This document shows positions 1-64,000 of a stretch of DNA of 64,000 nucleotides, one piece after another. The notes under the pieces are model-generated. The model saw only the letters and a program-made list of their open reading frames with translations, had not been told where the DNA came from and did not search any database. The first letter of the stretch is position 1. Every line of letters starts with the position of its first letter. Source of the DNA: Pseudomonas sp. VD-NE ins (lineage in GTDB: Bacteria > Pseudomonadota > Gammaproteobacteria > Pseudomonadales > Pseudomonadaceae); the NCBI RefSeq assembly GCF_031882575.1, contig NZ_CP134772.1, positions 4,111,001 to 4,175,000 on the forward strand, given 5' to 3'. A program made the position numbers and the translations under genes.

Positions 1-127
1 CACGGGTCTGACGCTGCCACTCGCCGTTGTTGCGGTGATAGTCGAAGGTGATTTTCTTCAGTAGATACCAGTCATGGGACAACACCTGAGTGTCGACAAT
101 ATTGACCCGCTCGGCTGTGTTGGACAT
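1..127 (-). CDS. Nudix hydrolase, NudK-like (partial, N-terminus only)
   Basis: Only the first 42 codons lie in the window; the gene continues past base 1. The visible N-terminus (MSNTAERVNIVDTQVLSHDW, then YLLKKITFDYHRNNGEWQRQ) resembles the start of the GDP-mannose/ADP-sugar pyrophosphatase branch of the Nudix family, E. coli NudK type, where a short strand region and an R-rich turn precede the Nudix box. The Nudix box itself is outside the window, so function is inferred from the N-terminus alone. The start ATG at 127 is preceded by GGATCAAGCGTC, with GGAT as the only purine-rich stretch. Confidence 0.6.
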   Translation of the reverse strand, partial: MSNTAERVNIVDTQVLSHDWYLLKKITFDYHRNNGEWQRQTR

Positions 128-492
128 GACGCTTGATCCTTTTCATTGAAGGCCCCTGGGTAGGTAAAAGCCCTTTTTTGTGAACGAAAAAACGAAACCC
201 TATACCGCCCTACAAACCATGTCGAAACATCCTACAGATATCGCCTACTCGCCCGACTTCTTTCCTGATTGATCCCCCGCAAAGTCCGCGCACCTTTTTC
301 TTCACGTGCGCGAGTGCCTGCCCATGTTTCAACCCGATCGGCTTCTGGCTCTGAACAACAGCATCGGCCTGCTCGTTGTTGCTGCTTTGAATCCCGACGA
401 GCCGGACTTCGAACACCTGATCCGCGAGTTCCGCCTGTGCCTGAACAACTACGACGCCTGGGCCGAGCAGTTCTGGACGGGGACTGCACTGG
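128..492. other. Stretch without a confident gene, upstream of the toxin tip
   Basis: The first 180 bases probably hold the promoter of the Nudix gene. From 306 to about 480 the plus strand stays open and would encode a helical segment (LLALNNSIGLLVVAALNPDE, then LIREFRLCLNNYDAWAEQFW). I do not recognise it and see no ribosome binding site. Its frame differs from the following toxin-like frame, so it may be a fragment of the host gene into which the toxin tip recombined, or simply non-coding. Confidence 0.3.
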
Positions 493-720
493 ATGTACGA
501 TGTCAGCTATCCCATAGACGTAGCAGAACATCAGGGCACCTTCTATATTCTAGATGGACATCACCGTGCAGCAGCTGCAAGACAAACAGCAACGCCAATA
601 ACTATAAATTTGATCACGAACATCAGAGAGCACAAAGGACAACTTAATACGATCGAAGAAGTCATTGAATCAGCTAACAATGTCGGACACGACCGATTGG
701 AGCATCACAGACGAAGATGA
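493..720 (+). CDS. Orphan ParB-like nuclease toxin C-terminal fragment
   Basis: A 75-residue frame whose core (YPIDVAEHQGTFYILDGHHR followed by AAAARQT) matches the ParB/sulfiredoxin-like nuclease fold used as the C-terminal toxin of polymorphic systems (Rhs, CdiA and similar). The DGHHR segment is the typical motif. The large delivery part expected upstream is missing: the same frame has a stop at 442-444 and no ribosome binding site precedes the ATG. The reading frame ends in the ATGA that starts the next gene. I read it as a displaced toxin tip kept with its immunity gene rather than an independent protein. The family is recognised by eye; activity is unknown. Confidence 0.5.
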   Translation: MYDVSYPIDVAEHQGTFYILDGHHRAAAARQTATPITINLITNIREHKGQLNTIEEVIESANNVGHDRLEHHRRR

Positions 721-1136
721 AAACAGCCGATAAAAATCTTGAGGACCTAATAACCGACTTTCTTTCAAAAGTTGAGAGTGGAACAGAGTTACTACAAAAA
801 AAATTTGGCACTCGGAATATTTTAAGACTCTGGCGGAGCAAGCAAATCGAACGCTGCGGTGAAATAACTGATGAAATTCAATATGAACTGCACGGCGTAG
901 GGTGTGCCATTCATTTCCCATCAGAATCAGTGGACTTCGATTACGGTTCGAACAGCAGAATCGACGGCTTTGACGTATGGCGCCTTTACATTTACGCTTC
1001 GGACAGGCCGCTTATATATGAAAAATACTGCGACAAGAAAACACTCGAAAAAGAATTCAAAGAGCTTATCTCTTTAAACAGAATCGAAAAAATGTCGATC
1101 AATGACAATCTTTATGTCCTGGTTAAAACCGAATAA
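717..1136 (+). CDS. Probable immunity protein (DUF6896-like)
   Basis: A 139-residue soluble protein overlapping the toxin fragment by ATGA, an arrangement typical of toxin-immunity pairs with coupled translation. The central part (ELHGVGCAIHF, then VDFDYG, RIDGFDVWRLYIYA) resembles DUF6896 proteins often found beside polymorphic toxins; that family call is from memory. Codon use is clearly AT-rich compared with the surrounding genes, a common sign of horizontally acquired immunity genes. No signal peptide or membrane segment, so it would act in the cytoplasm against the neighbouring ParB-like nuclease. It could alternatively be an unrelated hypothetical protein. Confidence 0.6.
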   Translation: MKTADKNLEDLITDFLSKVESGTELLQKKFGTRNILRLWRSKQIERCGEITDEIQYELHGVGCAIHFPSESVDFDYGSNSRIDGFDVWRLYIYASDRPLIYEKYCDKKTLEKEFKELISLNRIEKMSINDNLYVLVKTE

Positions 1137-1165
1137 AAACATACCCACACGCATTCCAAACCGAC

Positions 1166-1197
1166 AAAGAAGCCCGGCAGCGCTACCGGGCTTCTTT
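1166..1197. terminator. Bidirectional hairpin terminator
   Basis: AAGAAGCCCGG and CCGGGCTTCTT form an 11-bp stem around AGCGCTA, flanked by A and T runs. It lies between the convergent immunity and chitinase genes and can serve both. Confidence 0.8.
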
Positions 1198-1205
1198 ATT
1201 TGCAA

Positions 1206-2264
1206 CTAACGAGCGTTGAGCGACAGCCTGTCATCGGATAACGACTCGGCGGAACCCACCCCGTGAATCAACGGCCCATAACGCCGACTGAACTCCCAGT
1301 TGTACGGCAAGCCATCCTTGCTGCTGCCGTTGTCCCAATTCACCGACCAGGTCATCAAGCCTTTGATCGGCAGCCCTTTGATCGCCAGACGCTTGAGGAC
1401 ATTCCCGACCACGGTTTTGTCGATCACATAACCGGTGGCAGCCGCATCGTTATTGGCCGGCAGGCCGATGACAAACTTGTCCGCCGGGATCCGCGTGAAG
1501 CCGCGAGTGCCGGTCACCAGACTTTCGGTCAGGTAATAAAGGAAATCCTCCTTCAGCGCATCGTTGTTCTGCGCAATCCACGCACCCGCGCCGTTGTTGG
1601 CTTCCGGTACCCAGACCCCATCGCCGCCCTGGTTGTAGAACTGCGGAGCAACGAAGTCGTAGTAGCCTTCCAGCGCCTGCAAGTAGCTCACGTATTTACC
1701 AGTGCTGGTCAGGTACGGAAACTCCGGGGCCATGCTGATGATGAAGTGCTTGCCCTGGCCTGCGTAGTGATCCTTGACCAGTTTCAGCGCGGCCGGCAGG
1801 ACGGTCTTGTTGGCAGCGAAGTCAATCGCGCTCTGTTCAAGATCGATGTCCAGGCCGTCGAAGCCGTAGGTTTCCACCAGACGGATGATTTCATTGGCCA
1901 GCGGTTGTTCCTGACCGCTGCGCAACTCGATGTGCGCATCAGCGCCACCGAGGGAAATCAACACGGCCCGCCCTTGGCTGTTGAGCACGCCGACCTGACG
2001 GCGGAACTCGGCATCGGAAACGTTGAAAGGCTTGAAGGTCGGAATGCCGCTGCCCTTCATGAAGGCCACCGCAACGACGTTGTACTCCTTGGGCACTTGC
2101 TCCAGCGAGAGGCTGGCAAAGCGGCCCTGGCGGTAACCATCGCTCGGGCCTGCGGGCCAGTTGTGCCAGAAGCCCATGAGGATCTTTTTGCCGGCAATGC
2201 TCGGCATCAGCGAAGCGGCATCGCTCGCGGTGTTTTGCACTAAAGAGAAATCGATTTTTGACAT
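1206..2264 (-). CDS. Glycoside hydrolase family 18 chitinase, no signal peptide
   Basis: A 352-residue single-domain chitinase. Strand beta-1 (KKILMGFWHNW) is followed by the SLGG motif near residue 104 and the GH18 signature DGLDIDLE at 136-143, with Glu143 as the catalytic acid. APQFYN and MTWSVNWD supply the conserved Tyr and Trp of the substrate site. The N-terminus (MSKIDFSLVQNTASDAASLM) has no signal peptide, so export would need a non-Sec route or lysis. The start is supported by GAAGGA seven bases upstream. It lies 42 bases downstream of the LPMO gene on the same strand, so the two probably form an operon for chitin degradation. Confidence 0.93.
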   Translation of the reverse strand: MSKIDFSLVQNTASDAASLMPSIAGKKILMGFWHNWPAGPSDGYRQGRFASLSLEQVPKEYNVVAVAFMKGSGIPTFKPFNVSDAEFRRQVGVLNSQGRAVLISLGGADAHIELRSGQEQPLANEIIRLVETYGFDGLDIDLEQSAIDFAANKTVLPAALKLVKDHYAGQGKHFIISMAPEFPYLTSTGKYVSYLQALEGYYDFVAPQFYNQGGDGVWVPEANNGAGAWIAQNNDALKEDFLYYLTESLVTGTRGFTRIPADKFVIGLPANNDAAATGYVIDKTVVGNVLKRLAIKGLPIKGLMTWSVNWDNGSSKDGLPYNWEFSRRYGPLIHGVGSAESLSDDRLSLNAR

Positions 2265-2306
2265 GTTCTAATCCTTCAGAACGTGTGGGTTGACGACGTA
2301 ATGCCG

Positions 2307-2936
2307 TTATTTGAAGTCGACGTCGAACGCCTGATAGAAAGCGTTACCGGTGTTGGCGACGATCCACATCAGCACGATCACGTGATGGCCTTTTTTGTTG
2401 GCTGGCAGTTTCACCGCGTGATTGACCTTGGCCTTCAGCTCATTCGGGTAGCTGTAATAAGGCACCTGAGTGTAGAAGTCCTCGAAGAACGGTTGCGCTT
2501 CCAGTTGCGCGCGGCTGATGCGTTGTTTCGGGTCCCAGCCGTCCTTGGTGATCAGCCAGCGGTAACCACGCGTGGTGTGCGGCGCGGTGTATTCCCATTT
2601 GATTTCGAGGGTCTGCCCCGGGGTGACATTGAGCAGCGGCCAGGTGAACGGACGAGCGAGTTTTTTGCTCATTTCGTCATTGGTGAAGTTCACGCAATCG
2701 CGGGCATCGCTCTTGCCACCACTAAGAATGTAGCCGTCGGCCGGTGGCGTGACGCTGTCCGAATCACTCTGGTAAGGCGCCGGAAATGGCCCCGCCGCCA
2801 GCGCCGGGAAATTCTTCCCGCCTTCCATTTCGTTGACCTGCCAGGCACCGAGCAATCCTTGCTCGATCGCTACCGCACCGCGGCTTGCAGGGGAAATGAC
2901 ACGACCGTGTCGCAGTTGGATTTGTGGTTGATTCAT
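2307..2936 (-). CDS. Chitin-binding AA10 lytic polysaccharide monooxygenase, leaderless
   Basis: A 209-residue AA10 protein. The HGRV motif that normally becomes the mature N-terminus is at residues 10-13, directly after the short peptide MNQPQIQLR; there is no Sec or Tat signal. The second histidine of the copper brace is His120 (YTAPH). ATG at 2936 is chosen because GGAG lies eight bases upstream; a GTG three codons earlier overlaps that GGAG and is less likely. Copper-brace chemistry needs His10 as a free N-terminus, so proteolytic removal of nine residues would be required. It heads an apparent operon with the GH18 chitinase. Confidence 0.9.
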   Translation of the reverse strand: MNQPQIQLRHGRVISPASRGAVAIEQGLLGAWQVNEMEGGKNFPALAAGPFPAPYQSDSDSVTPPADGYILSGGKSDARDCVNFTNDEMSKKLARPFTWPLLNVTPGQTLEIKWEYTAPHTTRGYRWLITKDGWDPKQRISRAQLEAQPFFEDFYTQVPYYSYPNELKAKVNHAVKLPANKKGHHVIVLMWIVANTGNAFYQAFDVDFK

Positions 2937-3157
2937 GTTTTTCACTCCGTTGATTTAAGAACTCTCCTTTCCGAGGAGAGGCCTTCAAGCTAACGGAGGT
3001 GAATTTTTTGTCTATTGGCGGTTTTGTCGCAGTCGGCGGGTTTATGACGTAAAAACACCGCAAATACTGGATGCATATACAGTCTTTTACGATAACGCCC
3101 ACCCCAGGTGACGCCAAAAGATTACACGCCAATGCTGCAAACACTGCCATTCGGTAC

Positions 3158-3595
3158 TCACGACAACTGTGCCTGGAACTCCTTTTCGTATTGTCCGGCG
3201 AGTTGTACTTTCTGTTTTTCGTTGAGCAATTTGCCGGCCATCTGGAAGAACTTCTGCTCTTCTTCCTTCAAATGATGATGAACCTTGTCCGACAGCTTCT
3301 TCGCGGTTGCCAACCACGCAGGACTGGACATCTCGGTCTCGTCGAGTTCTTCCATCATCTCGTCCATTTCATGGTGTTCGGCGATGGCATGGCGGCTCAG
3401 ATCGACACCCTCGTCAAGCTCCATCAATGGAATGTAGAAATGGCGTTCTTCGGCGGTTTCGTGGGCTTGGAGTTCGGCTTTGAGTTGTTTGTACGCCTCG
3501 ACCCGCTCCGGCGTATCGCCGCTGGTTTCGATCAGGGTTTTGGCGTAGCTACGCTGGCGATCGTGGCTTTCGCGAAGGGCTTCGAAAATATTCAT
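3158..3595 (-). CDS. Hemerythrin HHE domain protein
   Basis: A 145-residue all-helical protein with the spaced His/Glu ligands of a di-iron hemerythrin bundle: candidate ligands are His11, His45, Glu49, His74/75, His107/108 and Glu112 (HAIAEHHEMDEM and HHHLKEEE are the most obvious). Such proteins bind oxygen, nitric oxide or iron in the cytoplasm; the substrate here cannot be told from sequence. GAGGAA nine bases upstream supports the ATG at 3595. It stands alone, diverging from the acetyltransferase at 3745. Confidence 0.9.
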   Translation of the reverse strand: MNIFEALRESHDRQRSYAKTLIETSGDTPERVEAYKQLKAELQAHETAEERHFYIPLMELDEGVDLSRHAIAEHHEMDEMMEELDETEMSSPAWLATAKKLSDKVHHHLKEEEQKFFQMAGKLLNEKQKVQLAGQYEKEFQAQLS

Positions 3596-3744
3596 GGAGA
3601 TTCCTCATCAACCGCGTGCTGGAATGACGCTGTAAAGGCTAGACCGCAGCGCGTAAGCGGCGGTTCCACCGGGTTGAAGAAGCGCTTGGACGATGCCCGC
3701 GGGGCAGGATAGGCTTGCAGGTTCACATCACAAGGAAGTTGCGC

Positions 3745-4170
3745 ATGACGTTGCGAATCGAGTTGTCGAAGAATCCTACGGAAGAACAACGCAAGGCCAT
3801 TCTCGAGCCACTGATTGCCTATAACGATGCCAAGACCGGAGGCTCCACGTCGGAACCTTTCGCGCTGACCGTGCGGGATGAGCACGACGCGATTCTCGGC
3901 GGTTTGTATGGTCGGGTGATCTTCAAGTGGATGTACATCGAGCTGCTTTTAGTGCCGGAACAGGGGCGCGGCCAGGGCCTGGGATCAAGACTGATGGCCA
4001 TGGCCGAAGAACTCGCCAACGAGAAGCACTGCTTGGGCATCTGGCTGGACACCTTCGATTTTCAGGCGCCGGAGTTCTACAAGAAGCTGGGATTCAGCCA
4101 GTTTGGCGAGATTATCGATTATCCGCCGGGACATAGCCGGCATTACTTGCAAAAACGGTTGAGGGGTTGA
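3745..4170 (+). CDS. GNAT family N-acetyltransferase
   Basis: A 141-residue single-domain acetyltransferase. The acetyl-CoA loop is VPEQGRGQGLGSRLM (Q/R-x-x-G-x-G pattern) and the C-terminal part has the usual APEFYKKLGFSQFG stretch of the GNAT fold. The ATG at 3745 is preceded by AAGGAAG; an in-frame TTG further upstream lacks such a site. The acceptor substrate is unknown. It lies opposite to the hemerythrin gene and shares its upstream region. Confidence 0.88.
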   Translation: MTLRIELSKNPTEEQRKAILEPLIAYNDAKTGGSTSEPFALTVRDEHDAILGGLYGRVIFKWMYIELLLVPEQGRGQGLGSRLMAMAEELANEKHCLGIWLDTFDFQAPEFYKKLGFSQFGEIIDYPPGHSRHYLQKRLRG

Positions 4171-4185
4171 ATTCACTGGCCCCAC

Positions 4186-4255
4186 CGCCAGCAGGCTGGC
4201 TCCTACACTTGGAATGCATTTCAAATGTGGCAGCCAGCCTGCTGGCGAAAGCGGT
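4186..4255. repeat. REP palindrome pair
   Basis: Inverted arms CGCCAGCAGGCTGGCT and AGCCAGCCTGCTGGCG around a 29-base spacer, followed by the GAAAGCGG tail common to these repeats. It sits between convergent genes. Confidence 0.85.
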
Positions 4256-4282
4256 TTGCGCTTCACTGCATCAATTTGACCA

Positions 4283-4633
4283 TTACAGGCAGGTCGCCAA
4301 CGCCGCCAACCGGCGCTTGGCGACAAAATCATCCTTCTGCGCGTAATAGTTCAGCGTCGTCCCCGAAGCTTCGGTAATCACGTCGACAAACGACTCCGCC
4401 GAACGGGTGTATACCGTCGTACCGCCCGACTTGCGCGGTTCCAGATACGCCGCCGCATCGACGCCGAACACCGCTTCGTCCTGCCAGCCGAATTGCACAC
4501 ACCGCGCCACATCTTTTTCGGCTTTGTTCGACGTCAACACCTTGTATGGGGTTTTCGTGCGAGCATCGTCCATCACCGAGCCTGCGCAACCGGCCAGCAG
4601 TGTCGCGGCTAACGCTACCATCAGAATTCGCAT
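4283..4633 (-). CDS. Small lipoprotein of unknown function
   Basis: A 116-residue protein with a type II signal peptide: MRILMVALAATLLAGCAGS has the lipobox LAGC with Cys16 as the lipidation site. Ala at +2 predicts the outer membrane rather than inner-membrane retention. The mature part has two further cysteines (ARCVQFGW and near the C-terminus in LATCL) that could form a disulfide. No known domain is recognised. It is monocistronic, convergent with the acetyltransferase upstream of it in coordinates. Confidence 0.75.
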   Translation of the reverse strand: MRILMVALAATLLAGCAGSVMDDARTKTPYKVLTSNKAEKDVARCVQFGWQDEAVFGVDAAAYLEPRKSGGTTVYTRSAESFVDVITEASGTTLNYYAQKDDFVAKRRLAALATCL

Positions 4634-4766
4634 CGCATTCGCTCATTCAAAAAAAGCGGACTGTATCATCGCAGCAGCAGGAATCGTTCTGCTTTACTGC
4701 ATTTATACCGCGACATCCGCCAATCGCTGCGGCAACCTAAGGTCATCAGCCTCACAAGGAAAACCC

Positions 4767-5096
4767 ATGGCGCCCACCGACCAGCGACATGAACATGCCC
4801 TGAAAGTGTTTCTCGACGCGCGTCCCGAACTGCGCGAATCCCTCGACCACCTCAACCCGCTACTGGCTCAGGCCAAAGGCGAAACTCAAGCGCAGTATCG
4901 TGAAGAACGCCTGCATGAAGCGTTTGAGGCTGAAGCGGAAAGTCTCGGGCTGTTTGCCTGGGAGCTGACCTTGCAACTGACCGCTGACTCGCCTGAGGAA
5001 TACCAGGCGCATCGTCTGGAAGTACATCGTGAAGTCGCGGAAATGGCCGGGATGGATTGGCTGGAATATTGCGATCTGTATGGCATAGAACCGTAA
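4767..5096 (+). CDS. DUF6388-like small acidic protein
   Basis: A 109-residue, strongly acidic, helical cytoplasmic protein (ARPELRESLDHLNPLLAQAK, QYREERLHEAFEAEAESLGL). I associate this pattern with the DUF6388 family of Pseudomonas; that is from memory and the family has no known role. ATG at 4767 is preceded by AAGGAAAACCC. The reading frame is open for a further 360 bases upstream, but that part overlaps the lipoprotein gene on the other strand and has no ribosome binding site. Confidence 0.75.
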   Translation: MAPTDQRHEHALKVFLDARPELRESLDHLNPLLAQAKGETQAQYREERLHEAFEAEAESLGLFAWELTLQLTADSPEEYQAHRLEVHREVAEMAGMDWLEYCDLYGIEP

Positions 5097-5121
5097 CCGC
5101 CGCGAAAGGACACCGCCACTC

Positions 5122-5826
5122 ATGCTGCCATCCGCCTCGACTCACCGCGCCAGCCCCGGCCACCTGCACACACAGAAGTGGCGCGGGCGGATTGGTCTGG
5201 CGCTGGTTGCCAGCCTCTCGGTGCTGGCCGGGATGACCGACGCCATCGGCTTTATGGCCAGCGGCGACTTCGTCTCGTTCATGAGCGGTAACACCACCCG
5301 ACTCGCCGTGGCGATCAGCGATGGCGACGTCGGGTTGACCGTGCGCTTGTTGATCCTCGTCGCAACGTTTATCGTCGGGAATGCCCTGGGCGTTGTCGTT
5401 GCACGTTACGGTGGACGCCGGGCGCTGCCGTTGCTGCTGTGTATTGCCACCCTGTTGTGCGCGGCGGCGGCTTGGCCATTCGACACACAATTGCCGGCGC
5501 TGCTGGCGGCGATCATTGCGATGGGCATGCTCAACGCGTCGGTCGAAGAAGTGAATGGTTTACCGGTCGGACTGACTTACGTGACTGGCGCATTGTCGCG
5601 GTTCGGCCGTGGCTTGGGGCGCTGGATGCTTGGCGAACGGCGCAGCGGCTGGCGGGTGCAACTGGTGCCTTGGAGCGGAATGTTTATCGGCGCGATTCTG
5701 GGGGCGGTGCTGGAACATCACTTGGGACTACAGGCGATGTTTGTCAGCGGTTTGCTGGCTGCAATCATCGGGCTGTTTTCCCTGAAAATCCCGCGCCGCT
5801 GGCAACTGGGCTACATGCCCCGCTAA
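5122..5826 (+). CDS. YoaK family (DUF1275) membrane protein
   Basis: A 234-residue protein with about six hydrophobic segments and the DUF1275 hallmark near the first segment (GMTDAIGFMASGDFVSFMSGNTTRL split across residues 38-62). YoaK proteins are inner-membrane proteins sometimes annotated as small transporters, with no proven substrate. It starts 25 bases after the preceding small gene, so co-transcription is plausible. AAAGGACA upstream of the ATG is a reasonable ribosome binding site. Confidence 0.88.
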   Translation: MLPSASTHRASPGHLHTQKWRGRIGLALVASLSVLAGMTDAIGFMASGDFVSFMSGNTTRLAVAISDGDVGLTVRLLILVATFIVGNALGVVVARYGGRRALPLLLCIATLLCAAAAWPFDTQLPALLAAIIAMGMLNASVEEVNGLPVGLTYVTGALSRFGRGLGRWMLGERRSGWRVQLVPWSGMFIGAILGAVLEHHLGLQAMFVSGLLAAIIGLFSLKIPRRWQLGYMPR

Positions 5827-5849
5827 CGGATTCCTCAACCAACGCTCAT

Positions 5850-5941
5850 GTAGGAGCTGTCGAGTGAAACGAGGCTGCGATCTTTTGATCTTGCTTTTAA
5901 AGATCAAGATCAACAGATCGCAGCGTGCCGCAGCTCCTACA
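5850..5941. repeat. Long imperfect palindrome (GTAGGAGCTG type)
   Basis: Outer arms GTAGGAGCTG and CAGCTCCTAC, inner arms GCTGCGATCTTTTGATCTT and AAGATCAACAGATCGCAGC. The same repeat type recurs at 37217-37314 and as a half copy near 52738-52771. Confidence 0.85.
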
Positions 5942-6026
5942 GAGATCGTGTTTCGCTGCAAGCGCTGCGATCCTTTGCGGTCTGCAATGCTTTATCATGG
6001 CCGCAGTTTTGCTGATCGAGTCCGTC

Positions 6027-6419
6027 ATGAAGTTTGCCATTGCGCTGTTTTCCGCCGCCCATGCGCCCTCCTCGCGCCGCGCCCTGCTGCTTGCGCAAGC
6101 CGCGCTGGCCGGTGGGCATGAAATTGTCCGGCTGTTTTTCTATCAGGACGGCGTTTACAACGCTTCGGATGCGCTAGTCACCCCGCAGGACGAACTCGAC
6201 CTGCCCAAACAATGGCGCACCTTCATCACCGAACAGAAGCTGGACGGCGTGGTGTGCATCGCCGCCGCCCTGCGCCGTGGTGCGCTAAATGCTGAAGAAG
6301 CCAAGCGCTACCAGCGTGAAGCGATTTCGGTCAGCGCGCCGTGGGAATTGTCTGGCCTCGGTCAACTGCATGATGCGGTACAAGATGCTGACCGCTTGAT
6401 CTGCTTCGGAGGTGCATGA
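6027..6419 (+). CDS. tusD: Sulfurtransferase complex subunit TusD
   Basis: A 130-residue DsrE-fold protein. TusD is the sulfur-carrying subunit of TusBCD, which relays sulfur from TusA to TusE for 2-thiolation of the tRNA wobble uridine by MnmA (mnmA is at 29365). The expected active cysteine is Cys77 in LDGVVCIAAALRRG. It is the first gene of tusDCBE, whose genes overlap or nearly touch, and is followed by trpD2. ATG at 6027 gives the usual N-terminus MKFAIALFSAAH. Confidence 0.95.
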   Translation: MKFAIALFSAAHAPSSRRALLLAQAALAGGHEIVRLFFYQDGVYNASDALVTPQDELDLPKQWRTFITEQKLDGVVCIAAALRRGALNAEEAKRYQREAISVSAPWELSGLGQLHDAVQDADRLICFGGA

Positions 6420-6420
6420 G

Positions 6421-6777
6421 GTGGCCAAGTCCCTGTTGATCATCAGCCGTCAATCGCCATGGTCTGGCCCCGCTGCCCGTGAAGCGCTGGACATCGTGTT
6501 GGCCGGTGGCGCCTTCGATCTGCCCATCGGTTTGCTGTTTCTCGATGATGGTGTGCTGCAACTCGCCGCCGGGCAGAACGCCAAGGCCCTGCAACAGAAA
6601 GACCTCAGCGCCAACCTGCAGGCACTGCCGATGTTCGGTGTAGAAGAACTGTTTTATTGCGCAGAGAGCGCCGACACTCGCGGTCTCGGCACTCTGTCGC
6701 TGGACGACGCGCAGCCGCTCGCCGCCGAGCAAATCACCGCCCTTATTGACCGTTACGACCAGGTGATCACCCTCTGA
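6421..6777 (+). CDS. tusC: Sulfurtransferase complex subunit TusC
   Basis: A 118-residue DsrF-type subunit. It begins one base after the tusD stop. I use GTG at 6421 because it yields the familiar start (V/M)AKSLLIISRQ; a GTG three codons upstream is possible but lies inside tusD. TusC lacks the catalytic cysteine of TusD and is structural in the hexameric TusBCD complex. Its stop overlaps the tusB start (TGATG). Confidence 0.93.
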   Translation: MAKSLLIISRQSPWSGPAAREALDIVLAGGAFDLPIGLLFLDDGVLQLAAGQNAKALQQKDLSANLQALPMFGVEELFYCAESADTRGLGTLSLDDAQPLAAEQITALIDRYDQVITL

Positions 6778-7070
6778 TGTCGACTTTGCATGTGTTGTCT
6801 CATTCCCCGTTCGGCGACGATCGCCTGACCAGTTGCCTGCGCCTGATCGGCAGCGCTGATGCTTTGCTGCTCTGCGGCGATGCGGTGTATGCGTTGCAGC
6901 CGGGCACCGCGCCATTCACGGCACTGCAAAACCGCCAGATCAAATTGTTGGTTCTGGCCGAAGATGCACAGGCTCGCGCCATCGAAGTCCCGGACTGGGC
7001 CGAAGCGATCGATTACCCGACCTTCGTCGAGCTGTCGATCCATCACGATAAGGTCAACAGCTGGCTATGA
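6777..7070 (+). CDS. tusB: Sulfurtransferase complex subunit TusB
   Basis: A 97-residue DsrH-fold subunit (MSTLHVLSHSPFGDDRLTSC). It overlaps tusC by one base and tusE by four, indicating coupled translation. TusB is the third, non-catalytic component of TusBCD. The C-terminal IHHDKVNSWL end is typical. Confidence 0.93.
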   Translation: MSTLHVLSHSPFGDDRLTSCLRLIGSADALLLCGDAVYALQPGTAPFTALQNRQIKLLVLAEDAQARAIEVPDWAEAIDYPTFVELSIHHDKVNSWL

Positions 7071-7402
7071 ATTCCATGACCGTCGGCGCCCGCGCCATCG
7101 AACTGGACAAGGACGGTTTTCTTGTCGACTTGAGCGACTGGTCGGCTGATGTCGCCAGCGCCCTCGCCGCTGCCGAAGAGATCGAGTTGACCCCGGAGCA
7201 CTGGGAAGTCCTCGAACTGCTGCGCAGCTTCTACGAAGAATTCCAGCTGTCCCCGGCCACGCGCCCATTGATCAAGTACACCGCGCTGAAACTCGGCCCG
7301 GACAAAGGCAACAGCCTGCACCTGAACCGACTGTTCAAAGGCACCCCCGCCAAACTCGCCGCGAAACTGGCGGGCCTGCCCAAACCGACGAATTGCTTAT
7401 GA
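7067..7402 (+). CDS. tusE: TusE/DsrC sulfur carrier
   Basis: A 111-residue DsrC-family protein that accepts sulfur from TusD and passes it to MnmA. The conserved swinging-arm cysteine is the penultimate residue (PKPTNCL, Cys110). ATG at 7067 overlaps the tusB stop; a second Met three codons later (7076) is an alternative start. It also overlaps trpD2 by four bases, so the whole run from tusD to trpD2 looks like one transcript. Confidence 0.95.
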   Translation: MNSMTVGARAIELDKDGFLVDLSDWSADVASALAAAEEIELTPEHWEVLELLRSFYEEFQLSPATRPLIKYTALKLGPDKGNSLHLNRLFKGTPAKLAAKLAGLPKPTNCL

Positions 7403-8400
7403 CCGACTTTCCAGCACTGACCCTCGAAACACCTGCCGAGCACCCGTTCGCCCAGTTCGTGCGCATCCTCGGCAAGGGCAAACGCGGTGCCCGCGACCTG
7501 ACGCGCGAGGAAGCCCGGGAAGCCATGGGCCTGGTGCTCGACGACAAGGTTGAAGACACCCAGCTCGGCGCGTTCCTGATGTTGTTGCGACACAAGGAAG
7601 AAAGCGCAGAGGAAATGGCCGGGTTCACCGAAGCCCTGCGCGAGCGCCTGCAGGCGCCGGCGCTGAACGTCGACCTGGACTGGCCGACTTACGCTGGCAA
7701 GAAGCGCCATCTGCCATGGTATCTGCTGGCGGCCAAGTGTCTGGCGCAAAACGGCGTGCGCATCTTCATGCACGGCGGCGGCGCACATACCGCCGGGCGA
7801 ATGTACAGCGAGCAACTGCTCGGTGAGTTGAACATTCCGTTGTGCCGCACCTGGCAGCAGGTCGGCACGGCGCTGGACAACGGCGGCCTGGCCTTCATGC
7901 CGCTGGTGGACTGGGCGCCGCAGTTGCAGAAGATGATCGACCTGCGCAACACCTTGGGCCTACGCTCACCGATTCATTCGCTGGCGCGGATTCTCAATCC
8001 GTTGGGCGCGCGCTGTGGCCTGCAAAGTATTTTCCATCCTGGCTATCAAGCAGTGCACCGTGATGCCAGCGGCCTGCTCGGCGACACGGCGATTGTGGTC
8101 AAGGGCGATGGCGGCGAAATCGAGATCAACCCGGATGCCGACAGCCACCTCTACGGCACCACCGGCGGCGAGAGCTGGGACGAGGAATGGCCGCAATTGT
8201 CGGCGCAACGCCACGTCAAACCGGCGACCCTGGACGTTGAACATCTGAAAGCCGTCTGGCGTGGCGAGGTGGTCGACAGCTACCCGCAAATGGCCCTGAT
8301 TGCGACCATGGCCCTGGCCTTGCGCGGCCTCGGTCAAAACCGTGAGCAAGCCTTCGCAACCGCCGAGCACTACTGGGCTGCGCGGAACAAATCGATTTAA
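7399..8400 (+). CDS. ybiB: TrpD2/YbiB glycosyltransferase-fold protein
   Basis: A 333-residue homologue of anthranilate phosphoribosyltransferase. The N-terminal helical domain (residues 20-80, DDKVEDTQLGAFLMLLRHKE) is followed by the alpha/beta domain with FMHGGGAHTAGRM in place of the TrpD phosphoribosyl loop. YbiB/TrpD2 proteins bind nucleic acid rather than making tryptophan precursors, and this is the usual partner of tusE in Pseudomonas. ATG at 7399 overlaps the tusE end. Confidence 0.88.
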   Translation: MTDFPALTLETPAEHPFAQFVRILGKGKRGARDLTREEAREAMGLVLDDKVEDTQLGAFLMLLRHKEESAEEMAGFTEALRERLQAPALNVDLDWPTYAGKKRHLPWYLLAAKCLAQNGVRIFMHGGGAHTAGRMYSEQLLGELNIPLCRTWQQVGTALDNGGLAFMPLVDWAPQLQKMIDLRNTLGLRSPIHSLARILNPLGARCGLQSIFHPGYQAVHRDASGLLGDTAIVVKGDGGEIEINPDADSHLYGTTGGESWDEEWPQLSAQRHVKPATLDVEHLKAVWRGEVVDSYPQMALIATMALALRGLGQNREQAFATAEHYWAARNKSI

Positions 8401-8491
8401 CCGATCATTCGCGCCCGATCTTTGCGCTTTTTGTTCGAACTCATCGGAATAGACTCGACTCCAACGATTATTGGTTTACGGAGTCTTGATC

Positions 8492-9493
8492 ATGGGTTTA
8501 CTCGTCGATGGCCACTGGCAGGACAAGTGGTACGAAAGCAGCAAGGACGGCGCGTTCCAGCGCGAACAGGCCAAGCGCCGCAACTGGGTCACCGCTGACG
8601 GTGAACCCGGCCCCAGCGGTGAAGGCGGTTTTGCCGCAGAAGCCGGGCGCTATCACCTCTACGTTTCCCTCGCCTGCCCATGGGCGCATCGCACGTTGAT
8701 CCTGCGCAAGCTCAAAGGCCTGGAAAGCCTCATCGACGTTTCGGTGGTCAGTTGGTTGATGCTGGAAAACGGCTGGACCTTCGACACGGCACTCGGCTCG
8801 ACCGGCGACAAGCTCGATGGCTTTGAATTCATGCATCAGCGCTACACCGCCGACACTGCCGATTACACTGGCCGCGTCACCGTACCGGTGCTGTGGGACA
8901 GGAAGCTCAAACGCATCGTCAGCAATGAATCAGCGGAAATCATCCGCATGTTCAACAGCGCCTTTGATGATTTGACCGGCAACGATCTGGATTTCTACCC
9001 GGCGCCATTACGCGGCGAGATCGATGCGCTGAACGAGCGGATCTATCCGGCGGTAAACAACGGCGTGTATCGCGCAGGTTTTGCCACGTCGCAACAGGCT
9101 TATGAAGAAGCGTTCGATGAGGTGTTTGCCGAACTCGATCACCTTGAGCGCGTTTTGGGCGCCAACCGTTATCTGAGCGGGGAATACCTGACTGAAGCGG
9201 ACATCCGCCTGTTCACCACGATGATTCGTTTCGACGCGGTGTATCACGGTCACTTCAAGTGCAACCTGCGGCGGATTGCCGATTACCCGAATCTGTCGAA
9301 CTGGCTGCGTGAGCTGTATCAGCTGCCGGGGATTGCCGAGACGGTGGATTTCCAGCACATCAAGAACCACTACTACGGCAGTCACAAAACCATTAACCCG
9401 ACAGGGATTGTGCCGAAGGGGCCGGGGCAGGATTTCACCGTGGCGCATGATCGGGCGCGGTTGAGCGGCAAAGGGGTTTGGCGCCGGGGCTGA
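8492..9493 (+). CDS. yqjG: Glutathionyl-hydroquinone reductase (Xi-class GST)
   Basis: A 333-residue Xi-class glutathione transferase that reduces glutathionyl-hydroquinones. The CPWAHRT motif places the nucleophilic Cys at residue 62, and the C-terminal helical domain carries the class features ERIYPAVNNGVYRAGFA and HIKNHYYGSH. ATG at 8492 is preceded by CGGAG; the start MGLLVDGHWQDKWY is typical. It is separated from trpD2 by 91 bases and is probably transcribed on its own. Confidence 0.92.
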   Translation: MGLLVDGHWQDKWYESSKDGAFQREQAKRRNWVTADGEPGPSGEGGFAAEAGRYHLYVSLACPWAHRTLILRKLKGLESLIDVSVVSWLMLENGWTFDTALGSTGDKLDGFEFMHQRYTADTADYTGRVTVPVLWDRKLKRIVSNESAEIIRMFNSAFDDLTGNDLDFYPAPLRGEIDALNERIYPAVNNGVYRAGFATSQQAYEEAFDEVFAELDHLERVLGANRYLSGEYLTEADIRLFTTMIRFDAVYHGHFKCNLRRIADYPNLSNWLRELYQLPGIAETVDFQHIKNHYYGSHKTINPTGIVPKGPGQDFTVAHDRARLSGKGVWRRG

Positions 9494-9518
9494 AATTTGT
9501 ATTGTTTTTGAGGGCCCC

Positions 9519-9610
9519 ATCGCTGGCAAGCCAGCTCCCACAGGGATTTTGGTGATGCTGAAGACTGCAGCTTCAACACAAAACCTGTGGGAGCTGGCTT
9601 GCCAGCGATT
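9519..9610. repeat. REP palindrome pair (GGAGCTGGCTTGCCAGCGAT type)
   Basis: Arms ATCGCTGGCAAGCCAGCTCC and GGAGCTGGCTTGCCAGCGAT with matching outer CCTGTGGG/CCCACAGG. It lies between the convergent GHR and cysG genes, where such BIME-like pairs may also help end transcripts. Confidence 0.9.
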
Positions 9611-9625
9611 GGGTCAACTCGGTGT

Positions 9626-11020
9626 TCAGACCTGCGCCTGAGCCCCTTCAAACCACGCCAGTTTCTCGCGCAGTTGCACCACTTCGCCGACAATCACCAG
9701 TGTCGGCGCATGCACTTCATGCTCCGCCACCAGTCGCGGCAGATCAGCCAGCGTGCCGGTGAAGACGCGCTGATTAACCGTGGTGCCCTGCTGAATCAAC
9801 GCCGCCGGGGTATCCGCTGAACGACCGTGTTTGATCAGTTGTTCGCAAATGACCGGCAAGCCGACCAGGCCCATGTAGAACACCAGCGTCTGCGCCGGCG
9901 CGACAAGGTCGGCCCATGGCAGATCGGTGGAGCCGTCCTTCAAATGCCCGGTGACAAAACGCACCGACTGCGCGTAATCGCGATGGGTCAGCGGAATCCC
10001 GGCATACGCCGCGCAACCGCTGGCCGCTGTGATACCCGGCACCACCTGAAACGGAATGCCGTGAGCCGCCAGCTCTTCGATTTCTTCGCCGCCACGGCCG
10101 AAGATAAACGGATCGCCGCCCTTCAACCGCACCACGCGCTTGCCGGCCTTGGCCAGGTCGACCAGTTGCTGATTGATCTGGTCCTGCGGCACGGCGTGAT
10201 CGGCGCGACGCTTGCCGACGTAAACACGCTCGGCATCACGACGGCACAGTTCAAGAATCGCAGGTGCAACCAAACGGTCGTACAGCACCACATCGGCTTG
10301 CTGCATCAGACGCAAAGCCTTGAAGGTCAGCAGGTCCGGATCGCCCGGGCCAGCACCGACCAGATACACCTCGCCGGTGGTGACCATGGCCTCGCCATCG
10401 ATCTTGGCTTGCAGCAGACGCTCGGCCTCGGCGCCCTGCCCGGCCAGTTGGCGGTCGGCAATCGGTCCCTGAAACACGTCTTCCCAGAAGCCACGACGCT
10501 GCTGCACATCCGGAAACAGGCTTTTCACCTGATTACGGAAACGCGCGGCGAGTCCGGCCAACTGACCGTAAGTCGAGGGAATCCAGGTTTCGATCTTGGC
10601 GCGGATCAAACGCGCCAGCACCGGCGCATCGCCGCCGCTGGACACCGCAATGATCAGCGGTGAGCGATCGACGATCGCCGGGAAGATCACGCTGCACAAG
10701 GCCGGCGCGTCGACCACGTTGACCGGCACGCAGCGCTTGTGAGCATCGGTGGAAACTTGTGCGTTGAGCGTCTCATCGTCGGTGGCGGCAATGATCAGCC
10801 CGCAACCGTCCAGATCCGCCTCGACATAACCGCGCAACAGGCACTCACCGCCAGAAGCGGCGACCAGCTCACGCAATTGCGTTTCGATTTCAGGTGCGAC
10901 CACCCGCAGCAGCGCACCGGCATCGGCCAGCAGGCGGGATTTGCGCAAGGCAATTTCCCCCCCACCGACGACCAACACACGACTGCCGCGCAGGTTGTGA
11001 AACAGCGGCAGATATTTCAT
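9626..11020 (-). CDS. cysG: Siroheme synthase CysG
   Basis: A 464-residue trifunctional enzyme. Residues 1-200 form the precorrin-2 dehydrogenase/ferrochelatase part, with the NAD loop [15 protein letters not shown] near residue 20. Residues 215-464 form the uroporphyrinogen-III methyltransferase, with [15 protein letters not shown] and [13 protein letters not shown] for S-adenosylmethionine binding. It makes siroheme for sulfite and nitrite reductases. It starts directly after the serS stop with no gap, so it is the last gene of a rarA-crcB-serS-cysG transcript. Confidence 0.97.
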
Positions 11021-12313
<1,293 letters not shown>

Positions 12314-12316
12314 TTA

Positions 12317-12690
12317 TCAAAGTTTGGTCAAAGACAGGCCGGCCCACGTCGCGAGCAGCCCGCCGAATACGCTGAGTGCCGCATAGCCCAGGGCCAGCGG
12401 CACTTGCCCGCTTTCCAGCAGGCGCACCGTATCCAGTGAAAAGGATGAAAAAGTCGTCAGCCCCCGAGGAAGCCAACCATCAACCCGGCGCGCACCTCGA
12501 TCGGCACTTCCGGGCGTATCAAAAAAAGGCCGTACAGCACGCCAATCAACAGACAGCCCACGATATTAACGGCCAGCGTCGCGGTATAGAAGTGCCGCGG
12601 CCAATTGGCGTTGACCCAATTGCCGGCGGCAAAGCGCAACAAGGTGCCGGCAACCCCACCGGCGGAGACCGCAATGATCAATGGAAGCAC
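12317..12690 (-). pseudogene. crcB: Fluoride channel CrcB/FluC, frameshifted by one base
   Basis: The gene begins with GTG at 12690, overlapping the rarA stop by one base, and reads normally for 77 codons ([20 protein letters not shown] onward) to VGFLGG, then meets TGA. Moving back one base restores the conserved [18 protein letters not shown] and continues to a natural stop at 12317. The span of 374 bases is one short of the 375 needed for a normal 124-residue protein. The missing base lies in a run of five G/C near 12456-12464, so a homopolymer sequencing error is the first suspect. If real, the channel would lose its TTFSS fluoride pore motif. Confidence 0.85.
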
Positions 12691-14012
12691 TATTTTCTCC
12701 GCTGCCGAGGGCTTAAACGATCAAGTTGAGCGAGGTGATTGAGCTTCTCGCCGATCTTCAACTCCAGGCCGCGCGGCACCGGTTGGTAGAACGGAATGGG
12801 ATCGAGCTCTTCCGGGAAATAGTCTTCGCCAGCGGCGTAAGCATCCGGCTCGTCGTGGGCGTAGCGGTATTCGTCACCGTAGCCCAATTGTTTCATCAGT
12901 TTGGTCGGGGCGTTGCGCAGGTGCAGCGGCACTTCCAGCGAGCCGTTTTCGGCAGCGGCGCGCAGGGCGGTTTTGAAGCCCATGTACACCGCATTGCTCT
13001 TCGGCGCGCAGGCCAGATAAGTGATGGCCTGGGCCACGGCCAACTCGCCTTCAGGACTGCCGAGGCGCTCCTGCACTTCCCACGCCGCCAGGCACAGGCT
13101 GAGGGCGCGCGGGTCGGCGTTGCCGATGTCTTCACTGGCCATGCGCACCACGCGTCGGGCCAGGTACAGCGGATCGCAACCGCCATCGATCATTCGCGCA
13201 AACCAGTACAGCGCGCCGTCGGGATTGGAGCCGCGCACCGACTTGTGCAGCGCCGATATCTGGTCATAGAACGCTTCGCCGCCCTTGTCGAAACGCCGAC
13301 GGGTGTCACCGAGCAGGCTTTGCAGCAGCTCGGTGCCGATTTCGCTGTTGTCTTCGGCCAGATCCGAGGCATTTTCCAGCAGATTGAGCAGACGCCGGCC
13401 ATCGCCATCGGCGGCCGACAGCAGCATCTGGAAGCCTTCGTTATTCAGCGTCAGGTTGCGCTTGCCCAGACCGCGCTCTTCGGTAAGCGCGCGGTGCACC
13501 AGTTTGCGCAGCGCCGCTTCGTCGAGGCTTTTCAGCACGTAGACGCGGGCGCGCGACAACAGAGCGTTGTTGAGTTCGAACGAAGGATTTTCGGTGGTGG
13601 CGCCGATGAAGATCAGCGTGCCGTCTTCAACATACGGCAGGAACGCGTCCTGCTGGGATTTGTTGAAACGGTGCACTTCATCAACAAACAGAATCGTGCG
13701 CTTGCCGTACTGGCCGGCCTGCTGCTTGGCAATTTCAACGGCCTGACGGATCTCTTTGACCCCGGCGAGTACTGCCGAGACCGTTTCGAAGTGCGCATCG
13801 GAGACTTCCGCGAGCAACCGCGCCAGCGTGGTTTTGCCCACGCCCGGCGGGCCCCAGAAGATCATCGAATGCAGGGCACCCTGCTCCAGCGCCTCACGCA
13901 GAGGCTTGCCGCGAGCGAGCACGTGCTCCTGACCGACGTACTCGTCCAGATTGGTCGCACGCAAACGCGCGGCCAGTGGTTGGGCAATCGGTGCACTGCG
14001 AAACAGATCCAT
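12690..14012 (-). CDS. rarA: Replication-associated recombination protein RarA
   Basis: A 440-residue AAA+ ATPase of the RarA/MgsA/WRNIP1 family, acting at stalled replication forks. Walker A is [16 protein letters not shown] near residue 52, Walker B is [14 protein letters not shown], and sensor residues follow in [13 protein letters not shown]. The C-terminal MgsA tetramerisation part is present ([20 protein letters not shown]). I start at ATG 14012; a GTG one codon earlier is equally in frame. The gene runs directly into crcB. Confidence 0.96.
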
Positions 14013-14055
14013 CACGTAGCGTTGAAACCTCTATTTGATCAGGTAGATCATTTGC

Positions 14056-14151
14056 CCTTGTGGGAGCGAGCCTGCTCGCGAAAGCGGTGTATCAGCCACT
14101 ATTAATGCTGGATGAAATATCGCTTTCGCGAGCAGGCTCGCTCCCACAGGG
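14056..14151. repeat. REP palindrome pair (GGGAGCGAGCCTGCTCGC type)
   Basis: Arms TGTGGGAGCGAGCCTGCTCG and its inverse CGAGCAGGCTCGCTCCCACA, each with the CGAAAGCG tail. Located between lolA and rarA. Confidence 0.9.
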
Positions 14152-14160
14152 TTTACGTGT

Positions 14161-14781
14161 TTATTCCTGGATCACGTCCGCACCCTTGGGGATGTCGAAC
14201 TTGAACTTGGACGGCGATACCGGCTCGTTGGCCTTGACCCCGGTAAACAGGATGTTGGTGCGCTGGCCGACGCTGTCGATCAGTTGCATATCGTTAAGCA
14301 GGCCGTTGCGGAACGACAGACGCAGGTTATCGAACAAAGTGTCCTTGGTTTTCGGCTTCAGAGTGAAGTCGATCACGCCGCCCGCCTCTTTCGCGGTGAT
14401 ATCAAAACTCTGGCTGATCTTCGACACATCACCGGACAGCAGCAGCGCCGGGGTCTGGGTCAGACGCTCGTCGAGCTTCTTGATGGTCGCCTGTTCCAGA
14501 TCAGGGTCCCACAGGGTGACTTTCTTGCCGTCGGAAACCATGGTCTGTTCGGCCGGCGCATTGGTGTGCCAGTAGAACAGGCCCGGACGCTGCAGGGTCA
14601 TGTCGCCGGTGGTTTCCTGCAACTGCGTGCCGCTGCCGTCGAGGGTCAACTGCGAGAAGTTCGCGCTCAGGGTCTTGGATGTTTCCAGCAGTTGGGTCAG
14701 ACGCGCCACGTCCTTTTGATCGGCGTGGGCCGTGAGAGTGGTCAGCGCCAGTACTGGCAGCAGCATGCGGATAAGACGCAT
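14161..14781 (-). CDS. lolA: Outer-membrane lipoprotein carrier LolA
   Basis: A 206-residue periplasmic chaperone that carries lipoproteins from LolCDE to LolB. The signal peptide is [20 protein letters not shown], followed by [13 protein letters not shown]. The fold region [14 protein letters not shown] and [12 protein letters not shown] are typical. ATG at 14781 is chosen because AGGACTCCC precedes it and it places the signal peptide at the N-terminus; an upstream in-frame start would add 34 basic residues. It follows ftsK by 67 bases, the normal ftsK-lolA-rarA order. Confidence 0.96.
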
Positions 14782-14848
14782 GGGAGTCCTCTTGAATACT
14801 CGTTGGGAGAGCGGCGGCACATCATTGTCCCGCCTCTTGCGTTTGCAA

Positions 14849-17257
14849 TCAGTCGCGTACCGGGCCCGGGGCCAGGACTTCACGGGAACCGTTGGTGTTC
14901 ATGGAGGTGACGACGCCGGCCATTTCCATGGCTTCGATCATCCGTGCAGCGCGGTTGTAGCCGATCTTCAGCTTGCGCTGTACCGCGGAAATCGAGGCGC
15001 GACGGCTTTCCAGCACAAACTGTACAGCTTCGTCGTACAGCGCGTCGGCTTCCGGATCATCGCCGTCACCGCCACCGCTGCTGCCTTCAAAACCGCTGCC
15101 AGCTTCTTCGACACCGTTGAGGATGTCATCGTTGTATTCCGGTGCGCCGCGCAGTTTCCACGCTTCGACCACACGGTGTACTTCATCGTCGGATACGAAC
15201 GCACCGTGAACGCGGATCGGCAGGCTGGTGCCCGGTGGCATGTAGAGCATGTCACCGTGGCCAAGCAGTTGTTCGGCGCCACCCTGATCGATGATGGTAC
15301 GGGAGTCGATCTTGCTCGACACCTGGAACGCCATACGCGTCGGAATGTTGGCCTTGATCAGACCGGTAATCACGTCCACCGATGGCCGCTGGGTCGCGAG
15401 GATCAAGTGAATACCCGCCGCACGCGCCTTCTGCGCAATACGGGCGATCAGTTCTTCAACCTTCTTGCCAACGATCATCATCATGTCGGCGAATTCGTCG
15501 ACCACCACGACGATGGTCGGCAGTTTCTGCAGCAACGGCGCTTCGTCGTGAATGCTTTCACGCTTGTACAGCGGATCGCTCAACGGCTCGCCAGCGTCCT
15601 GGGCTTCCTTGACCTTGGCGTTGAAGCCGGACAGGTTGCGCACGCCCATTTTCGCCATCAGCTTGTAGCGGCGCTCCATCTCGGCAACGCTCCAGCGCAA
15701 GGCGTTGGCGGCGTCTTTCATGTCGGTCACGACCGGGCACAGCAGGTGCGGAATGCCTTCGTAGATCGACAGTTCCAACATCTTCGGGTCGATCATGATC
15801 AGCTTGGCGTCTTCCGGGCCGGATTTGAACAGGATCGACAGGATCATCGCGTTCACACCCACCGACTTACCGGAACCGGTGGTACCGGCCACCAGCAAGT
15901 GCGGCATCTTCGCCAGGTCAGTGATCACCGGCTTACCGCCGATGTCGTGACCGAGTGCCAGGGTGACCGGCGATTTGAAGTTGTCGTACTCAGGCGTCGA
16001 CAGCACTTCGGAGAAGCGCACGATCTGCCGGTCTTCGTTGGGAATCTCGATACCGACGGTGGTCTTGCCCGGAATCACCTCGACCACACGAACGCTGGTC
16101 ACGGCCAGCGAACGCGCAAGGTCTTTCGCCAGGTTGGCGATGCGGCTGACTTTGACGCCGGCGGCAGGCTGAATTTCGTATCGGGTAATCACCGGGCCAG
16201 GATGGATCGAATCCACCGTGACTTCGACGCCGAATTCCTTCAGTTTGATCTCCAGCAAATGGCCGACTGCCGCCAGGGATTCCGGTGAGTAATTGAGTTG
16301 TTTCTTTTCCGCCGGATCAAGAATCGAGATCGGCGGCAAGGTACCTTCCACGGCGCTGTCGACGAACAACGGCACCTGTTTCTCTTTCTGCACGCGTTTG
16401 CTTGGCTCGGGCGCTTTAGCCGGGGCCGGGGCGATAACCGGCGGCACTTGTTTCTCGCGATCGGACATGTGCTTGCTCAGGGCTTGCTCACGTTCGATCA
16501 GGCGTTCTTTGACTTTGGCCTGCTCACGCTTGTCGGTGACCGTCGGCGCGACCACGTCGTGGACGCGATCGTCGACTTCACGCAGTTGCGCAACCAGTTG
16601 CTTGCGTTCGGTACGGGCCGACCACCAGCGATTGAGCGCGCCCTGGAACAGTTCGAACAGGTCGAGGGTGATCTTGCCGGTGATGTCCATCACCTTGAAC
16701 CACGACAGGTCGGTAAACACCGTCAGACCGAACAGGAACAGCGCGATGAACAACAGCGTGCTGCCCTGGATGTTCAGCGCGTTCTTCGCCAGATTGCCGA
16801 GGCTTTCGCCCAGCGCGCCACCAGCACCCGCCGGCAGACCCGAAGCCGCGTGAAAGTGCAGATGCGCCAGCGCAGCGCCGGACAGCACCAGAAACACCAG
16901 ACCGATCAGGCGCCAGGAAAACAGCCAGCCGCTCCACTGCCATGGCTCATGGCGCTGGCGGAAGATCTGGTAGGCCTTGATCGCCAGCAGCAACGGGAAG
17001 ATGTAGGCGAAGTAACCCAGCACCATGAACAGGATGTCAGCGCTGTAGGAGCCCGCCGGGCCGCCGAAATTCTGTACATCATCGATCTTGCTGTTGTGGC
17101 TCCAGCCCGGATCGTCCTTGCCGTAGGTCAGCAAAGCCATCATCAGGAACAGGCACAAGGCGCCGATGGCGATCAATGCACCTTCCTTGAGCCGGTAGTG
17201 CAACTGTTGGCGCCAGAGCGGAACGACTGTTTTTGGTGCTTCGGTGGATTTCTTCAA
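14849..17257 (-). CDS. ftsK: DNA translocase FtsK
   Basis: An 802-residue divisome ATPase for chromosome segregation at the septum. Four to five membrane segments occupy the first 190 residues, followed by a basic/acidic linker (about 200-310), the motor with Walker [13 protein letters not shown] and Walker [14 protein letters not shown], and the C-terminal gamma winged helix ([20 protein letters not shown]) that reads KOPS sites. I use TTG at 17257, preceded by AGGAAAAGAAG, because it gives the usual KKSTEAPK start; an earlier TTG at 17320 would add 21 residues. Confidence 0.93.
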
Positions 17258-17416
17258 AACGCTTCTTTTCCTGCGCCCGAGGCGCGTCCATCTATTGAAT
17301 GACGATAAAAAACTGCCCAATCCAGGCAGGTAAAAAAGTTAACGAGCGCAACTGAGACTACTTTTAACACTGTGCTGCCGCTTTTATAAACACAGCGCAC
17401 CACGAACATTCTGTAA

Positions 17417-18514
<1,098 letters not shown>

Positions 18515-18577
18515 CGGCACACTTTATCGCGGGCCGAACAGCCCGCACCGCCCTCCCCTTCTGCAAGCCTGGATGCC

Positions 18578-19258
18578 ATGCTGACTTGGTTACAACGTAA
18601 TTCCCTGACTTTTCCGCCGCTGGAAAAGGCCATGCGCGACCCTAACGGATTGCTCGCCGCCGGTGGCGATCTGTCGGCCGATCGGCTGATTCAGGCGTAT
18701 CGCCATGGCTGCTTTCCGTGGTTTTCCGAGGGTCAGCCAATTCTCTGGTGGTCGCCGGATCCGCGCACAGTGCTGTTTCCCGACGAACTGCATGTCTCAC
18801 GCAGCCTCGGCAAACTGTTGCGCCAGGAACGCTATCAAGTGACCTTCGACCAGGACTTCGACGCCGTGATCCGCGCCTGCGCCGCGCCCCGGGATTACGC
18901 CGACGGCACCTGGATCACCGAAGCCATGCAGGACGCCTACATTGAACTGCATCGCCGCGGCTTCGCGCATTCGGTGGAGGTCTGGGATCAAGGCGAGATG
19001 GTCGGCGGCCTGTACGGCCTGGCGATGGGCCAACTGTTTTTCGGCGAATCAATGTTCAGTCGCGCCGACAATGCCTCGAAATTCGGCTTTGCCACGCTGG
19101 TGCGCCATCTGAAAGACTCGGGATTCGTGCTGATCGATTGCCAGATGCCGACCGATCATCTGCACAGCCTCGGCGCGCGGGCGATTCCTCGTCAGCAATT
19201 CGCCGACTATCTGGCCAATCACCTGGATCAACCCAATCGTGCCACTTGGGTTTGCTGA
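18578..19258 (+). CDS. aat: Leucyl/phenylalanyl-tRNA-protein transferase
   Basis: A 226-residue GNAT-like transferase that adds Leu or Phe to proteins with N-terminal Arg or Lys, creating N-degrons. [12 protein letters not shown] and [19 protein letters not shown] are the conserved blocks. It is followed 57 bases later by bpt, and clpA/clpS lie close by: the N-end rule transferases, the adaptor and the protease unfoldase are all in this neighbourhood. Confidence 0.97.
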
Positions 19259-19315
19259 GCGACTTTTGCGCGCGTGGCTTACACTTAATTCACCAGCTTA
19301 TCCCGAGGGTTGATC

Positions 19316-20023
19316 ATGACCGAGTTGGCGCGTTTGAAGTTCTATGCCACTCAGCCTCACTCTTGCAGTTATCTGCCCGAGGAGCAGGCCACGACCCTGT
19401 TTCTCGATCCGAGCCAGCCCATGGATGTGCATGTCTACGCAGACCTGTCGGAAATGGGCTTTCGTCGCAGCGGCGATCATCTGTACCGCCCGCATTGCCA
19501 GAACTGCAATGCGTGCGTGCCTGCGCGCATTCCAGTGGCGCAGTTCACACCCAATCGTCAGCAGAAGAGGATTTTCAAGCGCAACACGGATTTGCAGGTG
19601 CGCCCGGCCAAACCACAATTCAGCGAAGAATATTTCGATCTGTACCAGCGCTATATCGAACAACGCCACGCCGACGGCGACATGTACCCGCCGAGCCGTG
19701 ATCAATTCTCGACGTTTCTGGTACGTGATCTGCCGTTCTCGCGCTTTTACGAGTTCCGACTCGACGGACGGTTGCTCGCTGTGGCGGTGACCGATTTGCT
19801 GCCGAACGGTTTGTCCGCCGTATACACCTTCTACGAACCCGCCGAAGAGCGCCGCAGCCTTGGCCGATTTGCCATCCTCTGGCAAATCGCCGAGGCACAG
19901 CGCCTTGGGCTTGAGGCGGTGTACCTCGGATACTGGATCAAGAACTGCAAAAAGATGAACTACAAGACCCAATATCGCCCTATCGAATTGCTGATTAATC
20001 AGCGCTGGGTCATCCTCAACTAA
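19316..20023 (+). CDS. bpt: Aspartate/glutamate leucyltransferase Bpt
   Basis: A 235-residue ATE-type transferase that attaches Leu to N-terminal Asp or Glu. The cysteine-rich N-terminus has HSCSYLPE and [15 protein letters not shown]; the C-terminal ATE domain contains [16 protein letters not shown] and [17 protein letters not shown] at 19316 is used; an upstream TTG adds only two residues. It works with aat to feed substrates to ClpS-ClpAP. Confidence 0.96.
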
Positions 20024-20135
20024 ACCCAAGCCGTAAACCCCTTGGCGTAAACCCCATTTTTCGGGCACAATGCACGCCGCTTTTGCCTGGCGCAGTTGCA
20101 CCGGGCCATTCATTGGATACCGAGGGCTTTACTGC

Positions 20136-20354
20136 ATGTCGAAAGAAGACAGCTTCGAAATGGAAGGCACTGTCGTCGACACCCTGCCCAACACCATGTT
20201 TCGTGTGGAGTTGGAAAATGGGCACGTCGTAACCGCGCATATTTCCGGCAAGATGCGCAAGAATTACATTCGTATTCTTACCGGTGACAAAGTGCGCGTC
20301 GAGCTGACGCCCTATGACTTGAGCAAAGGGCGCATTACTTACCGCGCTCGTTAA
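20136..20354 (+). CDS. infA: Translation initiation factor IF-1
   Basis: A 72-residue single S1/OB-fold protein ([20 protein letters not shown], then [20 protein letters not shown]). It binds the ribosomal A site during initiation. Length and sequence are canonical. It follows bpt by 112 bases and is closed by a strong terminator at 20370. Confidence 0.99.
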
Positions 20355-20369
20355 TCAAGTCAATACAGA

Positions 20370-20395
20370 ACGCCCGGTTTATGCCGGGCGTTTTT
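20370..20395 (+). terminator. Intrinsic terminator of infA
   Basis: ACGCCCGG and CCGGGCGT form the stem around TTTATG, followed by TTTTTG. Confidence 0.92.
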
Positions 20396-20737
20396 GTTTG
20401 TCTGGGATTTGGGTTTTGGTCTTGTGTGTATATCCGTTGCTGCGGGGGTTGCTACTGGCGGTTTCGCTCTTACAGCGAGTCACCTTTTCCAAACGCCGAA
20501 AAGGTAACCCAAAAGGCTTTGCCCCGGCGTACGGCACTTCGCTGAGGCTCAGTGTTCCCTCGCTACGGTGTCCATCCGGGGGCATCGCCTACGGCTTGCT
20601 TCGCTGCACCTCCTCTCGATGAATGCGGCTGCGCCGCACGGCGCTGCGCGCCTACCCCCGGATGAACACCTACGCTCGGCCTGCCGAAGGGGCAAAAAAT
20701 CAAAAGCCAAAGCAAGATCAAAAGCCAGATCAAGAGC

Positions 20738-20850
20738 CCCTCACCCTAACCCTCCCGAAACGTCGGACCGCCCGTAGGGAGAAGGGACTGACCGAGGTGT
20801 TTGGCAGAGCTACGCCGACATGAAATACCGAGCCGAACGCAGATTCTGAA
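20738..20850 (+). repeat. Interspersed CCCTCACCCTAACCCTC repeat, copy 1
   Basis: Begins with CCCTCACCCTAACCCTC, then GAGAAGGGACTGACCGAGGT, GTTTGGCAGAGCTACG, GAAATACCGAG and CAGATTCTGAA. Related copies follow at 20864 and at 58902. Confidence 0.8.
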
Positions 20851-20863
20851 ACAGATCAAAAAG

Positions 20864-21028
20864 CCCCTCACCCTAGCCCTCTCCCGGAGGGAGAAGGGAC
20901 TGACCGAGGTGTTTGGCAGAGCTACGTCGAAGTGAAATACCGAGTCGAACTCAGATTTTGAAAAGCCCAAAAATCGGCTCCCTCTCCCTCGGGAGAGGGC
21001 CGGGCGGACGGCGTTCCGATGAGGGGCG
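20864..21028 (+). repeat. Interspersed repeat, copy 2 (full length)
   Basis: Same order of blocks as copy 1, longer: it runs on through CTCCCTCTCCCTCGGGAGAG to GATGAGGG. Its outer ends CCCTCACC and GATGAGGG are near-inverse, which suggests the boundaries of a unit of about 165 bases. Confidence 0.8.
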
Positions 21029-21410
21029 AATCCACCACCGAACAAAAGCCGAACACCCGCTCTTCACCACTCAATAGGCCGAGTGTCAGCTCGCCTGCTC
21101 TTGATCTTGATCTGTAAGGCGACGTCGGAAGGCTGAGTGGAGGGATTGATCCGGGCGTGGGAGCGCAGCGACCGTTTGGCGAAGCCAAACACAGCGAGAG
21201 GAGGTGCAGCGAAGCAAACCGTAGGCGCTGCGCCCGGATCGATCCCGCAGCGAAGGAACCCCGAGCCTCAGCGAGCGGGCCGCACGCAGGAGCAAGCCTT
21301 TTGGGTTACCTTTTCGGCGTTTGGAAAAGGTGACCCGCCGTAAGGGCGGAACCCTAAGCCGCCGTTACCGCAGCAACGGATATACACCCAAAACCCAAAA
21401 ACCCCAGACA

Positions 21411-21436
21411 ACAAAAAAGGCGCCCGAAGGCGCCCT
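21411..21436 (-). terminator. Intrinsic terminator of clpA
   Basis: Read on the minus strand: GGGCGCC-TTC-GGGCGCC followed by TTTTTTG, about 16 bases after the clpA stop. Confidence 0.88.
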
Positions 21437-21451
21437 CTTGATCCAAGGCCG

Positions 21452-23722
21452 TCAGGCCATTTCTGCAGTGGTCTCGAAGTCAAACGTCAACTCACCATCC
21501 TTGATGTCGATGTGCACCACACCGCCATGCTCGGCCAGCTCGCCAAACAGAATCTCCTCCGCCAACGGACGCTTGATCTTGTCCTGGATCAGACGTGCCA
21601 TCGGACGTGCACCCATCGCCGAGTCATAACCACCCGCCGCCAGCCAACTCCGCGCGGCATCAGTGACCTCAAGCAGCACACGCTTGTCTTCCAGCTGCGC
21701 CTGAAGCTCGGTAAGGAACTTGTCCACCACACTTTTGATGACCTCATGACTGAGGCGACCAAACTGGATAATGGTGTCCAGACGGTTACGGAACTCCGGC
21801 GTGAAGCTTTTCTTGATCACTTCCATCGCATCAGACGAGTGGTCCTGATGGGTGAAACCGATCGAAGCACGCGCCGCCGTTTCGGCACCGGCGTTGGTAG
21901 TCATGATCACGATCACGTTGCGGAAGTCCGCCTTGCGCCCGTTGTTGTCGGTCAGCGTACCGTGGTCCATTACCTGCAGCAGCAGGTTGAAGACTTCCGG
22001 ATGCGCCTTCTCGATTTCGTCGAGGAGCAATACGCAGTGCGGCTGCTTGGTGATCGCTTCGGTCAACAGACCGCCCTGATCGAAACCAACATACCCAGGA
22101 GGCGCACCGATCAGACGCGATACGGTGTGACGCTCCATGTACTCGGACATGTCGAAGCGAACCAGCTCGATCCCCAACGCCTTGGCCAATTGCCGCGCAG
22201 CCTCGGTTTTACCGACACCGGTCGGACCTGCGAACAGGAACGAACCGACTGGCTTGTCAGGCGACTTCAGGCCGGCACGCGATAGCTTGATCGCAGTCGA
22301 CAGCGAATCGATCGCCGCGTCCTGACCAAACACCGTCAGCTTCAGGTCACGCTCCAGGTTACGCAGCAGCTCCTTGTCGGAACTGGTGACGTGCTTAGGC
22401 GGAATCCGCGCGATTTTCGCCACGATGTCTTCTACCTGCGGCACTTCAATGCGCTTCACGCGTTTTTCGACCGGTTGCAGACGCTGGTAGGCACCCGCCT
22501 CGTCGATCACGTCGATGGCCTTGTCCGGCATGTGCCGGTCATTGATGTAACGCGACGCCAGTTCAGCAGCGGCGCGCAACGACTCATCGCTGTATTCGAT
22601 GTTGTGGTGCTGCTCGAAACGCCCTTTCAGGCCGCGCAGGATACCGATGGTGTCTTCCACCGACGGCTCGACGACATCAACCTTCTGGAAGCGTCGCGCC
22701 AAGGCACGATCCTTCTCGAAGATGCCGCGGAATTCCTGGAAAGTGGTCGAGCCGATGCAGCGAATGTCGCCAGACGACAGCAGCGGCTTGAGCAGGTTCG
22801 AGGCGTCCATCACGCCACCGGACGCAGCGCCGGCACCGATGATGGTGTGGATTTCGTCGATGAACAGGATCGCCTGCGGACGTTTTTTCAATTCATTGAG
22901 CAGCGCCTTGAAGCGCTTCTCGAAATCACCGCGATACTTGGTGCCCGCGAGCAGAGCGCCAAGATCGAGCGAATAAACAACACTGTTGGCCAGCAGATCC
23001 GGCACCTGGTTGTCGACAATGCGCTTGGCCAGACCTTCGGCAATCGCGGTTTTACCCACGCCTGCTTCACCGACCAGCAGCGGATTGTTCTTGCGTCGGC
23101 GCGCGAGAATCTGCGCGACACGCTCGACTTCCGATTCGCGGCCAACCAGCGGATCGATGCGACCCTGGCGCGCGAGTTCGTTGAGGTTGCTGGCATAAGC
23201 ATCCAGAGGATTGCCTGAAGAAGAAGACTCACCGCCCTCGTCGTCCTGCATATCTTGTTCACCTTCAGAGTGATCGCCATGCCCCGGCACTTTGGAAATG
23301 CCGTGAGCGATGTAGTTGACGACATCGATGCGCGCAACGCTCTGCTGTTTCAGCAGGAACACTGCCTGACTCTCTTGCTCACTGAAGATGGCAACCAGCA
23401 CATTGGCGCCGGTTACTTCGCGTTTGCCCGAGCTCTGTACGTGGAAAACAGCACGTTGCAGTACACGCTGGAAGCCCAGGGTTGGCTGGGTTTCACGATC
23501 TTCGTCATGAACGGGGATCAATGGCGTGGTGGAGTCGATGAACTCCTGCAGGTCATGCTTGAGTTTGTCGAGGTTTGCGCCGCAGGCACGCAAAACGGTG
23601 GCGGCAGCCTCATTGTCCAATAGGGCCAGCAAAAGGTGTTCGACGGTCATGAATTCATGACGTTTCGAACGAGCCTCCTTGAAGGCTAGATTGAGGGTGA
23701 CTTCGAGCTCGCGGTTTAACAT
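21452..23722 (-). CDS. clpA: ATP-dependent Clp protease unfoldase subunit ClpA
   Basis: A 756-residue HSP100 protein. The N-domain that docks ClpS occupies residues 1-145, D1 has Walker [15 protein letters not shown]2 has [14 protein letters not shown]. An acidic linker (about 148-170, [16 protein letters not shown]) separates N-domain and D1. It unfolds substrates for ClpP. The gene lies 30 bases downstream of clpS in the same direction. Confidence 0.98.
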
Positions 23723-23752
23723 AGCTTCACCTCATACCCAAGTGGTCGGCGA

Positions 23753-24136
23753 TTAACCGTCCTTCTCGATTTCACAGAGTAGCGGATGCTGGCTTTCCCT
23801 GGCGTACTGGTTGACCTGCATGGCCTTTGTCTCGGCGATGTCGCGGGTAAACACTCCACATACTGCCCGTCCTTCTGTGTGGACGGCCAGCATGACCTTG
23901 GTCGCCAGCTCGCGATTCAGGTTAAAAAACACCTCGAGCACTTCGACGACGAAATCCATCGGTGTGTAGTCATCGTTGAACAAAACCACCTTGTACATCG
24001 GCGGCGCCTGTAACGCAGGCTTTGCTTCCTGAACAGCAACGCCTGCCGAATCGTCGTCGTGCTCCTGTGGAAGATCCTTTTGGAGAAGCGGGCGATCCTG
24101 ATTGAATGTTAGTCGAATCTGGCTGATTGCATGCAT
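23753..24136 (-). CDS. clpS: ClpS adaptor of the N-end rule pathway
   Basis: A 127-residue adaptor that binds N-degron Leu, Phe, Tyr and Trp and hands them to ClpA. The flexible N-terminus (first 45 residues) precedes the core with [18 protein letters not shown] and [19 protein letters not shown]. No clear ribosome binding site is seen before ATG 24136, but the [14 protein letters not shown] start is usual for Pseudomonas. It pairs functionally with aat and bpt 4 kb away. Confidence 0.95.
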
Positions 24137-24360
24137 GGAAAGAAAGGTTCGTCAGTTGTGCAAATACAGTGGTGGGGGCGGTTGTCCACGTTTTCAACTC
24201 CGACTGCCCGGTCACCTTGACTATCGGGAAAACGGTGTTACAACCAATAGAGCCCACAGTGGGTAAAAAAGATCCGCGGAGTCAATTCTTTTAACGAATA
24301 AGATTGCGGATGAATTGGATGATACTCCAGCGATGGAGTCTGTTGCAGAGGGATTTGAGC

Positions 24361-24615
24361 ATGGCTGTCGGCAAGGTGAAATGGTTCAACAATGCCAAGG
24401 GGTACGGTTTTATCATCGAGGATGGTAAGGATGAGGACTTGTTTGCCCACTACTCGGCCATAGAAATGGACGGCTATAAAACCCTGAAGGCAGGGCAAGC
24501 CGTCAAATTCGAGATTATCCAGGGGCCAAAAGGTCTGCATGCCGTCAAAATTGGCAATGCTGTGACTGCAGAAATTGTTACAACTGCGGTCATCACGCAA
24601 ACTGTCACGGCCTGA
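24361..24615 (+). CDS. cspD: Cold shock domain protein CspD
   Basis: An 84-residue protein with the RNP-1 and RNP-2 motifs [15 protein letters not shown] and DLFAHYSAI. CspD-type proteins bind single-stranded DNA or RNA, and in E. coli CspD is stationary-phase induced and inhibits replication. The ATG at 24361 has GAGGGATTTGAGC upstream. It is divergent from clpS, the conserved order. Confidence 0.95.
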
Positions 24616-24638
24616 CCGACACCATAAATTCAGCCATA

Positions 24639-24678
24639 AAAAAACCGCCTGACTCAATGAAGAGTCAGGCGGTTTTTG
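24639..24678. terminator. Bidirectional terminator between cspD and icd
   Basis: AAAAACCGCCTGACTC and GAGTCAGGCGGTTTTT form a 16-bp stem; A and T runs on both sides serve both convergent genes. Confidence 0.93.
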
Positions 24679-24691
24679 TGTGCCCGCGTTT

Positions 24692-25948
24692 TTACATATG
24701 CGAAATCAGCGCATCGCCGAAGCCCGAAGACGAAACCAGCTTGGCCCCGTCCATCAAACGTTCGAAGTCATAAGTCACGGTCTTCGCACCAATGGCGCCG
24801 TTGGTGCCCTTGATGATCAGATCCGCCGCTTCAGTCCAGCCCATGTGGCGCAGCATCATCTCGGCCGAGAGAATCAAGGACCCCGGGTTGACCTGATCCT
24901 TGCCGGCGTACTTCGGTGCGGTACCGTGGGTGGCTTCGAACATCGCCACGGTGTCGGACAGGTTGGCGCCCGGTGCGATGCCGATACCGCCCACTTCCGC
25001 CGCCAGGGCGTCGGAAAGGTAGTCGCCGTTCAGGTTAAGGGTTGCGATCACATCGTATTCGGCCGGGCGCAGCAGAATCTGCTGGAGCATGGCGTCGGCG
25101 ATGGCATCTTTGACCACAACGTTCTTGCCGGTTTTCGGATTCTTGAACTGCATCCACGGACCACCGTCGAGCAGGGTCGCGCCGAATTCTTCGGCGGCCA
25201 CTTCGTAGGCCCACTCTTTGAAGGCACCTTCGGTGAACTTCATGATGTTGCCTTTATGCACGATGGTCAGCGAATCGCGGTCGTTATCGACCACATATTG
25301 CAGAGCCTTGCGCGCCAGGCGCTTGGTGCCTTCCAGCGAAACCGGCTTGACGCCGATGCCGCAGTTTTCGTCGAAACGGATCTTGGTGACGCCCATTTCT
25401 TCTTTAAGGAATTTGATGACTTTGGTGGCTTCCGGCGAACCGGCCTTCCACTCGATGCCGGCATAAATGTCTTCGGAGTTCTCGCGGAAGATGGTCATGT
25501 CGACGTCGCCGGGCTTTTTCACCGGGCTTGGCACGCCTTCGAACCAGCGCACCGGGCGCAGGCAGACGTACAGGTCGAGTTGCTGACGCAGAGCCACGTT
25601 CAGCGAACGGATGCCGCCACCGACTGGAGTGGTCAGCGGACCTTTGATGGAAACCACGTAATCCTTGACTGCGTCCAGGGTTTCCTGAGGCAGCCAGGTG
25701 TCCTGATCGTAAACCTGAGTGGCTTTTTCCCCGGCGTAGACTTCCATCCAGGAAATCTTGCGTTTACCGCCGTATGCCTTTTGAACTGCAGCATCGACAA
25801 CCTTGATCATCACCGGACTGATGTCGACACCAATGCCGTCACCTTCGATGAAGGGGATGATCGGGTTATCAGGAACATTGAGAGAATGGTCTGCATTGAC
25901 GGTGATTTTGTCGCCGACGGCTGGAACCTGAATCTTCTTGTAACCCAT
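24692..25948 (-). CDS. icd: NADP-dependent isocitrate dehydrogenase, dimeric type
   Basis: A 418-residue TCA cycle enzyme of the E. coli Icd class. The substrate loop with the regulatory serine is [13 protein letters not shown], and the metal/NADP part includes [19 protein letters not shown] and [13 protein letters not shown]. Because that serine is the target of AceK, flux control toward the glyoxylate shunt (aceA at 35774) is likely. ATG at 25948 with GGAG upstream is chosen over an in-frame start 23 codons earlier. It is divergent from the monomeric isozyme idh. Confidence 0.97.
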
Positions 25949-28655
<2,707 letters not shown>

Positions 28656-28674
28656 GGTTGTAGCGCTGTAAACG

Positions 28675-28699
28675 AACCCCGGCCCTGTGCCGGGGTTTG
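28675..28699 (+). terminator. Intrinsic terminator of idh
   Basis: AACCCCGGC-CCTGT-GCCGGGGTT stem, then TGTGTTT. Confidence 0.85.
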
Positions 28700-28729
28700 T
28701 GTTTCCGGGTTTTATGATCACCACAAAAC

Positions 28730-28824
28730 CCTGTGGGAGCTGGCTTGCCAGCGATAGCGGTGGATCAGTCACCTTCAATGCTGAATGATAGGCCGCCATC
28801 GCTGGCAAGCCAGCTCCCACAGGG
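28730..28824. repeat. REP palindrome pair
   Basis: Arms CCTGTGGGAGCTGGCTTGCC and GGCAAGCCAGCTCCCACAGG. Same type as at 9519. Confidence 0.9.
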
Positions 28825-28858
28825 ATCGGGTTCCAATATTCAAAAACGAGGACACCGC

Positions 28859-29305
28859 ATGGAATGGCTCCCCCACATCACCGTCGCTACCATCGTCGAG
28901 GACAACGGCCGCTTCCTGATGGTCGAAGAACACAAGGCCGGGCGTAACGTGCTCAACCAGCCCGCCGGCCATCTCGATCCGGGCGAAACCCTGATCGAAG
29001 CCGCCGTGCGCGAAACTCTCGAAGAAACCGGCTGGGACGTCGAGCCCACCGGCGTCATCGGCATTTACCTGTACACCGCGCCAAGCAACGGCGTGACCTA
29101 CCAGCGCGTGTGCTTCAGCGCCAAAGCCGTGCAACACCACGCGGATTATCAACTCGACGACGGCATCGTCGGCGCCAAGTGGCTGACCCGCGACGAATTA
29201 ATCACCCAACGCGACAACTGGCGCAGCGAGCTGATCATCCGCTGCATAGACGATTATCTGGCCGGTCATCACTTCAGCCTCGAACTGATCCGCCCTTCTC
29301 TTTAG
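28859..29305 (+). CDS. nudJ: Nudix hydrolase, NudJ-like
   Basis: A 148-residue Nudix protein with an intact box: GHLDPGETLIEAAVRETLEE and following TG. In the family the NudJ branch hydrolyses nucleoside tri- and diphosphates and HMP-PP. ATG at 28859 (MEWLPHITVATIVED) has GAGGACACCGC upstream. It directly precedes mnmA, the usual order, with 59 bases between. Confidence 0.88.
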   Translation: MEWLPHITVATIVEDNGRFLMVEEHKAGRNVLNQPAGHLDPGETLIEAAVRETLEETGWDVEPTGVIGIYLYTAPSNGVTYQRVCFSAKAVQHHADYQLDDGIVGAKWLTRDELITQRDNWRSELIIRCIDDYLAGHHFSLELIRPSL

Positions 29306-29364
29306 CCTTGAGGCCGCGAGCCTGCTAGAATCGCGTCCTTTTTCAAGACACTCATTGAATCCCT

Positions 29365-30489
29365 ATGCGTGATCCAGCCCCTTCTGACACATCCAAGAAG
29401 CGCGTCATTGTCGGCATGTCCGGCGGCGTGGACTCTTCCGTTTCCGCTCTCCTGCTGATCGAGCAGGGTTATGAAGTGGAAGGCCTGTTCATGAAGAACT
29501 GGGAAGAAGACGACGGAACGGAATACTGCACCGCCATGGACGACCTGGCGGATGCCCAGGCTGTCTGCGACAAGATCGGTATCAAGCTGCACACCGCCAA
29601 CTTCGCCGCCGAGTACTGGGACAACGTGTTCGAGCACTTCCTCGCCGAATACAAGGCCGGTCGCACGCCGAACCCGGACATCCTCTGCAACCGCGAGATC
29701 AAGTTCAAGGCGTTCCTCGACTACGCCATGATGCTCGGCGCCGACCTGATCGCCACAGGTCACTACGTGCGCCGCCGCGACATCGATGGCCGCACCGAAC
29801 TGCTCAAAGGCCTCGATCCGAACAAGGATCAGAGCTACTTCCTGCACGCCGTTGGCGGCGAACAGATCGCCAAGACCCTGTTCCCGGTCGGCGAACTGGA
29901 AAAGCCTGAAGTGCGTGCAATTGCCGAGAAATACGAGCTGGCCACCGCCAAGAAGAAGGATTCCACCGGGATCTGCTTCATCGGCGAGCGGCGTTTCAGC
30001 GACTTCCTCAAGCAATACCTGCCGGCGCAACCGGGCGAAATCAAGACCACCGAAGGCGACGTCATCGGCCGTCACCACGGTTTGATGTACCACACCATCG
30101 GTCAGCGTCAGGGCCTCGGTATTGGCGGCTTGAAGGACGCCGGTGATGAGCCGTGGTACGTGCTGCGCAAGGATCTGGACACCAACGAGCTGATCGTCGG
30201 CCAGGGCAACAACCATCCATGGTTGTTCTCCAGCGCCCTGCTCGCTTCGGAAATCTACTGGGTCAACCCGATCGACCTGAGCCAGCCGCTGCGCCTGACC
30301 GCGAAAGTGCGTTATCGCCAAAGCGATCAAGCCTGTACTCTGGAAAAAACCGCCAACGGCTACCGCGCCGTGTTCGATGAACCGCAACGCGCGGTGACGC
30401 CGGGCCAGTCCGTAGTGTTCTATGACGGTGAAATCTGCCTCGGCGGCGGCGTGATCGAAGTCGCCGAGCCGTGGAGCGGCCAGGCATGA
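29365..30489 (+). CDS. mnmA: tRNA 2-thiouridylase MnmA
   Basis: A 374-residue enzyme that thiolates U34 of tRNA-Lys, Glu and Gln using sulfur from TusE (tusDCBE at 6027). The PP-loop SGGVDSS is at 19-25; catalytic cysteines are Cys108 (NPDILCNR) and Cys204 (TGICFIGER). Length is normal. hflD overlaps its stop by four bases. Confidence 0.98.
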
Positions 30490-31109
30490 GCCCGACTCAG
30501 GAGCAACTGACGGCGCTCGGCGGTGTGTTTCTCGCCGCTGTACTGGTCGACCGGATCGCCAAGACCGGGCAAACCAGCGAGGCCGGCCTGAGCTGCATGC
30601 TCGGCAGCCTGCTGGTGCGCGACCCAAAGGACACGCTGGACGTCTACGGAGGCGATGACCTTAATCTGCGCGAGGGCTACCGCGCCCTGATCGGCGCCCT
30701 CGAGCGCGATCCAAGCACGCTGCAACGCGAGCCACTGCGCTACGCCCTGTCGATGCTCGGCCTGGAGCGTCAATTGGCCAAACGCAACGACATGCTCGAC
30801 ACCATCGGCAAGCGTTTGCCGCAGATTCAGTCGCAGGTCGAGCATTTCGGTCCGGCCCACGAAAACGTGGTCGCGGCTTGCGGCGCGTTGTACCAGGACA
30901 CCCTGAGCACCCTGCGCCAACGCATTCAGGTGCATGGCGACATGCGCAATCTGCAACAGCCGAGCAATGCCTCGAAGATCCGTGCCCTGCTGCTTGCCGG
31001 CATCCGTTCGGCGCGTCTGTGGCGACAGCTCGGCGGCCATCGCTGGCAGTTGGTGATCAGCCGGCGCAAGCTGCTCAAAGAGCTGTATCCGTTGATGCGC
31101 AGCGAGTAA
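30486..31109 (+). CDS. hflD: High-frequency lysogenisation protein HflD homologue
   Basis: A 207-residue helical protein of the HflD/YcfC family, located between mnmA and purB as in E. coli. HflD is a peripheral membrane protein that in E. coli modulates lambda CII; its housekeeping role is unclear. ATG at 30486 overlaps the mnmA end (ATGA). Confidence 0.93.
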
Positions 31110-31149
31110 TTCGCCCTGCAACAAAAGCTTTGTAGTCTGTAACGCGTAA

Positions 31150-32607
<1,458 letters not shown>

Positions 32608-32629
32608 TCGACCGCTTGATCCGTTTGAG

Positions 32630-32655
32630 ACGCCCGGCCGCGCCGGGCGTTTTTA
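32630..32655 (+). terminator. Intrinsic terminator of purB
   Basis: ACGCCCGGC-CGC-GCCGGGCGT stem, then TTTTATT. Confidence 0.9.
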
Positions 32656-32693
32656 TTCCCGTCTGAAAAGTGCTTTTTTTCAATAGGTTACAT

Positions 32694-33863
32694 ATGAATT
32701 CCGATATTCCTCTTCAACTTCTGGGCGGCCTCACAGCACGCGAATTCCTGCGCGACTACTGGCAGAAAAAGCCGCTGCTGATCCGTCAGGCGATTCCTGA
32801 CTTCGAAAGCCCGATCGACGCCGACGAACTGGCCGGCCTGGCCCTGGAAGAAGAAGTCGAATCGCGCCTGGTGATCGAGCATGGCGAGCGCCCATGGGAA
32901 CTGCGTCGCGGCCCGTTCGCTGAAGACGAATTCAGCAAATTGCCGGAAAAAGAGTGGACCCTGCTGGTTCAGGCCGTCGACCAATTCGTCCCGGAAGTCA
33001 GCGAGCTGCTGGAAAACTTCCGCTTCCTGCCAAGCTGGCGCGTCGACGACGTGATGATCAGCTTCGCCGCTCCCGGTGGCAGCGTTGGTCCGCACTTCGA
33101 TAACTACGACGTGTTCCTGCTGCAAGGCCACGGCAAGCGCAACTGGAAAATCGGCCAGATGTGCGATTCCGAGAGCCCGCTGCTGCAACACGCAGACCTG
33201 CGCATCCTCGCTGAATTCCACGAGACTGAAGAATGGGTACTGGAACCGGGCGACATGCTCTACCTGCCGCCGCGCTTGGCGCACTGCGGTGTCGCGGTCG
33301 ATAACTGCATGACCTACTCGGTCGGCTTCCGCGCACCAAGCGCTTCCGAAGTACTGACTCACTTCACCGACTTCCTCAGCCAGTTCCTGACTGACGAAGA
33401 GCGCTACACCGATGCCGATGCACAGCCAGCAGCCGATCCGCACCAGATTCAACACGACGCACTGGATCGTCTGAAAGCGCTGCTCGCCGAACACATGAGC
33501 GACGAGCGCCTGCTGCTGACCTGGTTCGGCCAGTACATGACCGAGCCGCGTTACCCGGAACTGGTGGCCGGCCCGGAAGAAATCGAAGAAGAAGATTTCC
33601 TCGCGGCCCTGCAGGATGGCGCCATTCTGATCCGCAACCCGAGTGCGCGTCTGGCCTGGTCGGAAGTCGATGACGACCTGCTGCTGTTCGCCAGCGGCCA
33701 GAGCCGTTACCTGCCGGGCAAACTGCGCGAACTGCTGAAGCTGATCTGCGCCGCCGACGCCCTGCACACCGACAACCTCGGTGAGTGGCTGAACGACGAA
33801 GACGCTTGCGGCCTGCTGTGCCAGCTGGTCAAGCAAGGGAGCCTGGGGTTCGCTGATGAATAA
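32694..33863 (+). CDS. roxA: Ribosomal protein L16 arginine hydroxylase RoxA (YcfD)
   Basis: A 389-residue cupin-4/JmjC 2-oxoglutarate oxygenase that hydroxylates an arginine of ribosomal protein uL16. The iron triad is His134-x-Asp136 (PHFDNYDVF) and His197 (RLAHCG). The C-terminal dimerisation and winged-helix parts complete the normal length. ATG at 32694 is used. It overlaps the next acetyltransferase by eight bases. Confidence 0.93.
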   Translation: MNSDIPLQLLGGLTAREFLRDYWQKKPLLIRQAIPDFESPIDADELAGLALEEEVESRLVIEHGERPWELRRGPFAEDEFSKLPEKEWTLLVQAVDQFVPEVSELLENFRFLPSWRVDDVMISFAAPGGSVGPHFDNYDVFLLQGHGKRNWKIGQMCDSESPLLQHADLRILAEFHETEEWVLEPGDMLYLPPRLAHCGVAVDNCMTYSVGFRAPSASEVLTHFTDFLSQFLTDEERYTDADAQPAADPHQIQHDALDRLKALLAEHMSDERLLLTWFGQYMTEPRYPELVAGPEEIEEEDFLAALQDGAILIRNPSARLAWSEVDDDLLLFASGQSRYLPGKLRELLKLICAADALHTDNLGEWLNDEDACGLLCQLVKQGSLGFADE

Positions 33864-34281
33864 AATTCGCGTTCGTGTCGCAGACTGGCAGAAGGACATC
33901 GCCGAGATCCGGCGCATTCGTGAAACGGTGTTCATCGCCGAGCAATCGGTGCCACCTGAGCTGGAATGGGACGCGGACGACGCGACCGCCGTACATTTTC
34001 TGGCGTTTGAAGGCGACTTTCCGATCGGTACTGCGCGCTTGCTGCCTGATGGGCATATCGGCCGGGTTTCGGTGCTGAAAGACTGGCGCGGCATGAAGGT
34101 CGGTGATGCGCTGATGCAAGCGGTGATTGCCGAAGCTGAAGAGCGTGGCTTGAAGCAGCAGATGCTCAGTGCACAGGTGCAGGCCACGGCGTTCTATGAG
34201 CGCTTGGGTTTCAGCCTGGTCAGCGAGGAATTCCTCGAGGCCGGGATTCCGCATGTCGACATGGTTCGGCATTCGGCATAA
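33856..34281 (+). CDS. GNAT family N-acetyltransferase
   Basis: A 141-residue acetyltransferase of the YjcF/ElaA-like type (VFIAEQSVPPELEWD, then GRVSVLKDWRGMKVGDALM as the acetyl-CoA loop). It overlaps roxA by eight bases, so the two are translated from one message. Substrate unknown; linkage to a ribosomal oxygenase is suggestive but not informative. Confidence 0.88.
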   Translation: MNKIRVRVADWQKDIAEIRRIRETVFIAEQSVPPELEWDADDATAVHFLAFEGDFPIGTARLLPDGHIGRVSVLKDWRGMKVGDALMQAVIAEAEERGLKQQMLSAQVQATAFYERLGFSLVSEEFLEAGIPHVDMVRHSA

Positions 34282-34306
34282 GACCGAGTTGCTGCCTTCG
34301 TCGGAA

Positions 34307-34408
34307 CGCCGCCCGGAGCAGGCTCGCTCCCACACTGGACCTGTGCCTGACGCACAATTTGTGTCCGCTGGAGATCTACTGTGGGAGCGAGCCTGCTCGC
34401 GAAGAGGC
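34307..34408. repeat. REP palindrome pair, one arm diverged
   Basis: Left arm GGAGCAGGCTCGCTCCCACA, right arm TGTGGGAGCGAGCCTGCTCG. The left arm ends in CGCCGCCCGGAGCA instead of CTTTCGCGAGCA; the same variant occurs at 57152. Confidence 0.85.
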
Positions 34409-34427
34409 CCACAAGAACACCACAAAC

Positions 34428-34459
34428 CGCCCCGACATCAACCGATGCCGGGGCGTTTT
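34428..34459 (+). terminator. Intrinsic terminator
   Basis: CGCCCCGACATC and GATGCCGGGGCG form a stem with one bulged position around AACC, then TTTTG. It would end the roxA-GNAT transcript. Confidence 0.75.
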
Positions 34460-34538
34460 GCTGTCTACGATTCAACTTGGCCCACCCAAGGCCGACAAAC
34501 TGGCAATATCAAGCCTTTAGAAAGCGGAGATAACGGAC

Positions 34539-35300
34539 ATGTCCCTACGCACCCTGCTCACCACCCTGCTGCTCGGTTGCAGTTTTTCGGTGATGGCAGC
34601 CACAGAAATCGTGCCTCTCAATTACCGCACCAGCGCCGACATGCTGCCGATGGCACAAGACTTCCTCGGCAAGGACGGTCAGGTCAGCGCCTACGGCAAC
34701 CAACTGATCATCAAGGCCGAGCCGGACAAGATTCAGGAACTCAAGGCACTGATCACCCAACTGGACACCGCGCCGAAACGCCTGCTGATTACCGTCGACA
34801 CTAACGAAAACAACGGCCGTGGCGACGAAGGTTATTCGGTCAACGGCGCGCAGCCGAACCAGACCCGCATCATCAGCCGCAGCACCGCCAGTCGCGACGG
34901 CGGCGTGCAGCAGGTGCAGGCCACCGACGGCATGCCGGCGCTGATTCAAGTCGGCCAGAGCGTGCCGATCACCAGCAGCCAGAGTAATTCCTACGGCGAC
35001 TACAGTAGCCAGACCCAATATCGCAACGTCACCCAGGGTTTCTATGTCACCGCCAGCGTTACCGGCGACATCGTTCACCTGGCGATCAGTACCAACCGTG
35101 ACCGCATGAGCCAGGAACGTCCCGATGTAGTGAACGTGCAAAGCACCGACACAACTGTCAGCGGGCGCCTCGGCGAATGGATCACCCTCGCCGGCGTCAA
35201 TCGCCAGACTCAGGCAGACAAACAGGGCCTGACCCGCAGCTACTCGACTCAAGGCCGGGATGACATGACCTTGCGAGTGAAAGTCGACGCCCTGGACTAA
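34539..35300 (+). CDS. Exported secretin N-domain protein
   Basis: A 253-residue periplasmic protein. The signal peptide MSLRTLLTTLLLGCSFSVMA is followed by a secretin N0/N1-like ring-building domain (VPLNYRTSADMLPMAQDFLG, NQLIIKAEPDKIQELKALIT, QLDTAPKRLLITV). The rest is polar beta-rich sequence with many Ser, Gln and Asn and no outer-membrane secretin barrel. Orphan proteins of this kind occur in Pseudomonas; the partner machine is unknown. The gene stands alone between two terminator-like structures. Confidence 0.82.
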   Translation: MSLRTLLTTLLLGCSFSVMAATEIVPLNYRTSADMLPMAQDFLGKDGQVSAYGNQLIIKAEPDKIQELKALITQLDTAPKRLLITVDTNENNGRGDEGYSVNGAQPNQTRIISRSTASRDGGVQQVQATDGMPALIQVGQSVPITSSQSNSYGDYSSQTQYRNVTQGFYVTASVTGDIVHLAISTNRDRMSQERPDVVNVQSTDTTVSGRLGEWITLAGVNRQTQADKQGLTRSYSTQGRDDMTLRVKVDALD

Positions 35301-35773
35301 AGCACCAAAAACTGACTGATTAGTCGTATTAGACGAAAGATGTAGTGCTTGAAAAAAAGCACTACAAAACGTTTGACGAGGCAAAAAAGCGAAGGCATGA
35401 TGGCCTCGCTCCCGCTAATCAGAGGCCCTGGCAAGGGCCTTCGAAGCGATGTTCGCACCTACCCCGCGAACCGCTTCGTGTCTGTACCGCCCACAAGGTG
35501 TGTTTGACGAGGTTGCCGACTGGAACGAAGTTGTCCCGAGGGACGGAAGCGTATTTAGGTAACCCGGCATCACACTGTAGACCGTATAGAGGCCCACGAC
35601 GCCCGAATGCACCCACAGTCCGCCACTACCTGCTCACTTCCCCTCGAGCCCATAGTTCATCCCGTCGCCTACCCCGCCGAATCCGACTTGACCACCTAAG
35701 CTTCTGGTCAGCGAGCGCAGGAATTTTCCACCGCAGAACAACTTTTCATAAAGACGCGACGAGGTTTATCTCC
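35301..35773. promoter_or_regulatory. aceA upstream region and long leader
   Basis: 473 gene-free bases. It begins with a perfect 10-bp hairpin (35341-35366). A second stem (AGGCCCTGG-CAA-GGGCCTT) lies at about 35421-35442, followed by a GC-rich part with many potential stems up to about 35640. The ribosome binding site region before ATG 35774 is weak (GAGGTTTATCTCC). A long structured 5' leader of aceA is possible. I recognise no known RNA. Confidence 0.4.
35341..35366. other. Perfect 10-bp hairpin after the secretin-domain gene
   Basis: TGTAGTGCTT-GAAAAA-AAGCACTACA, 40 bases after the stop at 35300. It lacks a T run on either side, so it is a weak terminator at best; it could be an mRNA 3' stabiliser. 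Confidence 0.55.
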
Positions 35774-37099
35774 ATGGCACTGACACGCGAACAGCAAATT
35801 GCAGCCCTCGAAAAAGACTGGGCTGAAAACCCGCGCTGGAAAGGCGTGACACGCACTTACTCCGCTGCTGACGTCGTCCGTCTGCGTGGCTCGGTTCAAC
35901 CTGAGCACACCTTTGCAAAAATGGGCGCCGACAAGCTGTGGAACCTGGTCACCCAGGGTGCCAAGCCGTCCTTCCGTCCTGAGAAAGATTTCGTCAACTG
36001 CATGGGCGCCCTGACTGGCGGCCAGGCTGTTCAACAGGTCAAAGCCGGTATCCAGGCGATCTACCTGTCGGGCTGGCAAGTGGCTGCGGACAACAACTCC
36101 GCAGAATCCATGTACCCGGACCAGTCGCTGTACCCGGTGGATTCGGTTCCAACCGTGGTCAAGCGCATCAACAACTCGTTCCGTCGTGCTGACCAGATCC
36201 AGTGGAAAGCCGGCAAGAACCCGGGCGACGAAGGCTACATCGACTACTTCGCACCGATCGTGGCTGACGCTGAAGCCGGTTTCGGCGGCGTGCTGAACGC
36301 TTACGAGCTGATGAAGAGCATGATCGAAGCAGGCGCCGCCGGCGTTCACTTCGAAGACCAACTGGCTTCCGTGAAAAAATGCGGCCACATGGGCGGCAAA
36401 GTACTGGTTCCAACTCAGGAAGCCGTACAGAAGCTGACCGCTGCTCGTCTGGCTGCTGACGTTGCCGGTACTCCGACCATCATTCTGGCCCGTACCGACG
36501 CTAACGCTGCTGACCTGCTGACCTCCGATTGCGACCCGTACGACCAGCCGTTCGTGACTGGCGAGCGCACTCAGGAAGGTTTCTACAAGGTCCGTGCCGG
36601 TCTGGATCAAGCCATCGCCCGTGGTCTGGCTTACGCGCCATACGCCGACCTGATCTGGTGCGAAACCGCCAAGCCGGATCTGGACGAAGCTCGTCGCTTC
36701 GCCGAAGCAATCAAAAAGGAATACCCGGACCAACTGCTGTCGTACAACTGCTCGCCTTCCTTCAACTGGAAGAAAAACCTCGACGACGCGACCATCGCCA
36801 AGTTCCAGCGCGAACTGTCCGCCATGGGCTACAAGCACCAGTTCATCACCCTGGCCGGCATTCACAACATGTGGCACAGCATGTTCAACCTGGCGCACGA
36901 CTACGCCCGCAACGACATGACTGCCTACGTGAAGCTGCAAGAGCAGGAATTCGCCGACGCTGCCAAGGGTTACACCTTCGTGGCTCACCAGCAGGAAGTG
37001 GGCACCGGCTACTTCGACGACATGACCACTGTGATTCAAGGTGGGTCGTCGTCGGTAACCGCACTGACCGGTTCGACCGAAGAAGAACAGTTCCACTGA
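35774..37099 (+). CDS. aceA: Isocitrate lyase
   Basis: A 441-residue glyoxylate-shunt enzyme that splits isocitrate into glyoxylate and succinate. The catalytic signature is K201-K-C203-G-H205 ([11 protein letters not shown]). Active-site segments [14 protein letters not shown] and [12 protein letters not shown] are intact. ATG at 35774 gives the usual [16 protein letters not shown] start. It shares its substrate with icd and idh in this window and is followed by a strong terminator. Confidence 0.98.
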
Positions 37100-37166
37100 T
37101 TCGGCTTCGCTGAGCAAACGGCCTTTGCGGATCGTATAGAAAGCTAACCGCAGAGCCGCAAAACTA

Positions 37167-37195
37167 ACGCCCCGACTGGTTCGGGGCGTTTTTTT
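37167..37195 (+). terminator. Intrinsic terminator of aceA
   Basis: ACGCCCCGA-CTGG-TTCGGGGCGT, then TTTTTT. Confidence 0.93.
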
Positions 37196-37216
37196 GCCCC
37201 CGGAAAACACACCCTC

Positions 37217-37314
37217 CCCTGTAGGAGCTGCCGAAGGCTGCGATCTTTTGACTTTGTTTTTTCAGAATCAAAAGCAGGATCAAAAGATCGCAGCCTTCGG
37301 CAGCTCCTACAGGG
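37217..37314. repeat. Long palindrome (GTAGGAGCTGCCGAAGGC type)
   Basis: Near-perfect arms CTGTAGGAGCTGCCGAAGGC and GCCTTCGGCAGCTCCTACAG, with inner TGCGATCTTTTGA and TCAAAAGATCGCA. Same type as at 5850. Confidence 0.92.
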
Positions 37315-37733
37315 ATCGGTGTCGTTCGGAGAAAACATTGATCCAGAGCGGTACATCCGTCAGAAAAATCCGCTAAAACGGGCGCCGTCGCTACTTGCAG
37401 TAACGTGCAAGTAAGACAACTTCCCAACTGACATCCCGTTAAACAGTTACAAAACCACTCCAAACGATATCAATTATCATTTAGCCGCAACTATGTTCGT
37501 TACATTCCCTACAAAACATTATTTGCATAAACCCGCCTAATGCCCGCAACGCATGGGCTGCAGGGCATTGGAGATGCGCTATGTCCTTATTCCAATAAAT
37601 AATTTCGCTATAGGAATTTTACTTGCAGGGTGTTTAGCCATAAAATCAGCGCGATTGATTGCTGCGACATATCGTCACTGCCTATTTCTTTATCAAGCTC
37701 AGAGACCTTTGCTCTCTGTTAAGGATTACCAGC
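37315..37733 (+). promoter_or_regulatory. nuo operon upstream region
   Basis: 419 bases, AT-rich from 37440 onward, that must contain the nuo promoter. GATATCAATTATCATTTA at about 37466-37483 partly resembles a Fur box (about 12 of 18 positions by hand); I regard that as weak. No gene is seen. AAGGATTACCAGC before ATG 37734 is the ribosome binding site. Confidence 0.45.
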
Positions 37734-38147
37734 ATGCCCGAAGCGACAGGACTCATGGCCCACAACTGGGGCTTTGCCATTTTCCTTCTGGGTGTCGTCG
37801 GCCTGTGTGCCTTCATGCTTGGCGTCTCCAGCCTCCTCGGGTCAAAAGCCTGGGGTCGCAGCAAAAACGAACCGTTCGAGTCCGGCATGCTACCTACCGG
37901 TGGCGCCCGCTTGCGGCTCTCAGCCAAATTCTATCTGGTCGCGATGCTCTTCGTGATCTTCGATATCGAAGCCCTCTTTCTCTTTGCATGGTCTGTGTCC
38001 GTCCGCGAAAGCGGCTGGACCGGATTCGTCGAAGCTCTCGTTTTCATAGCAATTCTGTTGGCAGGTCTTGTCTACCTGTTCCGAGTGGGCGCCCTTGACT
38101 GGGCTCCGGAAGCTCGTCGCAAGCGGCAGGCGAAGCTGAAACAATGA
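37734..38147 (+). CDS. nuoA: NADH-quinone oxidoreductase subunit A
   Basis: A 137-residue membrane subunit of complex I with three transmembrane helices. The conserved loop [20 protein letters not shown] lies between helix 1 and helix 2. ATG at 37734 ([13 protein letters not shown]) has AAGGA upstream. First gene of the 13-gene operon. Confidence 0.96.
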
Positions 38148-38157
38148 GGCTTTGGCA

Positions 38158-38832
38158 ATGCAATACAATCTCACCAGGATCGACCCCGATGCTCCTAACG
38201 AGCAATATCCGATTGGCGAACGGGAAACCGTTTCCGATCCGTTAGAAGATCAAGTCCACAAAAACATTTTCATGGGCAAGCTGGAAGACGTGCTGAGTGG
38301 CGCGGTCAACTGGGGACGTAAGAACTCCCTGTGGCCGTACAACTTCGGCTTGTCGTGCTGCTACGTGGAAATGACCACCGCCTTCACGGCGCCCCACGAC
38401 ATCGCACGCTTTGGCGCCGAAGTTATCCGGGCATCGCCGCGTCAGGCCGACTTCATGGTTATCGCCGGCACCTGCTTCATCAAGATGGCGCCAATCATCC
38501 AGCGTCTCTACGAGCAGATGCTCGAACCGAAGTGGGTTATCTCCATGGGTTCGTGCGCTAACTCCGGTGGCATGTACGACATCTACTCTGTGGTTCAAGG
38601 GGTGGACAAGTTCCTGCCCGTGGACGTCTACGTACCTGGCTGCCCTCCTCGTCCGGAAGCATTTCTGCAAGGCTTGATGCTGCTGCAGGAATCGATCGGC
38701 AAGGAGCGTCGTCCGCTTTCCTGGGTCGTTGGCGATCAAGGCGTTTATCGCGCCGACATGCCTTCGCAGAAGGAAGAGCGCCGCGAACAGCGAATCGCAG
38801 TCACCAACCTGCGCAGCCCTGACGAAGTCTGA
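38158..38832 (+). CDS. nuoB: NADH-quinone oxidoreductase subunit B
   Basis: A 224-residue peripheral-arm subunit carrying the terminal cluster N2. Ligand cysteines are the adjacent pair Cys67-Cys68 (SCCYVEMT), the one in GTCFIKMA or MGSCANSGG, and that in [13 protein letters not shown] at 38158 gives [13 protein letters not shown]. Ten bases after nuoA. Confidence 0.97.
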
Positions 38833-38848
38833 TCCAGATCTGTTCTGA

Positions 38849-40690
<1,842 letters not shown>

Positions 40691-40692
40691 GC

Positions 40693-41190
40693 ATGAACAG
40701 CACGCTTATCCAGACAGACCGTTTCACCCTCAGTGAAACCGAGCGCTCGGCCATCGAGCACGAGCTGCATCACTACGAAGACCCGCGCGCGGCGTCGATC
40801 GAAGCCCTGAAGATCGTTCAGAAAGAACGCGGCTGGGTGCCGGATGGCGCCCTGTACGCGATCGGCGAGATCCTCGGCATCCCGGCCAGCGACGTTGAAG
40901 GTGTGGCTACTTTTTACAGCCAGATTTTCCGTCAGCCGGTCGGCCGTCACATCATTCGCGTCTGCGACAGCATGGTCTGCTACATCGGCGGCCATGAGTC
41001 GGTGGTCAGCGAAATCCAGAACAATCTGGGCATCGGCCTGGGTCAGACCACCACCGACGGTCGCTTCACCCTGCTGCCTGTCTGCTGCCTCGGCAACTGC
41101 GACAAGGCACCGGCGCTGATGATCGACGACGACACCTTTGGTGATGTGCAGCCTGCTGGCGTCGCCAAACTGCTCGAGGGCTACGTATGA
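40693..41190 (+). CDS. nuoE: NADH-quinone oxidoreductase subunit E
   Basis: A 165-residue thioredoxin-like subunit with the 2Fe-2S cluster N1a. Cysteine ligands are in [11 protein letters not shown] and [12 protein letters not shown]. It overlaps nuoF by four bases (ATGA). Confidence 0.97.
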
Positions 41191-42542
41191 CCCTGACATC
41201 TTTCGGTCCTGCCAACCGCATCCAGCGTTCGGCCGAGACTCACCCGCTGACCTGGCGTCTGCGCGATGACGGCGAAGCCGTGTGGCTCGACGAGTACCAG
41301 GCCAAGAACGGTTACGCCGCTGCGCGCAAAGCCTTCGCCGACATGGATCAGGACGCCATCGTCCAGACCGTGAAAGACGCAGGCCTCAAAGGTCGCGGCG
41401 GTGCAGGTTTCCCCACGGGTGTGAAGTGGGGCCTGATGCCCAAAGACGAATCCATCAACATCCGTTACCTGCTGTGCAACGCGGATGAAATGGAGCCGAA
41501 CACCTGGAAAGACCGCATGCTGATGGAGCAACTGCCCCATCTGCTGATCGAAGGCATGCTGATCAGTGCGCGCGCGCTGAAAACCTACCGTGGCTACATC
41601 TTCCTGCGTGGCGAATACACCACCGCCGCCAAGCACCTCAACCGTGCCGTGGAAGAAGCCAAGGCTGCGGGCCTGCTGGGTAAAAACATTCTGGGTTCGG
41701 GTTTTGATTTTGAACTGTTCGTCCACACCGGCGCCGGACGTTATATCTGCGGTGAAGAAACCGCACTGATCAACTCCCTCGAAGGCCGCCGCGCCAACCC
41801 GCGCTCCAAGCCGCCCTTCCCTGCCGCTGTTGGCGTGTGGGGCAAGCCGACCTGCGTGAACAACGTGGAAACCCTTTGCAACGTGCCGGCGATCATTGCC
41901 GACGGCGTTGACTGGTACAAATCGTTGGCGCGCGAAGGCAGCGAAGACATGGGCACCAAGCTCATGGGCTTCTCCGGCAAAGTCAAAAACCCGGGCCTGT
42001 GGGAACTGCCGTTCGGCGTCACCGGTCGCGAGTTGTTCGAAGACTACGCCGGCGGCATGCGCGACGGCTTCAAGCTCAAGGCCTGGCAGCCAGGTGGCGC
42101 CGGTACCGGTTTCCTCCTGCCTGAACACCTCGACGCGCAAATGTACGCCGGCGGCATCGCCAAAGTGGGCACCCGTATGGGTACCGGCCTGGCCATGGCG
42201 GTGGATGACAGCGTCAACATGGTCTCCTTGCTGCGCAACATGGAGCAGTTCTTCGCTCGCGAGTCGTGCGGTTTCTGCACCCCGTGCCGCGATGGTTTGC
42301 CATGGAGCGTCAAGCTCTTGATGGCCATCGAACAAGGCCGCGGTCAGCCGGGCGACATCGAGACCCTGCTGGGACTGGTCAACTTCCTCGGCCCGGGCAA
42401 GACCTTCTGTGCTCACGCACCGGGTGCCGTGGAACCGTTGGGCAGTGCCATCAAATACTTCCGTCCAGAGTTCGAAGCCGGTATCGCGCCAGTCAGCGCC
42501 GCCGTCCCGCCTCTGGCAAGGCCGATCGTAATCGGCGCGTAA
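41187..42542 (+). CDS. nuoF: NADH-quinone oxidoreductase subunit F
   Basis: A 451-residue subunit that binds NADH and FMN ([20 protein letters not shown]) and the 4Fe-4S cluster N3 ([12 protein letters not shown] plus a later Cys in KTFCAHAPG). Length normal. It is followed by the only sizeable gap of the operon (133 bases). Confidence 0.97.
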
Positions 42543-42556
42543 ACGCTTAACAGGTG

Positions 42557-42574
42557 AAGGGCCTGGGCCCTTCT
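42557..42574 (+). other. Stem-loop in the nuoF-nuoG gap
   Basis: GAAGGGCC-TG-GGCCCTTC, a perfect 8-bp inverted repeat, 14 bases after nuoF. No strong T run follows (TCCTCC), so attenuation or mRNA processing is more likely than termination. Confidence 0.5.
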
Positions 42575-42675
42575 CCTCCTGCGATGACGCCTTTCGAGGC
42601 TGGTTTGATTCGCACGGATAACAAGATTCCATTAGCCACGCCCGCTGACACCGGGCCAACGAAGACCTTTGAACC

Positions 42676-45391
42676 ATGGCCACTATCCACGTAGACGGCA
42701 AAGCGCTCGAAGTCGACGGGGCAGACAACCTGTTACAGGCATGTCTGTCGCTGGGCCTCGACATCCCTTATTTCTGCTGGCACCCCGCGCTTGGTAGCGT
42801 CGGGGCTTGCCGCCAGTGCGCGGTCAAGCAGTACACCGACGAGAACGACACCCGTGGTCGCATCGTCATGTCCTGCATGACCCCTGCCACCGACAACACC
42901 TGGATCTCCATCGAAGATGAAGAATCCAAGGCGTTCCGCGCCAGTGTTGTTGAATGGCTGATGACCAACCACCCGCACGACTGCCCTGTGTGCGAAGAAG
43001 GCGGTCATTGCCACCTGCAAGACATGACAGTGATGACCGGCCACAACGAGCGCCGTTATCGCTTCACCAAACGTACCCACCAGAACCAGCAACTGGGCCC
43101 GTTCATTTCCCACGAAATGAACCGCTGCATCGCTTGCTACCGCTGCGTGCGTTTCTACAAGGATTACGCTGGCGGCACCGACCTCGGTGTGTTCGGCGCC
43201 CACGACAACGTGTACTTCGGTCGCGTTGAAGACGGCACCCTCGAAAGCGAGTTCTCCGGCAACCTCACCGAGGTCTGCCCGACCGGTGTGTTCACCGACA
43301 AGACTCACTCCGAGCGCTACAACCGCAAGTGGGACATGCAGTTCGCGCCGAGCATCTGCCATGGCTGCTCGAGCGGTTGCAACATTTCCCCGGGCGAGCG
43401 TTACGGCGAACTGCGTCGCATCGAAAACCGTTTCAACGGTTCGGTGAACCAGTACTTCCTGTGCGACCGTGGCCGTTTCGGTTATGGCTACGTCAACCGT
43501 ACCGACCGTCCACGTCAGCCGCTGCTGGCCGACGGCACCAAGCTCGGTCTGGATGCTGCACTGGATAAAGCTGCTGACTTGCTGCGCGGTCGCAACATCG
43601 TTGGTATCGGTTCGCCGCGTGCCAGCCTTGAAAGCAACTACGCGTTGCGCGAACTGGTCGGCGCCGAGCACTTCTATTCGGGTATCGAAGCCTCCGAACT
43701 GGAACGCATCCGTCTGGTCCTGCAAGTGCTGAAAGACAGCCCGTTGCCAGTGCCGAACATGCGCGACATCGAAGACCACGACGCGATTTTCGTCCTTGGC
43801 GAAGACCTGACCCAGACCGCCGCCCGTGTAGCGCTGTCGCTGCGTCAATCGGTCAAAGGCAAAGCTGAAGACATGGCCGAAGCCATGCGCGTTCAGCCTT
43901 GGCTCGACGCTGCGGTGAAGAACATCGGTCAGCACGCGCTGAACCCGCTGTTCATCGCCAGCCTGGCGGAAACCAAGCTCGACGACATCGCTGAAGAATG
44001 CGTACACGCAGCTCCCTGACGATCTGGCGCGCATCGGTTTCGCCGTTGCTCACGCACTGGACGCCAGCGCCCCGGCCGTTGAAGGTCTGGACGCCGAAGC
44101 ACTGCAACTGGCTCAGCGCATCGCTGACGCCCTGCTCGCCGCCAAACGTCCGCTGATCATCGCCGGTACTTCGCTGGGCTCCAAAGCCTTGATCGAAGCC
44201 GCCGCGAACATCGCCAAGGCGCTGAAGCTGCGCGAGAAGAACGGTTCGATCAGCCTGATCGTCCCGGAAGCCAACAGCCTCGGTCTGGCCATGCTCGGTG
44301 GCGAATCGGTGGATGCGGCGCTGCAAGCCGTGATCGATGGCAAGGCCGACGCGATCGTCGTGCTGGAAAACGATTTGTACACCCGCACCGCCAAAGACAA
44401 AGTCGATGCTGCACTGAACGCTGCGCAAGTGGTGATCGTTGCTGACCATCAGAAGACTGCTACCAGCGACCGCGCGCACCTGGTTCTGCCAGCGGCAAGC
44501 TTCGCTGAAGGCGACGGTACGCTGGTCAGCCAGGAAGGCCGCGCCCAGCGCTTCTTCCAGGTTTTCGACCCGCAATACATGGATGCGAGCATTCTGGTTC
44601 ACGAAGGCTGGCGCTGGCTGCACGCCCTGCGCGCGACCCTGCTGAACCAGCCGATCGACTGGACGCAACTCGACCACGTCACCGCTGCCGTTGCTTCGAG
44701 CACCGAGCAACTGGCGCGTATCGTCGACGCTGCACCGTCCGCCGCGTTCCGCATCAAGGGTCTGAAACTGGCACGTGAGCCGCTGCGTTATTCCGGTCGC
44801 ACCGCGATGCGCGCCGACATCAGCGTTCACGAACCGCGCACCCCGCAAGACAAAGACACCGCGTTCGCCTTCTCCATGGAAGGTTACTCGGGCTCTACCG
44901 AACCGCGTCAGCAAGTGCCATTCGCATGGTCGCCGGGCTGGAACTCGCCACAAGCGTGGAACAAGTTCCAGGACGAAGTCGGTGGTCATATCCGCGCTGG
45001 CGACCCGGGCACCCGCCTGATCGAAAGCACTGGCGACTCGCTGAACTGGTTCGCTGCCGCACCGCGCGCATTCAACCCGGCGCCGGGCACCTGGCAAGCC
45101 GTGCCGTTCTTCCACTTGTTCGGCAGCGAAGAAAACTCTTCGAAAGCCGCGCCGGTTCAAGAGCGCATTCCGGCTCCATACGTGGCTCTGGCCAAGTCGG
45201 AAGCGGATCGTCTGGGCGTCAATGACGGTGCTCTGCTGAGCCTGAACGTCGCTGGTCAGACCCTGCGTCTGCCGCTGCGCATCAATGAAGAACTGGGCGC
45301 CGGTCTGGTGGCATTGCCTGCGGGCATCGCCGGCATTCCACCGGCATTCGCCGGCGTATCCGTCGACGGTCTGCAGGAGGCAGCGCAATGA
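42676..45391 (+). pseudogene. nuoG: NADH-quinone oxidoreductase subunit G, interrupted by one extra base
   Basis: The first 447 codons read normally: 2Fe-2S ligands around [16 protein letters not shown], cluster N5 and N4 ligands in [11 protein letters not shown] and [10 protein letters not shown], and cluster N7 in CHGCSSGC. After VHAAP the frame meets TGA at 44017-44019. Dropping one base at GCTCCCTGAC restores [20 protein letters not shown] and the frame then runs on without interruption to 45391. The span of 2716 bases is one more than 905 codons, the usual length of Pseudomonas NuoG. With every other nuo gene intact, a sequencing indel is the simplest reading. nuoH overlaps the end by four bases. 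Confidence 0.9.
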
Positions 45392-46395
45392 CCTGGTTCA
45401 CCCCTGAAGTGATCGATGTGATCCTCTCGGTCGTTAAAGCCATCGTGATTCTGCTGGCCGTTGTGGTGGCAGGCGCGTTGCTCAGCTTTGTCGAACGTCG
45501 CCTGCTGGGCTGGTGGCAGGACCGTTACGGTCCGAACCGCGTTGGCCCGTTTGGTATGTTCCAGATCGCCGCCGACATGCTGAAGATGTTCTTCAAGGAA
45601 GACTGGACCCCGCCGTTTGCCGACAAAGTGATCTTCACTTTGGCACCGGTGGTGGCGATGTCCGCCTTGCTGATCGCCTTTGCGATCATCCCGATCACCC
45701 CGACCTGGGGCGTCGCGGATCTGAACATTGGCCTGCTGTTCTTCTTCGCCATGGCCGGTCTGTCGGTCTACGCGGTGTTGTTCGCCGGCTGGTCGAGTAA
45801 CAACAAGTTCGCCCTGCTCGGCAGCTTGCGTGCGTCGGCGCAGACCGTGTCCTACGAAGTGTTCATGGGCCTGGCCCTGATGGGCATCGTGGTGCAGGTC
45901 GGCTCGTTCAACATGCGCGACATCGTCGAGTACCAGGCGCAGAACCTGTGGTTCATCATTCCGCAGTTCTTCGGCTTCTGTACCTTCTTCATCGCTGGCG
46001 TCGCCGTGACTCACCGTCACCCGTTCGACCAGCCGGAAGCGGAACAGGAACTGGCCGACGGTTACCACATTGAATACGCCGGTATGAAATGGGGCATGTT
46101 CTTCGTCGGTGAATACATCGGCATCATCCTGATCTCGGCGCTGTTGGTCACCCTGTTCTTCGGTGGCTGGCACGGTCCGTTCGGCATCTTGCCGCAACTG
46201 GCCTTCGTCTGGTTCGCACTGAAGACCGCGTTCTTCATCATGCTGTTCATCCTGCTGCGCGCTTCCATTCCGCGTCCGCGTTATGACCAGGTGATGGATT
46301 TCAGCTGGAAATTCTGCCTGCCACTGACCCTGATCAATTTGCTGGTGACCGCTGCAGTCGTGTTGTGGAACACGCCTGCAGTCGCGGTTCAGTGA
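45388..46395 (+). CDS. nuoH: NADH-quinone oxidoreductase subunit H
   Basis: A 335-residue membrane subunit with about eight transmembrane helices that lines the quinone channel. [20 protein letters not shown] and the acidic loop [19 protein letters not shown] are conserved. Its start overlaps the restored end of nuoG, which supports the nuoG reading frame. Confidence 0.97.
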
Positions 46396-46406
46396 GGATT
46401 TGACCC

Positions 46407-46955
46407 ATGTTCAAATATATTGGCGACATCGTTAAGGGTACTGGTACCCAGTTGCGCAGCCTGGTCATGGTCTTCGGCCATGGCTTTCGCAAGCGCGACA
46501 CCCTGCAATACCCGGAAGAAGCGGTCTACCTGCCACCACGCTACCGTGGTCGCATCGTCCTGACCCGTGACCCCGATGGCGAAGAGCGTTGCGTTGCCTG
46601 CAACCTGTGCGCTGTGGCTTGCCCGGTGGGTTGCATCTCGCTGCAGAAAGCTGAAACCGAAGACGGTCGCTGGTACCCGGACTTCTTCCGTATCAACTTC
46701 TCGCGCTGCATTTTCTGCGGTCTCTGCGAGGAAGCCTGTCCGACCACCGCAATCCAGCTGACCCCGGATTTCGAGATGGCCGAGTTCAAACGTCAGGACC
46801 TGGTGTACGAGAAAGAAGATCTGTTGATCTCCGGCCCCGGCAAAAACCCTGATTACAACTTCTATCGTGTTGCAGGTATGGCAATCGCTGGCAAGCCGAA
46901 AGGCTCCGCGCAGAACGAAGCCGAACCGATCAACGTGAAGAGCTTGCTGCCTTAA
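46407..46955 (+). CDS. nuoI: NADH-quinone oxidoreductase subunit I
   Basis: A 182-residue 2[4Fe-4S] ferredoxin-like subunit (clusters N6a and N6b). Both motifs are complete: [15 protein letters not shown] and [13 protein letters not shown]. Eleven bases after nuoH. Confidence 0.97.
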
Positions 46956-46964
46956 GGAAGAACG

Positions 46965-47465
46965 ATGGAATTCGCTTTCTATTTCGCATCGGGTATCGCT
47001 GTTGTGTCCACGCTTCGCGTAGTCACCAACACCAACCCTGTGCACGCCCTGCTCTACCTGATCATCTCGTTGATCGCCGTGGCCATGACCTTCTTCGCAC
47101 TCGGCGCACCGTTCGCCGGCGTGCTGGAAGTGATCGCCTACGCCGGCGCCATCATGGTGCTGTTCGTGTTCGTGGTGATGATGCTCAACCTGGGCCCAGC
47201 CTCGGTTCAGCAAGAACGCGTCTGGCTCAAGCCCGGCATCTGGGCCGGTCCGGTGATTCTCGCCGCGCTGCTGCTGGCCGAACTGCTGTATGTGCTGTTC
47301 GCTCACCAGAGCGGTCAGGCCATCGGCCACACCACCGTAGACGCGAAAGCCGTGGGCATCAGCCTGTTCGGCCCGTATCTGCTGGTGGTCGAACTCGCCT
47401 CGATGCTGCTGCTCGCCGCAGCCGTCACGGCGTTCCATTTGGGCCGTAACGAGGCGAAGGAGTAA
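46965..47465 (+). CDS. nuoJ: NADH-quinone oxidoreductase subunit J
   Basis: A 166-residue membrane subunit with five transmembrane helices. The conserved pi-bulge helix is [29 protein letters not shown] precedes the ATG. Confidence 0.96.
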
Positions 47466-47468
47466 GAC

Positions 47469-47777
47469 ATGCCTGCTATCCCTCTCGAACATGGTCTGGC
47501 GGTCGCCGGCATCCTGTTCTGCCTTGGTCTGGTCGGCCTGATGGTCCGCCGCAACATTTTGTTCGTGTTGATGAGTCTGGAAGTGATGATGAACGCCTCT
47601 GCACTGGCGTTCATTGTTGCTGGCGCCCGTTGGGGCCAGCCGGATGGACAGATCATGTTCATCCTGGTGATCAGCCTTGCAGCCGCCGAGGCCAGTATTG
47701 GTCTGGCGATCCTGCTGCAACTGTATCGCCGCTTCCACACGCTCGATATCGACGCTGCCAGTGAGATGCGCGGATGA
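47469..47777 (+). CDS. nuoK: NADH-quinone oxidoreductase subunit K
   Basis: A 102-residue subunit of three transmembrane helices, with the two membrane-embedded glutamates of the family ([12 protein letters not shown] and [11 protein letters not shown]). It overlaps nuoL by four bases. Confidence 0.96.
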
Positions 47778-49627
47778 ACCTGATCTTTCTGACTTTCGTA
47801 TTCCCTCTGATCGGTTTCCTGCTGCTGTCGTTCTCCCGTGGACGCTGGTCGGAAAACCTCTCGGCGCTGATCGGCGTGGGTTCCATTGGCTTGTCGGCGA
47901 TTGTCGCCGCCTACGTCATCTGGCAATTCAACGTCGCACCTCCCGAAGGCGGTCACTACACCCTGGTGCTGTGGAAGTGGATGGCGGTCGAAGGCTTCAA
48001 GCCTGACTTCGCCCTCTACGTCGACGGCCTGTCGATCACCATGCTTGGCGTGGTCGTTGGCGTCGGTTTCCTGATTCACCTGTTCGCGTCCTGGTACATG
48101 CGCGGCGAAGCGGGTTACTCGCGCTTCTTCTCGTACACCAACCTGTTTATCGCCAGCATGCTGTTCCTGGTGCTCGGCGATAACCTGTTGTTCCTGTACT
48201 TCGGCTGGGAAGGCGTGGGCCTGTGCTCGTACCTGTTGATCGGTTTCTACTACAGCAACCGCAACAACGGTAACGCCGCCCTCAAAGCCTTCATCGTGAC
48301 CCGGATCGGCGACGTGTTCATGGCCATCGGCCTGTTCATCCTGTTCCAGCAAGTGGGCACGCTGAACATCCAGGAACTGCTGGTGCTGGCACCGCAGAAA
48401 TTCCAGGTCGGCGACTTCTGGATCACCTTGGCGACTCTGATGTTGCTGGGTGGCGCGGTCGGTAAATCGGCACAACTGCCGCTGCAAACCTGGCTCGCGG
48501 ACGCGATGGCCGGCCCGACTCCGGTTTCGGCACTGATCCACGCCGCGACGATGGTAACTGCCGGTGTCTACCTGATCGCCCGTACCCACGGTCTGTTCAC
48601 CCTGGCGCCGGAAATCCTGCACCTGGTCGGCATCGTTGGCGGTGTGACCCTGGTACTGGCTGGTTTCGCTGCACTGGTTCAAACCGACATCAAACGTATC
48701 CTCGCCTACTCGACCATGAGCCAGATCGGCTACATGTTCCTGGCGCTGGGCGTTGGTGCATGGGATGGCGCGATTTTCCACCTGATGACCCACGCCTTCT
48801 TCAAGGCCCTGCTGTTCCTTGCTTCCGGTGCGGTAATCGTTGCCTGCCACCACGAGCAGAACATCTTCAAGATGGGCGGTCTGTGGAAGAAACTGCCACT
48901 GGCCTACGCCAGCTTCATCGTTGGTGGCGCCGCCCTGGCCGCGCTGCCTCTGGTCACCGCAGGCTTCTACTCCAAGGACGAAATCCTTTGGGAAGCGTTC
49001 GCCAGCGGCAACCACGGTCTGCTTTACGCAGGTCTGGTCGGCGCGTTCATGACGTCGCTGTACACCTTCCGCCTGATCTTCATCACGTTCCACGGTGAAG
49101 CCAAGACCGAAGCCCACGCCGGTCACGGCATCTCGCACTGGCTGCCACTGTCGGTACTGATCGTACTGTCGACTTTCGTCGGTGCGATGATCGTGCCGCC
49201 GCTGCACGGCGTACTGCCAGAAAGCGTTGGCCATGCCGGTGGCGAAGCCAAGCACAGTCTGGAAATCGCTTCGGGCGCCATCGCCCTGGCCGGTATCCTG
49301 CTGGCAGCGCTGCTGTTCCTCGGCAAGCGTCGCTTCGTCACGGCCATCGCCAACAGCGGCATCGGCCGTTTCCTTTCGGCCTGGTGGTTCGCTGCCTGGG
49401 GCTTCGACTGGATCTACGACAAACTGTTCGTCAAGCCTTACCTGGCGATCAGCCACGTACTGCGCAAAGACCCGCTCGACCAGACCATCGGTCTGATCCC
49501 GCGTATGGCCAAGGGCGGTCACACTGCCCTGAGCCGCACCGAGACCGGTCAACTGCGTTGGTACGCTGCTTCGATGGCTGCTGGTGCCGTGCTGGTGATT
49601 GGCGCCATCGTGCTGGTAGCGGTCTGA
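47774..49627 (+). CDS. nuoL: NADH-quinone oxidoreductase subunit L
   Basis: A 617-residue Mrp-antiporter-like proton-pumping subunit with about 16 transmembrane segments and the long lateral helix at the C-terminus. Conserved glutamate in [18 protein letters not shown] and lysines in [20 protein letters not shown] are present. Confidence 0.97.
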
Positions 49628-49666
49628 TATGAACCTTGCGAATTTGCGAAAGGAAACGAGCCCGTC

Positions 49667-51199
49667 ATGATTCTGCCTTGGCTAATCCTGATCCCCTTCA
49701 TCGGCGGCCTGCTGTGCTGGATGGGTGAGCGCTTCGGCGCTACCCTCCCCCGCTGGATTGCGCTGTTGACCATGACCCTGGAACTCGCCCTCGGCCTCTG
49801 GCTGTGGGCCCACGGTGACTATTCATTTGCGCCGGCGCCTGGCGCCGATCCGACCTGGGCGCTTGAGTTCAAGCATGTCTGGATCCAGCGCTTTGGCATC
49901 AACGTGCACCTGGCCCTCGACGGCCTGTCGCTGTTGATGATCCTGCTGACCGGTCTGCTGGGTATCCTCTCGGTACTCTGCTCGTGGAAAGAGATTCAAC
50001 GTCACGTTGGCTTCTTCCACCTGAACCTGATGTGGATCCTGGGCGGTGTTGTCGGCGTGTTCCTCGCCCTCGACCTGTTCATGTTCTTCTTCTTCTGGGA
50101 AATGATGCTGGTGCCGATGTACTTCCTCATCGCGCTCTGGGGTCACAGTTCTTCGGACGGCAAGAAAACCCGGATCTACGCAGCGACCAAGTTCTTCATC
50201 TTCACTCAGGCTTCCGGCCTGATCATGCTGGTGGCGATTCTCGGTCTGGTGCTGGTCAACTTCAACAACACCGGCGTGATTACTTTCAACTACGCCGACC
50301 TGTTGAAAACCAAGATGTCGATGACCACCGAGTACGTCCTGATGCTCGGCTTCTTCATCGCCTTCGCGGTCAAGCTGCCAGTGGTTCCATTCCACTCGTG
50401 GTTGCCTGATGCCCACGCCCAGGCGCCGACTGCAGGTTCCGTCGACCTCGCCGGTATCTTGCTGAAAACCGCTGCCTACGGTCTGCTGCGTTTCGCCCTG
50501 CCGCTGTTCCCGAATGCTTCGGCCGAGTTTGCGCCGATCGCCATGACCCTCGGTCTGGTCGGGATCTTCTACGGTGCGTTCCTTGCTTTCGCACAAACCG
50601 ATATCAAGCGTCTGATTGCCTTCTCGTCCGTTTCCCACATGGGCTTCGTATTGATCGGCATCTACTCCGGCAGCCAACTGGCCCTGCAAGGTGCAGTGAT
50701 CCAGATGCTGGCGCACGGTGTGTCGGCAGCGGCACTGTTTATCCTCAGCGGTCAGTTGTACGAGCGTCTGCACACTCGTGACATGCGTGAGATGGGCGGT
50801 CTGTGGTCGCGTATCGCTTACCTGCCGGCGATCAGCCTGTTCTTCGCAGCTGCTTCTCTGGGTCTGCCGGGTACCGGTAACTTTGTCGGTGAATTCCTGA
50901 TCCTGATCGGCACGTTCGCCAGCGCTCCATGGATCACCGCGATTGCCACTTCCGGTCTGGTGTTCGGTTCGGTCTACTCGCTGATCATGATCCACCGTGC
51001 CTACTTCGGTCCGTCGAAATCGGATTCGATCCTGCACGGCATGGACGCTCGCGAACTGATCATGGTGCTGGGCCTTGCGGTGCTGCTGGTTTACCTCGGC
51101 GTCTACCCGCAACCGTTCCTCGACACGTCTGCCGCCACGATGCATGGCGTGCAGCAGTGGCTCGGCACCGCCTTCACTCAACTCGCTTCGGCCCGGTAA
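49667..51199 (+). CDS. nuoM: NADH-quinone oxidoreductase subunit M
   Basis: A 510-residue antiporter-like subunit. [19 protein letters not shown] carries the key glutamate; [20 protein letters not shown] is the second signature. GAAAGGAAACGAGCCCGTC precedes the ATG, 39 bases after nuoL. Confidence 0.97.
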
Positions 51200-51206
51200 G
51201 AGCGCT

Positions 51207-52670
51207 ATGGAATTCACGATTCAACACTTTATTGCGCTTGCGCCACTGTTGATCACCAGCCTCACCATTATCGTGGTGATGCTGGCAATCGCCTGGCGCC
51301 GCAACCACTCGCAGACCTTCCTGATCTCGGTCGCCGGTCTGAACCTGGCCTTGCTGTCGATCCTGCCAGCCCTGAAAGTCGCGCCTCTGGCCGTGACTCC
51401 ACTGCTGCAAATCGACACGTTCGCTTGCCTGTACATGGCGCTGATCCTCGTCGCCACACTCGCCTGCGTCACCCTCGCCCACGCCTACTTGGGTGATGGC
51501 GGTTCGGGCTACCCGGGCAACCGTGAAGAACTGTACTTGCTGATCCTGATGGCCGCCGCCGGTGGCCTGGTTCTGGTCAGCGCGCAGCACCTCGCCGGTT
51601 TGTTCATCGGCCTGGAACTGCTCTCGGTACCGGTTTACGGTCTGGTGGCTTACGCCTTCTTCAACAAGCGTTCGCTGGAAGCCGGCATCAAATACATGGT
51701 GCTGTCGGCCGCCGGTTCCGCGTTCCTGTTGTTCGGTATGGCGCTGCTGTACGCAGACTCGGGTTCGCTGAGCTTCGTTGGCATCGGTCAGGCCTTGGCT
51801 GCGACTGGTCTGCCTAGCTCGCTGGCACAACTGGGCCTGGGCATGATGCTGATCGGTCTGGCGTTCAAGCTGTCGCTGGTACCGTTCCACCTGTGGACGC
51901 CGGACGTTTACGAAGGTGCTCCGGCACCGGTGGCTGCGTTCCTCGCCACTGCGTCGAAGGTTGCGGTGTTTGCGGTGATGGTGCGTCTGTTCCAGATCTC
52001 CCCCGCCGCAAGCAGTGGCGTCCTGAGCGACGTGCTGACCGTCATCGCCATCGCCTCGATCCTGTTCGGTAACCTGCTGGCGCTGACCCAGAGCAACCTC
52101 AAGCGTCTGCTCGGTTACTCGTCCATCGCGCACTTCGGCTACCTGCTGATCGCGCTGGTGGCGAGCAAGGGGCTGGCGGTGGAAGCCATCGGCGTGTACC
52201 TGGTGACTTATGTGATCACCAGCCTCGGCGCCTTCGGCGTGATCACCCTGATGTCCTCGCCGTACAACGGCCGTGACGCGGATGCCCTGTACGAATACCG
52301 CGGCCTGTTCTGGCGCCGTCCATACCTGACCGCCGTGCTGACCGTGATGATGCTGTCGCTGGCCGGTATCCCGCTGACCGCAGGCTTCATCGGCAAGTTC
52401 TACATCATCGCTACCGGTGTCGAATCGCACCAATGGTGGCTGGTCGGCTCGCTGGTACTGGGCAGCGCCATCGGCGTCTTCTACTACCTGCGCGTGATGG
52501 TCACCCTGTACCTGATCGAGCCAAACCTGCGTCGCCACGACGCCCAGCTGCACTGGGAACAGAAGGCAGGCGGCGTGATGCTGCTGGCCATCGCCCTCGT
52601 CGCATTCTTCCTGGGCGTGTACCCGCAGCCATTGCTGACTCTGGTTCAGCAGGCGGGTCTGGCGGGCTGA
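51207..52670 (+). CDS. nuoN: NADH-quinone oxidoreductase subunit N
   Basis: A 487-residue antiporter-like subunit, last gene of the operon. ATG at 51207 ([20 protein letters not shown]) follows nuoM by seven bases. [20 protein letters not shown] holds the conserved glutamate and [19 protein letters not shown] the second motif. Its last 28 codons and its terminator are duplicated, diverged, at 56216, after the reverse transcriptase gene. Confidence 0.97.
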
Positions 52671-52691
52671 TTGCTTGGCTGGCTAGAAATG

Positions 52692-52718
52692 AAAACGGCA
52701 CCTTCGAGTGCCGTTTTT
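52692..52718 (+). terminator. Intrinsic terminator of the nuo operon
   Basis: AAAACGGCAC-CTTCGA-GTGCCGTTTT, then TGTTTTTG. Diverged copies occur at 56322 and 56708. Confidence 0.92.
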
Positions 52719-52771
52719 GTTTTTGTGGGATTTAACATCAAAAGATCGCAGCCTGCGGCAGCTCCTACATT

Positions 52772-53154
52772 GGGATGGTGTGATCTCTGTAGAAGCTTTC
52801 GATGCTGCGATATTTTGCCCGTCAACAACCTCGCCTTTTAGAAGGTTTACTGCAAGGCGGTGGATGACACACATCTAAAATAAATATAGAAGTTCGCATG
52901 CTCGCGATGATATCGGCGTGGTCTCAACATTAACTACCTAGTCCCCTTAAGAGCAGACTCACATCTATAAGCGAATCACCCCACCTACTTTTTAACCGAA
53001 AAATCAGACAACAATAAGAAATTCGCTGCCTATCGAGTGCTTTTAAAAACAGCTCTACGTATAGTGATAAAAATTATCACAGTTTTCTGATACTTTCAGG
53101 ACAATACAAATGTGATATAAAAAACAAACCAAATATTTTCGGCACAGGTGTGAG
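52772..53154 (+). promoter_or_regulatory. AT-rich upstream region of the reverse transcriptase gene
   Basis: Nearly 400 bases without a gene, distinctly AT-rich after 52860. It contains a palindrome at 53064-53080 and a minus-10-like TATAAA at about 53116-53121. Other DRT groups encode a template RNA beside the RT; nothing here proves one, but this is where it could be. AGGTG six bases before ATG 53155 is the ribosome binding site. Confidence 0.45.
53064..53080. promoter_or_regulatory. Palindrome, candidate operator
   Basis: GTGATAA-AAA-TTATCAC, perfect 7-bp arms, 75 bases before the RT start and just upstream of the likely promoter. Could bind a regulator or form an RNA hairpin. Confidence 0.45.
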
Positions 53155-56100
53155 ATGAGTTTTAACCTAGATGACCTTGGACTGGCCTATCGAAAAGCCA
53201 AAGTAGATTTGTTTTACTCCTCAAACCCTGACCTCTTAGCAATAGCAGACTACGAGGAAAACCTTTCCGATAATTTGAATTTGCTGTCGGATTTACTGAA
53301 TGGAAAAAGCCAGAAATGGGTTGAACAGCCCGAGTTCATCGGTGGCTGGACTCTTGCGACAAAGTCAATTTCTTGGCCAGGCCGAAAGGAGTTTCAGGAA
53401 AAAAACGGAACAGGACTTAAATTCTCATCTCCGGCGCAGGATTGGGACTACACATACAAATTATTAACAGAAAACAACAAACGTTCAAAGCCTAACGCGG
53501 AGTTCCGCGTGATGGCCCAGTGCAGTCTTGATTTCCACGTACTCTCGGCTCTGTGGATGCTCAAAGTAGGCCACCAATATGATGCAAAGCTTACTAGGTG
53601 TGCCTTTGGCAATCGCCTACGCCGCACGCAAGATGGTAAACAGATCAATCCGCTATCCTTAGGCTCCTTCTCTCCCTATTTAAAGCCATTTCGAAGCTGG
53701 CGAGACAACGGTATATCGGCAATGCGCTCTGCATTGGACTCAAACAAAAAAATTGTAGCACTGACTGCCGACGTCAGCTCTTTTTATCATGAACTCCAAC
53801 CTGGATTCATGTTAGACAAATATTTCCTAGATGATGTGCTTTCACTCAACCTTACAGAAGACGAAAGCAAGCTTAATCAATTATTCATCAAAGCCTTAGA
53901 GGCTTGGGCCGCCTCAACCCCGCTAAAAAAGGGACTTCCAGTTGGATTGCCCGCATCTGCCGTCGTCGCTAACATGGCGTTGGTAGAACTGGATCGTATA
54001 ATTGAGCAACAAGTCGCCCCACTATATTACGGCCGCTATGTAGATGACATTTTACTTGTAATGGAAGATGGTGCACACTTTCATTCAGCGGATGAGCTAT
54101 GGAGTTGGCTATTCGAGCGCTCCGATGGAATGCTCGCATGGAATAATACTAGCAAGGATAAAAAAATCTGTTTTCAACCCAGATACTTTAAATCTGGTAA
54201 AAATAAGAGCAACATATTTTTCGCCAACTCAAAAAACAAAATTTTCATGTTGGCTGGTGAACCAGGAAGGACGCTAGTTAATACAATTGCCTATCAGATT
54301 TACGAGAGAGCGAGCGAATGGCGTGCAATGCCAAAGCTACCGAGCTCCGCTGAACACGTTGGAACAGATATGCTGGCTGCAACCCAAAATGACGGGGAAG
54401 CTGCTGACAATCTGCGTAAAGCGGATGCGTTAACAATGCGTCGTGCGGGATTCGCGATTAAATTGCGTGATTTTGAAGCTTATGAGCGTGACTTACGGCC
54501 TGACGCTTGGCAAGCACACCGAAGAGCCTTTCTACGCGCATTTACCCAACATGTTCTAGTTCTACCTGACTTCTTCGAACTGTCTATATATCTTCCCCGT
54601 GTAATACGATTAGCCACAGCATGCGAGGATTTTCGCGAACTACGAAAAATAATTAACGCCCTTGAAAAGCTGCGATCCGACGTTTGGTCTAATTGCAAAA
54701 CCAGCATTAAGGCATGGCCTGAAAATGAGCCATCAATGAATCACACTCTTGTTACCACACGATGGGATAGCCAACTATCTAAAACTGTTTTTGAAAGCAT
54801 AATAGCTGCATTCCCACCTAAACTTTCAAAAAGTGGGCGCCAAAGTTGGAAAGACAACATGATAGATTACCATCCGGGTAATACTGTTGGTCTGAACAGA
54901 CCTTGGTTGTCATCTGTCAAAGAATTCCAACGTGAGCAAGCTCGGCTTTTTTCATTCGACTTAGCTCATATGCCGTTCCGGTTTATTGGCTTATCAAAAG
55001 AAATGGTTGCACAAAGAGGCATACCCAACCGTCGCGTAGGCTCGATACAAGACACCTCGGCTGAATTACTTCCTTTCAGTGTATTACATGGCGCTTCGCT
55101 TCTTGCCAAACTGGTAAAACTCAATGGTTTACCTCGCGGCCTTCTCTTTGCAACACGACCTTTCAATCTTGCGGAATTGTGTGCAGTCAGCAACAGCGTT
55201 TATTTGAAGGATAGCCATGAAGACCTGCAGGACATTGTTCTAGCGCTTCGAGGTTTCAAGTTGAACGACAAAATGCCTTATATGAGTAAACGAGAAGTTC
55301 TACGAATTCCGGATGGCCATGCCCCTTCTAAATATCGTATTGCCGTGTCGAGCTGGCAGACCAGACTTGATAGCTGGGCAGCTTCGGTAACCAAGGAATC
55401 CGATCCTGACATACAGAGGTATTCTCGCCTAAATCGCTTGCTAGACAGCGTAATATCTAGCCCAGAAAAAAGTCGATATTTGATTCTCCCTGAACTAGCG
55501 CTACCACCTCTCTGGTTTTTTCGTATCGCAAGAAAGCTACAACTCTGTGGTATTTCTTTGATCTCTGGTGTTGAGTACCTGCACACTGAAGATTCAAAAG
55601 TACGCAACCAAGTCTGGGCCGCACTTTCTCATGACGGACTAGGCTTTCCTTCTACTATGATATATCGACAAGACAAGCAGCGCCCAGCACTGCATGAAGA
55701 GCGAGAACTTCATCGCCTAGCTGGTTTAAAAATGAAGCCGGAAAGAACTTGGAGCAAACCCCCAATCATTGAACACGGCGAGTTCCGATTTGCACTTTTA
55801 GTTTGTAGCGAGCTAACAAATATTAGTTACCGTAGCGCTTTAAGAGGAAAGGTCGACGCGTTATTCGTGCCAGAATGGAATCAGGACACCGAGACATTTA
55901 ATGCACTAGTCGAATCTGCTGCACTGGATATTCACGCCTACGTAATCCAGTGTAACGATCGGCAATATGGTGATAGCCGAATTCGAGCTCCTTTTAAAGA
56001 TAGTTGGAAACGTGATGTTCTTAAAGTTAAAGGAGGCATCACCGACTACTGCGTAATCGGCGAAATTGATATTAATTCACTTCGACAGTTCCAAAGCAAT

Positions 56101-56181
56101 CACCGCTCGCCGAGTGGACCATTCAAGCCGGTGCCGGACGGGTTCAAAATCTGCAAACATCGAAAAGTCTTGCCGAAGTGA
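53155..56181 (+). CDS. drt1: Reverse transcriptase-nitrilase fusion, DRT type 1 (UG1-like) defence protein
   Basis: A 1008-residue protein. The RT palm has motif A with Asp206 (LTADVSSFYHEL), motif B G260LPVGLPAS268, and motif C Tyr295-Val-Asp-Asp298 (GRYVDDILLVM), so the polymerase site looks intact. A helical middle (about 420-730) follows. The C-terminus (about 735-990) resembles a carbon-nitrogen hydrolase: Glu780 (LPELALP), Lys841 and Cys884 (LLVCSEL) are a plausible nitrilase triad. RT plus nitrilase in one chain is the architecture of DRT1, an antiphage system that works as a single gene. No maturase or retron features. Low GC against its neighbours indicates transfer. A different nitrilase-bearing UG group is the main alternative. 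Confidence 0.88.
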   Translation: MSFNLDDLGLAYRKAKVDLFYSSNPDLLAIADYEENLSDNLNLLSDLLNGKSQKWVEQPEFIGGWTLATKSISWPGRKEFQEKNGTGLKFSSPAQDWDYTYKLLTENNKRSKPNAEFRVMAQCSLDFHVLSALWMLKVGHQYDAKLTRCAFGNRLRRTQDGKQINPLSLGSFSPYLKPFRSWRDNGISAMRSALDSNKKIVALTADVSSFYHELQPGFMLDKYFLDDVLSLNLTEDESKLNQLFIKALEAWAASTPLKKGLPVGLPASAVVANMALVELDRIIEQQVAPLYYGRYVDDILLVMEDGAHFHSADELWSWLFERSDGMLAWNNTSKDKKICFQPRYFKSGKNKSNIFFANSKNKIFMLAGEPGRTLVNTIAYQIYERASEWRAMPKLPSSAEHVGTDMLAATQNDGEAADNLRKADALTMRRAGFAIKLRDFEAYERDLRPDAWQAHRRAFLRAFTQHVLVLPDFFELSIYLPRVIRLATACEDFRELRKIINALEKLRSDVWSNCKTSIKAWPENEPSMNHTLVTTRWDSQLSKTVFESIIAAFPPKLSKSGRQSWKDNMIDYHPGNTVGLNRPWLSSVKEFQREQARLFSFDLAHMPFRFIGLSKEMVAQRGIPNRRVGSIQDTSAELLPFSVLHGASLLAKLVKLNGLPRGLLFATRPFNLAELCAVSNSVYLKDSHEDLQDIVLALRGFKLNDKMPYMSKREVLRIPDGHAPSKYRIAVSSWQTRLDSWAASVTKESDPDIQRYSRLNRLLDSVISSPEKSRYLILPELALPPLWFFRIARKLQLCGISLISGVEYLHTEDSKVRNQVWAALSHDGLGFPSTMIYRQDKQRPALHEERELHRLAGLKMKPERTWSKPPIIEHGEFRFALLVCSELTNISYRSALRGKVDALFVPEWNQDTETFNALVESAALDIHAYVIQCNDRQYGDSRIRAPFKDSWKRDVLKVKGGITDYCVIGEIDINSLRQFQSNHRSPSGPFKPVPDGFKICKHRKVLPK

Positions 56182-56215
56182 GGGCCGAGTGAAAGATCTT
56201 GGCCGTTTCCATCAG

Positions 56216-56362
56216 GCCATTGCCCTGGCTGCGTTTTTCGTGAGTGCGTGCGCACAGCCATTGTTGCTCCTGATTCAGCAGGCGGGTCTGGCGGGCCGAT
56301 AGCTTGGCTGGCTACAAACGGAAACGGCACCTTCGGGTGCCGTGTTTGTTTTTGTGAGATTT
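56216..56362 (+). repeat. Duplicated nuoN 3' end with terminator (copy B)
   Basis: Gapless 147-base match to 52587-52733. Mismatches are about 18 of 66 in the first part and 8 of 81 in the second. It still encodes the nuoN tail in frame (AIALAAFFVSACAQPLLLLI, QQAGLAGR, stop TAG), compared with [27 protein letters not shown], stop TGA in nuoN. The hairpin AAACGGCAC-CTTCGG-GTGCCGTGT at 56322-56348 is the copied terminator and may serve the RT gene. Reads as an attachment-site-like duplication. Confidence 0.85.
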
Positions 56363-56696
56363 GTTACCAATGCTATGCCCTTCCTACTGAAATCCCCGAA
56401 ATCTCGCACCCTACTGTTGGGTTCCTCCTACAGCCAGAATTTGGCTTTTTGATTATCTTGTTCGACGTAAAAGACATCGATCCGATTCGAGTCCGCCCTC
56501 AGGAACGAGAAAATACAACTCCATCGGAAATCAGAAATGAAAAACACAAATGGCCAATCCAACCCAGAGGACGCGACCAGACCGACACCTCCCCATAGAC
56601 CTTCTGTGCCGGTTGTACGTCGCGTCGTGAACGAGAAAGTCATTAACCGCAAAGAAATAGCGCTGGATCGCAAGTGACGTAGAAGCGCAAAAGTCT
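56363..56696. other. Second cargo segment between terminator copies B and C
   Basis: About 330 bases bounded by two copies of the nuo terminator. The only coding candidate is the small frame at 56537-56677. The rest has no recognisable gene, RNA or repeat and may be the remnant of an earlier insertion. Confidence 0.4.
56537..56677 (+). CDS. Short hypothetical protein
   Basis: A 46-residue frame, MKNTNGQSNPEDATRPTPPH then RPSVPVVRRVVNEKVINRKE, Pro-rich first half and basic second half. CGGAA lies about nine bases upstream. No family recognised. It could be a small real gene or the leftover of a larger one in the cargo segment. Confidence 0.3.
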   Translation: MKNTNGQSNPEDATRPTPPHRPSVPVVRRVVNEKVINRKEIALDRK

Positions 56697-56860
56697 ATTA
56701 GCTATGGAAAAACGGCACCTTCGAATGCCATTTTTGTTTTGTAGAGTTACCGTCAAAAGATCACAGCCTTTAGAGATACCGAAGTCCGAGGTCTTTTGAT
56801 CTCTACGCCCTCCCCCTTTTAGGAATTTGCCTGCAAACCCGTGAGCAATGGCTGACATTA
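56697..56860 (+). repeat. Third, partial copy of the nuo terminator region (copy C)
   Basis: AAACGGCACCTTCGAATGCC, then ATTTTTGTTTTGTAGAG and GTCAAAAGATCACAGCC, matches in order the nuo terminator and the bases that follow it at 52690-52755. Further weak similarity (CCTTTTAG...CTGCAA) follows to about 56840 and matches 52835-52856. The nuoN coding part is absent from this copy. Confidence 0.7.
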
Positions 56861-56920
56861 CGTAGAAGACATTTGTCGTTAAATTTTGGGAATCACCTAT
56901 CAAGTGGAGATCCACGAACC

Positions 56921-57106
56921 ATGAAGCGGGATATTTATTCAGAATTGATGGATGGCCTTGATGCGTTAAGCGAAGAACGCAAAGGCAAAATCACCTTGAA
57001 GAAGTTCCGTGTAAAACGGATCGGCGCCATGAAGGGCAAACTCACACTTCCCGAAGAATTTGATGCATCTCTATCACATAGTTTGCTGGATACCGTCGAA
57101 CGATAA
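56921..57106 (+). pseudogene. Chimeric antitoxin remnant (NadS/HigA-like start, Phd-like end)
   Basis: A 61-residue frame. Residues 1-28 (MKRDIYSELMDGLDALSEER and KGKITLKK) resemble the start of NadS/HigA-type helix-turn-helix antitoxins, which normally continue for about 70 more residues. Residues 30-61 (RVKRIGAMKGKLTLPEEFDA then SLSHSLLDTVER) resemble the C-terminal toxin-binding tail of Phd/YefM antitoxins. No toxin gene is adjacent. GGAG lies 11 bases upstream of the ATG. Both assignments are by eye; a short intact unknown protein is the alternative. Confidence 0.45.
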
Positions 57107-57151
57107 AAAGCCACACCTGCACTCATGCGACCTATTAGACTCACTCAGGCC

Positions 57152-57264
57152 ACTGTGGGAGCGAGCCTGCTCCGGGCGGCGTTTCGTTCCGACGAAGGCG
57201 TCGGCACATCCACCCTCTTCAGTGCCTGACACTCCGCTTTCGCGAGCAAGCTCGCTCCCACAGG
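57152..57264. repeat. REP palindrome pair
   Basis: TGTGGGAGCGAGCCTGCTCC and GAGCAAGCTCGCTCCCACAG, left arm with the CGGGCGGCG variant also seen at 34307. Confidence 0.85.
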
Positions 57265-57448
57265 TTTGTGTGGCGTTCACTCAATCCATATAACCACATG
57301 ACGAAATTGTAATTCCCTCATCACCTCGGCGTTATCCGCAGCTTGCAACGATGTGACCCGGCGACCAATGCCGGCGGGCCCTGCCCCGCCGAACAATAAA
57401 ACCCACGCCGAAGCACGTTCCCGTTCTGCCGAACCCAAGGAGTGTTTG

Positions 57449-58774
57449 ATGGTTAACAATTCAAAAATGTCGCTGGCCGCTTTAGCGGTGGTGGTCGGCG
57501 CCGCGCCGTCCATGGTGTTTGCAGAAGACAAGCCCGAGGGCTTTGTCGAAGGCAGCAGCCTTACGGTGCTCAACCGTAACTTCTATTTCAATCGTGATCA
57601 TCGCGACGGCCAGTCCAGCCCGACCGGCAACGGTTATTCCGAAGCCTGGGCGCATGCCGTGATCAGCAAGTTCGAATCCGGTTTCACCCAGGGCACCGTT
57701 GGCGTCGGGGTTGATGCGTTTGCGATGATTGGGTTGAAGCTCGACACCGGTGACGGCCGTAATGGCGGGCGCAGTTCGTTTGATGTGTTGCCGGTTAACA
57801 GTGATGGCGAGGCGCGAGACGAATACACCAAGGTCGGTGGCGCTGCGAAAATTCGGGCGTTCGATACGGTGGTCAAGGTTGGCGATGTGTTCCCGGCCAA
57901 TCCAGTGGTCGCGGCGGGTGACTCGCGCTTGCTGCCGGAAAGCTTTCGAGGCGTGACGGCGACCAACACCAGTATTGAAGGTCTGTCGGTGCAGGGCGGT
58001 CGGTTGCACGCGATGAGCCAACCGGTGTCCAGCGACATGCGCGAGAACTTCGCGACCTTCTACGCAGGCCCAGTCAATTCGCCGTGGATCGCGTATGGCG
58101 GCGGCGATTATGCGCTGAACAAGAATCTCAGTTTCAGCCTGTACTCCAGTCGCCTGAAGGATGCGTGGAATCAGTATTACGCCGGTGCTGCCTGGACGTA
58201 TCCGCTGTCGGACGACCTGTCACTGTTCGGTGGCCTGAACTATTACAAGGCCGTCGATGAAGGCAAACAACTGCTCGGCGAATTCGACAACAACATCTGG
58301 AGCGGCCGCGTCGGCGTGAAGCTCGGCGCCCACTCGGTCGCCCTCTCCCACCAGCGCAACAACGGTAACGACGACTTCGATTACCTGCGCCAGTCCGACT
58401 CGATCTTCCTCGACAACTCGATCCAGTACAGCGATTTCAACTCGCCGAAAGAACGTTCGTGGATGGTGCGTTATGACCTCGACATGAGCACTTACGGCGT
58501 GCCGGGCTTGTCGTTCATGACCCGTTACGCGCGCGGCACCGACGCTGATTATTCCAATGCCAACGCGGTGTACATGCGCCGCGATGCCGAGGGCAATCCG
58601 CTGACCGATCAGAAACGTTGGGAGCGCGATATCGAAGTCAAATACGTGGTGCAGAGCGGCTCGATGAAAGACCTGTCGCTACGTTTGCGCCAAGCCACAA
58701 CCCGCGCCACGGCGTTCGAGTCGGATCTGGATGAAGTGCGGGTGATTGTCGAGTATCCGCTGGCGATTCTTTGA
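57449..58774 (+). CDS. OprD family outer-membrane porin
   Basis: A 441-residue 18-strand barrel porin. The signal peptide runs to MVFA (MVNNSKMSLAALAVVVGAAP start) and the mature part opens with GFVEGSSLTVLNRNFYFNRD, the usual OprD start. SPWIAYGGGDYALNKNLSFS and the C-terminal VIVEYPLAIL are typical strands. AAGGAG six bases upstream supports ATG 57449. Substrate (amino acid, dipeptide or aromatic acid) cannot be told. About 180 upstream bases after the REP hold the promoter; no catabolic operon is adjacent. Confidence 0.92.
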   Translation: MVNNSKMSLAALAVVVGAAPSMVFAEDKPEGFVEGSSLTVLNRNFYFNRDHRDGQSSPTGNGYSEAWAHAVISKFESGFTQGTVGVGVDAFAMIGLKLDTGDGRNGGRSSFDVLPVNSDGEARDEYTKVGGAAKIRAFDTVVKVGDVFPANPVVAAGDSRLLPESFRGVTATNTSIEGLSVQGGRLHAMSQPVSSDMRENFATFYAGPVNSPWIAYGGGDYALNKNLSFSLYSSRLKDAWNQYYAGAAWTYPLSDDLSLFGGLNYYKAVDEGKQLLGEFDNNIWSGRVGVKLGAHSVALSHQRNNGNDDFDYLRQSDSIFLDNSIQYSDFNSPKERSWMVRYDLDMSTYGVPGLSFMTRYARGTDADYSNANAVYMRRDAEGNPLTDQKRWERDIEVKYVVQSGSMKDLSLRLRQATTRATAFESDLDEVRVIVEYPLAIL

Positions 58775-58840
58775 TTGCGCGGTTGATGCAAATTCACCTT
58801 TAGAAGCTCCTTGCTCCTTTGGTAAGAGGTGAATCTTTTG

Positions 58841-58863
58841 GCGTCCTTCGGGGCGCTTTTTTT
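58841..58863 (+). terminator. Intrinsic terminator of the porin gene
   Basis: GCGTCC-TTCG-GGGCGC with a G-T pair, then TTTTTTT. Confidence 0.82.
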
Positions 58864-58901
58864 GCGCTGCGTTTTGCCGTTATGTATTCCAGATTTAGGC
58901 C

Positions 58902-59067
58902 CGGCCCTCACCCTAGCCCTCTCCCAGAGGTAGAGGGGACTGACCGAGCTGCTTAGTGGAAATACATCGACCTGAAAAACCGAGGCGTACTCTGGTTTTG
59001 AATGGCTTGAAGATCTGTTCCCTTTCTCCTTTGGGGTTGTCCATCGCTTCGAAAAGGTCAGATGAGG
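58902..59067 (+). repeat. Interspersed CCCTCACCCTAGCCCTCTCC repeat, copy 3
   Basis: Same block order as at 20864: CCCTCACCCTAGCCCTCTCC, GGGGACTGACCGAGCTG, GAAATACATCGACCTGAAA, ACTCTGGTTTTGAA, CCTTTCTCC, GATGAGGG. Confidence 0.8.
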
Positions 59068-59126
59068 GATTGTGAGAGCATCACGCAAAACAAATAAAAA
59101 TCCGTCCTCGGTAAATAAGCCACAGG

Positions 59127-59184
59127 CTCGACATCATCGAGCGCACTGCTCACCGTCAGTTCGCCAATCATTACGACTTGCACG
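59127..59184 (-). pseudogene. Fragment of a DUF6124 gene (C-terminal end)
   Basis: Read on the minus strand it encodes VQVVMIGELTVSSALDDVEP, which matches AQVVMLGELAVNKALDNVDP at the end of the intact DUF6124 protein at 59566. The DNA also aligns (TCACCGTCAGTTCGCCAATC against TCACCGCCAGTTCGCCAAGC). The rest of the gene is gone. Confidence 0.65.
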
Positions 59185-59234
59185 CCTCGAAAAACGTCAT
59201 CTGATTTCGGCAGCACACCCACCGACGGTTAATG

Positions 59235-59507
59235 TCAGCTCCAACGTTTTGGGCGAGCTTTCAGTTGGTGTAAGCGAATATTGCTTCGCGCGGGGTTAGC
59301 TTCGATAGTCTGCTCGAATGCGTTGAATGCGACGTCATCGAGAAGATACGGTTGCGCCTCCAGAATCGTCTGCTGGCACATGACGGGTGCAAGATCATTC
59401 ACGTGCTGTTTCTTTCGATCTGTTCTTCGACAGCTTGAAAAGAGATCGGTAATCACATCGCGCTCAATTGGACTGGGCATTGACCTGTCTCCGTTGTGTT
59501 CGGGCAT
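59235..59507 (-). pseudogene. DUF1778 (TacA-type) antitoxin-like remnant
   Basis: A 90-residue frame whose last third (YLLDDVAFNAFEQTIEANPA then NIRLHQLKARPKRWS) looks like the C-terminal toxin-binding tail of DUF1778 antitoxins (LDD-x-AF...F...L..PP..N.RL..L). The N-terminal ribbon-helix-helix part is not recognisable and no acetyltransferase toxin gene follows. Likely a decayed toxin-antitoxin module; assignment by eye only. Confidence 0.35.
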
Positions 59508-59565
59508 TGGCCTGCGTTAGCCACGGCGTGGCGAGAAATACAACTCCCGCCACTTTGTCAGTGAC

Positions 59566-59946
59566 CTATTGAGCAGGATCTACGTTATCCAGTGCTTTGT
59601 TCACCGCCAGTTCGCCAAGCATAACGACCTGTGCAATACCGAGCAGGGTCTTGCGATGGGTGCCGCCCAGCATCGCTGCGAAGTCACCGAGCATCACTGT
59701 GGCCGAGGCCAGGGATTCGCTGGCGTTGGCCAGTAATGATTCGGTGTCGGCTTTGGGATTGACCAGGAACATCTGGTTGGGGATGTACGGCGCGGACATG
59801 ATGGCGGCCGACGGTTTGAGGTAGAAGTCGAGGGCGCGGTCGGCGGCTTCGTGGAGTTTTCGGGTGTCGACGGAAACGTAGGGGGATGTTGAGTTAGCGT
59901 CGGGGATGGCGTCTGTTTCTGGGGGATTTGGGGTTGGCTTTTTCAT
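59566..59946 (-). CDS. DUF6124 family protein
   Basis: A 126-residue soluble protein. The opening KPTPNPPETD, the VDTRKLHEAADRALDFYLKP block, and the helix pair ASESLASATVMLGDFAAML and GIAQVVMLGELAVNKALDNV are characteristic of DUF6124, a Pseudomonas-specific family of unknown function. The ATG at 59946 has no strong ribosome binding site but follows a structured leader. A fragment of a second copy lies at 59127. Confidence 0.85.
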   Translation of the reverse strand: MKKPTPNPPETDAIPDANSTSPYVSVDTRKLHEAADRALDFYLKPSAAIMSAPYIPNQMFLVNPKADTESLLANASESLASATVMLGDFAAMLGGTHRKTLLGIAQVVMLGELAVNKALDNVDPAQ

Positions 59947-59959
59947 AATGTTTTACTCA

Positions 59960-60260
59960 GCTTGAAGGTGGAGCTGGCCCTTTCGGTTCCACGCGAAAGG
60001 GTGGCAGCTGTACGCAGGTTGGAACCCGGGCAACTGAGCAAACCCGACAGACTCGAAGTCTCCCGCGCACAGCCGCCATAACGGAGTGCACACATGAAAG
60101 TGCGCAAGCATACGTCATGAACAGTGCGTCTTGCTTCAGTTGAGCCGCGGGGTTCCAATCCCGATCGCTGAATTGGCAGCGACCCACACAGGCTAGAGAG
60201 CTGACGTCCGACGGACAACCTGAAAACATTGTGGGAAGGTTCCGCGATTCCCACACAACC
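59960..60260 (-). ncRNA. Structured leader upstream of the DUF6124 gene
   Basis: About 300 gene-free bases directly before the DUF6124 start. On the minus strand the order is: hairpin GTCGCTG-CCAATT-CAGCGAT (near 60161-60181), GGATTGGAACCCC, then GGGTTCCAACC about 125 bases later, which can pair with it, then hairpin CCCTTTCG-CGTGGAAC-CGAAAGGG (near 59976-59999). Similar leaders precede related small genes in Pseudomonas, from memory. Could be a cis-regulatory RNA; no known class named. Confidence 0.45.
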
Positions 60261-60317
60261 TTTAAACATCACGAATTGAAATACGCATCGTCATACTGAA
60301 CATCGGCCCCCGTAGAT

Positions 60318-60650
60318 TCAGCTCCCGCCGTTCCGACACACGCCCATCACGCTGTACTTGATGGTGTTGAGCTGGCCTTTGGAATCCTCGTAGGTCATCG
60401 CGGTCGGCACGACATTGCACGCAGCCTGCGGCTTCACCACGCTCACCACCTTGACCACGTCCAGCTTCATTCCGTATTCGTAATCCTTCACCACCGGCGG
60501 CGCTTTGCCCTGGTTGGCGGCGTACTGTTCCATCGCTTTGGCGTTGGCGCTGAGCGCACGTTCGAAAGTGCGATCACCGCCACCTTCAGCCAGCACATTC
60601 ACCGACATCGCCATGACAGCGGCGAATGCGATCAACTTGAGTACTTTCAT
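60318..60650 (-). CDS. DUF2790 exported protein
   Basis: A 110-residue periplasmic protein: signal peptide MKVLKLIAFAAVMAMSVNVLA, then EGGGDRTFERALSANAKAME, then the DUF2790 part (YGMKLDVVKVVSVVKPQAAC to VMGVCRNGGS) with two cysteines. DUF2790 genes in Pseudomonas are often copper-responsive. It shares the EGGGDRTFER motif with the next upstream gene. GGAAAAGGAT lies before ATG 60650. Confidence 0.85.
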   Translation of the reverse strand: MKVLKLIAFAAVMAMSVNVLAEGGGDRTFERALSANAKAMEQYAANQGKAPPVVKDYEYGMKLDVVKVVSVVKPQAACNVVPTAMTYEDSKGQLNTIKYSVMGVCRNGGS

Positions 60651-60675
60651 ATCCTTTTCCTTCCCGTCCGGGCGT

Positions 60676-60711
60676 AAAAAAAGCCCGGCATCGATGCGCG
60701 ATATCGGGCTT
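60676..60711 (-). terminator. Intrinsic terminator of the PtrA-like gene
   Basis: Read on the minus strand: AAGCCCGATATCGCGCATCG and ATGCCGGGCTT form the stem, then TTTTTTACG. Confidence 0.8.
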
Positions 60712-60728
60712 GTTCAGGTGCAGCAGGC

Positions 60729-60932
60729 TTACAGGTCGCGGGTTTTGTCGTCCTTCTTGTCGTTGACGACCACCGGGTTGCCGGCGGCTTTTTCCTTGGC
60801 GACGAAGAGTTCCATGGAGCGGTCATGGCTGGTCATCATCCGTTCGAAAGTGCGGTCGCCGCCGCCTTCGGCCAGGGCCACAGAAGAGATCGCCAGAGCG
60901 GCTGCGAAGGTACTGAGTTGGGCAAGTTTCAT
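60729..60932 (-). CDS. Small exported PtrA-like protein
   Basis: A 67-residue protein with signal peptide MKLAQLSTFAAALAISSVAL and mature start AEGGGDRTFERMMTSHDRSM, resembling the N-terminal domain of PtrA, a copper-induced small protein of P. aeruginosa. The charged C-terminus ends DKKDDKTRDL. GAGGAATCAACG precedes ATG 60932. It lies downstream of the czcA-like pump on the same strand, which fits a metal-response cluster. Confidence 0.75.
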   Translation of the reverse strand: MKLAQLSTFAAALAISSVALAEGGGDRTFERMMTSHDRSMELFVAKEKAAGNPVVVNDKKDDKTRDL

Positions 60933-61042
60933 CGTTGATTCCTCGTTTAAGTAACTGACGGGATCAAGGTAACAATCCGAACCTATCGTCACGGTGGCGG
61001 GGAAATTACATATCCGTTATCTCCCGGATCAGTGCACGGAAA

Positions 61043-61138
61043 CCCTGTGGGAGCGAGCCTGCTCGCGAAAGCGGTGGTTCAGTCACATCATTGTTGACTG
61101 ACAGATCGTCTTCGCGAGCAGGCTCGCTCCCACAGGGG
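61043..61138. repeat. REP palindrome pair
   Basis: CCTGTGGGAGCGAGCCTGCT and AGCAGGCTCGCTCCCACAGG with TCGCGAAAGCGG and GTCTTCGCG inner parts. It separates the pump gene from the PtrA-like gene. Confidence 0.9.
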
Positions 61139-61144
61139 GATTAA

Positions 61145-64000
<2,856 letters not shown>

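Follow-up and report, generated by a model that had tools for sequence, protein, structure and literature searches.

In Pseudomonas, the 3′ side of the core gene nuoN is supported as a genus-wide hotspot with variable cargo, the inner boundary of which lies at the end of the nuoN terminator. In the window analysed here (64,000 nucleotides of the Pseudomonas sp. VD-NE ins chromosome, NZ_CP134772.1), a defence-associated reverse transcriptase (DRT) of the UG5-nitrilase type lies between two copies of the nuoN end, and a comparison with close relatives supports growth of the interval in steps, the oldest material being found by an OprD-family porin and the reverse-transcriptase unit adjoining nuoN. 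Integrase-less recombination at nuoN/terminator homology, with the newest cargo placed nearest to nuoN, is the explanation that we consider probable.

Repeated sequences behind nuoN

The features of the interval are collected in Table 1. Copies A and B align without a gap, with 122 of 148 positions (82 %) identical, which agrees with the divergence of about 18 per cent given in the first-pass annotation, while base-shuffled versions of the downstream 8 kb reached at most 64 identical positions (200 shuffles). The third terminator copy mentioned there also exists, although at 56709-56740 (94 % of 32 nt) and not at about 56697. The similarity between A and C extends beyond the terminator (63 bp at 85.7 %), so the post-terminator sequence is duplicated at A and C as well. 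Moreover, D′ shares homology both with the flank of C and with the sequence behind nuoN in the related loci L114 and L119, indicating that the duplication exceeds the gene end. When a 147-bp query was compared with the 6.7-Mb genome itself, A, B and C were the only three matches (E 0.001), and the hairpin core was found in five copies with at most one mismatch. The nuoN-end repeats are thus real. No Rfam family was matched at gathering thresholds between 51 and 59 kb of the window.

Table 1. Coordinates of nuoN, the repeats, the insert and the porin in the window
Feature	Position	Strand	Basis
nuoN, anchor core gene, 488 aa	51204..52670	+	Pfam Proton_antipo_M, E 1e-78
Copy A: last nuoN codons, stop and terminator	52586..52733	+	Repeat comparison
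D′: sequence following terminator A	52734..52862		Homology in L114 and L119; weaker to copy C flank
UG5-nitrilase type defence-associated reverse transcriptase, 1008 aa	53155..56181	+	PADLOC profile
Short GTG ORF, 37 residues, in the nuoN frame through copy B	56189..56302	+	Read by eye
Copy B: degenerate nuoN end and terminator	56215..56362	+	Repeat comparison
Terminator B and B-C segment	56297..56708		Behind nuoN in L113; partly in L116 and L117
Copy C: terminator and following sequence	56709..56770		Directly behind nuoN in L114
Antitoxin remnant, 61 aa	56921..57106	+	VapB model and relatives' antitoxins
OprD-family porin, right-hand border in the clade	57449..58774	+	Pfam OprD, E 4e-152 (ORF 57353-58774)

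Copy A differs from the clade consensus at three private sites in 82 coding nt, all of them third positions, and the nuoN ends of the nearest relatives likewise differ from A in third positions only (0/0/3 to 0/0/5 by codon position). By comparison, copy B carries 15 changes in 82 nt relative to the clade consensus, which are spread over the codon positions as 6/4/5 (6/4/5 to 6/4/7 against the nearest relatives), and the nuoN stop TGA reads CGA in B, with an in-frame TAG next. Owing to these changes at all codon positions and to the altered stop, B reads as a decayed clade-type nuoN end. Since the clade state is retained in B wherever A has one of its three private changes, B derives from such an end and not from today's A. 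These observations speak against the earlier suggestion that the copies come from different lineages.

The 15 private changes of B all lie within 56221-56273, and the next 23 nt are unchanged. The change expected from adjacent sequence is 8.2 % pairwise or about 4.1 % per branch, which 15 of 82 exceeds (P 0.003 and 1e-6, respectively), as measured on a single 82-nt stretch and against one close relative. The left and right parts of B contrast significantly when compared with L113 (P 0.008), whereas with L116 (P 0.13) or L117 (P 0.68) the difference does not reach significance. Our inference is that decay of the left part of B preceded its arrival with the reverse-transcriptase unit.

The insert and the interval up to the porin

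The inserted unit spans 3.6 kb, and the reverse transcriptase is its sole long ORF. The gene is A+T-rich, with a G+C content of 40-48 % vs 61-64 % in nuoN. The encoded protein matches the PADLOC RT_UG5-nitrilase profile (PDLC03780) over its full length (residues 2-1008, 1034.6 bits), whereas the Drt1a model aligns with residues 774-994 only (78 bits). The first-pass annotation was therefore right to place a reverse transcriptase between A and B, but with the Drt1a match confined to the C-terminal part its label 'DRT1' is loose, and judged by its profile matches the gene is a UG5-nitrilase DRT, not DRT1 proper. DRT1 is described as a nitrilase-bearing class 3 DRT that depends on both its reverse transcriptase and its nitrilase activity for abortive infection (PMC13275509). 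As in the DRT1 described there, the window protein is a single large polypeptide with a reverse transcriptase and a C-terminal nitrilase region, from which it is set apart by the profile matches given above. The abortive-infection function of DRT1 may extend to the window protein.

Pfam was searched with the large ORF and with the small ORFs at 56066-56302 and 56428-56673. The ORF list of the insert contained no recognisable integrase gene and no tRNA was found in the 64-kb window, so the analogy to islands that use tRNA 3′ ends, which had been drawn from the repeats, is not borne out. The short GTG ORF through copy B is probably fortuitous; the changes in copy B give it a lipobox-like VSAC motif. 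Additionally, a 27-bp match of 56202-56228 recurs in many genomes. It was considered as a conserved gene start and rejected, as both groups of matches were judged, from three hits of each, to be due to chance: in L199, L201 and L204 the match is antisense within a long ORF (transporter-permease-like by eye), and in L200, L202 and L203 it lies inside small ORFs.

The antitoxin-like debris reported behind copy C was confirmed. The ORF gives a weak match to the VapB antitoxin model (E 2e-4, short of the model cut-off) and aligns to residues 1-31 of one and residues 103-139 (of 143) of another antitoxin present at this spot in relatives; no toxin gene was recognised beside it. Between this remnant and the porin lies an inverted repeat (57153-57263) with arms of 20 nt that are 95 % complementary, which resembles Pseudomonas REP-type elements.

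Relatives of the reverse transcriptase were detected in eight other genomes of the genus (E 1e-30 or better). nuoN was absent from the 12-15 kb around each of them, and hence no donor with the unit at nuoN was found among them. These relatives match the window in the coding sequence and, in L188, in one short repeat-like stretch upstream, and no unit ends are shared between them and the window. The unit had no match in 50,697 phage records, and three of 72,556 plasmid records matched it at only 68 %, within the coding part. G314 and G014 (L189 and L190) yielded a distant ORF of 1099 aa, whose two ends are related to the UG5 reverse transcriptase, and a fragment of such an ORF with 195 aa; these may represent a divergent form and a broken copy.

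Alleles of close relatives and the order of gain

The window is collinear from 56215 to 57567 with L113, from the nuoN end of that locus to its porin, at 88.7 %. L113 thus holds the stretch from B to the porin directly behind nuoN, and A together with the reverse-transcriptase unit is extra in the window. In L114, the nuoN terminator runs straight into the flank of C without the B-C segment, indicating that this segment is also extra and was gained earlier. The B-C segment is present in L113 (93.6 %) and partially in L116 and L117 (77 %, about 69 % covered), and from terminator B onward the divergence from L113 amounts to only 5.5 % (219 bp). None of the seven close relatives, L113-L119, contains the insert or a second coding end. 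The alleles of L113 and L114 thereby bear out the stepwise cargo gain proposed from the window sequence. Furthermore, the closest relative changes from block to block, being L115 for nuoN (97.8 %), L113 for the B-C segment and L119 for the stretch immediately ahead of the porin (96.8 %, with 73 % of the block covered), as recombination predicts.

The order of co-occurring modules was also compared. Where they occur together, a separate TA1 module or remnant is the outer one relative to the acetyltransferase (3/3), c58 (2/2), c47/48 (2/2), a separate Phd-PIN pair (3/3) and a DRT (1/1), in a tally that was recounted by eye and in which related loci share some cases. The automatic proximal/distal counter met ties and chimeric antitoxin ORFs (L113, L117, L131, L135, L140 and the window).

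The nuoN 3′ side across the genus

The window and 83 other loci, oriented by NuoN, were compared. The sample comprised 60 loci near the top of a match list (222 matching genomes) and 23 of the 80 loci of a second set, G136 and G020 having been skipped as lying near contig ends; drawn largely from the top of that list, it leans to relatives of the window, and it includes L035, apparently the same contig as L141. Distant porins were possibly missed in the orientation of the loci, and the positions near nuoN agree with the clustering of ORFs. A border neighbour gene, chosen by us, was present in 72 of the 83 other loci. In 18 of these 72, no ORF of at least 80 aa precedes the border, and the remaining ones hold varied ORFs, so that different genes occupy the same position, as befits a hotspot; the ORF calls are mechanical, and some small ones are surely not genes. 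Neither an invariant interval nor a copy B without insert, which the first-pass annotation had named as signs of a local duplication, was found in the sampled loci.

In the pairwise comparison of 83 loci (L035 left out, the window included), 746 pairs displayed a left block of at least 85 % identity and a displaced right block, and in 643 of them the left block ended 50-80 nt after nuoN. As similarity may fade behind a terminator anyway, only clean pairs were then considered, defined by a short allele with a residue of at most 60 nt. The left breakpoint was located 45-90 nt after nuoN, at the end of the terminator, in 86 of 101 clean short/long pairs, which are not independent since they share loci (48 distinct loci), and in 56 of the 67 clean pairs with a right block of at least 500 nt. 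The loss of similarity behind the terminator is partly expected from relaxed constraint, for which the clean-pair test is the only control, and nuoN is the one gene end tested. The varied cargo and the position of the breakpoints uphold the earlier claim of a hotspot at the nuoN 3′ end. In a limited literature collection, no paper treating nuoN as an insertion spot was found, and broader searches returned general papers on hotspots.

Cargo in other genomes

The modules searched for, or their remnants, are present in 47 of the 83 loci, the commonest being a RelE/HTH-like pair (32), followed by a Phd-PIN pair (16) and an acetyltransferase (9), with others rarer. Scanning covered 135 of the 141 cargo ORFs, all from loci with a recognised border, the six ORFs of L035 being left out. 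PIN, Phd and acetyltransferase were the commonest Pfam families (seven each), and no integrase family was among the best 25 of the 38 Pfam families in these ORFs. At 1e-10, PADLOC matched one of the 135 ORFs, with a candidate model for a TAP-like hydrolase. With no firm defence system in the 135 ORFs, the spot does not have the character of a defence island, and the expectation that different defence genes would occupy the interval in different genomes is not supported, the recognisable cargo consisting mostly of toxin-antitoxin and acetyltransferase genes. Toxin-antitoxin pairs can act against phages.

Several less common genes were also observed at the spot. A nucleotidyltransferase that matches a PADLOC candidate model more weakly (E 2e-8) occurs in two genomes (L137:17992-18783 and L146:17992-18783), the copy in L137 showing weak similarity to the MntA antitoxin model. 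A two-gene module of 446 and 125 aa behind nuoN (L141:939-2650 and L132:17107-18818), for which the L141 pair gave no Pfam, NCBIfam or PADLOC match, could be a novel toxin-immunity-like pair. Finally, a protein of 285-288 aa with a membrane-bound look, judged by eye, is encoded in L117 (4432-5295) and L116 (922-1776), and its L117 copy matched no family.

Gene-end and terminator repeats at other loci

A nuoN-end match was obtained in 366 of 398 genomes, and two or more in 56, the window included, but a coding-end copy downstream of nuoN was found in the window alone (1/398). None of the other 55 genomes has an additional match a short way downstream of nuoN on that contig: the extra matches are short, far away or on other contigs, and in eight of the 55 they precede the nuoN end by about 1.47-1.54 kb, which in the window is the position of the nuoM end. 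Between 2 and 15 candidates were scored per genome and contig breaks are possible; with so few candidates, a more degenerate copy could be missed. A terminator copy followed by an outer flank that matches an empty allele occurs in 4 of 83 loci (the window, L125, L132 and L113), where the L113 case matches at 67 % only and is supported by L114. No terminator copy of this kind is found at the outer end of the cargo in the other 79, and many downstream terminator look-alikes seem, by eye, to belong to the next gene, which is convergent. Cargo with a gene-end direct repeat on either side was thus not found in independent genomes, and the idea that every insertion leaves a gene-end copy behind is not supported. 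Since the coding-end duplication was seen only once, its mechanism is not generalisable.

Possible mechanisms of cargo gain

The lack of a recognisable integrase gene in the unit and of a mobile form in the phage and plasmid records, the relatives of the gene that lie away from nuoN and the published hotspots devoid of mobility genes together favour homologous recombination. Incoming DNA that carries the same terminator, a portion of the nuoN end or both would recombine at the conserved stretch, fresh cargo would land right behind the terminator and push older cargo outward, and modules would subsequently decay or be lost. In the window, an old antitoxin remnant near the porin would have been followed by the B-C segment and then by the reverse-transcriptase unit next to nuoN, which may have brought with it a nuoN-end-like arm, the left part of copy B, in an already degenerate state. 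Such a mechanism would be an ordinary one, and the spot would represent a polar archive.

The 148-bp gene-end duplication that flanks the insert could also have arisen by site-specific integration of a circular element with the nuoN end in its attachment site and a recombinase supplied in trans. This model has a precedent in the e14 prophage of Escherichia coli K-12, which has its own putative integrase gene, intE, and lies in icd with a 165-bp duplication, the icd ends differing by 12 nt exchanges with two conservative residues (PMC11148124). As in that case, the insert in the window has an intact gene on one side and, on the other, a further copy of its 3′ end of comparable length. D′, adjoining copy A, could represent one arm of such an attachment site and the degenerate left part of B the other. 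Unlike e14, however, no integrase gene is seen in the window insert, and copy B is decayed with a changed stop. The only long ORF of the unit being the reverse transcriptase, the phage records being matchless, the plasmid matches being confined to coding sequence and the relatives of the gene sharing no ends, we regard this route as rather unlikely. An integrase-dependent genomic island of the tRNA or icd type does not fit either, as no integrase gene was seen in the insert.

An old, vertically inherited insertion, in which B decayed in place and the relatives lost the unit by recombination between A and B, would account for the many neutral-looking changes in B, and the identical 23-nt stretch shared by A and B (56274-56296 in B) would offer a possible recombination site. 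This scenario demands independent precise losses in all seven close relatives, and the low divergence from L113 from terminator B onward also argues against it, making it improbable. A scenario in which the nuoN end was first duplicated locally in tandem and the reverse transcriptase then inserted between the copies is suggested by the gapless alignment of A with a non-functional B but appears very improbable, given that a duplication without insert is absent from the sampled genomes, that D′ is duplicated at A and C and not at A and B, and that B was not copied from today's A.

Comparison with known hotspots

In published work, many hotspots proved to lack mobility genes and were connected with recombination at the core genes that flank them (Oliveira et al. 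2017, PMC5635113). The nuoN spot resembles the integrase-less hotspots described there in its core-gene borders, its fast turnover of cargo and the fact that no mobility gene is seen, and recombination of homologous flanks has been proposed for both. It differs from them in having, throughout the genus, the terminator of a single core gene as its inner border, in that its recognisable cargo is small and often consists of toxin-antitoxin genes, and in that some inserts are terminator-flanked. The P. aeruginosa hotspots cDHS1 and cDHS2 are likewise flanked by core genes, and cDHS1 is not tied to one group of mobile elements. They hold many defence systems, however (cDHS1 spanning 1-224 kb), in contrast to the single defence gene in the window and the absence of firm ones in the 135 ORFs elsewhere, and nuoN is not mentioned in the available text of that paper (PMC10250203).

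Conclusions

More speculatively, the nuoN terminator may serve as a genus-wide landing pad for integrase-less cassettes that consist of genes and a look-alike terminator. The resulting polar array, in which the distance from nuoN reflects age, would be reminiscent of an integron that uses general recombination instead of an integrase; we advance this generalisation only tentatively.

The nuoN 3′ side adds a well-bounded and testable site of integrase-less acquisition, complete with a stratigraphy, and because its inner junction is fixed, the footprint of recombination can be searched for directly. It also indicates that, where the end of a gene is duplicated next to a defence gene, an integrase-bearing mobile element is not necessarily involved.
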